A DNA stretch of 35,594 bases. Source: a virus. The notes beneath the pieces are model-generated. The model was not told the DNA's origin. It saw nothing but the letters and a program-made list of their open reading frames with translations, and did no database searches. The first letter of the stretch is position 1. Every line of letters begins with the position of its first letter. The stretch covers positions 1 through 35,594 of the IMG/VR virus record IMGVR_UViG_3300044705_000199; one strand, 5' to 3'. The position numbers were made by a program, and so were the translations under genes. Shown here one piece after another: positions 1 through 35,594 of this stretch.

Positions 1-2013
1 ATGAGTAACACCGCAACCATCGAGGCGCCGGCGATGCAGCTGATCCCGACGCTGAAGATCGTCCAGGTACCGGGAATGAACCCCCGCGGGAGTTTCTCGC
101 ACGACGACCCCGAGTTCCTACAGCTGAAGGCGTCGATCGAAGAGCGGGGCATCGAAACCCCGATCAAGGTCGGCCCCGCCGAAATCGAGTCGGGCGACGA
201 GCTGCTGCACCCGGTCATCTGGGGCAACCGGCGGCACGCCGTTGCGATCGAGCTCGGCCTCGACGTCGTCCCGGCGATCGTCGACGCCGAGCTCGACGAG
301 AAAGGCCGCTTCCTCGCCGCGGTCTCCGAGAACATCGACCGCGCCGACATGACCCCAGTCGCCGAGGCCTGGGCGTTGCGCCACATGCGCGAAAGCCTGG
401 GCATGAAGCAGGTCGAAGCGGCGAAAGCGATGCGCCTGTCGGAGCGCACCGCTCGTGACCGCGAGAAGCTGCTCGACATGCCGGCCGAGGTGCGGGCGGC
501 GTTCGCCGGCGGGGGAATCCCCCTGGAGGCAATCCCTGACCTCGCCACCATCGCGAAGGCCTGCCCCAACGCCGCGCAGGGCATCGTGGACCGCGTCGAG
601 AAGGGCCAGTTTCCCCATGGGCTCAATGCCTCTTCCCTGAAGAACTCGACCGCGATAGTCCGGATGCTCGAGGAGGTCGCGGAGTTGGCGGGGCTCGTGA
701 AGGTCGTCCCCGACCACTACTGGAATCAGGGCGTCTCCTTCAACAACCTGCCTATCGACAAGGAGGCCCGGGCGAAGCTCGCCCCCAAATGGGAGGAGGT
801 GCCCCCGAATCCCTTCGGCGGCGGCAAGGAGAACTTCAAGTTCGACGAGAAGGACGGCAAAGCGGCGAAGAAAGCCGGCTGCCTCCTCGAGTTCGAGGGC
901 AAGTCCTACATCACCGACCCCGCCTTCATCGCCGACATCGCGGCGAAGAAGCTGCCGGCAATCGCGAAGGAGGCCAAGAGGAAGGTCGAGCTTGCAGCCA
1001 ACCGCGGCGGCAAGAGCGCTGCCGACCGCAAGAAGGAGGAGGAACGCGCCGCACGCAAGCGCGAGCGCGAGAAGGAGATCTTCGCGGCCTCTAACCGCGA
1101 GCTTGCAGATCGCCTCAACGCTCTCTCGAACCCGAAGGCAACCGACGTCAACGTCGTGCGCCTCGTCTGCGCGATGGCTCTCGGCCAGGACGACTACCTC
1201 GATGAGTTGATCTCCGAAGGCCTTGGGCTGCTCGACCCGGATCGCTACGCCTGGCCTGACGAAGACGTCGACTCGACGGACGACCTGGGCGAGCAGCGCT
1301 CCCCCGGCTCGACCATCAGCGCCGAGCTGGCCGCAGCGAAGACGGCGGGCGAGTGCATGAGGGTGGTTCTGCGAGTGGCGATCGCCAGCGTCCACGGGCT
1401 CGAGCCCGGTGGCCACAGCCGACGGTGGGCCTTCCCCGGCCCGGTGAGTGGCGACCCGATCGACACCTACGACCTGGTCGACGACGTCGCTGAAGCCCTC
1501 GACGTACTGCCCGATGCGGCCAAGAAGAAGGTCAAGGAGCGGCGAGCGGAGCGTCAGAAGCGGGAGAAGGCGCGGGCGGAGGCAGAGGCCGAGGCAGCCA
1601 GGCAGCTTGAGAAGGCAAAGGGGTCGGCCGACAAGGCGGTCGAGCTGATCGGGAAGAAGGCAGGTCAGAGCACGCCGGACCTCGCGGCCTTCCTGAAAGT
1701 CGACGGGCGTCACCTCCGCGTCGTGCTCCTTGAGCTGGAGGAGGAAGGCAAGGTCAAGCGGGTTGACGACGGCCGCCACGGTGACCATTGGCAGATCCCA
1801 GGGTCTGGCCCGAACCTCGGCGACAAGGCCCAGGAAGTCCTCGATCAGATCAAGGCCGAGCCCGGCGTCGCCGCCTCCAAGCTCGCCAAAGACGTCGGCG
1901 TCAAACCGAACACGCTCTACCGCATCGTCGGCAACCTGGAGCAGGCCGGCCTGGTTACGAAGAGCGGTCGCAAGTACACGGCCGTCGACCAGGGCGGCAA
2001 GGAGGGTTCGTGA
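1..2013 (+). CDS. ParB-like DNA-binding protein with two C-terminal winged-helix domains
   Basis: 670 aa. The N-terminus is a ParB/Sulfiredoxin-type domain: a GNRRHA box at residues 75-80 (GERR in classical ParB, so the acidic residue is replaced) and ENIDRADMTPVAEA at 110-123, matching the ENxxRxxLxPxEEA segment. An HTH-like stretch follows at about 134-158. The middle is rich in Lys, Arg and Glu, with coiled-coil-like runs near 330-370 and 505-545. The last 130 residues look like two successive winged-helix units (about 541-606 and 608-665). ParB proteins bind palindromic parS sites and use CTP; here the role could be partition, transcription control or replication. The ATG is the first base of the window, so an upstream start cannot be excluded. 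It is translationally coupled to the next gene (GTGA overlap). The family call is firm, the function is not. Confidence 0.8.
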   Translation: MSNTATIEAPAMQLIPTLKIVQVPGMNPRGSFSHDDPEFLQLKASIEERGIETPIKVGPAEIESGDELLHPVIWGNRRHAVAIELGLDVVPAIVDAELDEKGRFLAAVSENIDRADMTPVAEAWALRHMRESLGMKQVEAAKAMRLSERTARDREKLLDMPAEVRAAFAGGGIPLEAIPDLATIAKACPNAAQGIVDRVEKGQFPHGLNASSLKNSTAIVRMLEEVAELAGLVKVVPDHYWNQGVSFNNLPIDKEARAKLAPKWEEVPPNPFGGGKENFKFDEKDGKAAKKAGCLLEFEGKSYITDPAFIADIAAKKLPAIAKEAKRKVELAANRGGKSAADRKKEEERAARKREREKEIFAASNRELADRLNALSNPKATDVNVVRLVCAMALGQDDYLDELISEGLGLLDPDRYAWPDEDVDSTDDLGEQRSPGSTISAELAAAKTAGECMRVVLRVAIASVHGLEPGGHSRRWAFPGPVSGDPIDTYDLVDDVAEALDVLPDAAKKKVKERRAERQKREKARAEAEAEAARQLEKAKGSADKAVELIGKKAGQSTPDLAAFLKVDGRHLRVVLLELEEEGKVKRVDDGRHGDHWQIPGSGPNLGDKAQEVLDQIKAEPGVAASKLAKDVGVKPNTLYRIVGNLEQAGLVTKSGRKYTAVDQGGKEGS

Positions 2014-2252
2014 TCTCCGAGGACGCCAAGCTCCTCGTTGGCGTTGCGATCGCAGGCCGCACGGCCAGGGAGTTCGATTCCGGGCTGCGACGGATCTGCC
2101 AGCAGATGGCAGCGCGGACGGAGGACCTCGAGCGGCTGCTCGAGGTCCTCGCCCACACGGAGATCCTCACGGTGACGGTTCGGACCCCCACCGGTACGGA
2201 ATCTCGACGGATCGCCCGAGTGCTGGGCGGCTGGGACCAGGCAGCGGCGTAG
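2010..2252 (+). CDS. Small unknown protein coupled to the ParB-like gene
   Basis: 80 aa, starting at a GTG that overlaps the ParB-like stop codon (GTGA), with a strong AAGGAGGG ribosome site just upstream. The protein is mostly helical by composition: an N-terminal segment with heptad-like spacing (about residues 15-45, including RRICQQMAARTEDLERLLEVL) and a short beta-like tail with TVTVRTPTGTESRRI. No known family is recognised. Its tight coupling suggests co-expression with the ParB-like protein. Confidence 0.6.
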   Translation: MISEDAKLLVGVAIAGRTAREFDSGLRRICQQMAARTEDLERLLEVLAHTEILTVTVRTPTGTESRRIARVLGGWDQAAA

Positions 2253-2837
2253 TTGAACGCGTCGCCCCACATTCGGCTCAGCGCGGACGCGATCGCGTCC
2301 CTGCTCGCCGGCGAGGTCGTTGAGACGACCTTTCGCGGGCCGCGCTGCCCTGCCCGGGGCGGGAGCTATCCCGTCCTGCTGCAGGAGACCACGCGGCTGC
2401 ATGTGGTGGTGACTGGTTCCAAGCTTCGGCCGCACTGCAAGCGGGTCTGGACGCTGAGTGCCGTCCTCGACCGCGCCCAGGCGCCGCTGCTCCTCAACGC
2501 CGAGTCCGCCGGCGGCGTGATCACGCCTCTCACCAACGGGTCTGAGTCGGCGCCGGCGGCACACGGCTACCTCGACAACCCCGGATCGGCCGTCCTCGAC
2601 GCCGGCGAGGCGGTCCCACACCGCGACGTCGAAACCTCGACGAAGTCCCAGGCCGCCGCGATCAGGCACGCCACCTCCAAAGTGGACAGCATCCAGAAGC
2701 GTCGGGCGCGGTCGCTGGGCAAGCGGGTCGAGGATGCCCTCTTGAAGGCGCGTGCGCATGGCGCCGACCCCGACGTTGAGCAGCTCGAAGGCTGGCTTGA
2801 GTCGCTCGAAGCCGACGTCGAAAAGGCGGCTGCGTGA
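2253..2837 (+). CDS. Unknown 194-aa protein
   Basis: It starts at a TTG immediately after the preceding stop codon (TAG-TTG), so it is probably translated by reinitiation. The first half (residues 1-70) contains an RLSADAIASLLAGE segment and a beta-rich part. The last 70 residues are charged and helical (KVDSIQKRRARSLGKRVEDALLKAR). I recognise no family. It ends the first operon and is followed by 400 bases without a convincing gene. Codon use matches its neighbours, which supports a real gene, but the TTG start is inferred. Confidence 0.5.
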   Translation: MNASPHIRLSADAIASLLAGEVVETTFRGPRCPARGGSYPVLLQETTRLHVVVTGSKLRPHCKRVWTLSAVLDRAQAPLLLNAESAGGVITPLTNGSESAPAAHGYLDNPGSAVLDAGEAVPHRDVETSTKSQAAAIRHATSKVDSIQKRRARSLGKRVEDALLKARAHGADPDVEQLEGWLESLEADVEKAAA

Positions 2838-3239
2838 TTCCGTCCGGGGCACCTGCGTTACTTCCGCCCAAGCTGCGAGGGCCCATATCGGCCCGGCGAC
2901 GGAGGCAGTGTGTAATCCGCCTGCTCGAAATCGCCGCAGCTTCCTCGGTGAATGGCAGGGACCTGGCGGGCGGTCGCCAGCGCTGCTGTTCACTTCACCC
3001 GTCGTCGCCACCCTGGGGAGGCTCTGTCGGCGTCGGGAGGCTTCGCGGTACCGGCTGCCTTCGATCACGACGAGGAGGAGACCATGACCGCGTGAGGCCA
3101 AAACCTCACACCCACCGCCGCCGACCCTTCGGGCCTCGGCGGCGGGCTCTTGTTGTTGGACGGCCCCCCGCACGACCGCAATCGGCGGGGGGCACAGCCC
3201 ACCGGACGCTGCAGCATCCGGCAGACCAAGGGTCTGCTT
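2838..3239. other. Gene-free, hairpin-rich interval of 402 bases
   Basis: Long reading frames cross this stretch, but they have arginine/proline-rich shadow composition and overlap the methyltransferase, so I do not call them. By eye I see successive inverted repeats: CTGGCG/CGCCAG at 2963-2980, GTGAGG/CCTCAC at 3092-3109, a 10-bp GC stem at 3115-3145, a 9-bp arm pair at 3163-3193, and GCAGACC/GGTCTGC at 3221-3237. A perfect Shine-Dalgarno (GAGGAGGAG) precedes a minimal ATG-ACC-GCG-TGA ORF at 3084-3095. The stretch may hold a terminator, a promoter for the next operon, or a structured RNA. Confidence 0.5.
3115..3158 (+). terminator. Intrinsic terminator of the first operon
   Basis: Perfect 10-bp stem CCGCCGCCGA/TCGGCGGCGG (3115-3124 with 3136-3145). 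The loop itself contains a small CCC-TTC-GGG hairpin. A T-rich tail, GCTCTTGTTGTTGG, follows directly. The arrangement fits a rho-independent terminator for the upstream three-gene operon. Confidence 0.65.
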
Positions 3240-3896
3240 ATGAACTCTCGGCCAAAGTCCTGCCAGCCCTACTACGACGCCGGCGGGATCACGATCTACA
3301 ACTGCGACGTTCGCGACCTCTGGCCGATCGAGGCCGACGTGATCGTCACCGACCCGCCGTACGGGATGGACTACCGGAGCAAACGCGGCGAGTCCGTCGC
3401 CGGCGACCAGGACACCGAGCTGCGGGACTGGATGCTCGAGCAGTGGGGCGACCGACCCTCGCTGGTGTTCGGCACCTGGCGCTGCGGCCGGCCGCTATGC
3501 CGGGCGCTCTTGGTCTGGGACAAGGGACGATCGCCCGGCATGGGCGACCTGAGGCTGCCCTGGGGCCCGAGCCACGAGGAGATCTACGTGCGCGGCGCCG
3601 GCTGGAGGACCCAGCGCCGGCAGGGGTCGGTGCTCAGCTACGACATGCAGTCCGCAGCCTCGCAGGACCGGCCCGACCATCCGACACCAAAGCCCGTAGC
3701 GCTGATGCGGCACCTTCTCGAACGCTGCCCGGAGGGAGTCGTCCTTGATCCGTTCATGGGCTCCGGCTCAACACTCGTCGCGGCCAAGGATCTCGGCCGC
3801 CGCGCGATCGGCGTCGAGCGCGAGGAGCGGTACTGCGCCATGGCCGTCGAGCGGCTCTCACAGGAGGTGCTGGACCTGGGGCTCAAAGTCGAGTGA
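3240..3896 (+). CDS. Site-specific DNA methyltransferase (N6-adenine or N4-cytosine type)
   Basis: 218 aa from the ATG at 3240. Catalytic motif IV, DPPYGMDY, is at residues 38-45. The AdoMet-binding motif, DPFMGSGST, is near the C-terminus at 170-178. This order (catalytic motif first, AdoMet motif last) is that of the beta class of amino-methyltransferases. HPTPKP before motif I is also typical. The protein is short, so the target-recognition part (about residues 60-140) is small. No restriction enzyme partner is obvious, although an HNH nuclease follows. Likely roles are protection of phage DNA from host restriction or marking of DNA. Its stop codon overlaps an 18-bp palindromic repeat. Confidence 0.88.
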   Translation: MNSRPKSCQPYYDAGGITIYNCDVRDLWPIEADVIVTDPPYGMDYRSKRGESVAGDQDTELRDWMLEQWGDRPSLVFGTWRCGRPLCRALLVWDKGRSPGMGDLRLPWGPSHEEIYVRGAGWRTQRRQGSVLSYDMQSAASQDRPDHPTPKPVALMRHLLERCPEGVVLDPFMGSGSTLVAAKDLGRRAIGVEREERYCAMAVERLSQEVLDLGLKVE

Positions 3897-3913
3897 CCGG
3901 CAGATCTGCCGGT
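3896..3913. repeat. Dispersed palindrome, copy 1 (perfect)
   Basis: ACCGGCAGATCTGCCGGT, a perfect 18-bp palindrome. It begins on the last base of the methyltransferase stop codon and lies in the 27-base gap before the HNH gene. The transcript could form a 7-bp stem with a GATC loop. Confidence 0.9.
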
Positions 3914-3923
3914 TGGGGGCACG

Positions 3924-4364
3924 ATGAGCCCGCGTCTTCAGTCCTGCCTTGACTGCGGCGCGATCAGTGACCAGAACCGCTGCCCGAAACACCGGAAGGC
4001 CAACCGGCGCCGGCGGAAAGAGGAAGGACTGACCGGCGCACGCGGCTCGACGCGGCAGAGTCGCAAGCAGCGGGCCGCGGTCCTCGCCCGTGACAAGGAC
4101 TGCGTCTACTGCGGAGCGTCAGCCGAGGTCGTCGATCACTACATGCCGAAGGCGCTTGGCGGTAGCGATGGTGAGGCCAACTTGGTAGGCGCCTGCACGG
4201 AGTGCAACTCGCGCAAGTCGGACCAGCACCCTCGGGTCTTCCTCCGGTCGTCGTGGCTGGCCGAGAGGCGGCGGGCGGTGGCGGAGGGGGGCCTGACGAT
4301 CACGGGCGCCGGATCGCCGGACACCGCCATGGCCATCTGCGCGAAAAAAAGCGAGATCAGGTGA
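3924..4364 (+). CDS. HNH endonuclease
   Basis: 146 aa. The HNH core is clear: CVYCG at 60-64, VVDHYMPKALGG (catalytic-type His at 72), N86, and a second CxxC in GACTECNSRKSD (about 89-100). The N-terminus holds a further Cys pair (CLDCG, then CPKH) that could form a small zinc site. HNH proteins beside the small and large terminase genes are common in HK97-type phages and are needed for DNA packaging in some. The position directly before the terminase genes supports that role over a homing endonuclease. The ATG start follows the palindromic repeat. Confidence 0.9.
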   Translation: MSPRLQSCLDCGAISDQNRCPKHRKANRRRRKEEGLTGARGSTRQSRKQRAAVLARDKDCVYCGASAEVVDHYMPKALGGSDGEANLVGACTECNSRKSDQHPRVFLRSSWLAERRRAVAEGGLTITGAGSPDTAMAICAKKSEIR

Positions 4365-4377
4365 GGGGTAGGTCCCT

Positions 4378-4809
4378 ATGGCGGCTTCCAAGTTCAACCC
4401 CGACGCCTGCCAGGCCATCTGCGAAGCGACCTTCGACGGGCTGACGATCGCCGAGGCGGCGAAGGCTGCCGGCGTCGCGCACAAGACCGTCAAGAACTGG
4501 CTCGCCAAGGGCCGGGCCGAGCTGAAGAACGGCGGCGGCCCTTACGCCGATTTCGTCCTCTCGATCGAGGATGTCCGGCGTCAGGCCGAGGAGAAAAAGC
4601 AGCCGATGACGGAGGACGAGCTCGAGCTCGTCGTCTCCGAGTCGGCCCGGGCGGGATCGGTTGCCGCGCAGAAGCTGTACTACGAAATTCTGCAGAAGAA
4701 GAAGGGGGCGGGCGGCGCGGGCGATGCAGACCCGGCCGATGGGTTTGCCGCCCTCGACGGCGACGACGAGCTAGCTGAGCATCGAGCGAGGAAGCGTGGC
4801 TCGGCCTAA
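4378..4809 (+). CDS. Terminase small subunit
   Basis: 143 aa. An N-terminal helix-turn-helix (about residues 20-50: GLTIAEAAKAAGVAHKTVKNWLAKGR) is followed by a helical central region with SESARAGSVAAQKLYYEIL and a disordered acidic tail. This matches small terminase subunits, which bind the packaging site of phage DNA and recruit the large subunit. It overlaps the start of the large terminase by 14 bases. The call rests on the HTH, the size and the position, not on a strong family signature. Confidence 0.8.
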   Translation: MAASKFNPDACQAICEATFDGLTIAEAAKAAGVAHKTVKNWLAKGRAELKNGGGPYADFVLSIEDVRRQAEEKKQPMTEDELELVVSESARAGSVAAQKLYYEILQKKKGAGGAGDADPADGFAALDGDDELAEHRARKRGSA

Positions 4810-6265
4810 GCCCTTCACGGTCGACCACTTCAGGTTGTACGCCGAACTGCTCGTCCTCGACACCGGCTCGACCTGGCCGGTCGAGGACTTCCAGCTCGAA
4901 ATCGCCAAGGACTTTTTCGGGGACGCGCGCGAGGTCTGGGCGATCGTGCCGGAGGGGAACGCGAAGACCACGCTAATGGCGGGCATCGCCTTGTACGGCG
5001 CGGACTATGCGCTGAGCCCCTGGATCCCCGTCGGCGCCAGCTCACGCGACCAGGCCGAGATCCTTTTCGGTCAGGCCGCCGGGTTCGTCGAGCGGACCCC
5101 TGGGCTCGACCGTCGCTTCCGCGTCTTCGAGGGTTACCGGCAGATCAAATCCCGCCGCAACGGAGGCAAAGGGATCAAGGTCTACGCCGCCGACAAGGGC
5201 ACGGGCGACGGGGTCATCCCCTACCCCTACGCCATGTGTGACGAGGGACACCGCTACCGCGACCTCGGCCTGTACCGAACCTGGAAGGGCAAGTTGCGAA
5301 AGCGCGGCGCGATCATCGGCATGATCTCGACCGCGGGAGAACCCGGGTCCGACTTCGAGGAAACGCGCGATCGCATCCGGGCCGAGTGCAAGTACCGGCG
5401 CCGCCGCGGTGCTCATCTTCGGGCGAGCGGCAAAGGTGTCGTGCTTCACGAGTTCAAGGTGCCGAAGCTCGAGTTGGCTCGGGACCTGTCTGTCGTGAAA
5501 GAAGCGAATCCGCTCTCGACGATCACCGAGGCCGACCTCAAGGAAAAGCTTGCCAGCCCAACGCTCGACTACGGCGAGGATTGGTTGCGCCTTACCTGCA
5601 ACATCCCGTCCCGCAGTTCCGAGGCTGCCATCACCGACCAGGAGTGGGACGCAGCGGAGACGGACGATGTCATCCCGGAGGGAGAGTCGGTTGACTGCGG
5701 GCTCGATATCGCGTGGAAGCACGACACCACGGCGATCACTCCCCTGTGGGTGCGTGACAAGAAGTACCGCCTGTTCGGCGACCCGGAGATCCTGACGCCG
5801 CCCCGCGACGGGACGATGCTGTCCTCGGTCGAGATCAAAGATGCGTTCCGCCGGATCCACGAGCGCAACCCGATCGGCATAGTCGCTATGGATCGGGAAA
5901 AGGGCGAGACGATCGCCGAGTGGCTCGAAGAGGAGCTCGAGGTCATCGTCATCGAGCGGAGCCGGACCAACGTACCCGCCGCCCAGGACTACGAGAACTT
6001 CATGGAGGGCCTGCGCGAGGGCTGGATCAAGCACACCGGCCACCGCGAGTTCCGCCGCCAGGCGATGAACGCCGTGGCTCGGAAGTTGGACGGGGATCGC
6101 AAGCGGTTCGACCGACCGATCCGCAGCCGCAGCAACGCCAAAGAGCAGGACCGGCGCGTCATCGACTCCCTCGACGCCGCTTCGATGATCAACACCGTGG
6201 CGCTCTCGGAGGTCCATGAGGACCCGGCCGAGTGGTACGCCCGCAACAAGATCGGACTCCTATGA
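4796..6265 (+). CDS. terL: Terminase large subunit (packaging ATPase/nuclease)
   Basis: 489 aa from a GTG start. The ATPase half has a Walker-A-like loop, VPEGNAKTTL, at residues 51-60 and a Walker B at about 145-150 (YAMCDE with the catalytic Glu). The nuclease half begins near residue 295 with VDCGLDIAWKHDTTAI, where the first acidic residues would bind metal, and a later Asp lies in RVIDSLDAA. This is the HK97/lambda-type motor that pumps DNA into the prohead and cuts it. It is coupled on both sides: it overlaps the small subunit and ends in an ATGA with the next gene. Full length. Confidence 0.95.
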   Translation: MARPKPFTVDHFRLYAELLVLDTGSTWPVEDFQLEIAKDFFGDAREVWAIVPEGNAKTTLMAGIALYGADYALSPWIPVGASSRDQAEILFGQAAGFVERTPGLDRRFRVFEGYRQIKSRRNGGKGIKVYAADKGTGDGVIPYPYAMCDEGHRYRDLGLYRTWKGKLRKRGAIIGMISTAGEPGSDFEETRDRIRAECKYRRRRGAHLRASGKGVVLHEFKVPKLELARDLSVVKEANPLSTITEADLKEKLASPTLDYGEDWLRLTCNIPSRSSEAAITDQEWDAAETDDVIPEGESVDCGLDIAWKHDTTAITPLWVRDKKYRLFGDPEILTPPRDGTMLSSVEIKDAFRRIHERNPIGIVAMDREKGETIAEWLEEELEVIVIERSRTNVPAAQDYENFMEGLREGWIKHTGHREFRRQAMNAVARKLDGDRKRFDRPIRSRSNAKEQDRRVIDSLDAASMINTVALSEVHEDPAEWYARNKIGLL

Positions 6266-6615
6266 CCCCCGCACTGACTTGCCTCAGCTTCGCGATCGGC
6301 GTCGCCTGCCTGGCGGCCGCCGGCGCCGGCTGGGTTCTCCGCCACTCCCGGCAACAGGGCTTCCGGCGGCGGCTTCGCCGCACGGTCGTCATCCACACTA
6401 GGGACGGGCGCTCGCTCCGCGGCCTCCTGGTCGGCGAGTACAGCGACTGCATCGTGCTCGCCCACGCGGAACTCCTCGACGAGGAGATGAAGATCGGCGG
6501 CGAAGCGATCGTCGCTCTCAGCAACGTCAGCTGGGCGCAGGACGTGACCGGGGTCGGGGACTCGAAAATTGAGATCCCGCCGTCGTTTGAGATTGATCGG
6601 GGAGCGCGCCTGTGA
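6262..6615 (+). CDS. Small membrane-anchored protein between terminase and portal
   Basis: 117 aa, with an ATGA overlap with terL. One N-terminal transmembrane segment (residues 4-26, Ala/Gly/Leu-rich) precedes a basic patch (RHSRQQGFRRRLRR) and then a beta-rich domain (TVVIHTRDGRSLRGLLVGEYSDCIVL, SNVSWAQ) that looks like a small barrel of LSm-like character. Genes of this kind occur between terminase and portal in actinobacterial phages, with no known function. The predicted topology is N-terminal anchor with a cytoplasmic domain, which is inferred. Confidence 0.75.
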   Translation: MTPALTCLSFAIGVACLAAAGAGWVLRHSRQQGFRRRLRRTVVIHTRDGRSLRGLLVGEYSDCIVLAHAELLDEEMKIGGEAIVALSNVSWAQDVTGVGDSKIEIPPSFEIDRGARL

Positions 6616-7976
6616 CTGTCGTCGTCAGCGATCAGGGACAGGTCCTGCGCACCAGCGAGGGGCGCGACCTCGTTTCCGGCGGACCCTTCCTCAAATCTCT
6701 CAGGGGCCGCAATGCGATCGCTCGACCATCCATTCCCTTTGGCATGTTCGGGTCTTCGGGTCTGACGCTGATCGACGGCCGGACGATCTCCTATGCCGAG
6801 ATCTATCGCACGCAGCCGTGGGTTGCCGCCGCGGTCAACGTGCTCGCGCGGCAGATCTCCCGGCTGCCGCTGAAGGTGTACGAGCTCAACAGCCAGAACG
6901 AGCGGGAGCGCGTGTCGAGTGGCGACCCGCTCGTCGACCTGATCCAGCACCCTGCGCCGAGGTGCGGGGCGACGCAGCTGAAGCAGTGGATGGCCTTCCC
7001 GGCACTCCTGCACGGCAATAGCACGCTCCTCGAGAGTCGACCCAGCCCCGGGCGGCCGCCGAACCGGCTCTGGCCCCTCGACTGGCGGTGCATGGCACCG
7101 TACTTCGACCGTGGCGAACCGATCCGCTTCTGGCGGACCACGGAGTTCGGGACGCCGATTCCACTTGCCGCCGAGGACGTTTTTCACCTCCGCTGGGAGG
7201 GGCCTGATCCCAACATCGGCGTCTCGCCGCTTGAACAGCTCGGAGTCACGGTGCGAATTGAGCGCTCGGCCCAGGATTACCAGGAGTCCTACCTGCGGCA
7301 GGGCGCCCGGCCGCCTTCAGCGATCCGGATGCCACAGGATGCCGGCGGCCCCGAGGTGGTCGTCAGCAAGGAGCTCCGCGCCGAAATGCGGGCCGATATC
7401 GAAGAGGCCTACGCCGGCTCCCAGAACGCGGGGCGACCGGCATTTCTGCCGGGCGGCTTCGAGTGGGTGTCGATCGCGCACAGCGCCCACGAGGCTGAGC
7501 TGATCGAACAGCGCAAGCTCAGCCGCGAGGAGGTGGCCTCCGTCTTCGAAGTGCCGCAGCCCTTGGTCGGGATCCTCGAGCACGCGACCTACTCCAACGT
7601 CGCCGAGCTCCACCGAATGCTCTACACGACTGTCCTGGGCCCGTGGCTGACTCTGATTGAGGAGAGCTTCAAGGCGCAGATCATCGACCCCGAGCCGGCC
7701 TTCCAAGGCAGGTTCGTCGAGTTCGATCTTGCCGAGGTCCTGAAGGGCGACAAGGTCAAGGAGATCAACGCCCTGAAGATCGCCGTCCAGTCCGGGCTGA
7801 TGACGATCAACGAGGCCCGGGTCGTCCAGAACCTTCCGCGCTTCGATCTCGAGTGGTGCAATCAGCCGCTCATCCCGTCGAACAACCTGAGCTCGTCGCC
7901 GGCGCCGGAAGGCGCCACCAGCGAAGGCGAAATCGAAGCCATGGTTGAGCGGCTGATTTCCCAGAAGTCTCTCTAA
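6612..7976 (+). CDS. Portal protein (HK97 family)
   Basis: 454 aa from a GTG that overlaps the previous stop (GTGA). Portal hallmarks are visible: AEIYRTQPWVAAAVNVLARQIS near residues 57-80, the LHGNSTLLE segment, WGPDPNIGVSPL-like spacing, and the later DVFHLRW and EHATYSNVAELHRMLYTTVLGPWL motifs. Twelve copies of such proteins form the ring through which DNA enters and leaves the capsid. The position after terL and before a protease and capsid gene agrees. Confidence 0.93.
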   Translation: MTVVVSDQGQVLRTSEGRDLVSGGPFLKSLRGRNAIARPSIPFGMFGSSGLTLIDGRTISYAEIYRTQPWVAAAVNVLARQISRLPLKVYELNSQNERERVSSGDPLVDLIQHPAPRCGATQLKQWMAFPALLHGNSTLLESRPSPGRPPNRLWPLDWRCMAPYFDRGEPIRFWRTTEFGTPIPLAAEDVFHLRWEGPDPNIGVSPLEQLGVTVRIERSAQDYQESYLRQGARPPSAIRMPQDAGGPEVVVSKELRAEMRADIEEAYAGSQNAGRPAFLPGGFEWVSIAHSAHEAELIEQRKLSREEVASVFEVPQPLVGILEHATYSNVAELHRMLYTTVLGPWLTLIEESFKAQIIDPEPAFQGRFVEFDLAEVLKGDKVKEINALKIAVQSGLMTINEARVVQNLPRFDLEWCNQPLIPSNNLSSSPAPEGATSEGEIEAMVERLISQKSL

Positions 7977-8002
7977 CCCGCTGCCCCCAGGAGGGAGCCC
8001 GC

Positions 8003-8920
8003 ATGAAAGAGGTATCGAGCCGCGCGGAGCGGATCGCCGCGCTGTCTGAGATTGGTCAGTCCCCTTGGGCAATCCGCCAAGAGGTATTCACGGCCCTCAC
8101 TGCCGCCCTCGAGGCTGGCGACCTGAGCCCCGAGGCCCTGGCCGGCCGCGGCCGCGGAGCGCTCGAAACGCACGGGGATCTGGCGGTCATCCCACTGCGC
8201 GGAATCATCACTCCTCGCGGTTCCCTGCTCAGCCGGCTCTTCGGTGGCGGCGGTGGACTCGAAGCCTTCCGCCAGGCGATCCGCGAAGCGCTGTCGAATG
8301 ACGACGTCGGCACGATCCTGATCGACGTCGACTCGCCCGGCGGCTCGACCGACCTGGTCACCGAGACGGCCGCGGAACTCTTCGCGGCCCGTGACCGCAA
8401 GCCGATCGTGGCGATCGCCAACACCGACGCCGGCTCGGCTGCCTACGCCCTCGCCTCGCAGGCGACGGAGTTGATCGTGACCCCTTCGGGCGAGGTCGGC
8501 TCGATCGGCACCTTCATGGTCCACTGGGACGAGAGCGGCCTGAACGAGCGGATCGGGATCGCCCCCACCTACATCTACGCGGGGAAGTACAAGGTCGAGG
8601 GCAACCCCGACGAACCGCTTTCCGAGGACGCCCGCTCCTACTACCAGGGCGTCGTCGACGAATTCCAAAGCATCTTCATCGCCGACGTGGCGAGAGGCCG
8701 CAACGTGTCCGAGGACACCGCGCGGAAAGAGTTCGGCGAGGGCCGCATGGTCACCGCCCAACGCGCGGTCGAGCTCGGAATGGCCGACCGCGTCGAGACG
8801 TACGAGGAGACGGTGATCCGGCTGACCGGCCGGGAACCCGAACGCCCCCGTGCAAAGCAGGCAACCGATCAGCGCACCGGGACTCGGGCGCTTCTACTGG
8901 CGCGCGAGCGCCGTCTCTAA
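8003..8920 (+). CDS. Prohead maturation protease, S49 (ClpP/SppA-like)
   Basis: 305 aa; the ATG is preceded by AGGAGGG. The serine protease fold is clear: LIDVDSPGG at about 106-114, the nucleophile region TDAGSAAYALAS (Ser145), and GKYKVEGNP (about 194-202) with the likely general-base lysine (Lys197). S49 enzymes located between portal and capsid genes cut the capsid precursor and scaffold during head assembly. No separate scaffold gene is seen. The next gene starts only nine bases downstream with its own GGAGG site. Confidence 0.92.
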   Translation: MKEVSSRAERIAALSEIGQSPWAIRQEVFTALTAALEAGDLSPEALAGRGRGALETHGDLAVIPLRGIITPRGSLLSRLFGGGGGLEAFRQAIREALSNDDVGTILIDVDSPGGSTDLVTETAAELFAARDRKPIVAIANTDAGSAAYALASQATELIVTPSGEVGSIGTFMVHWDESGLNERIGIAPTYIYAGKYKVEGNPDEPLSEDARSYYQGVVDEFQSIFIADVARGRNVSEDTARKEFGEGRMVTAQRAVELGMADRVETYEETVIRLTGREPERPRAKQATDQRTGTRALLLARERRL

Positions 8921-8929
8921 GGAGGACAC

Positions 8930-10300
8930 ATGACCCCGTCTGCGGGACTCAAGGAGAAGGTCGACCAGCTCGACGCCGAGATCGCGTCGACCGAGAAGGA
9001 GGCTTCAGAGGCCTGGAGCAAGTTCGACCAGCGCCGCCAGGAGCTGGCCAAGGAGGACGTCGACGTCACCGACGAGAACTCCGAGGCCTTTCAGGAGGCG
9101 CACGACCTTCATCAGGCCTACGGAGAAAAAGCCGACCGCGTCACCGCGCTCAAGCAGCGTCGGGAGGACCTCTGGTCGATGATGGCCGAGGGTGGGGGCA
9201 GGAGCGGGCCCGCCAAGCAGCTGCGCGAGCAGATCAAAGACGGCCTCCACTCGCAGGAGTCCTACGGCGCCCGAGTCACCAGCTCCGAGGCCTACCAGCT
9301 CCTGCAGAAGTCGGGTGCGCTGAAGACGACCGTGGCCCTCGGCAAGGTCGAGCTCGGTCAGGCGATGAGCCGCGATGAGCTGATCCAGGCTCTCGCCCTC
9401 AACGCCGCGGTGATCGTCACCGACGAGGCCGGCGCCAACACCGTCCGGCCGTTCATCGAGCCGAAGCACCGAGGCTTCATCGAGCCTCGGTTTCGCCCGC
9501 TGAAGCTGCTCGACCTGATCTCCGTCGCGGGCACCGACACGGACTCGATCGACTACGTCATCGAGACCGGTTGGACGAACAACGCGGCGATCGTGCCGGA
9601 GGCGCAGACCGACGCGAAAATAGGAGGGGAAGTCACCGCGGCGAAAGGCGGTGTCAAGCCGCAGTCCAAACTCTCCTACGAGAAAAAATCGGCCAGCGTC
9701 GAGCAGATCGCCCACTGGGTGGCCTCGACCCGGAAGGCACTGCGGAACGCCCCGCAGCTGCGGGGCCTGATCGACAACCGTCTCGGCCGCGGGTTGCTCG
9801 AGAAGCTCGAAGACGAAGTGATCGCGGGCAGTGGCGTCGGTGACCACCTGCTCGGCTTCCTCAACACTCCGGGGATCCAGCACCAGGATCGCACCGAAGG
9901 CGAGCCGCTGATCGACGACGTCCTGCGGGCCCTGACGCGGCTCCGCCTGGCCTTCTTCGACTCGGGCCTCGCCGTCGGGATCAACCCCTTCAACGCCGAG
10001 GAAGTCCGCCTCTCGAAGGACAAAAACGGGAACTACATCTTCGGCCCGCCGTCCCAGGCCGGGCCGACGACCTACTGGGGGGTGCCGAGCGTCGAAGCCG
10101 CCCAGTTCCCGCAGGATCAGCCCGTCGCCGGTGACTTCTCGGTCGTCGAGCTTTACATCCAGGAAGGGGTGAACGTCCTGGCTTCCGACAGCCACGAAGA
10201 CTTCTTCACCCGCAACCTGGTGGCGGTCCTCGCGGAGATGGCCGCCGTCTCGGTGGTCCCGCAGCCCGAGGGCCTCTGCGAGATCAGCCCGGCCCCGTAG
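8930..10300 (+). CDS. Major capsid protein (HK97 fold)
   Basis: 456 aa. The first 90 or so residues form a coiled coil (KEKVDQLDAEIASTEKEASEAWSKF) that fits the delta/scaffold domain removed by the prohead protease. The remainder shows HK97 features: a PFIEPKHRGFIEPRFRPLKLLDLI segment near the N-arm, the KVELGQAMSRDELIQALALNAA region, and a C-terminal half with LGFLNTPGI, GVPSVEAAQFPQDQPVAGDFS and the RNLVAVLAEMAAVSVVPQPEG ending. It has its own GGAGG site and is followed by a long hairpin. The role is to form the icosahedral shell. Confidence 0.93.
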   Translation: MTPSAGLKEKVDQLDAEIASTEKEASEAWSKFDQRRQELAKEDVDVTDENSEAFQEAHDLHQAYGEKADRVTALKQRREDLWSMMAEGGGRSGPAKQLREQIKDGLHSQESYGARVTSSEAYQLLQKSGALKTTVALGKVELGQAMSRDELIQALALNAAVIVTDEAGANTVRPFIEPKHRGFIEPRFRPLKLLDLISVAGTDTDSIDYVIETGWTNNAAIVPEAQTDAKIGGEVTAAKGGVKPQSKLSYEKKSASVEQIAHWVASTRKALRNAPQLRGLIDNRLGRGLLEKLEDEVIAGSGVGDHLLGFLNTPGIQHQDRTEGEPLIDDVLRALTRLRLAFFDSGLAVGINPFNAEEVRLSKDKNGNYIFGPPSQAGPTTYWGVPSVEAAQFPQDQPVAGDFSVVELYIQEGVNVLASDSHEDFFTRNLVAVLAEMAAVSVVPQPEGLCEISPAP

Positions 10301-10311
10301 GCCACGGCTGA

Positions 10312-10348
10312 GCCGGGCTGGCCTCCCTCTGTGGGGGGTCGGCCCGGC
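10312..10348 (+). terminator. Long GC-rich hairpin after the capsid gene
   Basis: Arms at 10312-10327 and 10333-10348 pair over about 16 positions, with some G-T wobbles, around a TCTGT loop. The outer pairs are GCCGGGC/GCCCGGC. Only GTTTCC follows, so there is no strong U tract. It may act as a terminator, an attenuator, or an mRNA stabiliser that lets the capsid message outnumber downstream genes. Confidence 0.6.
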
Positions 10349-10376
10349 GTTTCCACCAATCCCAAAGGAGAGACGG

Positions 10377-10646
10377 ATGAAGAAACGCATCGCCGACCGG
10401 CGGATCTACGGACACAATCACCGCGGCCACCGCGTCCTTGTTGCCGCACCCGGGCAGCCAATCCCAGAGGGCTTCGACGAGGAGACCGGATCGCTGGTCA
10501 CTACGTCTGCATCGAGGGAGAGCGAGGCCTCGGCGGCCGAACTGGACGAGATGACCGTCCCACAACTCCGCGAGCTCGCGGCCGAGCGAGGCATCGGCGT
10601 CGACGACAAGGCCAAGAAGGCCGAGTTGATCGAGGCGTTGAGCTGA
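10377..10646 (+). CDS. Small head protein with SAP/Rho-N-like C-terminal motif
   Basis: 89 aa, ATG with AAAGGAGAG upstream. The basic N-terminus (MKKRIADRRIYGHNHRGHR) and an acidic linker lead to a C-terminal helical motif, MTVPQLRELAAERGIGV-DDKAKKAELIEALS, that resembles SAP/HeH or Rho N-terminal DNA-binding helices. Small proteins like this often follow capsid genes in HK97-type phages. Its role is not known; binding of packaged DNA or head decoration are possibilities. Confidence 0.75.
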   Translation: MKKRIADRRIYGHNHRGHRVLVAAPGQPIPEGFDEETGSLVTTSASRESEASAAELDEMTVPQLRELAAERGIGVDDKAKKAELIEALS

Positions 10647-10649
10647 GCC

Positions 10650-11108
10650 ATGCCCGAGGATCTGCCCGTGCCGCCCTGGCGGCCCAGCGTCGCCGAAGTG
10701 GCGCGGGCAATCCGGGCCCGCACCTTCACCGACGACAGCCCCGGCGAGAGCAGCGACCCGCTCGACGACGTTGTTGGCGGCGCCCTCGCCGGGACCTTCA
10801 ACTCGAGCACGGCCCCGACGGATGCGGATGTCGACGGCTACATCGACGACGCCTGCAGCGACATCCTGTCCGGCTTCGCCGGCGCGATCCCCGCCGGCGC
10901 CGAAGCGGCCGCGAAGCGAGCAGCTGCGCTCAAAGCCGCGCTCGCAATCGAGATCGGCTCCTTCAACGGCGCCGAGGGGTCGCCTTACCTGCAGCTGCGC
11001 ATAGACGCCGAGGGTGCGCTCCGGGCCCTGAAGACGAAGGCTCAGACGATCGACCTCTTCGGCGAGGGTGCCGGCCCGGCGGAAGAAGAACAGCCGCCCG
11101 AAGAATGA
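10650..11108 (+). CDS. Head-tail connector (adaptor) protein
   Basis: 152 aa. The N-terminus (PPWRPSVAEVARAIRARTFTD) and the following helical domain with DADVDGYIDDACSDILSGF and KRAAALKAALAIEIGSF fit small all-helical connector proteins of the gp6/gp15 type that sit under the portal. The position between capsid and neck genes supports this. The C-terminal tail is acidic and disordered. No diagnostic residue exists, so the call depends mainly on context. Confidence 0.65.
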   Translation: MPEDLPVPPWRPSVAEVARAIRARTFTDDSPGESSDPLDDVVGGALAGTFNSSTAPTDADVDGYIDDACSDILSGFAGAIPAGAEAAAKRAAALKAALAIEIGSFNGAEGSPYLQLRIDAEGALRALKTKAQTIDLFGEGAGPAEEEQPPEE

Positions 11109-11614
11109 GCCCGATCGGCCACGGCTTCAGGGAAGGACCGCACGCCGAGCTCGACATCGTCGGCGTTGCCGCCGCGCGCGACGACCTGGTCGGCGTTGCC
11201 GAGCGTGCGGAAGACATGCGGCCCGCCATGGTGGTGGTCCGCGAGCTGCTCAAACGCGGCAACCGCGAGGTGTTCGAGTCCAAGGGCGGCGCGATCGGGG
11301 AGCGCTGGCCGGCGCTGAAGCCGGAAACGGTGGCGCGAAAGGCGCGCGAAGGGATCCCCTCCCTGTCGGACATCCTCGTCGCATCGGGCGACGTCGAGGC
11401 TGCGGCCGAGGGGGGCAAAGGCTCGAAAGGGAGCGCGACCCGCAGCCGCGCCAGCGCCGGCATCGCCCTCTTCTACGCGCGCTGGGCCCTGACCGGCGCC
11501 GCGGGAGGCCGCCGCGGCCGCGAGGCGCCGCGGCCGCCGATCGGGATCCCCGACCACATCGCTACCGACTCGGCGATCGCCATGGAGCGATACCTGATCT
11601 ACGGAGGCTTCTGA
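11105..11614 (+). CDS. Neck/tail-completion protein, phage virion morphogenesis-like
   Basis: 169 aa, with an ATGA overlap with the connector gene. The segment VFESKGGAIGERWPALKPETVARKAREG (split here around residues 60-90), followed by SLSDILVASGDV, is the pattern of the Mu gpG / P2 gpS-type virion morphogenesis family, whose members help to join or complete tails. The C-terminus is rich in Arg and Gly and ends with an aromatic motif (RYLIYGGF). Placement before a tail terminator candidate agrees. Confidence 0.7.
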   Translation: MSPIGHGFREGPHAELDIVGVAAARDDLVGVAERAEDMRPAMVVVRELLKRGNREVFESKGGAIGERWPALKPETVARKAREGIPSLSDILVASGDVEAAAEGGKGSKGSATRSRASAGIALFYARWALTGAAGGRRGREAPRPPIGIPDHIATDSAIAMERYLIYGGF

Positions 11615-12219
11615 TGTCAGTAATCGGGCGCTTGACCAGCGGCCTCAATGTCGAGCGAGCTGCGCTGGTGATCTTGAAACAGCGCCTGGAGACCTACCTG
11701 GGTGAGGCGGCCGCCCAGGCCGCAGTCAAACCGGCCGAAGTAGCGACGATCCAGAAGGTCGAATCCTGGTCGGTCATAAGCGAGTACGAGCGCTGGCCAG
11801 AGGCGAACCTGCCCGCGGTGATCATCGCCGCGCCGGGGATCCGCGGCGAGCCCGAGAAGAACGGCGATGGTTCCTACAACGTCACCTGGACCCTCGGCGT
11901 CACGGTCGTCGTCGCCGGCGCCACGCCGCCGAAAGCTCGGAAGTACGCGCAGATCTACGCGGCCGCGGTGCGCGGCGCTGTGTTGCAGGCGCGCACCCTT
12001 GGCGACGGCCTGAAGGTCGCCGACTGGATCGACGAGGTCTACGAAACGACCAAGCGCGAGGAGCGCCGCACCGTCGTCGCCGGCACGGTCGTTTTCGCCG
12101 TGAACCAGCGCGACGTCGTCAACTGGCGCAGCGGCCCCGGCGCCGACTGGCCGGACGAGATCCCAGAGGACTTCCCCGTAATCGAACAAGTCGACGTCGA
12201 AAGCGAGATCAAACCATGA
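11614..12219 (+). CDS. Tail terminator / neck protein candidate
   Basis: 201 aa from an ATG sharing one base with the previous stop codon. The sequence has helix-strand alternation: LKQRLETYLGEAAAQ, then ESWSVISEYERWPEANLPAVIIAAPG, then a beta region (YNVTWTLGVTVVVAG) and another helix. This fits the compact alpha/beta tail terminator family that caps the tail tube and sheath. The assignment is from fold-like pattern and position directly before the sheath gene; no sequence signature is strong. Confidence 0.6.
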   Translation: MSVIGRLTSGLNVERAALVILKQRLETYLGEAAAQAAVKPAEVATIQKVESWSVISEYERWPEANLPAVIIAAPGIRGEPEKNGDGSYNVTWTLGVTVVVAGATPPKARKYAQIYAAAVRGAVLQARTLGDGLKVADWIDEVYETTKREERRTVVAGTVVFAVNQRDVVNWRSGPGADWPDEIPEDFPVIEQVDVESEIKP

Positions 12220-12443
12220 CCTACATCGTCTTCAGCGACCACGTCGAGTGCCTCCGTGGCGGTCGCATGGTTGCCCCCGGCACGGAGATCTCCGACGCCG
12301 TCGCCAAGAAGAACGAACCGATGATCAATCGGGGCGTACTCGTCAAGCAGGAAAGCCCGAAGCGCGCACGCAACACCGGCAAATCTGCCGGTGAGGGCGA
12401 GACCACGACCGCGGCGGAGTCGCCGCAGGAGGAGGCCAAATGA
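12216..12443 (+). CDS. Small unknown protein carrying a palindromic repeat
   Basis: 75 aa, coupled by ATGA to the gene before and by ATGA to the sheath gene after. The first 45 residues (YIVFSDHVECLRGGRMVAPGTEI) could form a small beta domain. The last 25 are disordered, Glu- and Thr-rich. The disordered tail contains TGKSAGE, which is encoded by a copy of the dispersed 18-bp palindrome at 12375. It may be an adaptor between neck and sheath; this is a guess from position. Confidence 0.65.
   Translation: MTYIVFSDHVECLRGGRMVAPGTEISDAVAKKNEPMINRGVLVKQESPKRARNTGKSAGEGETTTAAESPQEEAK
12375..12392. repeat. Dispersed palindrome, copy 2
   Basis: ACCGGCAAATCTGCCGGT, with intact 7-bp arms and centre AATC. 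It is inside the small gene before the sheath, read as codons for TGKSAG, and lies in the disordered C-terminal tail. Confidence 0.9.
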
Positions 12444-13864
12444 GGCCCGGAATCAACGTCAAAATCGGCAACGATCAGGTGCCGGGCCGGTCGCCGGGCA
12501 GCAGTGGCAGAGCGTTCATCGCTGCCCTGGCTGCGAAAGGCCCGCTCGACACCCCGATAGAAGTCCGGTCGATCTACGAAGCCGTCCTCGCTTTCGGCGA
12601 GCGCATCGCCGAAAGCCCGCTGTATGACGTGCTCGACGTCGCCTTCCGTCGCGGGCTCGACCACGCGATCGTCGCGCGGTCCGCGGGTGATGCTGCGGCG
12701 GTCGCGAAAAAAGCCCTGAAAGCGGGCGAAACCAACGTCCTCGAAGTGCTCGCGACCTCGCCCGGCGAGTGGGCGAACAGCGTCGAAGCCGAAGTCGTGG
12801 ACGGGGTGACGCCCGGCACCATCCATCTCAAGGTCCTGCTCGGCGAAGTGGTGACCGAGACGTCGCCCGAGCTCGCCGACAACGACGCTGCAGTGGCCTG
12901 GGCGGCGACGTACTCGAAGCTCATCCGGCTCAAAAAGCTGGCAGCGACCAAGCCGGCCGTGCAGAAAGTGAAACTCGCCGGCGGCGTCAGCGACAACGGC
13001 AGCGTCGACGCGACCGTGATCGGGACGACGCTCGAGGCGTTCGGGCCCGACTACGGGACCGGCCAGGTCTACGCGCCGGGCTTCACCGACGAGGAGACGC
13101 AGACGGCTGTGCTGGCCCACTGTGCCGCCAGGCTGCGGACGCCGATTCTCGACGGCCTCGACACCGCCGATGCCGACGAGCTGATCGAACAGGTCGGTGC
13201 TCTTCGCTCCGTCGACGGCCACAAACACGCTGCCGTCTTCGTGCCCTGGGACGTGGTCCCGGGCCTCTCGATCGGCACGACGCGGACGGTGCCCCCGGGC
13301 GCCCGGCAGATAGGCGCGATCGCCGCCGTCGACCGCGCCTCGGGCACGTCAAACCTGCCCGCCGCCGGCGACGAAGGAAAGGACTCCTATGCGGTCGGTC
13401 TCTCGCAGACCTACAGCAACGAGGACATCGAACGCCTGACCGCAGCCGGGATCAACGTCTCGGTCATCGACGACAACGAGGTGACGACGATGGGCTGGCG
13501 GACGCTGGCCGACCCGGTCACCGAGGAGGTCTGGCTGTCGCTCGCGAGCTCCCGCCAGGTGCTGGCGATGGCGGCAGAGGTCAGGACGGTGCTCAAGCGC
13601 TATCTCTTCAAGCCGCTCGACTCCCAGGGCATCACTCGGAATGGCGCCGAGGGTGCCTGCAAGGCCGAGGTGATCAAGCCGGCCTACCAGGCTGGCGCGA
13701 TCTTCGGAGCCACCGAAGGCGAAGCCGGGCAGGTCACGGTCGAACAGAACGTGGACCCCGGCGACGCCTCGATCGGCAAGTTGACCGGCCGGATGGCCGT
13801 GCGGCCTACGGAGTTCAGCGAGGTCATCGAGTTCGAGGTCGTCGCCTCGAGCCGGGCCCTCTAG
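12440..13864 (+). CDS. Contractile tail sheath protein
   Basis: 474 aa. Sheath features are present: an N-terminal PGINVKIGNDQVPGR arm, the RAFIAALAAKGPLDTPIEVRSIYEAVLAFGE segment, and a conserved C-terminal half in which SNEDIERLTAAGINVSVIDDNEVTTMGWRTLAD leads to KRYLFKPLDSQGI and a final beta region (FSEVIEFEVVASSRAL). Such proteins form the contractile outer tube, so the virion should be a myovirus. A strong AGGAGGAGG site precedes the ATG. It is followed by the tail tube gene, as expected. Confidence 0.9.
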   Translation: MRPGINVKIGNDQVPGRSPGSSGRAFIAALAAKGPLDTPIEVRSIYEAVLAFGERIAESPLYDVLDVAFRRGLDHAIVARSAGDAAAVAKKALKAGETNVLEVLATSPGEWANSVEAEVVDGVTPGTIHLKVLLGEVVTETSPELADNDAAVAWAATYSKLIRLKKLAATKPAVQKVKLAGGVSDNGSVDATVIGTTLEAFGPDYGTGQVYAPGFTDEETQTAVLAHCAARLRTPILDGLDTADADELIEQVGALRSVDGHKHAAVFVPWDVVPGLSIGTTRTVPPGARQIGAIAAVDRASGTSNLPAAGDEGKDSYAVGLSQTYSNEDIERLTAAGINVSVIDDNEVTTMGWRTLADPVTEEVWLSLASSRQVLAMAAEVRTVLKRYLFKPLDSQGITRNGAEGACKAEVIKPAYQAGAIFGATEGEAGQVTVEQNVDPGDASIGKLTGRMAVRPTEFSEVIEFEVVASSRAL

Positions 13865-13914
13865 CCGCACCACAAGAAGCATCTACCCACGCAGTGCTCT
13901 AGGAGGAGCTCACG

Positions 13915-14340
13915 ATGACGGAGACGTTGGAGGTACAGCGACAAGATGAGGCGAGCTACCAGCTCACCGTGGACGGCAAAGTCCTGCCGTTCATCTTCAA
14001 GAAAAAGGACGGGGGTAAATTCGGCTCCGACGGCTCGAAGAGCCGCCCCGGCAACATGCTGCCCGAGAGGGCGCATGGAGGCCCGAAGACCGTAGAGGAC
14101 CTCACCCTCGAATCGGAGCAGGTTCCCAGGCGGGACCGGGAGCTCATCGAGTGGCTGAAGGATGTGCGCGGATCTGCTCGGGCCCATGTGGTCGAAACGA
14201 TCCTCGACGGCAACGGCGACGCCTGGGGGCGTGGTGATGACTGGACGGGCGTCTTCGCCGAGATCGACACCGGTGGGGGCGACGCGAACTCCTCTGCGCC
14301 GAAGGACTTTTCGGTGATGATCGAAACGGACGGTGAGTGA
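13915..14340 (+). CDS. Tail tube protein candidate
   Basis: 141 aa; ATG after TAGGAGGAG. Strand-rich, with TYQ-type beta segments near the start (EASYQLTVDGKVLPFIFKK) and a VFAEIDTGGGD/DFSVMIETDGE ending. Position between the sheath and the tail assembly chaperone genes is the usual place of the inner tube protein in contractile-tail phages. The size matches the family. A basic, Gly/Lys-rich loop around residues 30-60 is unusually long. Sequence evidence alone is modest. Confidence 0.7.
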   Translation: MTETLEVQRQDEASYQLTVDGKVLPFIFKKKDGGKFGSDGSKSRPGNMLPERAHGGPKTVEDLTLESEQVPRRDRELIEWLKDVRGSARAHVVETILDGNGDAWGRGDDWTGVFAEIDTGGGDANSSAPKDFSVMIETDGE

Positions 14341-14900
14341 TGAGCGACACCCCCGCTGAGATCACCACCCCCGAGACCGACGGTCCTTCACAGCAGGAGC
14401 GGCTCGACAGTGCGGTGGCTGCGGTGCGCAAGCGTCGCGACCAGATCCGCGCCAAGGGCTACAAGGACCTCCTCGTTCCCAACTACGAGGGGAACCTGAA
14501 GATCCGCTACCAGGACCTCAACGACAAGCAGCACGACCAGCTGGCCGAGCGGTACCGGCGTGCCAGCGAGAGGGACGATGCTGAGGGCGAACGCGAGGCG
14601 ATCGCCAACATTCTGATCGCACACTGCGAACGCATCTTCGTGCGCGAGCCGGGCGAGGAGGAGTGGCTGCTCCTGGAGAACGAGCATGGCCCGCTGCGCT
14701 TCGATCGGTACCTCGCCGAGGCGCTCGGGCTCGATGCCGCCACCGCCGTCGAGGTGGTGCTCGAGGTCTTCTCCCCGAAGAAGGAGGGCGACAAAGAGCG
14801 CCGCTGCCAGCCCGACGCGATCGCCCCCCACATGGAAGCGATCTTCGCCTGGCGTCAGGGTCAGGAGGACCGGATCAGCTCGTCCCTCCTGGGGGAATAG
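14340..14900 (+). CDS. Tail assembly chaperone, zero-frame product
   Basis: 186 aa from the ATG at 14340 (a GTG one codon upstream is also possible). The helical, acidic sequence contains RKRRDQIRAKGYKDLLVPNY, DLNDKQHDQLAERYRRAS and DRYLAEALGLDAATAVEVVLEVF. Located directly before the tape measure gene, this is the place of the chaperone that binds the tape measure protein during tail assembly. The last codons, CTG GGG GAA TAG, form a likely -1 slip site, giving a longer second protein. Confidence 0.8.
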   Translation: MSDTPAEITTPETDGPSQQERLDSAVAAVRKRRDQIRAKGYKDLLVPNYEGNLKIRYQDLNDKQHDQLAERYRRASERDDAEGEREAIANILIAHCERIFVREPGEEEWLLLENEHGPLRFDRYLAEALGLDAATAVEVVLEVFSPKKEGDKERRCQPDAIAPHMEAIFAWRQGQEDRISSSLLGE

Positions 14901-14928
14901 GGCGGCTCGGGAAGGGCAACGTTGCCCT
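14891..14928 (+). promoter_or_regulatory. Candidate -1 ribosomal frameshift signal
   Basis: The run GGGGGAA (14891-14897) spans the last two sense codons before the TAG stop. Fifteen bases downstream lies a perfect palindrome, AGGGCAACGTTGCCCT (14913-14928), able to form a 6-bp stem with a 4-base loop that could pause the ribosome. Slippage on the G run puts the ribosome in the frame that continues to 15112. The heptamer is not a canonical XXXYYYZ, so the exact slip position is inferred. Confidence 0.6.
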
Positions 14929-15112
14929 AGACGTCGAGTGGGCCGCGGCCCTGTTCTTTCTCGGTCTCGACGGGTGGCGGTACCTCACCGTCGCTGACCC
15001 GACCGAGAAGTTTCTGATGAGGGTGCTCGCACGCAAGATCGTGGAGCGCCGCAAGGAGGAGCACAGGGCTCTCGCGATCGCGATCGCCGAGCAGGTCTGG
15101 TCCTCCTTCTGA
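14891..15112 (+). CDS. Tail assembly chaperone, -1 frame extension
   Basis: About 72 residues in the -1 frame relative to the preceding ORF, with no plausible start codon until an internal ATG at 15017. The protein-like sequence begins at once (NVALDVEWAAALFFLGLDGWRYLTVADPTEKFL) and is conserved-looking, ending in a helix rich in Arg, Lys and Glu. This is best explained as the C-terminal part of a frameshift fusion of about 257 aa, as in the G/GT and E/E' pairs of other phages. The extension would bind tape measure or tube proteins. Confidence 0.78.
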   Translation, partial: GGIGRLGKGNVALDVEWAAALFFLGLDGWRYLTVADPTEKFLMRVLARKIVERRKEEHRALAIAIAEQVWSSF

Positions 15113-15140
15113 TTACCGGCGGCGGAGGAGGTGTTGATCG

Positions 15141-17783
15141 GTGTCCAATAGGTCGAGCTCGATCGACGTCTTCCTGCGGTTGCACAACCAACGGAAGTTC
15201 AACAAGGAACTGGTCAGCTCGGGCGTCGTGCTCGAGCGCGCCCTCGGCGTCAAGGGCGCCCGGGCGATGACCTCCTTCGCCGCCGCCGCCGACAAATACA
15301 AGTCGTTCGGCCGGAAATGGACGCGGAACGTGTCCCTTCCGCTGAGCCTCGCCGCCGGCTTCGCGGTGAAGTCGGCGATCGACCAGGAATCGTCCTTCGC
15401 CGGCGTCAGGAAGACGATCAACGACACCGAAGCCGGCTACAAACGGCTCGAACTCGGCCTGCGCGGGATGTCCCTGAAGATCCCCGTCTCGGCCAACGAA
15501 CTGAACGAAATCGCCGAGGCGGCCGGGCAGTTGGGGATCCAGCGCAAGGCAATCCTCGGCTTCACGCGCGTCGTCGCCGACCTCGGCGTCGCCACCAATC
15601 TGAAAGGCGACGAAGGGGCGACGATCCTCGCCCGCTTCGCGAACATCACGCAGATGCCCCAGTCGCAGTTCGACCGGCTGGGATCCTCGATCGTCGCCCT
15701 CGGCAACGCGGGCGCCTCGACCGAGAGCGACATCGCGAGCATGGGGCTGCGGATCGCGGCCGCCGGCAACTACGTCGGGATGTCGGAGCCTCAGATCCTC
15801 GGCTACGCCAACGCTCTCTCCTCGGTGGGGATCGAGGCCGAGGCTGGCGGCACGGCGATCTCGACCAGCTTCAAGGTCATCAACTCCGCGGTCGCGGCGG
15901 GCGGGGACAAGCTCGAAGCCTTCGCCCGCATCGCCGGCATGTCTTCCGGTCAATTCAAAAAGGCATGGGAACACGACGCCGCAGACGCTTCGGTGGCCTG
16001 GATCGAAGGCCTCGCGCGCCTGAAGAAGGAAGGCGAGGACGTCCCCGCGGTTCTCAAGGACCTCGACCCGAAGCTCGGGGCGGCACGGGTACAGGACACC
16101 CTCCTGCGCGCATCCGGCGCCGGCGCCCTCCTGCGCGAAAGCCTCGCCCTCGGCGAACGGTCCTGGCGGGAAAACAACGCCCTGACCAAGGAGGCGAACC
16201 AGCGCTACGAAACCCTTGAGTCGCAGCTGCAGATCCTGAAGAACGAGGCCGTCGACCTCGGCGTCACCTTCGGCCAGGAGCTGCTCCCCGCCGTGGCCGG
16301 CTTCGCCGAATTCGCCGGGCCCAAGCTGCAGGGAGCGGCCCATCTGTTCGGCTCCCTCTCGCCGGATATGAAATCGGCCGCGGTCGGTGCGACCGCCCTG
16401 CTGGTGGCGGTCGGCCCGCTGACCTCGGCCGTGGGCTACCTCGCCGGCGGCGTCGGGCGCACCGCGGTCGCCATGGCGCGGTTCCAACGCGGCACCTCGA
16501 GCTTCCTCGAAATCCTCGGCTCCGCCCGCTCGGCCGGGCAGGGCTGGCGCAGCTTGCCGATCGCCTTCGAGGGCACCGGCGCCGCTGGCGCTCTGCAGAC
16601 CGCCAAAGGGTTCGCCCTCAGCCTCGGCCCGGCACTGGCGGCCTACGGCATCGGCAACATCGCCACCTCGGCGCTCGAGGGCGATTGGAAGGATGCGGGC
16701 TTCGAGGCCGGCGGCGCGATCGCCGGCGGGATCGCCGGGTTCATGCTCGGCGGCCCGTTCGGCGCGATGATCGGCGTCGGGCTCGGCTCGCTCGGCGGCG
16801 AACTCATCTCGGGCCTCTTCGGCGGCTCCGAGGAGAAGACGCTGCAGGACGAAATCCGCGCTCGCCTGAAGGGTGTGGCGCAAGCGATGGAGAGCCAGCG
16901 GGCCTCCGGGAAGGCGCTCGCGGACGCGAGCGGCCAGGTCGTCAAGTGGCAGCACCGCCAGAAGGCCGCCGCCCAGGAAGTCCACGCCGCCGAGAACGCG
17001 CTCGCGGCGACCCGCCGGCGGTTCCCCGGCGACTCGCAGGCGGTGATCAAGGCCGAAATCCACCTGGCGAAGGCGACCGAACGGGTCACGCGGGCCAAAC
17101 AGGCGCAGAAGCGCGCAGAACGCCTCAAGGGCGTCAACCGGCAGATCGCCAAGGAAGACCTGCGCTACTCGACGCTGCAGCTTCGGAGCCTGAAGAGCCG
17201 GCTGCGCGACGAACGGTATGGCCTCCTCAGCCATCGCGACGCGCTGAAGAAGCAGGGTGCCACGATGAAGGAACTGCGCCCGGTCAACGAAGCGCTGACC
17301 AAGAACTTCGACCGCCTCGGCGACGCCAACAAGAAGCTGGCAGACACCGCCCGCCAGGCCTCCGAGCAGGTCGGTCCGCGCTTTGCCGGGTTCCTGCGGG
17401 ACGCCAGCGACGAAGCCCTGCGTCTCGGTTCGAACGTCAAGGTCGCGGCCAAAAACCTCCGCCTCCTCACCGAACAGGAAGAGGCCTACATGGCTGCGCG
17501 CGAATCGGGCTACAGCACCATTCAGGAACTCGAAGCGGGCGGCCCGCGCACTGCGCCTAGCCTCGAAACGCCGGGCCTGCCCGGCGGGCTTCACATGCCG
17601 CCGAAGCATGGCCCGAAGGCGGGGCCCCCGAGCCCGCATCGCAAGGGGAAGAGGGGCAACCCACCGTTCCGCGCCAGCAGCGGTGGCGGCAACACGGTGA
17701 TCGAAATCCCGCTCGTCGTCGACGGCAGGGAGCTCGCGCGTGTGGTTCACGACCACGACGAGTGGAAGAAAAACCGCGAATGA
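15141..17783 (+). CDS. Tail tape measure protein
   Basis: 880 aa from a GTG with GGAGGAGG upstream. The N-terminal third resembles TMP tape-measure domains (SANELNEIAEAAGQLGIQRKAILGF, MSEPQILGYANALSSVGIEAEAGGTAISTSF). A hydrophobic Gly/Ala-rich stretch follows near residues 495-560, probably the membrane-interacting part. Then comes a long coiled coil (about 560-720) rich in Lys, Arg and Ala. At roughly 1.5 angstrom per residue it predicts a tail near 130 nm, a calculation from family knowledge. The reverse strand also stays open over most of it, which is a GC-composition effect. Confidence 0.93.
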   Translation: MSNRSSSIDVFLRLHNQRKFNKELVSSGVVLERALGVKGARAMTSFAAAADKYKSFGRKWTRNVSLPLSLAAGFAVKSAIDQESSFAGVRKTINDTEAGYKRLELGLRGMSLKIPVSANELNEIAEAAGQLGIQRKAILGFTRVVADLGVATNLKGDEGATILARFANITQMPQSQFDRLGSSIVALGNAGASTESDIASMGLRIAAAGNYVGMSEPQILGYANALSSVGIEAEAGGTAISTSFKVINSAVAAGGDKLEAFARIAGMSSGQFKKAWEHDAADASVAWIEGLARLKKEGEDVPAVLKDLDPKLGAARVQDTLLRASGAGALLRESLALGERSWRENNALTKEANQRYETLESQLQILKNEAVDLGVTFGQELLPAVAGFAEFAGPKLQGAAHLFGSLSPDMKSAAVGATALLVAVGPLTSAVGYLAGGVGRTAVAMARFQRGTSSFLEILGSARSAGQGWRSLPIAFEGTGAAGALQTAKGFALSLGPALAAYGIGNIATSALEGDWKDAGFEAGGAIAGGIAGFMLGGPFGAMIGVGLGSLGGELISGLFGGSEEKTLQDEIRARLKGVAQAMESQRASGKALADASGQVVKWQHRQKAAAQEVHAAENALAATRRRFPGDSQAVIKAEIHLAKATERVTRAKQAQKRAERLKGVNRQIAKEDLRYSTLQLRSLKSRLRDERYGLLSHRDALKKQGATMKELRPVNEALTKNFDRLGDANKKLADTARQASEQVGPRFAGFLRDASDEALRLGSNVKVAAKNLRLLTEQEEAYMAARESGYSTIQELEAGGPRTAPSLETPGLPGGLHMPPKHGPKAGPPSPHRKGKRGNPPFRASSGGGNTVIEIPLVVDGRELARVVHDHDEWKKNRE

Positions 17784-18403
17784 CGCGTCACCGCCAGGTG
17801 CGCCTGGTCTGCTCCGACCCGAAGGTCGATGTCACGGTCAACATGGGCGCGGGCCCGGCCACCCCGACCGCGGGCATGTCGAAGTTCGAAGTGGTCGACC
17901 GGGAGAACGGCGAGGGGATGACGACGCCGATCGGCGGCGAGCCGTACGCCCAGGACGTGCCGATCTTCCTCGACGGTCTACCCGAAAACCGGTCGGTCGA
18001 CCGCACGCTCGAGCAGATCCTCAGCCTCGGCGAAGAGCGCGGCATCTTCCGGGCCTTCGGGCCAATCTGGCGAGAGGGGGACCGGTTCGTCTTCGGGTCC
18101 AACCCTGACTTCGACGAACTGCTCAAAGCCAACGACGGTCGGGTCCTTCGGGCCCGGTTCACGTTGCATCTCATGAAGTACGTCCCGGCCAACGCAGCCG
18201 GCGAAACGCCGAAAGGGAAGCGAGGGCACGTCGGCAAGGCCGTCGCCCTCACCTACACCGTCGGCGCCGGCGGCGAGACGCTGGCGAAGATCGCCTTCAA
18301 GATCTTCGACGGCGACTGGAAACGGTGGCCTGACATCGGCCCGAAGAACGGCATCCGCGATCCCTTCCGGGTCCTCCCACCCGGCCGGGTCCTGAACCTC
18401 TAG
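17780..18403 (+). CDS. LysM-domain tail/baseplate protein
   Basis: 207 aa, with an ATGA overlap with the tape measure gene. The N-terminal 150 residues are a beta-rich tail domain. The C-terminal 55 residues are LysM-like: TYTVGAGGETLAKIAFKIFDGDWKRWPDI, then NGIRDPFRVLPPGRVLNL. In XkdP / gp53-like proteins of contractile systems this module sits just after the tape measure and before the hub; it binds peptidoglycan or helps to attach the tube to the baseplate. The order here is the same. Confidence 0.82.
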   Translation: MTRHRQVRLVCSDPKVDVTVNMGAGPATPTAGMSKFEVVDRENGEGMTTPIGGEPYAQDVPIFLDGLPENRSVDRTLEQILSLGEERGIFRAFGPIWREGDRFVFGSNPDFDELLKANDGRVLRARFTLHLMKYVPANAAGETPKGKRGHVGKAVALTYTVGAGGETLAKIAFKIFDGDWKRWPDIGPKNGIRDPFRVLPPGRVLNL

Positions 18404-18411
18404 GGGCGCTG

Positions 18412-20322
18412 GTGGCGACGAAGGCGGCGATCGGCGAGGCGGTCGCACTCACTCACCTGCAGGGGGTTCACTCCTCGGTCAATGACCTCGTGCTGCGCGG
18501 CGGGGAGAACCTCGTGCTGAAGGCGGGCGCGGCGATCGTGCCAACGCCGCGGCTGACCAGGACGATGGGCGGCGCCAGCTCGATCGTCATCCCCTTCTTC
18601 GACCCCGAGCGCCAGCTGCTCCAGCGAAGCCTTCTGGCCGAAGCATGGACGGCCGAGATCGACGGTCTGCTCTTCCGCTACCCCGGGGCTCTGAGCAAGC
18701 AGGGCAAAACGCTCACCCTGACTCTCGAAGACCGCTGGATCGCGAAGCTGCGCGAATTCCACGGGCCGATCAAGGCCCGGCGCGACGAGATGACGCGCGC
18801 CGAGTTCATCCTGATGCTGGTCGAAGAAGCTTGCCCAGGGCTCCTGTTCGTGTGCCCCCAGCTGCACAAGGTTCAGCCGATCGCCACCGAGGGGCAAGCG
18901 AAGCGAGCCAAGGACGAAGCGACGCAGAACCGCGGCCGCGGCCTCGGCGCCGGCCACGGCCTGACGATCGACGGGGAGAAGCTGACCACCACGCAGCTCG
19001 AGCTCGCCGACAAGGCCTGCCGAATCGCGGAGTCGGGCGGCGCCCCCTACATCTGCGTGGTTGCGGTGCTCGAGGGGCTGATGGCCGAGTCGACCCTCGG
19101 CGACGCGTCTCCCGGCAACGTGCTTCAGGGCCTCGGCCCGGGCGGGGCGCCGATCGGGACCGCGGCGGAAGAGATTGCCGGCTTCCTGTTCGGCAAGCCA
19201 CGTTGGACCGGCACGTCTGCCGTCGGCTACCACCAGGAGCACCCCGACGCGCCGGCGCACGTCATCGCCCAGGCCGTGCAGGCCTCGGAATTCTCCGACG
19301 GCTCCAACTACCGGAAGTTCGAGGGTGAGGCGCGCGCGATCGCCGACTCGTTCGGCGGCGGCGAATTCTCCGGCGAAGGCTTCGACGCCACCGAGCCCTA
19401 CACCTTCGAGGTTGGCAAGAAGGAGAACTACTGGACGGCGATCAAGCGCCTGGCCAAGGAGGTCAACTGGCGCTGCTTCGTCCTCGCCGACCGGATGATC
19501 TACATGCCAGAGACCGAACTGCTGCAGGGGAAGGTGCGCCTGGCGATCGACGGCGATGAGCCTTGGATCGAATCCGTCGACTTCAGCTTCGACGGGGCCA
19601 GTCCCGTCACCCAGGTCACTGTCGAATGCCTGATCAAGCAATGGAGCCCGCCGCCGGGGTCGGTCGTCACGCTGGCCGGGTACGGGCCCGCCAGCGTCGG
19701 CTTCGGCGACGCGCCGCCTCAGCCCAACTCCAAGGGCGAAAAGATCGGGCTCTCGGGCAACCGGCGCGCAAATGGCGGCGAAGGCCGCGGCCGCTATCTC
19801 GTTGCCTCGATCGAGGTCCCGCTGACCCGGGACCCGGCGGAGAGGCTCGCCACCATCACGCTGCACAAACCGACGCCTCCGCTGCCCGAGCCTGCGGCGG
19901 AACGCAAGGCCGGCGGCTCCTCGAGGTCAGCTGGAGGCGCCGGCGGGATGGGCGTGCTCGAGGGCACGCCGGAGGACATCGTCAACGAGGTCGTCGATTA
20001 CGCGCACTCGCACGGCTTCCCCGGCGTGACGCGGGAGTCGGTGAGGGCCGCCAACGCGGCGCACGGGCCCACGGTCGACGGCGGCACCTCAGACCACCAG
20101 GGGCCGCCCAACGTCCGCTGGGCGGCGGACATGTCAAACGGCTACGAAACGCCAGAGGAGGACGCCCTCGCCGCGGCGATCGCGGAGGCCTTCGACATCC
20201 CCTGGGACGGCTCCGGCCTCGTTACCCACAGTTCGGGCGGCTACCGGATGCAGCTGATCTATCGGACCTACGAGGGCGGCAACCACTACAACCACGTCCA
20301 CTTCGGAGTTGAGGTCGCCTGA
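18412..20322 (+). CDS. Baseplate hub protein with C-terminal M15-type murein peptidase
   Basis: 636 aa from a GTG after AGGGG. The first 480 or so residues resemble gpD/gp27/XkdQ-type hubs (VNDLVLRGGENLVLKAG, LEDRWIAKLREFHGPI, KKENYWTAIKRLAKEVNWRCFV). After an Ala/Gly-rich linker (about 485-520), the last 120 residues carry zinc-peptidase motifs: SDH at 560-562, WAAD with Asp573, and NHVHFG with His628 and His630. These match the SxHxxGxAxD and HxH ligands of M15/VanY peptidases. It should cut peptidoglycan during tail penetration. It overlaps the next ATG. Residues 266-271 are encoded by a degenerate copy of the dispersed palindrome. Confidence 0.85.
   Translation: MATKAAIGEAVALTHLQGVHSSVNDLVLRGGENLVLKAGAAIVPTPRLTRTMGGASSIVIPFFDPERQLLQRSLLAEAWTAEIDGLLFRYPGALSKQGKTLTLTLEDRWIAKLREFHGPIKARRDEMTRAEFILMLVEEACPGLLFVCPQLHKVQPIATEGQAKRAKDEATQNRGRGLGAGHGLTIDGEKLTTTQLELADKACRIAESGGAPYICVVAVLEGLMAESTLGDASPGNVLQGLGPGGAPIGTAAEEIAGFLFGKPRWTGTSAVGYHQEHPDAPAHVIAQAVQASEFSDGSNYRKFEGEARAIADSFGGGEFSGEGFDATEPYTFEVGKKENYWTAIKRLAKEVNWRCFVLADRMIYMPETELLQGKVRLAIDGDEPWIESVDFSFDGASPVTQVTVECLIKQWSPPPGSVVTLAGYGPASVGFGDAPPQPNSKGEKIGLSGNRRANGGEGRGRYLVASIEVPLTRDPAERLATITLHKPTPPLPEPAAERKAGGSSRSAGGAGGMGVLEGTPEDIVNEVVDYAHSHGFPGVTRESVRAANAAHGPTVDGGTSDHQGPPNVRWAADMSNGYETPEEDALAAAIAEAFDIPWDGSGLVTHSSGGYRMQLIYRTYEGGNHYNHVHFGVEVA
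19207..19224. repeat. Degenerate copy of the dispersed palindrome
   Basis: ACCGGCACGTCTGCCGTC matches the consensus ACCGGCANNTCTGCCGGT at all but the last two bases. It lies in the hub gene, in the same reading phase as the other TGxSAG copies (codons for TGTSAV). It may be an eroded copy or a chance match. Confidence 0.5.
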
Positions 20323-20567
20323 TGGTGATCCGCGAGTCCACGGTCAGCACGAACGCCACCGCGCCGGAGCAGACGGTCAGGTGCGTCATCCCGTCCTTCG
20401 CGGCGCACCTCGACACCGACGAGCTGCAGTGGATGCCGTACGTGACCGGCGCGGGCGTCTTCTACCCAAAGGCCGGCGATCGCGCCCTTGTCGCCGAGCC
20501 CGAAGGCGGCCCGCCGGCGATCGTCGCCTGGTGGCCCAAAGCCGCAGTACCTGACGTCGAGCTCTGA
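20322..20567 (+). CDS. Baseplate spike/OB-fold protein (gpV-like), short
   Basis: 81 aa; its ATG shares a base with the hub stop codon. The sequence is strand-rich, with PKAGDRALVAEPEGGPPAIVAWWP near residues 50-72, a GD-x-V/A-x-V pattern that is typical of the OB-fold of gpV / gp45 baseplate spike proteins. The position between the hub and the gp25-like wedge gene is the gpV slot in P2-type clusters. It is much shorter than usual gpV and lacks a visible beta-helix tip, so the spike tip may be provided by another protein. Confidence 0.65.
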   Translation: MVIRESTVSTNATAPEQTVRCVIPSFAAHLDTDELQWMPYVTGAGVFYPKAGDRALVAEPEGGPPAIVAWWPKAAVPDVEL

Positions 20568-20583
20568 GAGGAGAAAGCAACCG

Positions 20584-20910
20584 ATGGCCGGAATTCGGAC
20601 GCCGCACTTCCGCGTGCCCTTCAACGTTGTGGGGGGCCGCGTCGACGTCGTCGAGCAGGACTCCGAGGAGGACATTCGCCAATGCGTCATCAGCGCCCTG
20701 AGCACGCCCCTGGGCTCGCTGATCGACCTCCCCGAGTTCGGGGTACCGCATGACGCCTTCAAGCAGCAGACGCCCGCTCCGAGCGCTGACGCCTACCTGA
20801 CCGCCGTCGAGCGCTGCGAGCCGCGGGCCCGCCTGGTCGGCGACGTCACCTTCGAAGAACTGGTCGAGCACGTCGTGCTCTCGCCGGCGAGGGGTGCCAC
20901 TGATGAGTGA
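20584..20910 (+). CDS. Baseplate wedge protein, gpW/gp25-like
   Basis: 108 aa; ATG after GAGAGGAGAAAG. The core EEDIRQCVISALSTPLGSLIDLPEFGVP (about residues 27-54) contains the TPLGSR-like loop and EFG motif of the gp25/gpW family, whose members initiate sheath and wedge assembly in contractile tails. The C-terminal part (RCEPRARLVGDVTF) is consistent. It overlaps the start of the gpJ-like gene by eight bases. Length is normal for the family. Confidence 0.87.
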   Translation: MAGIRTPHFRVPFNVVGGRVDVVEQDSEEDIRQCVISALSTPLGSLIDLPEFGVPHDAFKQQTPAPSADAYLTAVERCEPRARLVGDVTFEELVEHVVLSPARGATDE

Positions 20911-22075
20911 CCTGGCGACGATCCTCCCGGAACGCAACTTCCTCGAACTGCGGGCCGAGATCCGAGCCGGGATCCTGGCCCGCTACCCCGACTGGCAGGA
21001 CAACGAAGGCGAGCTCGACGTCCTGATCAGCGAGGGGCTCGCCCGGATTGGAGCGATGCTGTTCCAGCAGCTCGGCTCCGTCGGCACCGAGGTCCTGCGC
21101 AACTGGGGTCTGAAAATCATTGATATCCCGCCGATCTTCGCCGCGCCGTCCTCGGTGGCCAGCACCTGGACCATGAAGGACGCCGTGGGGTACCCGATCC
21201 CGGCGGGCACCCAGGTCCGCATCGCGCGCGGCGACGGCAAGACCTTCGGGTTCCGGGTCGTCAAAGACGTCTTGGTGCCCCCGGGCGAAACCGGCAGTTC
21301 TGCCGGTGAGGTCCTGCTGCAGGCGACGCAGCCAGGGACGGAATTCGACGGCCTGAGCGGCCCTGTCAGCCTCGAAGACCGGCTCACCTACGTCGACACC
21401 ATCGAACTGACCGGCATCACCGCAGGCGGCGCGGACGAAGAGGACCCCGACGCCTACCTGGCCCGGCTCATCCCGAAGCTGCGCACGCTCTCCTTCTCGC
21501 TGATCCTGACCCGCGACTTCGAGATCGACGCACTCGATACCGCAGGGATCGGCCGCGCCCTGGCGATCCGCGGTTACGACGTCGAAGCCGAAGAAGAGAA
21601 CGTCGCCTGCGCGATCGCGCTTGCTGTTGCCACCACGGCGGGCTCGGCGGCGCCGGCGCTAACCAAAGAAGCCCTTGAGGCGTCTCAGCGTGGTCGTCTC
21701 CTGAGCGGCGTGAAGTACGGCCTGCTCGACCCGACGCTGACCCCCGTCGACGTCAAAGCCTCGGTCACGCCGCTGCCCGGCTTCGAGCCCGCGGGCGTCA
21801 CTGCGGCTGCGGCGGACGTCCTCGCCCGCTACCTCGACCCGAGCCTGTTTGCCCGGCCCACGCGACCCGCGGCCGCGTTTGGCAACTGGGTGAAGGTCGA
21901 CGGCGTCTACCGGAACGACCTGATCGCCGCCGTCGACCAGGCGCCCGGCGTCGACCGCGTCGTGCAGTTGGACCTCGCCATCTCCGGGGATCCGCTGAAA
22001 CCACAGGAGAGCGTCGCCCTGGACGGCGTCGCCCCACTCGCCGAAGCCGGCGCCATCGAAGTCACCGCGGCCTGA
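20903..22075 (+). CDS. Baseplate assembly protein, gpJ-like
   Basis: 390 aa from the ATG at 20903 (spaced eight bases from a GAGGGG site; a GTG at 20894 is the alternative). Family features include NEGELDVLISEGLARIGAMLFQQLGSVGTEVLRNWG near the start, VGYPIPAGTQVRI in the middle and a helical segment followed by PVDVKASVTPLPGFEPAGVT. GpJ-type wedge proteins join the hub to the tail fibres. Residues 130-135 are encoded by a copy of the dispersed palindrome. It follows the gp25 gene as in P2. Confidence 0.88.
   Translation: MSDLATILPERNFLELRAEIRAGILARYPDWQDNEGELDVLISEGLARIGAMLFQQLGSVGTEVLRNWGLKIIDIPPIFAAPSSVASTWTMKDAVGYPIPAGTQVRIARGDGKTFGFRVVKDVLVPPGETGSSAGEVLLQATQPGTEFDGLSGPVSLEDRLTYVDTIELTGITAGGADEEDPDAYLARLIPKLRTLSFSLILTRDFEIDALDTAGIGRALAIRGYDVEAEEENVACAIALAVATTAGSAAPALTKEALEASQRGRLLSGVKYGLLDPTLTPVDVKASVTPLPGFEPAGVTAAAADVLARYLDPSLFARPTRPAAAFGNWVKVDGVYRNDLIAAVDQAPGVDRVVQLDLAISGDPLKPQESVALDGVAPLAEAGAIEVTAA
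21290..21307. repeat. Dispersed palindrome, copy 3
   Basis: ACCGGCAGTTCTGCCGGT, with intact 7-bp arms and centre GTTC. It lies inside the gpJ-like gene and is read as codons for TGSSAG, the same phase as copies 2 and 4; like copy 2 it is followed by GAG. Confidence 0.9.
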
Positions 22076-22123
22076 AGCACCGACCTTCGACCTACACCGC
22101 GGCCCAGCCGCAGAAAGGACGCC

Positions 22124-22900
22124 ATGTCCGACTTCATCGAAATCAAGGATGTCTCAGGTGCCCCCCGCAAGATCGCGGTCGACGAAATCGCGGGGATCTT
22201 GGCGCAGCGGGTCAAGGTCCAGTTCGGCGCCGATGGCTCCGCGACGGACGCTTCCTCTGCGAACCCTCTCCCGATCCACGATGCCGCGAACCTCACCGTC
22301 CTCGAAGCCATCGCCACCGCGCTCGGCTCGACGATCAAAGTCGGCGACGGCAGCGGTGCGCTGACGATCGACGGCACGGTCATCCTCGCGGCCGGCAGCG
22401 CCGCCATCGGTCAGACTGACCCCCGCGGCAACAAAGCCCACGACGAAGCGGACGCCGGCAACCCGGTCAAGGTGGGCACCCGAGCGCGCACCGCGCTCAT
22501 CGCCGCCGTCTCGCAGGATGACCGCAGCGACGCGATGGCCGACAAATTCGGCCGCCTGCTCGAGACGGTGGCGCCGCTCGACCAGCGGGTCGCGGGGACG
22601 ACCAACTTCACCAACAACACGGTCGCCGACGTGATCGCCGCGCCGGGAGCGAACACGGCGATCGTCGTCACGGCCGTGAAAGTGGTCAACGGCCACGCGA
22701 CGGTCGGCACGAAGGTCGAAATCCTGAACGACGCCACCAAGGTCGACCTCGGCTACGCCGCCGCGGCCGGTGGCGGCTGGTTCATCGCCGACCCTCACGG
22801 CCTCTTCGTCTGCACGACCAACAAAGCCGCTCGAGCCAAGCCGCTCGTCACCGGCTCAGACATCGACGTGACCATGTACGGCTACAAGATCCCGGCGTAG
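22124..22900 (+). CDS. Virion surface/tail protein of unknown type
   Basis: 258 aa; ATG after GAAAGGA. The N-terminus (FIEIKDVSGAPRKIAVDEI, RVKVQFGADGSATDASSANPLPIHD) resembles structural proteins seen near phage receptor-binding genes. The middle has short repeated hydrophobic strands (GSTIKVGDGSGALTIDGTVIL). The C-terminal 90 residues look like a compact beta domain. Placement after gpJ and before a LamG protein suggests a fibre or baseplate decoration. No enzymatic motif is seen. Confidence 0.65.
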   Translation: MSDFIEIKDVSGAPRKIAVDEIAGILAQRVKVQFGADGSATDASSANPLPIHDAANLTVLEAIATALGSTIKVGDGSGALTIDGTVILAAGSAAIGQTDPRGNKAHDEADAGNPVKVGTRARTALIAAVSQDDRSDAMADKFGRLLETVAPLDQRVAGTTNFTNNTVADVIAAPGANTAIVVTAVKVVNGHATVGTKVEILNDATKVDLGYAAAAGGGWFIADPHGLFVCTTNKAARAKPLVTGSDIDVTMYGYKIPA

Positions 22901-22912
22901 CGGAGCTGCCCC

Positions 22913-24211
22913 GTGGCGACCGTTGCCGAATACAACCTCGATGGCGACGCCAAAGACTCGGTCGGGGCCAACAACGGCGAACTGAAAGGCGCGCCAGCGT
23001 TCGGCGCCTCGCTGCTCGACTTCGAGCCAGGCGGCCAGGCGATCGTCCTCAATGGGACCAACCAGTACGTCTCGATCCCCAACGCCGCCGCCCTGCAGCT
23101 CACCGGCTCCTACTGGTTCTCGGCCTGGGTGAAGCGCTCCAAAGAAGCGGCCAACCAGACCATCATCGGCAAGGGAGCCGAAGGCGACTACTTCCTCGAA
23201 CTCCGGGGAGAAAAACTCGTCTGCGGCCACCGCGACACGGGCGGCGTCTACCGGGAAGCGTCTTCGACCGTCTCCGTCTCGCCCGGGCGGCGCTTCCGGG
23301 TCGACGGCACCTACGACGGCGCCAACATCAGGATCTTCGTCAACGGCCGCGAAGTCGGCTCGGCGGCGATCACGAAAGGGCCGGCATCCACCGCTGGCAC
23401 CCTCAACATCGGCGCGTCCTCCGGCGGGGTCTTCCTCTTCGCCGGCTCGATCGACAAGGCGATCGTCCGCAACGCGGCAGGCACGGCGGCTGAAATCCTC
23501 GCCGCCTACCGGGCCGAGTCCTCGGTGCTGCTCGAAGAGGGTTGGGAGTCAGGTTCCCTCGACCTTGCGTACTACGCCCGCAGCACTGAAGGCGCCGGGT
23601 CAAAAATCGAAGTGGCCACCGCCGACCCTGCCCCCTTCCTCGGCGCCGACGTGTTGCGCTCGGAAGTTCCCGGTGGCTCAGCGCGCGCCGAGATCAATGC
23701 TTCCCACCTCCTCCTCTCTACCGGCGATGACGTGATCATTCGCGGCCGCTTCAACTTGAAAGCCGGCCTCGCTTCGACGGGCTGGGGAAACCTCGTCTGG
23801 CAGATCCGCGACGAAGGCGATGGCAGCCCCGTCGCCGGCCTCTACGTGATCGCCAACAAGTGGTTCCTGAAGGGCGGCCCGGCGACCGGCCTGGCGGAAA
23901 CCATCTACTGGGAAGGCCCGAGCGTCGACTTCGGGCGCTGGACTGACATCGCGACCCGCGTGGTGTGTGACGAAAACGCCGCGAACGGCCGGATACAGGT
24001 GTGGCTCGAAGGGGCGCCACAGACCCTCAAAACCGAAAAAGGGAAGACGGCGATCGGCAAGGGCTACGTGAAGTGGGGTCTATATCGGGACACGTCGATC
24101 GCCACCGCCGGAGTCGTCGGGCATGACTCGCTGTTGATCGCTCGCTCGCTGCCCATCGATCTGACTGGGCCGCGACCCGGCTCCCTCGGCCTGATGAGGG
24201 TCGGGCGATGA
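22913..24211 (+). CDS. LamG-like plus polysaccharide-lyase-like tail protein
   Basis: 432 aa from a GTG start. The first 200 residues form a concanavalin/LamG jellyroll (YNLDGDAKDSVGANNGEL, QYVSIPNAAALQLTGSYWFSAWVKRS, RIFVNGREVGSAAI, LNIGASSGGVFLFAGSIDKAIV). The C-terminal half (about 205-425) looks like a second jellyroll resembling the heparin-lyase-like fold: LVWQIRDEGDGSPVAGLYVIANKWFLKGG, GRWTDIATRVV, GRIQVWLEG, YVKWGLYRD. This suggests binding and possibly degradation of surface polysaccharide. Catalytic residues were not identified, so enzyme activity is inference. ATGA couples it to the next gene. Confidence 0.75.
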   Translation: MATVAEYNLDGDAKDSVGANNGELKGAPAFGASLLDFEPGGQAIVLNGTNQYVSIPNAAALQLTGSYWFSAWVKRSKEAANQTIIGKGAEGDYFLELRGEKLVCGHRDTGGVYREASSTVSVSPGRRFRVDGTYDGANIRIFVNGREVGSAAITKGPASTAGTLNIGASSGGVFLFAGSIDKAIVRNAAGTAAEILAAYRAESSVLLEEGWESGSLDLAYYARSTEGAGSKIEVATADPAPFLGADVLRSEVPGGSARAEINASHLLLSTGDDVIIRGRFNLKAGLASTGWGNLVWQIRDEGDGSPVAGLYVIANKWFLKGGPATGLAETIYWEGPSVDFGRWTDIATRVVCDENAANGRIQVWLEGAPQTLKTEKGKTAIGKGYVKWGLYRDTSIATAGVVGHDSLLIARSLPIDLTGPRPGSLGLMRVGR

Positions 24212-24930
24212 CGCTCCCGCTGCTGCTCGGCAGCCACGAGCCCGAGACGCCATGGCTCGAACCCATGGCCGGCGACGGCTCCAACCTTTGGGAACAGCTC
24301 TACAACTCCCTCGGCTACCACCGGGAAACGGACCCGGCCACGGGGTACGCCCTCCGCAGGTTCTGTGAAGCCTGGTGCGCGCCGCTGCAGCGCATCCACG
24401 ACATCGTTCGGGAGCGGCCCTCGTTCCCCGGCGGCGGGCCCAACGACGCGTTCCTGCCTTCCTTCGGGGTCCTCTTCGACCCTGACCTCTGCCCCGCCGA
24501 GAGCTTGCCCTACCTGGCCCAGTTCGTCGGCGTGGTCATCACGCCGGAGATGAGCGAGGAGCAGCTGCGCAACGAGATCCGCGAGCCGACGGGCTGGAAA
24601 CGCGGTCAGCCCGAATCGCTGCGGATCGCGACCAGGCGCACCCTCCAGCCCGTCGCGGACGAGGAGCCGATAGTGATCATCAGGCCGCGGACGCCGGAAC
24701 CCGGCCGCCACTACATACGGACCCTGCTCGCGCAGACGCCTGACCCTGCTCGCACCGAAGGGGTGATCCTCGAAAACCTGCCCGCTTGGGAGCTCCTCGA
24801 CTACGAAGCGATCGACGGCGTGACTGTCCTCGACGTCGCCTCCTCGGCGAAATGGACCACGGTCGCTGATCTCGCCGCGGCCTGGCCTGACGTCAAAGCC
24901 CTCGCCGAAATCCTGCCCACCGACCTCTAG
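24208..24930 (+). CDS. Tail protein I-like baseplate protein
   Basis: 240 aa, with an ATGA overlap with the LamG gene. The segment with LPYLAQFVGVVITPEMSEEQLRNEIREPTGWKRGQPESLRIATRRTL (about residues 98-145) is the signature layout of phage tail protein I (P2 gpI): a helical domain that ends in WK/RG-x-P-xS. GpI links the wedge to the tail fibres. Here it is separated from gpJ by two inserted genes. The downstream gene looks like a fibre, consistent with P2 gpI-gpH order. Confidence 0.8.
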   Translation: MTLPLLLGSHEPETPWLEPMAGDGSNLWEQLYNSLGYHRETDPATGYALRRFCEAWCAPLQRIHDIVRERPSFPGGGPNDAFLPSFGVLFDPDLCPAESLPYLAQFVGVVITPEMSEEQLRNEIREPTGWKRGQPESLRIATRRTLQPVADEEPIVIIRPRTPEPGRHYIRTLLAQTPDPARTEGVILENLPAWELLDYEAIDGVTVLDVASSAKWTTVADLAAAWPDVKALAEILPTDL

Positions 24931-24939
24931 GAGGAGCGC

Positions 24940-25755
24940 ATGGCCGTCTCTGGCAAAACCCCCGCACCGATCGAACAGCCCTACTTCGTCGACGGCGACA
25001 AACCGCCGAACATGGGCACGGTGACGAAAGCCCAGGCGGACCGGCTGCACGCCATGATCGAAGCCTTCGGCCTCGACGCGGTCCTCAGCGGGGCGGCGGC
25101 TTCGAGCCAGATCCTCATCGCGCAGCCCGGCGACGTCGCGCGCTTCAAGACGATGAGCGGCGACGCGACGATCGACAAAGACGGCGTCGTCACGATCCAG
25201 AAGGACGCGGCGGTGGGGGTGCCATCGCTGCGGACGCTCGGTGCTGGCGCGAAACAGGCCGCCGCCGGGAACGACGCCCGGTTCGCGGACGAACGGGTTC
25301 CGCTTCTCGGCTCCGTGAGCGAATCGAAGATGGCCGATGGGGCGGCAAGCTCGCGGAAGGTTCGGATCACCGAGGGCGAGTCGGTGTATGGCGGTGGCGA
25401 ATTTGCACTCACCGGCGCCATGCAGTCGCTCACCTCCCGCGAAATCAACCTCGCCACCGCGAGCGTCGTCCATGTTCGAGCGCACCTGAACTGCGGCCAG
25501 CGCGGCGGCTTCAACAACGCTGGCCAGGTGCTCTTCGACATCTTCATCGACGCGGCCGCGCAGGGCCGGGGCGGGCAGATCGGGTGGGAACAGACCCCGA
25601 CGGTGCCGGGGATCGCCCGGTTCACTCCCGGCTTCGGCGGGCGATTCGCCCTCGCCGCGGGAAAACACACGATCTCGCTCAGGGCGATGGGAACGGCGGG
25701 GATCGAGGCCGCGTACGCTCCCAGCGGCTTTTCCTACACCGTCTTCTCGCAGTAA
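24940..25755 (+). CDS. Tail fibre-like protein
   Basis: 271 aa; ATG after AGGAGGAG. It contains the fibre motif SLRTLGAGAKQAAAGNDARFAD (around residues 95-116), found at repeats in many tail fibres, after a region with DATIDKDGVVTIQ. The C-terminal 130 residues are beta-rich with Gly and aromatic residues, fitting a trimeric tip that would contact the cell. The protein is short compared with P2 gpH. No chaperone gene for fibre folding is seen next to it. Confidence 0.75.
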   Translation: MAVSGKTPAPIEQPYFVDGDKPPNMGTVTKAQADRLHAMIEAFGLDAVLSGAAASSQILIAQPGDVARFKTMSGDATIDKDGVVTIQKDAAVGVPSLRTLGAGAKQAAAGNDARFADERVPLLGSVSESKMADGAASSRKVRITEGESVYGGGEFALTGAMQSLTSREINLATASVVHVRAHLNCGQRGGFNNAGQVLFDIFIDAAAQGRGGQIGWEQTPTVPGIARFTPGFGGRFALAAGKHTISLRAMGTAGIEAAYAPSGFSYTVFSQ

Positions 25756-25765
25756 GGGTCGGGCC

Positions 25766-26074
25766 ATGACCAACCAGGCTCTACCGCCAGGCGACGATCA
25801 GCGAGACACGGTGATCAGGCTCTCAACGACGGTCTGGGGGGCCTACGGGACGAATGGTCTCAACGGCGACGTGAAGCGCCACAGCCAGGAGCTCGGCGAG
25901 CTCTACGCCCGCGACGAGACGATGCGGGCGGACGTCGATCGCCGCTTCGCCGAGCTGGTCCAGCGTGTGGACTCCAAGTTCGACGGCCTCTACAAGTCCA
26001 TCTCGACCCTGCTCGTCTCGATCATCGTCGGATTCGGCGGCGTTATCGCCACCCTGCTGGTCACGCTGAAGTAG
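25766..26074 (+). CDS. Holin-like membrane protein (XhlA type)
   Basis: 102 aa. The first 75 residues are hydrophilic with heptad-like spacing (KRHSQELGELYARDETMRADVDRRFAELVQRVDSKFDGL). A single C-terminal transmembrane segment (about 78-100, LLVSIIVGFGGVIATLLVTL) ends the protein. This architecture is that of XhlA-type holin partners near lysis genes. It lies at the start of the lysis module, which supports the call. Exact role, holin or accessory, is not decided by sequence. Confidence 0.7.
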   Translation: MTNQALPPGDDQRDTVIRLSTTVWGAYGTNGLNGDVKRHSQELGELYARDETMRADVDRRFAELVQRVDSKFDGLYKSISTLLVSIIVGFGGVIATLLVTLK

Positions 26075-26221
26075 ATGGTGCTCCCCGCGACCGGCAGATC
26101 TGCCGGTATTTGCTTCGACCGTGAGGAAAAGGCCTGGATGACCGTCGCCGGCGGCGGCGATGACGAGATCCCCGAGTTCTTCGAGGTCGACTGGTCCCTT
26201 GTCGACTACCCGCGCTCCTAG
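26075..26221 (+). CDS. Small 48-aa ORF containing a palindromic repeat
   Basis: It starts at an ATG that directly follows the holin-like stop codon (TAG-ATG). The acidic, aromatic C-terminus (EIPEFFEVDWSLVDYPRS) looks protein-like. The repeat copy 4 is read in frame near the start as TGRSAG. It ends four bases into the next, reverse-strand gene. No family is recognised, and it may be translated only weakly by reinitiation. Confidence 0.45.
   Translation: MVLPATGRSAGICFDREEKAWMTVAGGGDDEIPEFFEVDWSLVDYPRS
26090..26107. repeat. Dispersed palindrome, copy 4 (perfect)
   Basis: ACCGGCAGATCTGCCGGT, identical to copy 1. It lies 16 bases after the holin-like stop codon, inside a 48-codon ORF where it is read as TGRSAG, the same phase as copies 2 and 3. 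Confidence 0.9.
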
Positions 26222-26538
26222 CGAAACGCCGGCGAGAAGCCGCGGCACTCGGATACCGGGTGCTCTTCGCGGGTGCGGCTGCACTTACATAGATTCGTCG
26301 GGCCGCTGAGGATCCGGTTCAGCGCTGACGCCGTGGGGATCTTGGCCGTGCCCCCGATGCACACCCGCTTGAGTACCACCGGCGGCCGGCTCGGGTCAGC
26401 GGCCCGGGCAGACGCCTCCCTCGCACCGCGGCGCAGTTCCTCGGCTGACTGCGGGTCGTCGGCGAACGCGACGAGGTCCCGCGTCATGTCGGCCAGGTCC
26501 TCGGCGTCGATGTACAGCTTGCCGTCCCGAACTTCCAC
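26218..26538 (-). CDS. Reverse-strand unknown protein with CxC...H...C motif
   Basis: 106 aa from a GTG with AAGGTGAG upstream. It begins MEVRDGKLYIDAEDLADM and has an acidic helical middle with DPQSAEELRRGAREAS. The C-terminus carries CKCSRTREEHPVSECRGFSP, a pattern of Cys and His seen in small zinc-binding phage proteins. It is embedded in opposite orientation between the holin-like and endolysin genes, which suggests a separately transcribed accessory (moron) gene. Function unknown. Composition looks fully coding, and the gene is not a shadow because the plus strand here has no better ORF. Confidence 0.75.
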   Translation of the reverse strand: MEVRDGKLYIDAEDLADMTRDLVAFADDPQSAEELRRGAREASARAADPSRPPVVLKRVCIGGTAKIPTASALNRILSGPTNLCKCSRTREEHPVSECRGFSPAFR

Positions 26539-26610
26539 GGGCTCACCTTACCCGTCCTGATCCCGGTCGCACTCGGCGCGACCTCCATACCCACAGAAAG
26601 GAGGTCCGCC

Positions 26611-28143
26611 ATGCGGCGGATCCTGGCCGCGCTCGCCGTGGCCCTCACTCTCCTGGGCGCTTTCGCCTCGAGCGGCGGCGCCTACTCCAATGGCAACCTG
26701 CCCGAATCGGCCCTGGCGCCGATCGCCACCGGCGTCAAGTGCGACCGGCCGCTCAACCAGCTCTCCAACCAGGCGGCCGCCGCCTTCAACTCGATGGCGC
26801 TGGCGGCCGGCCAGAAGCTCTCTGACAATGGCTGCGACTCCGCCTACCGTCCCTACGCCCGCCAGGTCTACTACCGCGCCCTCTGGTGCGCCCAGGGCCT
26901 CTGCGGCAACGCCGCGGTGCCCGGGACCTCAAACCACGGGTGGGGACTGGCGATCGACGGCAGCGAAGCCACGGTCGGCTTCATCCGCCTACACGGCAAG
27001 CGATTCTGCTGGGCGAAGACGGAAGCCTTCAGCGAGTGGTGGCACCAGAACTTCACCGGTTGCTACCACCGCCCCAACCCGGGCACCAACCTGCACTCGC
27101 CGACGCTGCGCCTGCACTCTGGCGGGCCCGGACAGGGCGTCTACGTCCGCAAGCTGCAGAAGCTCCTGCGCGGCCATGGCAACAAGACCGTCGCCGTCGA
27201 CGGTTCCTTCGGAACCTCGACCGCGGCCGCGGTGCGGCTGTTCCAGCGGACGCAGAAGCTCCCCGTCACCGGCGTCGCCAGCCCGGCGGTGTGGAAGCGC
27301 CTGCGCCAGCCGATCTCCCGGCCGGTGAAGACGACGCCGGCGAAAGTGCCGGCGCCGACCCACGGCGCCCCGGCGAAGAAGCCGACCAAGCCCCACAAGC
27401 ACCCGGCGGTCAAGCCGAACAAGCCGGCCTGGTGCATCGACATCTCCAGCCACCAGGGGAACGTCAACTTCAAGGCGGTGCGCGGCGCCGGCGCGAGCTG
27501 CGTCATCACCAAGGCCACCCAGGGCACGACCTACGTCAACCCCTACTTCGGCCGCGGGCAGATCCGCGCGATCGGCGCCGCGCACCTGGTGCCCGGCGTC
27601 TACCACTACCTGGATCCGGCAGCGGGTCGGACCGGTGCCCAGGAGGCCGCCTTCTTCGCCTCGACGATCGGGCGCGCCGGCTACGGCAAGGGCTTCATCA
27701 TGCCCGTGGTCGACGTCGAGGAGACCGAACTCAGCGTCACTGGCACCTGTCACTACCTCGGCGAATTCGTCCACACCCTCAAGCGGGTGCTCGGGGAGAA
27801 GCCGATGATCTACGGCTCGCCCTACTGGCTCGAAGAACACCTCGCGGGGTGTTCCTTCCTGAACCACTATCTGCTGTGGGACGCTCACTACGGCGTCAGC
27901 CAGCCCAAGATCCCGGTGCCTTGGAGCGTCTTCGCGCTCTGGCAGTACACCTCGACGGCGAACGTCGCCGGCGTCGCCGGCGGGGTCGACGTGAGCAAGG
28001 TCCGTGGCGGCCGCCGCGCCCTCGAGCAGCTGCGCGTCCGCGACGTTCCCCGCCGGGTTCGCAAGCCCCCGCGGGCCAAGGTGAAACTGCCGCTGGCCAA
28101 GCCACGGGCGCAGCTGCGCGCCGCGGCGCCCGCGCACCCCTGA
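26611..28143 (+). CDS. Secreted endolysin: VanY peptidase + PG-binding + GH25 lysozyme
   Basis: 510 aa; ATG after AAAGGAGGT. Residues 1-23 form a signal peptide (basic start, hydrophobic core, then GGAYS). Residues about 40-155 are a VanY/M15-type peptidase with SNHGWGLAID (107-116) and WWH (143-145). Residues about 165-232 are a PG_binding_1 domain (KLQKLLRGHG, VDGSFGTSTAAAVRLFQ). A Pro/Lys-rich linker (233-272) leads to a GH25 lysozyme from about 274 with CIDISSHQG, GVYHYLDP and VVDVEE (Asp368, Glu370, Glu371). A signal peptide implies Sec export. The tail after the lysozyme is basic. Two different peptidoglycan bonds should be cut. Confidence 0.95.
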   Translation: MRRILAALAVALTLLGAFASSGGAYSNGNLPESALAPIATGVKCDRPLNQLSNQAAAAFNSMALAAGQKLSDNGCDSAYRPYARQVYYRALWCAQGLCGNAAVPGTSNHGWGLAIDGSEATVGFIRLHGKRFCWAKTEAFSEWWHQNFTGCYHRPNPGTNLHSPTLRLHSGGPGQGVYVRKLQKLLRGHGNKTVAVDGSFGTSTAAAVRLFQRTQKLPVTGVASPAVWKRLRQPISRPVKTTPAKVPAPTHGAPAKKPTKPHKHPAVKPNKPAWCIDISSHQGNVNFKAVRGAGASCVITKATQGTTYVNPYFGRGQIRAIGAAHLVPGVYHYLDPAAGRTGAQEAAFFASTIGRAGYGKGFIMPVVDVEETELSVTGTCHYLGEFVHTLKRVLGEKPMIYGSPYWLEEHLAGCSFLNHYLLWDAHYGVSQPKIPVPWSVFALWQYTSTANVAGVAGGVDVSKVRGGRRALEQLRVRDVPRRVRKPPRAKVKLPLAKPRAQLRAAAPAHP

Positions 28144-28175
28144 TCCGACAACCACTACCCGAGAAAGGAGGAGCT

Positions 28176-28364
28176 ATGGGAACCATCTCCAACGTCGTGC
28201 AGAAGCGGCCCACGGAGACCGTGACCGGCCTGGTCCTGGCCGGCTCGATCTACGGCTTCCTGACGAAGGCGGGCGTCAGCCCGACCGTGGCGGCACTCGT
28301 CGCCGTGGCGATCGCCTTCCTGCCGGCCGGGATCTCGGCGACGGTCGATGCCGTCCGCCGCTGA
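28176..28364 (+). CDS. Small membrane protein, holin candidate
   Basis: 62 aa; ATG after GAAAGGAGGAG. Two hydrophobic helices are likely (VTGLVLAGSIYGFLTKAG and VAALVAVAIAFLPAGISATV), joined by a short turn, with a basic end (DAVRR). Small two-helix proteins immediately after the endolysin in actinophages are holin candidates. It overlaps the next ORF by 17 bases. The XhlA-like gene upstream is a second membrane lysis candidate, and which one forms the hole is not clear. Confidence 0.7.
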   Translation: MGTISNVVQKRPTETVTGLVLAGSIYGFLTKAGVSPTVAALVAVAIAFLPAGISATVDAVRR

Positions 28365-28659
28365 GGCACTCGCCACCCCGCCGCCCGGTCAGCTGCTCGC
28401 GACGCCGGCGGCGTTGCGCGAGCGACTGCAGGCCGCGCTCGATCGGTTCGAGGTCGACCACGCCGAAACCGACTGGGACACTGCGGTCGCGCAGCTGCTC
28501 GAGGCAGCCTGTGAGACTGCCGAGCTCTTCGGCGGGTCGCCGGCCGACATCCTCGAGGCGGTCATCGAGGGCCAGGTGCAGAGGCTGATCACCTCGGCCT
28601 CGATCGGTATCGCGGCTTGCCGCGAGCTCGAGCAACTACAGCGATCGTCAGGGGCGTAG
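28348..28659 (+). CDS. Unknown helical protein at the end of the lysis module
   Basis: 103 aa, ATG inside the end of the previous gene. It is alpha-helical and acidic: AALRERLQAALDRFEVDHAETDWDTAVAQLLEAACETAELFGGSPADILEAVIEGQVQRLITS. No family is recognised. It is the last rightward gene before a strong terminator, so it belongs to the late transcription unit. Codon use resembles its neighbours. Confidence 0.6.
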   Translation: MPSAAEALATPPPGQLLATPAALRERLQAALDRFEVDHAETDWDTAVAQLLEAACETAELFGGSPADILEAVIEGQVQRLITSASIGIAACRELEQLQRSSGA

Positions 28660-28694
28660 CCTTCCGTTTCCCCCTGCGCGCACCGTGCGAAAGT

Positions 28695-28737
28695 CGAAGC
28701 CCGTCATCCCCTCCCGGGGTGGCGGGCTTTCGTCGTT
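28695..28737. terminator. Strong, probably bidirectional terminator
   Basis: Left arm CGAAGCCCGTCATCCCC and right arm GGGGTGGCGGGCTTTCG pair nearly throughout, with one bulged T and a TCCC loop, and TCGTCGTTCT follows. It sits between the convergent late operon and a reverse-strand regulator gene, so it can stop both transcripts. Confidence 0.75.
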
Positions 28738-29037
28738 CTAGTCCTCGCCGGCGGCGGCGAGGAAGCGCAGGGCTGTCTCGCAGTTGGGGCCGCCGAGTGT
28801 GTAGGTCTGCACGGCACCCCCGCGGTGAGCGACCTGGCCGGCGCCTTCGGTGACGCCGAGGGCCGACAGAACCCGGGCGTGGTAGCTGACTCGAGAGAGC
28901 GGAAGACCCTCGGCCGCGGCGAAGTTCGGTGCCGAGAGCGGCTGGCCGCTGCCTTTCATCCCACGCATGAGGCCGCGCCGGATCCAGTGTTTGACGGCCT
29001 TCGCTGCGGCCGCGCGCGACCCACTTAGCTCGGACAT
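28738..29037 (-). CDS. Small ArsR-like winged-helix regulator
   Basis: 99 aa; the ATG is preceded by GGAGGAG on the minus strand. It contains a winged-helix core: KHWIRRGLMRG, then GLPLSRVSYHARVLSALGVTEGAGQVAHRGGAVQTYTLGG, where SRVSYHARVL is the recognition-helix pattern of ArsR-type regulators. The first 40 residues are basic and Ala-rich. It is divergent from the XRE gene at 29137, and the shared gap contains an 18-bp palindrome that is a likely operator. Confidence 0.75.
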   Translation of the reverse strand: MSELSGSRAAAAKAVKHWIRRGLMRGMKGSGQPLSAPNFAAAEGLPLSRVSYHARVLSALGVTEGAGQVAHRGGAVQTYTLGGPNCETALRFLAAAGED

Positions 29038-29074
29038 ATCTCCTCCAGTCAGTCGACTTCCGACCGATGCAGTC

Positions 29075-29092
29075 TAAACCTTCCAGGGTTTA
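29075..29092. promoter_or_regulatory. Palindromic operator candidate between divergent regulators
   Basis: TAAACC-TTCCAG-GGTTTA: 6-bp perfect arms with a 6-base spacer, in the 99-base gap between the ArsR-like gene (leftward) and the XRE-like gene (rightward). Size and shape fit a dimeric repressor site. Either regulator could bind it. Confidence 0.5.
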
Positions 29093-29136
29093 CGTCCCTG
29101 TACACGGCTGCGGGTGGCGCGTTGGATTGTCCGCCC

Positions 29137-29376
29137 GTGCCCTCCTACTCCAATCCCGATCCACCCCTCGGCGCTGCGATCCGAGAGTTGCGTGGCGAAA
29201 TGACTCAGGAAGAGCTGGCACGGCGGGCCAACTTCGACGTCACCGGCCTGCGGCGGATCGAAACGGGCAAGGTCGATCCGCTCTGGAGCACGGTGCTTCG
29301 GCTCTCGGCAGCGCTGGGCCGTGAACCGGGCGAGGTCGTCGCCTTGGCGGATCGGATCCGGGCCGAGGCGGGGTAG
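29137..29376 (+). CDS. XRE-family helix-turn-helix regulator
   Basis: 79 aa from GTG 29137; a TTG at 29122 would add five residues. The HTH is clear: IRELRGEMTQEELARRANFDVTGLRRIETGKVDPLWSTVLRLSAALG is the usual Cro/C1-type DNA-binding layout (TQEELA for helix 2, FDVTGLRRIE for helix 3). No Shine-Dalgarno is obvious, so the mRNA may be leaderless or weakly translated. It is a candidate regulator of the accessory region, divergent from the ArsR-like gene. Confidence 0.8.
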   Translation: MPSYSNPDPPLGAAIRELRGEMTQEELARRANFDVTGLRRIETGKVDPLWSTVLRLSAALGREPGEVVALADRIRAEAG

Positions 29377-29417
29377 CTCCTGCCGGGAGCGCGACCCCCA
29401 CATGAGCTGACGAGAGC

Positions 29418-29452
29418 GGGCGGGTCCCGGCAACGAAGGCCGGGGCCCGCCC
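29418..29452 (+). terminator. Hairpin after the XRE gene
   Basis: GGGCGGGTCCCGGC (29418-29431) pairs with GCCGGGGCCCGCCC (29439-29452) over 14 positions, one of them T-G, around a seven-base loop. No U tract follows, so it could be a terminator for either strand or an RNA stabiliser. Confidence 0.5.
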
Positions 29453-29459
29453 GGGGTCA

Positions 29460-29516
29460 CTAGGCGGTCTTCACGATCGCCGGCTTGATCAGCCGCGTTG
29501 CCTTCTGCATCTTCAT
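29460..29516 (-). CDS. 18-aa peptide ORF on the reverse strand
   Basis: Reverse-strand ATG at 29516 opens an 18-codon ORF, MKMQKATRLIKPAIVKTA, ended by two adjacent stops (TAG TGA). A GAGAGGAGG ribosome site lies 11 bases upstream, somewhat far but strong. The peptide is basic with a hydrophobic patch (LIKPAIV). It could be a small signal or leader peptide, or just chance. No maturation gene is seen nearby. Confidence 0.3.
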   Translation of the reverse strand: MKMQKATRLIKPAIVKTA

Positions 29517-29686
29517 GAGGCTCCCCACCTCCTCTCCCAGGACTTGAGGCCACGACCATCTGCGTCGACGGTCCGAGCTTCATGAGCATCCACCAGTGCA
29601 TGGACATAAACCAGTTGGGCGCCCGGCAACGAGCTCGATTGACTGGCTAGCCTCTAATCGCTCACGACTCTTTGAAGGGAGCAGAG

Positions 29687-30286
29687 ATGCCGACCTCGGC
29701 CAAGGCCGACCGCTTGGAGGCCACGCGAAAGCGACTGATCGCCGTCACCCACCCGACCCGGGAGGCCATCATGCGCGTCATGGTCGACGGCGGAGAGATG
29801 AGCCCTTCTCAGGTCGGACCGTTGATTGGGGAAACGGTCCCCAATACCTCACACCACATGAAAATGCTGCTGAAAGCGGACTGCATCGAACACACGCGGG
29901 AGGGCAGGGTCCGCGGGGCGGTTCAGCACTTTTACCGAGCCATAGATCGACCATTGGTTGAGACTGAGGACTGGGAACTCTTTCGAGAAGAGAACCCGGT
30001 CTGGGCCGAGCACCTCGTCGCCCAGGGTTTGCAGGTCGTCCTAGACGATGCGGCGGCCTCGGCACGGGCTGGCCTTCTAGGCGCAGACAAAAACACGCAC
30101 ATTTCACGGACCAGGCTGGTCCTCGATAGCCAGGGGTTGCAGGAAGGAATGGAAGCCCAGGAACGCTGCAGGGAAGAGATGCTGGAGATCGCCCGACGAA
30201 GCGCCGAGCGTCTGAATCGCGAGGGAGACAATGCGATTCACGTCACGTCGGGGCAGCTTCTCTTCGAGGTTCCCACGAGCGTTTGA
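29687..30286 (+). CDS. ArsR-like winged-helix regulator
   Basis: 199 aa; ATG after GAAGGGAG. The winged helix is clear in residues 10-85: VTHPTREAIMRVMVDGGEMSPSQVGPLIGETVPNTSHHMKMLLKADCIEHTREGRVRGAVQHFYRA, with the RGAVxHFYRA wing ending that is common in actinobacterial regulators of this group. The rest is a helical effector-like domain of unknown ligand (about 100-199). Its GC content looks lower than that of the virion genes, consistent with an accessory gene acquired separately. A promoter is likely upstream, but not resolved. Confidence 0.8.
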   Translation: MPTSAKADRLEATRKRLIAVTHPTREAIMRVMVDGGEMSPSQVGPLIGETVPNTSHHMKMLLKADCIEHTREGRVRGAVQHFYRAIDRPLVETEDWELFREENPVWAEHLVAQGLQVVLDDAAASARAGLLGADKNTHISRTRLVLDSQGLQEGMEAQERCREEMLEIARRSAERLNREGDNAIHVTSGQLLFEVPTSV

Positions 30287-30433
30287 CGGCTATCCAGTAA
30301 TGGATGCCGGCCATGGTTGGACGCTTGACATCTGGTTCAGAAAACAGGGACCATCTTGTCCGCTTTAGGTGTCTAAACGATTAGCTGAATTTGATCGAAG
30401 GTGTCAGCCGATGCGGCTGCCGGGGAGAACAGA
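30287..30433. other. AT-richer 147-base gap
   Basis: No gene is called before the GTG at 30434. TTGACA (30325-30330) is a perfect -35 hexamer, but no convincing -10 lies 16-18 bases on. The region is one of the least GC-rich in the window, which fits regulatory DNA. Confidence 0.35.
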
Positions 30434-30625
30434 GTGGCGAGGATCGAGGACGGACGGCGAAACAGCAACGCTGAGGACCGGGCCCAATTGTGGGCCCTCT
30501 ATTTCCAGCTGCGGGGGCTTCGTCGCCCGCCAGCGTTTCTCGCACCGATAGAGGAGCAGTTGCGCCAGCACCTCGAAGCGGCAGATCTGCCGGTCGAGGC
30601 GCCCGGCCTCCGTCTGGTGCGCTAG
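30434..30625 (+). CDS. Small unknown protein carrying a palindromic repeat
   Basis: 63 aa from GTG 30434 (GGGGAG site six bases away; GTG 30401 would add 11 residues). Sequence: a charged start, then AQLWALYFQLRGLRRPP and a helical segment with EEQLRQHLEAADLPVEAPG. The repeat copy 5 codes for AADLPV, a different phase from copies 2-4. It converges with, and overlaps by four bases, the reverse-strand SHOCT gene. No family recognised. Confidence 0.5.
   Translation: MARIEDGRRNSNAEDRAQLWALYFQLRGLRRPPAFLAPIEEQLRQHLEAADLPVEAPGLRLVR
30577..30594. repeat. Dispersed palindrome, copy 5
   Basis: AGCGGCAGATCTGCCGGT: the left arm differs from the consensus at two bases, leaving a perfect 14-bp core CGGCAGATCTGCCG (30579-30592). 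It is inside the small gene at 30434. Confidence 0.8.
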
Positions 30626-31071
30626 CCGCCAGCCGCTAGCGCCTGGGCTTTCGCCCGAGCGAACTCGTCGTCGGTAAGAACCCCGTCCTTGTGCAGCTGG
30701 ACCAGGCGCTGGAGCTCGCCGCTGATGCCGCCTGTCGCCACCGCGGGCGCCTGGGCCGCGCCCGCTGCCGCGATCCGGTTTTTCAAATTGCCGACCTGCC
30801 CGCGCAGATGCCCTGACTGCACGGGGCCGGCACCGACGATTGAGCCCCGCAAAGCCACCTCGGTAAAACCATCCTCTTCCTCTGAGATAACAACCTCGAT
30901 CTTCGCGGCCCAGGTGAAGCTGATGCTGTTTGGCGTCACCTCTTTGACCACCAGACGGCGGCCGTCGTCCTCCAGGACCCGCCACCCTAGATCGGCGATG
31001 GCCTGCCGGACGATCTGCTCGCCCTGCTCGGGTGGGACATCCACAAAGACAAGATCCCTATGCTTACTCAC
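30622..31071 (-). CDS. SHOCT-domain protein
   Basis: 149 aa. The N-terminal 95 residues form an alpha/beta domain (LVFVDVPPEQGEQIVRQAIADLGWRVLEDDGRRLVVKE, KIEVVISEEEDGFTEVALRGSIVG) like lipid- or surface-binding small domains. A hydrophobic Ala-rich linker leads to a C-terminal SHOCT motif: ELQRLVQLHKDGVLTDDEFARAKAQAL. It lies just downstream of, and overlaps by four bases, the repressor-candidate gene on the same strand, so both may be expressed in the lysogenic state. Function unknown; superinfection exclusion is one possibility. Confidence 0.75.
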   Translation of the reverse strand: MSKHRDLVFVDVPPEQGEQIVRQAIADLGWRVLEDDGRRLVVKEVTPNSISFTWAAKIEVVISEEEDGFTEVALRGSIVGAGPVQSGHLRGQVGNLKNRIAAAGAAQAPAVATGGISGELQRLVQLHKDGVLTDDEFARAKAQALAAGG

Positions 31072-31364
31072 CTTTCGCCTGCCCTCCGCTTCACAGTTTT
31101 CCCCGCGGGGCCGACGTCTTCAAGAGCCCGCCGGGCCATCTCGTCTACGTCTCCGCGCCAGCCATCCCAGCCGCCCTCGAGGAACCACATCGGAACGTCG
31201 GACACGTCCGCAATCGCCAACAACTCCCGTCGCGGCGGCCGCCGTTCACCCAGCTCCGTGCGCTTGTAGGTCGCCTCGCCCAGCTCCAACCGCTTGGCCA
31301 TCTCTGGCTGCGTGAGTTCGGCAAAGGTCCGGGCGGTCCTGATGCGGCGCGCTAGGTCGTCCAT
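31068..31364 (-). CDS. XRE-type repressor candidate
   Basis: 98 aa from the ATG at 31364; the frame stays open upstream but that part overlaps the operator region, so I prefer this start. HTH: RRIRTARTFAELTQPEMAKRLELGEATYKRTELGERRPPRRELLAIADVSDVPMWFLEGG, a Cro/C1-type layout ending in the VPMWFLEGG segment common to phage-type XRE proteins. Leftward, opposite to the two HTH genes at 31447 and 31725; the arrangement is that of a lysis-lysogeny switch. It lacks a LexA-like peptidase domain, so induction would not be by RecA-driven self-cleavage. The ribosome site is weak. Confidence 0.78.
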   Translation of the reverse strand: MDDLARRIRTARTFAELTQPEMAKRLELGEATYKRTELGERRPPRRELLAIADVSDVPMWFLEGGWDGWRGDVDEMARRALEDVGPAGKTVKRRAGER

Positions 31365-31394
31365 CCGGGCCTGACCGTAGCTATCCGAAGGGAG

Positions 31395-31430
31395 AGGAAA
31401 CGGATAGTTGCGGTAGGAAAGGGATAGTTG
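31395..31430. promoter_or_regulatory. Tandem operator-like repeats of the divergent switch
   Basis: AGGAAACGGATAGTTG (31395-31410) and AGGAAAGGGATAGTTG (31415-31430) differ at one base and start exactly 20 bases apart, about two turns of the helix. An inverted core, CTATCCGAA, lies at 31381-31389, and a further TTTCGGAT occurs at 31438-31445. They lie between the divergent repressor candidate and the Cro-like gene, and are likely operators. Confidence 0.7.
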
Positions 31431-31439
31431 TGATACGTT
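31431..31439 (+). promoter_or_regulatory. Extended -10 promoter of a likely leaderless gene
   Basis: TGATACGTT fits the extended -10 pattern TGnTAnnnT. It ends seven bases before the GTG at 31447, so transcription would start at or next to the start codon. No clear -35 is seen at the right spacing. No Shine-Dalgarno is present, which agrees with a leaderless mRNA. Confidence 0.55.
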
Positions 31440-31446
31440 TCGGATC

Positions 31447-31725
31447 GTGACGAGATCAAACGTCTCACCTCCGATCCGACGTGTGGCCCTCCGCGGCCCC
31501 CGCACCCCCAACCACCACCTCCGACGTCTCCGCCGCAACCGCGGCTGGTCCTACGCCACGCTTGGCTACAAGGCCGGCGGCATCACTGCGAAAACGATCC
31601 GCGACATCGAGGAAGGATTCACCCGCAACCCTCACGTCAGCACGATGCACGCGCTGGCCGGCGCCTTGGGGGTCCAGGTCACCGACCTCGACGTCGACGG
31701 CGCACCGATCGAGGACCGAGCCTGA
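31447..31725 (+). CDS. XRE/Cro-like helix-turn-helix protein
   Basis: 92 aa from a GTG with no ribosome site. The HTH covers about residues 25-80: LRRLRRNRGWSYATLGYKAGGITAKTIRDIEEGFTRNPHVSTMHALAGALGVQVTDLD, where AKTIRDIE is the recognition helix. The first gene of the rightward early operon, next to tandem operator-like repeats and facing the repressor candidate. It could be the Cro-type antirepressor of the switch. The stop overlaps the ATG of a second HTH gene (TGATG). Confidence 0.82.
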   Translation: MTRSNVSPPIRRVALRGPRTPNHHLRRLRRNRGWSYATLGYKAGGITAKTIRDIEEGFTRNPHVSTMHALAGALGVQVTDLDVDGAPIEDRA

Positions 31726-31934
31726 TGGCCTGCTCGATCGACCTCACCGCCCGTCGCCGCAACCTCGGCCTTTCGAAAGCGGCCATGGCCCGCCGGCTCC
31801 GGATCGGGTACGCCAGCTGGTGCCGCGCGGAGAACGGTGAACCCGTCTCTGAGGCGACGCAGAAAGCGATCGCCGACGACGCCGGCATGAAGGTGACCGA
31901 GGCCTTCCCCGAGCCCTCGGAGGCCGCCGCGTGA
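31725..31934 (+). CDS. Small second HTH protein
   Basis: 69 aa, with a one-base overlap with the preceding gene. Short HTH: DLTARRRNLGLSKAAMARRLRIGYASWCRAENGEPVSEATQKAIADDAG, where SKAAMARRLRIGYASWCRAENG looks like the turn and recognition helix. Two successive HTH genes after the switch suggest Cro-like and second-regulator functions; an excisionase-like role cannot be excluded. It overlaps the following GTG start. Confidence 0.75.
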   Translation: MACSIDLTARRRNLGLSKAAMARRLRIGYASWCRAENGEPVSEATQKAIADDAGMKVTEAFPEPSEAAA

Positions 31935-32230
31935 TCTCGGTCCTTGAACAGCTCCTCGGCGTCCTCCTCGTCTATGCCGAGTGCGGGCTCGGCGTGATCG
32001 TCATCGCCCTCCTCTATGTAGCTGCCTGCCGTGTGCTCGACCGGATGCGGGACGTCCATCAGCGGCGCTGGCAGGAAGAGTGCGCCCGCTGCCGCGCCGA
32101 AGCTCTACGCCAAAGTCCCGCCGCCGAGCGGCGCGCCTCGGTTGCACCTCGCTACAGCGACCCGCTCAAGGTGATCGGCGGTGGCTCCCGCGGCCCCGAC
32201 ATCCCCCCGGGAAGGGTCGGCCGCCGGTGA
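31931..32230 (+). CDS. Small membrane protein with basic tail
   Basis: 99 aa from a GTGA overlap with the HTH gene. One or two transmembrane segments lie at residues 3-33 (LEQLLGVLLVYAECGLGVIVIALLYVAAC). The remainder is cytoplasmic, Arg-rich with a Cys pair (CARC). First of three consecutive membrane proteins in the early region. No family recognised; a role in exclusion or membrane modification is a guess. Confidence 0.65.
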   Translation: MISVLEQLLGVLLVYAECGLGVIVIALLYVAACRVLDRMRDVHQRRWQEECARCRAEALRQSPAAERRASVAPRYSDPLKVIGGGSRGPDIPPGRVGRR

Positions 32231-32358
32231 AGCAGCTCGCCTTTCTCATCCTTGCCTTCGCCCTGGCGATTGCCCTCATCGCCCTCGCCGCGGCCGTGAG
32301 CCTAAAGATCGCCCCGCCGCCGGCGCCCGCCCACCACGTCACCAAGGAGTCCCGGTGA
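32227..32358 (+). CDS. 43-aa single-pass membrane protein
   Basis: It starts at a GTG overlapping the previous stop (GTGA). A single Ala/Leu-rich transmembrane helix runs through residues 4-27 (LAFLILAFALAIALIALAAAVSL), with a Pro-rich and charged end. Coupled on both sides by GTGA overlaps. No family recognised. Confidence 0.6.
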   Translation: MKQLAFLILAFALAIALIALAAAVSLKIAPPPAPAHHVTKESR

Positions 32359-32522
32359 ACCCGCGCCGACCGGCAAGTCTGCCGGTGCCCGGGCCCGGCC
32401 GCCCCCACCACGGCAGCTACTCGGCGCCCGGCCCGCAGGCCTCGTTGCTCGACGTGCTTGCCCTGCTCCTGGTCGTGGCGATCGCCTTCGGTCTCTGGAC
32501 CCTGATCGAGGCGGTGGTCTGA
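32355..32522 (+). CDS. 55-aa single-pass membrane protein with palindromic repeat
   Basis: GTGA overlap start. The first 30 residues are Pro/Arg/Gly-rich (RRPASLPVPGPGRP), where PASLPV is encoded by repeat copy 6. The last 25 residues are a transmembrane helix (LLDVLALLLVVAIAFGLWTLIEAVV). Third of three consecutive small membrane proteins. The stop abuts the next GTG. Confidence 0.6.
   Translation: MNPRRPASLPVPGPGRPHHGSYSAPGPQASLLDVLALLLVVAIAFGLWTLIEAVV
32369..32386. repeat. Dispersed palindrome, copy 6
   Basis: ACCGGCAAGTCTGCCGGT, with intact arms and centre AGTC. It lies near the start of the 55-aa membrane protein gene and is read in a different phase (PASLPV) from copies 2-4, but the same phase as copy 5. 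Confidence 0.9.
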
Positions 32523-33251
32523 GTGTCCGCTGGCGGGCTCCCGGACGTCTTCTGGTTGGTCCGCCGCCGCGGCGCGGACGAGCTCGAGGACTGGATCCCG
32601 GTCACCGACGCCGCCGCGATCGCGGCCTACCGCCAGAGCTCTCACTTCGAGATCACCGAGTGTCGCCAGCCCCACGCTCACTCCGTGCAGCGCGACGTCG
32701 CCGACTTCCACGAGGCCTTCAACCTCGGCGCCGGCGACTACCCGGCGATCCGCAAGGCCGGACTCCGCGCCAGCCTGATCGCCGAGGAGGCGCGGGAGAC
32801 GGTCGAAGCGATCACCGGCCGGAAGGTCACGATCGAGATCGACCCCGACGAGGACGCAGAGCAGTCGCTGGTGAAGTCGATCGACGGGCTCTGCGACCTG
32901 CTGGCCGTCGTCTACGGCACCGCCGTCCAGTTCGGCGTCAACCTCGCCCCGTTCTGGGACGAGGTCCACCGGACCAACATGGCGAAGGCCGGCGGGCCCA
33001 AGCGCGCCGACGGCAAACAGCTGAAGCCGGAGGGCTGGCAGCCGCCCGACATCGGCGGGCTGCTCACGGCGCTGTACCCCGGGGTCTGCCGCGGCTGCGG
33101 CTGTACGGAGACGATGCCGTGCTCTCACATGGACTTCGGCTCCTGCGGCTGGGCTGAGCCTGGCCTTTGCACCGCCTGCCACCCCGACGCCGGGCCGGGC
33201 TGGGAACACCCCGACCACGACCTGCTGAGCGAGGTCGAGGATCTTGGTTGA
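32523..33251 (+). CDS. MazG-like pyrophosphohydrolase fused to a Cys-rich C-terminus
   Basis: 242 aa from a GTG. The central region (about 55-155) is all-alpha NTP pyrophosphohydrolase-like: QRDVADFHEAFNLG, then IAEEARETVEAI with an EExxE metal motif (Glu88, Glu89, Glu92), and LVKSIDGLCDLLAVVYG with a DxxxD pair (121 and 125), ending HRTNMAKAGGPKRADGKQLKPEGW. Such phage enzymes remove or recycle nucleotides. The C-terminal 60 residues have several Cys and His (CRGCGCTETMPCSHMDFGSCGW, CTACHP), probably a zinc site. An N-terminal 45-residue segment is unassigned. Confidence 0.85.
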   Translation: MSAGGLPDVFWLVRRRGADELEDWIPVTDAAAIAAYRQSSHFEITECRQPHAHSVQRDVADFHEAFNLGAGDYPAIRKAGLRASLIAEEARETVEAITGRKVTIEIDPDEDAEQSLVKSIDGLCDLLAVVYGTAVQFGVNLAPFWDEVHRTNMAKAGGPKRADGKQLKPEGWQPPDIGGLLTALYPGVCRGCGCTETMPCSHMDFGSCGWAEPGLCTACHPDAGPGWEHPDHDLLSEVEDLG

Positions 33252-33828
33252 GCAGGGGTCAGCAGCGCTCACCCGGACCGGCCATGAGGTCGGGGCGATC
33301 TACGAGAAGCGCTGCCTCAACGGTGGGGCTTACCTCGTGCTCGGCGAGACAGAGGACGGCCGGGTCGAAGTCGAACAGGTCGTCAAGGGCAGCGGCGGCG
33401 AGCACTTCAGAGTCGGCGCCCGCTGGACCCACCGAACCCACGTCGACCACACGGACCGGAAGATCGGCTACGCGAGCCGTTACACGATAGATCGTGTAAC
33501 GGCCGAGGGCGCGGATCTCGCAGCGGCCCTCGTGCTGATCGAGGACCACTGCGACTGCGACCCGGGCGACCCTGGATCGGGGTACGGCGCCGACGCTCCC
33601 TGCCTCTTCTGCAAGCTTCGCGGCCTCTTGGCCAAGGAGCGCGTCCGGCAGATCGTCAACCGGGCGAGGCGGGCAGGGGAAGGCGGCTGCGACCGACCAC
33701 CGGTCGGATGGAGCTGCACGCGCGACGCGGGGCACGATGGGCCCTGTGCGGCAGTGCCGACGAGCGCGCTTCGCCTTACCCAGCTTGTCGATCCCCAGCA
33801 GCAGCCAGAGGAGGGCGACCGTGGTTAG
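33244..33828 (+). CDS. Unknown protein with Cys-rich motifs
   Basis: 194 aa from a TTG that overlaps the previous gene by eight bases. It starts with a beta-like domain (GHEVGAIYEKRCLNGGAYLVLGETEDGRVEVEQVV). The C-terminus carries CDCDPG, CLFCK and GWSCTRDAGHDGPCAA, the last a motif seen in small phage zinc-like proteins. Codons for SRYTIDRVTAEG fall in a 28-bp perfect palindrome at 33476. Function unknown. The start codon is uncertain. Confidence 0.6.
   Translation: MVEQGSAALTRTGHEVGAIYEKRCLNGGAYLVLGETEDGRVEVEQVVKGSGGEHFRVGARWTHRTHVDHTDRKIGYASRYTIDRVTAEGADLAAALVLIEDHCDCDPGDPGSGYGADAPCLFCKLRGLLAKERVRQIVNRARRAGEGGCDRPPVGWSCTRDAGHDGPCAAVPTSALRLTQLVDPQQQPEEGDRG
33476..33503. repeat. 28-bp near-perfect palindrome inside a gene
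   Basis: Arms GCCGTTACACGAT (33476-33488) and ATCGTGTAACGGC (33491-33503) are exact inverses around a two-base AG centre. It lies within the coding sequence of the 194-aa gene. It could be a binding site for a dimeric protein or a strong RNA hairpin; it differs from the 18-bp family. Confidence 0.85.
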
Positions 33829-33973
33829 GCGTTGGAGGCTCGGCGCGCTTCGTGTGACGCTCTCGCGGGGCACTGGCGCCCGGCGCTATTACCTAGGCAT
33901 CCGCTACGGGCTGACGCTGCTGGTCGGCCACTGGGCGATCCTGATCCGAACGGTGGGCGACCGCCGTGGGTAG
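33821..33973 (+). CDS. Small 50-aa basic protein
   Basis: GTG with an AGAGGAGGG site in the end of the preceding gene. Sequence MVRRWRLGALRVTLSRG, then ARRYYLGIRYGLTLLVGHWAILIRTVGDRRG. It is basic with an aromatic-hydrophobic centre (YYLGIRYGLTLLVGHWAILI), perhaps membrane-associated. It overlaps the next gene by eight bases. No family recognised. Confidence 0.6.
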   Translation: MVRRWRLGALRVTLSRGTGARRYYLGIRYGLTLLVGHWAILIRTVGDRRG

Positions 33974-34655
33974 CGAAACGATCCGCACCGACGACGGCGC
34001 GATGCTGGCGATCAGCCGCGCGGACCAGGGGGACATCAAGCTCCAGCTCGGTTGCGAGGAGACGAGGGGCGGCCGGGTCCATGAGATCGGGGACGCTGAT
34101 CTCCGGCCGGGGCAGGCCCTCCGGCTGATCGGCGCCCTCTCCGCCGCACTTGGTCAGCCAGCCCCCGAGGCGGACCCCCGGCTGAAGCTAATGGCCGACG
34201 CGCTGCGGCTGATCGCGGCGGTCTACTGGGACGAAGAGCTCGGCTGGCTCGGCGATCTCGAAGAGGAGGACGAGAAGTACATCGGCGCCTCCGACTGGCA
34301 TTGCGGCGATCTGCACGACCGCAAGCTGCTCGGGTCGTCGGGCCTGCCCAGCGGTGAATACGAAACGTACCTGACCGCCGAGGGCGACCGCCACTTCAAG
34401 GAGGCGCTGGTCGCCGCGATCCGCATCACCCAGCCCGAGATGTTCGCCAACCCCGCCCCACAACCAGAGCAGGAGAAGGACGCCGACGACCTCTGCGCCA
34501 AATGCCAGCACGAGCGCTTCCACCACGACGACGGCCAGGAGATGGGCGCGGATGGGGACTGCAAGGTCCGTGGTTGCACCTGCGGACAGTTCGTTGCGGA
34601 GCCAGAGCAGGAGAAGGAGCCGGGTGGGGACGGCGCGGAGGTGGATCGTGGCTGA
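33966..34655 (+). CDS. Unknown protein with a C-terminal CxxC-H-H-C-CxC motif
   Basis: 229 aa from a GTG. The first 160 residues are mixed alpha/beta. The C-terminus contains CAKCQHERFHHDDG, then DCKVRGCTCGQF, a compact Cys/His-rich cluster. The cluster is flanked by two copies of a 17-base direct repeat (34464-34480 and 34602-34618) encoding PEQEK. The same Cys/His style occurs in the reverse-strand gene at 26218. Function unknown; zinc binding is likely. Confidence 0.65.
   Translation: MGSETIRTDDGAMLAISRADQGDIKLQLGCEETRGGRVHEIGDADLRPGQALRLIGALSAALGQPAPEADPRLKLMADALRLIAAVYWDEELGWLGDLEEEDEKYIGASDWHCGDLHDRKLLGSSGLPSGEYETYLTAEGDRHFKEALVAAIRITQPEMFANPAPQPEQEKDADDLCAKCQHERFHHDDGQEMGADGDCKVRGCTCGQFVAEPEQEKEPGGDGAEVDRG
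34464..34618. repeat. 17-bp direct repeat flanking the Cys/His cluster
   Basis: CCAGAGCAGGAGAAGGA occurs at 34464-34480 and again at 34602-34618, 138 bases apart, which is a multiple of three. The 121 bases between them encode the Cys/His cluster of the 229-aa protein. This looks like an inserted or duplicated protein module. Confidence 0.65.
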
Positions 34656-34911
34656 GCCGATGCGCTCGACCAGCGAGTCCCCGGGCGACGTGCTGGTCAG
34701 CAGGGAGGAGTTGCGGTGCGCCGCGATGAAGGCGGTCGGCAACGCGCAGGCGATCGTCGGGTTCCTCCGCGACCGGGACGACCTGACCCGCGAGCAGCTT
34801 GCGGACCTGCTCGAAGAGAACTGGCGCAAGCTGAACGCGGCTGCCGAGGCAACCCCGAGCCTGTATGGCCCGAATGGCCGTCCGGAGCCGGGTGGGGGTG
34901 AGGACCGGTGA
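34648..34911 (+). CDS. Unknown 87-aa protein
   Basis: GTG start overlapping the previous gene by eight bases. The sequence is helical in the middle: SREELRCAAMKAVGNAQAIVGFLRDRDDLTREQLADLLEENWRKLNAAAEA, ending in a Gly/Pro-rich acidic tail. No family recognised. It belongs to the coupled run of small early genes and ends in a GTGA overlap with the next. Confidence 0.6.
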   Translation: MAEPMRSTSESPGDVLVSREELRCAAMKAVGNAQAIVGFLRDRDDLTREQLADLLEENWRKLNAAAEATPSLYGPNGRPEPGGGEDR

Positions 34912-35036
34912 AGGCCGGAATCAGATGGCTCTGTTCCTGCGGGGCGCTCGTGACCGGCCGGTGGACGTGCACGCGTTGCGGGCGCCACGCGAGCGAAACC
35001 TGCCGCGCCCCCCAGCACTCCAAGGAGGGCTTGTAA
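34908..35036 (+). CDS. 42-aa zinc-ribbon-like protein
   Basis: GTGA overlap start, and the TAA stop shares its last base with the next ATG. Sequence of 42 aa with CSC (9-11), CTRC (21-24) and a further Cys (32): WLCSCGALVTGRWTCTRCGR. The spacing of the CxC and CxxC pairs fits a miniature zinc ribbon. Such tiny genes are easily missed, but the double coupling supports it as real. Confidence 0.6.
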   Translation: MKAGIRWLCSCGALVTGRWTCTRCGRHASETCRAPQHSKEGL

Positions 35037-35371
35037 TGGCGGGGCTGAACACGGTCGCGCTCGGAATTGGCTGGGTGGTGATCGGCGTCGGGGCCGTCAT
35101 CGTCCTCGACAAGGCGTGGTGGGGCGCTGGCGAACTCGTCTGGCGCGCGTTGCCGGAGGGCTGGTGGGCGGCGCAGAAAATCCCCGTGCCGCAACCGCAG
35201 TACGGCGCCTACATCTCGCCCGCCGTCTCTCGCAAGGCGCTTGCGCTCATGTTCGTGCTGGGCGGCCCTCGCGGCTGGCTCCGCTTCCCCCACATGCTCG
35301 CTGTTAACCGCGAGAAGTACAGGATCATCGCGGCCGACCAACCGCACTCAGGGGAGCCGACCCGTGGCTGA
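35036..35371 (+). CDS. Membrane-anchored unknown protein
   Basis: 111 aa; ATG shares a base with the stop before it. An N-terminal transmembrane segment runs over about residues 4-26 (LNTVALGIGWVVIGVGAVIVLD), followed by a Trp-rich stretch (WWGAGELVWRALPEGWWAAQ) and a short hydrophilic domain. A GGAGGGC site lies upstream. It overlaps the last gene by eight bases. No family recognised. Confidence 0.6.
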   Translation: MAGLNTVALGIGWVVIGVGAVIVLDKAWWGAGELVWRALPEGWWAAQKIPVPQPQYGAYISPAVSRKALALMFVLGGPRGWLRFPHMLAVNREKYRIIAADQPHSGEPTRG

Positions 35372-35594
35372 CTCCGACCTCGAGCGCTTCTACAAGGCCC
35401 GGGCCCGCGACAAGGTCATCCTCGCCTGGGGCTGGGTCGAAAAGATGGCCGAGATAGGCGCCCCCGATGAAGTCGCCGACCTCGCCGACAAGCATCTCCG
35501 CGAGGCCTGCTCGGTCGCCGTGGAGTGGGGCCTCGACCCGCAAGCGATCGTCACCGAGGCCTTCCCGTCGCCGACATCGCGGGGGACGCTGTGA
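35364..35594 (+). CDS. Unknown 76-aa helical protein
   Basis: GTG start overlapping the previous gene. The sequence is mostly helical: SDLERFYKARARDKVILAWGWVEKMAEIGAPDEVADLADKHLREACSVAVEWGLDPQAIV. The stop codon is the last base of the window, so the gene is complete, but what follows it is not visible. No family recognised. Confidence 0.55.
   Translation: MADSDLERFYKARARDKVILAWGWVEKMAEIGAPDEVADLADKHLREACSVAVEWGLDPQAIVTEAFPSPTSRGTL

Follow-up and report, generated by a model that had tools for sequence, protein, structure and literature searches.

Organization of the divergent intergenic region

Virus record IMGVR_UViG_3300044705_000199 (35,594 bases, GC 68%), analysed over its whole length and hereafter called the window, contains an 82-bp divergent intergenic region (31365-31446) between a leftward gene for an XRE protein and a rightward operon encoding two HTH proteins. 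The initial sequence-only reading had placed these three genes around the region, and all of them are present (Table 1). The intergenic DNA has a GC content of 54%, compared with 68% for the window.

Table 1. Features of the divergent region and its flanking genes
Feature	Position	Strand	Remarks
SHOCT-domain protein, 149 aa	30622..31071	-	Pfam SHOCT 4.1e-6, 26.8 bits, just under the 27-bit cut-off; start overlaps repressor stop (GTGA)
XRE (HTH_31) repressor candidate, 98 aa, without peptidase domain	31068..31364	-	Pfam HTH_31 6.7e-10; PHROG 2328 'transcriptional repressor' 1.3e-11
Leftward -10 hexamer TACGGT	31374..31379	-	Predicted; 9 nt before ATG 31364
Half-site S1, TTCGGATAGCTACGGT (inverted)	31374..31389	-	Includes leftward -10 TACGGT
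Half-site S2, AACGGATAGTTGCGGT	31399..31414	+	Covers -35 zones of both promoters
Half-site S3, AAGGGATAGTTGTGAT	31419..31434	+	20 bp from S2; abuts rightward -10
Rightward extended -10, (TGA)TACGTT	31434..31439 (TGA from 31431)	+	Predicted; 7 nt before GTG 31447
Weak half-site S4, TTCGGATCGTGACGAG	31439..31454	+	20 bp from S3; over start codon GTG 31447
Cro-like XRE protein, 92 aa, first gene of rightward operon, likely leaderless	31447..31725	+	HTH_3 2.1e-8; HTH_31 6.6e-9; PHROG 5823 1.1e-10
Second small HTH protein, 69 aa	31725..31934	+	HTH_31 3.8e-5, below Pfam cut-off; start overlaps preceding stop (TGATG)

An AGGAAA(C/G)-type repeat had been reported to occur twice at an exact 20-bp spacing. 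It is found as AGGAAACGGATAGTTG (31395-31410) and AGGAAAGGGATAGTTG (31415-31430), and the direct repeat extends to 20 nt, with 17 of 20 positions identical. The inverted CTATCCG noticed nearby (31381-31387) is part of a longer, 14-nt arm, ACCGTAGCTATCCG (31374-31387), which pairs at 12 of 14 positions with CGGATAGTTGCGGT (31401-31414). In all, there are four half-sites with a consensus of about CGGATMGTTRCGGT: one inverted, two strong direct and one weak direct. When the window is scored with a matrix derived solely from S1-S3, the weak half-site S4 ranks 7 of 71,158 positions; a site of this rank is unlikely to fall in the 20-bp register by accident (for any one specified position, about 1 in 10,000). 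A distinct inverted repeat, GTGATACGTTT / AAACGTCTCAC (10/11), spans 31430-31468 with its centre at the GTG start codon and is perhaps a Cro operator.

We assessed the repeats against several random models. Dinucleotide shuffling of the window never yielded two matches at ≤3 mismatches, and no Markov-shuffled window had a 20-nt repeat of such quality at a 20-nt spacing. In trials with random 82-bp sequences of matching composition, a comparable repeat arose in 0.015% and at least three GGATAG/CTATCC words in 0.005%; the entire window has five such words, three of them within the intergenic region. The repeats and their register are thus far above chance expectation and confined to the intergenic region.

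No homologue of the operator sequence was detected in IMG/VR or in phage and plasmid records. A search of IMG/VR for the phased GGATAGTT pair returned 21 contigs, which by a rough estimate is near chance expectation. Because of this number, because most of the matches are simple 10-bp tandem repeats or lie in coding sequence, and because no divergent XRE pair is present in the 11 of the 21 contigs whose flanking ORFs were listed, we rejected these contigs as carriers of homologous operators.

Genomic context

The record encodes a terminase, portal, head protease, major head protein, tail sheath, tape measure, baseplate wedge and endolysin. This gene set identifies the phage as contractile-tailed. 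The phage is uncultivated and probably infects a high-GC bacterium; its portal is similar to actinobacteriophage portals. The record begins with an ATG, finishes with a stop codon and has no end repeats over its 35,594 bases, which suggests an excised or trimmed piece. Neither a serine nor a tyrosine integrase (PF00239, PF00589) was matched anywhere in the record, which may be cut. It does carry a ParB-like gene, and two related contigs encode integrases: G001 (IMGVR_UViG_3300005841_000941; 78% portal identity to the record) a serine integrase, and the more distant G006 (IMGVR_UViG_3300036851_000739; 42% terminase identity) tyrosine integrases. We regard the phage as probably temperate.

Several other genes deserve mention. 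The ParB-like protein (1-2013, 670 aa) combines an N-terminal ParB domain with a C-terminal winged helix and is encoded upstream of the terminase. Between the endolysin and the switch lies a winged-helix regulator gene (29687-30286), ArsR/MarR-looking by eye, with its own separate upstream region; at the corresponding place, G001 has a short helix-turn-helix gene of similar look. The early operon includes a MazG/PRA-PH-like nucleotide pyrophosphohydrolase (32523-33251) with relatives in 17 IMG/VR contigs, and no half-site cluster was found in the relatives sharing this gene.

Predicted promoters and translation starts

The extended -10 that had been placed seven bases before GTG 31447 is there, and a -10 hexamer can likewise be predicted just upstream of the leftward start (Table 1). 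A TANNNT element at a gap of 6-9 nt precedes only 3 of the 1,464 RTG codons in the window, and two of these three are the divergent starts themselves. At the other gene starts checked, TANNNT was never found within 30 nt. Anti-Shine-Dalgarno pairing is weak at both divergent starts (-3.8 and -2.1 kcal/mol), compared with about -5 to -15 kcal/mol at most other gene starts checked. No clear -35 was found for either divergent promoter. In Mycobacterium tuberculosis, TANNNT is the standard -10 and goes with no conserved -35; of the genes whose start has been mapped, about one in four is leaderless (PMC3898074). An analogy with M. tuberculosis, based on the high GC of the phage and on a portal resembling those of actinobacteriophages, is consistent with such an arrangement here.

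Given the TANNNT elements 7 and 9 nt upstream, their rarity (3/1,464) and the lack of a good Shine-Dalgarno sequence, both divergent mRNAs probably have no leader or almost none. The original proposal that the rightward transcript has no 5' leader is thus retained in a softer form: promoter-to-start geometry, the missing Shine-Dalgarno sequence and the rarity of the arrangement in the window all speak for it, at the strength of 'leaderless or nearly'. GTG 31483 could be an alternative Cro start codon. On the other side, no in-frame alternative start exists upstream of ATG 31364 near the HTH domain.

The repressor candidate and the coupled SHOCT gene

The leftward XRE protein consists of an HTH domain only. 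As had been proposed, it has no peptidase domain, such as the C-terminal S24 domain of LexA/CI-type SOS-cleavable repressors, and RecA-style self-cleavage is therefore unlikely. Nor does the record contain a PF06114 match that would indicate an M78 metallopeptidase partner of the ImmR/ImmA or DdrO/IrrE type. A host protease might conceivably act on the repressor. No repressor homologue was found in IMG/VR or in phage and plasmid records, and peptide-pattern scans revealed no true relatives of the repressor, the Cro-like, the second HTH or the SHOCT protein; two viral hits and a Ruminococcus hit from these scans were dismissed as distant or chance matches. The structure model of the repressor was too poor for use (mean pLDDT 55.6).

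The coupling of the repressor gene to a SHOCT gene was also borne out. Since the SHOCT start lies within the repressor stop and is preceded by a good Shine-Dalgarno sequence (-10.0 kcal/mol), the two genes are probably co-transcribed, and the SHOCT protein would be expected in lysogens. Its structure model has a beta-alpha-beta4-alpha domain followed by two SHOCT helices. Fold matches to Bet v1/START (helix-grip), BamC and KA1 are weak (TM about 0.3-0.5 by query length), too low to name a function. The protein might serve lysogenic conversion or might act together with the repressor; any role in switch control is speculation.

Model of the switch

Two divergent HTH regulators flank a short intergenic region, and the repeated sites overlap both predicted -10s. 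The DNA itself shows the sites and their register, the geometry of the predicted promoters and the order of the genes; from these we infer which protein binds which site, as well as cooperativity, autoregulation, leaderless starts and lysogeny. We consider it likely that the region controls immunity in a probably temperate, contractile-tailed phage, with the 98-aa XRE protein repressing the rightward operon and the Cro-like protein competing with it. A divergent lysogeny switch with operators, as the sequence-only reading had proposed, appears well supported by the anatomy, the statistics and the two related viral records.

According to this model, the 98-aa XRE protein would bind the 14-16-bp half-sites, cooperatively at S2-S3 (and weakly at S4), 20 bp apart on one face of the DNA and around the rightward -10. 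Occupancy of S2-S3 would shut the early operon and hold lysogeny, and binding to the inverted S1, which contains the repressor's own -10, would provide autoregulation. The 92-aa Cro-like protein would compete for the same sites and so switch the repressor off. Both mRNAs would start at or a few nucleotides from their start codons, so that operator, promoter and translation start would be superposed. Because the repressor has no peptidase domain, its release would be expected through an antirepressor, dilution or another protein, not through RecA-driven self-cleavage.

The assignment of sites to proteins might be different. Modelled on switches whose two regulators use different operators, an arrangement can be envisaged in which the direct repeats are occupied mainly by the Cro-like or the second HTH protein, and the S1/S2 inverted pair is all that the leftward XRE protein binds. 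All three proteins have HTH folds, and S1/S2 form a long inverted pair (12/14), whereas S2, S3 and S4 are direct. However, one consensus is common to the four half-sites, which is simplest if a single specificity reads them all, and we view a division of the sites between two binders as possible, though rather unlikely. We consider it improbable that, instead of serving as repressor operators, the repeats bind an activator or act as iteron-like sites for replication or partition. Promoters lacking a good -35 would be expected under activation, and the ParB-like gene at the left end of the record could hint at partition, but that gene lies next to the terminase region, at a distance of 29 kb, and no replication initiator was found adjacent. 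Moreover, just three direct copies, overlapping both -10s and the start codon, fit repression. Slightly less probable still is a host-type or toxin-antitoxin XRE module in place of a lysogeny switch: there are weak sub-threshold matches to HipB/Y4mF antitoxin models, yet no toxin partner is present among the adjacent genes tested, and the module sits within a phage genome downstream of the endolysin, in a position corresponding to that of the G001 XRE switch.

An extension of the repressor-operator model would have the S2-S4 array block both RNA polymerase and the leaderless ribosome start, with the co-translated SHOCT protein acting as an induction sensor that frees the repressor. We regard this extension as a long shot; if true, an array over the Cro start combined with a SHOCT sensor would make a non-SOS switch of an undescribed kind.

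Comparison with known switches

The divergent XRE design recurs in the two related contigs. Both have divergent XRE genes with repeats between them and, 6-7 nt upstream of the leftward repressor start, a TANNNT element: TAGGCT at 6 nt from the repressor ATG in G001 and TACGGT at 7 nt from the leftward ATG in G006. In contrast, their operators are unrelated to those described here: G001 has TTCAGCC-type repeats spaced 23 and 42 bp, and G006 has 9-bp tandem GTGCACGGC repeats. The G001 repressor is longer (175 aa), and the rightward gene of that contig has a Shine-Dalgarno leader. In G006 (L044:3660-3720), about five GTGCACGGC-type repeats continue up to the Cro-like start codon, at a 9-bp and not a 20-bp spacing. 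Judging from these sequences, the design is kept and the operator sequence replaced, which is common in phage immunity regions.

Among characterized systems, BPs, an actinobacteriophage (Mycobacteriophage), has divergent promoters and paired half-sites in one intergenic region (PMC4557955). Its gp33/gp34 switch resembles the present one in the small repressor, the divergent Prep/PR and the paired half-sites overlapping promoter elements, but BPs immunity is integration-dependent and its operators are built on 12-bp palindromic half-sites. In PY54 the divergent cI and cro mRNAs are both leaderless by RACE, and the lambda cI mRNA is leaderless as well (PMC4488713). The predicted leaderless starts liken our region to that of PY54, which differs in being a telomere phage with a linear plasmid prophage and lambda-like CI and Cro, its Cro binding a single operator.

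A functional parallel is phage P2. Its C repressor lacks a peptidase domain and is not known to be SOS-inducible. P2 C (99 aa) recognizes a pair of direct repeats, 22 bp apart, on either side of the Pe -10 (PMC4752584). Likewise, the present phage is contractile-tailed, its candidate repressor is a peptidase-free HTH protein of 98 aa, and direct repeats about two helical turns apart (S3 and weak S4) flank the early -10 at 31434-31439. The differences are the 20-bp spacing, the extra inverted site and the Cro-like XRE protein in place of Cox. The search of solved structures detected no sequence similarity to P2 C: no P2 C chain was among the PDB sequence matches to E 10. By analogy, then, the switch may work like P2 C/Pe, and we claim no membership in the P2 C family. 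Of the earlier suggestion that the control logic differs from lambda, the absence of a peptidase domain holds, but the logic would be the familiar P2 C type (PMC4752584) and not a new one.

Overall, this phage switch is well formed but of an ordinary type. Direct repeats, peptidase-free repressors and leaderless starts are known from P2, PY54 and lambda; the coupling of the repressor to a SHOCT protein is its sole unusual element. The region provides a compact immunity region for the little-studied contractile-tailed phages of high-GC bacteria and one more likely case of a P2-like direct-repeat operator combined with leaderless early genes.
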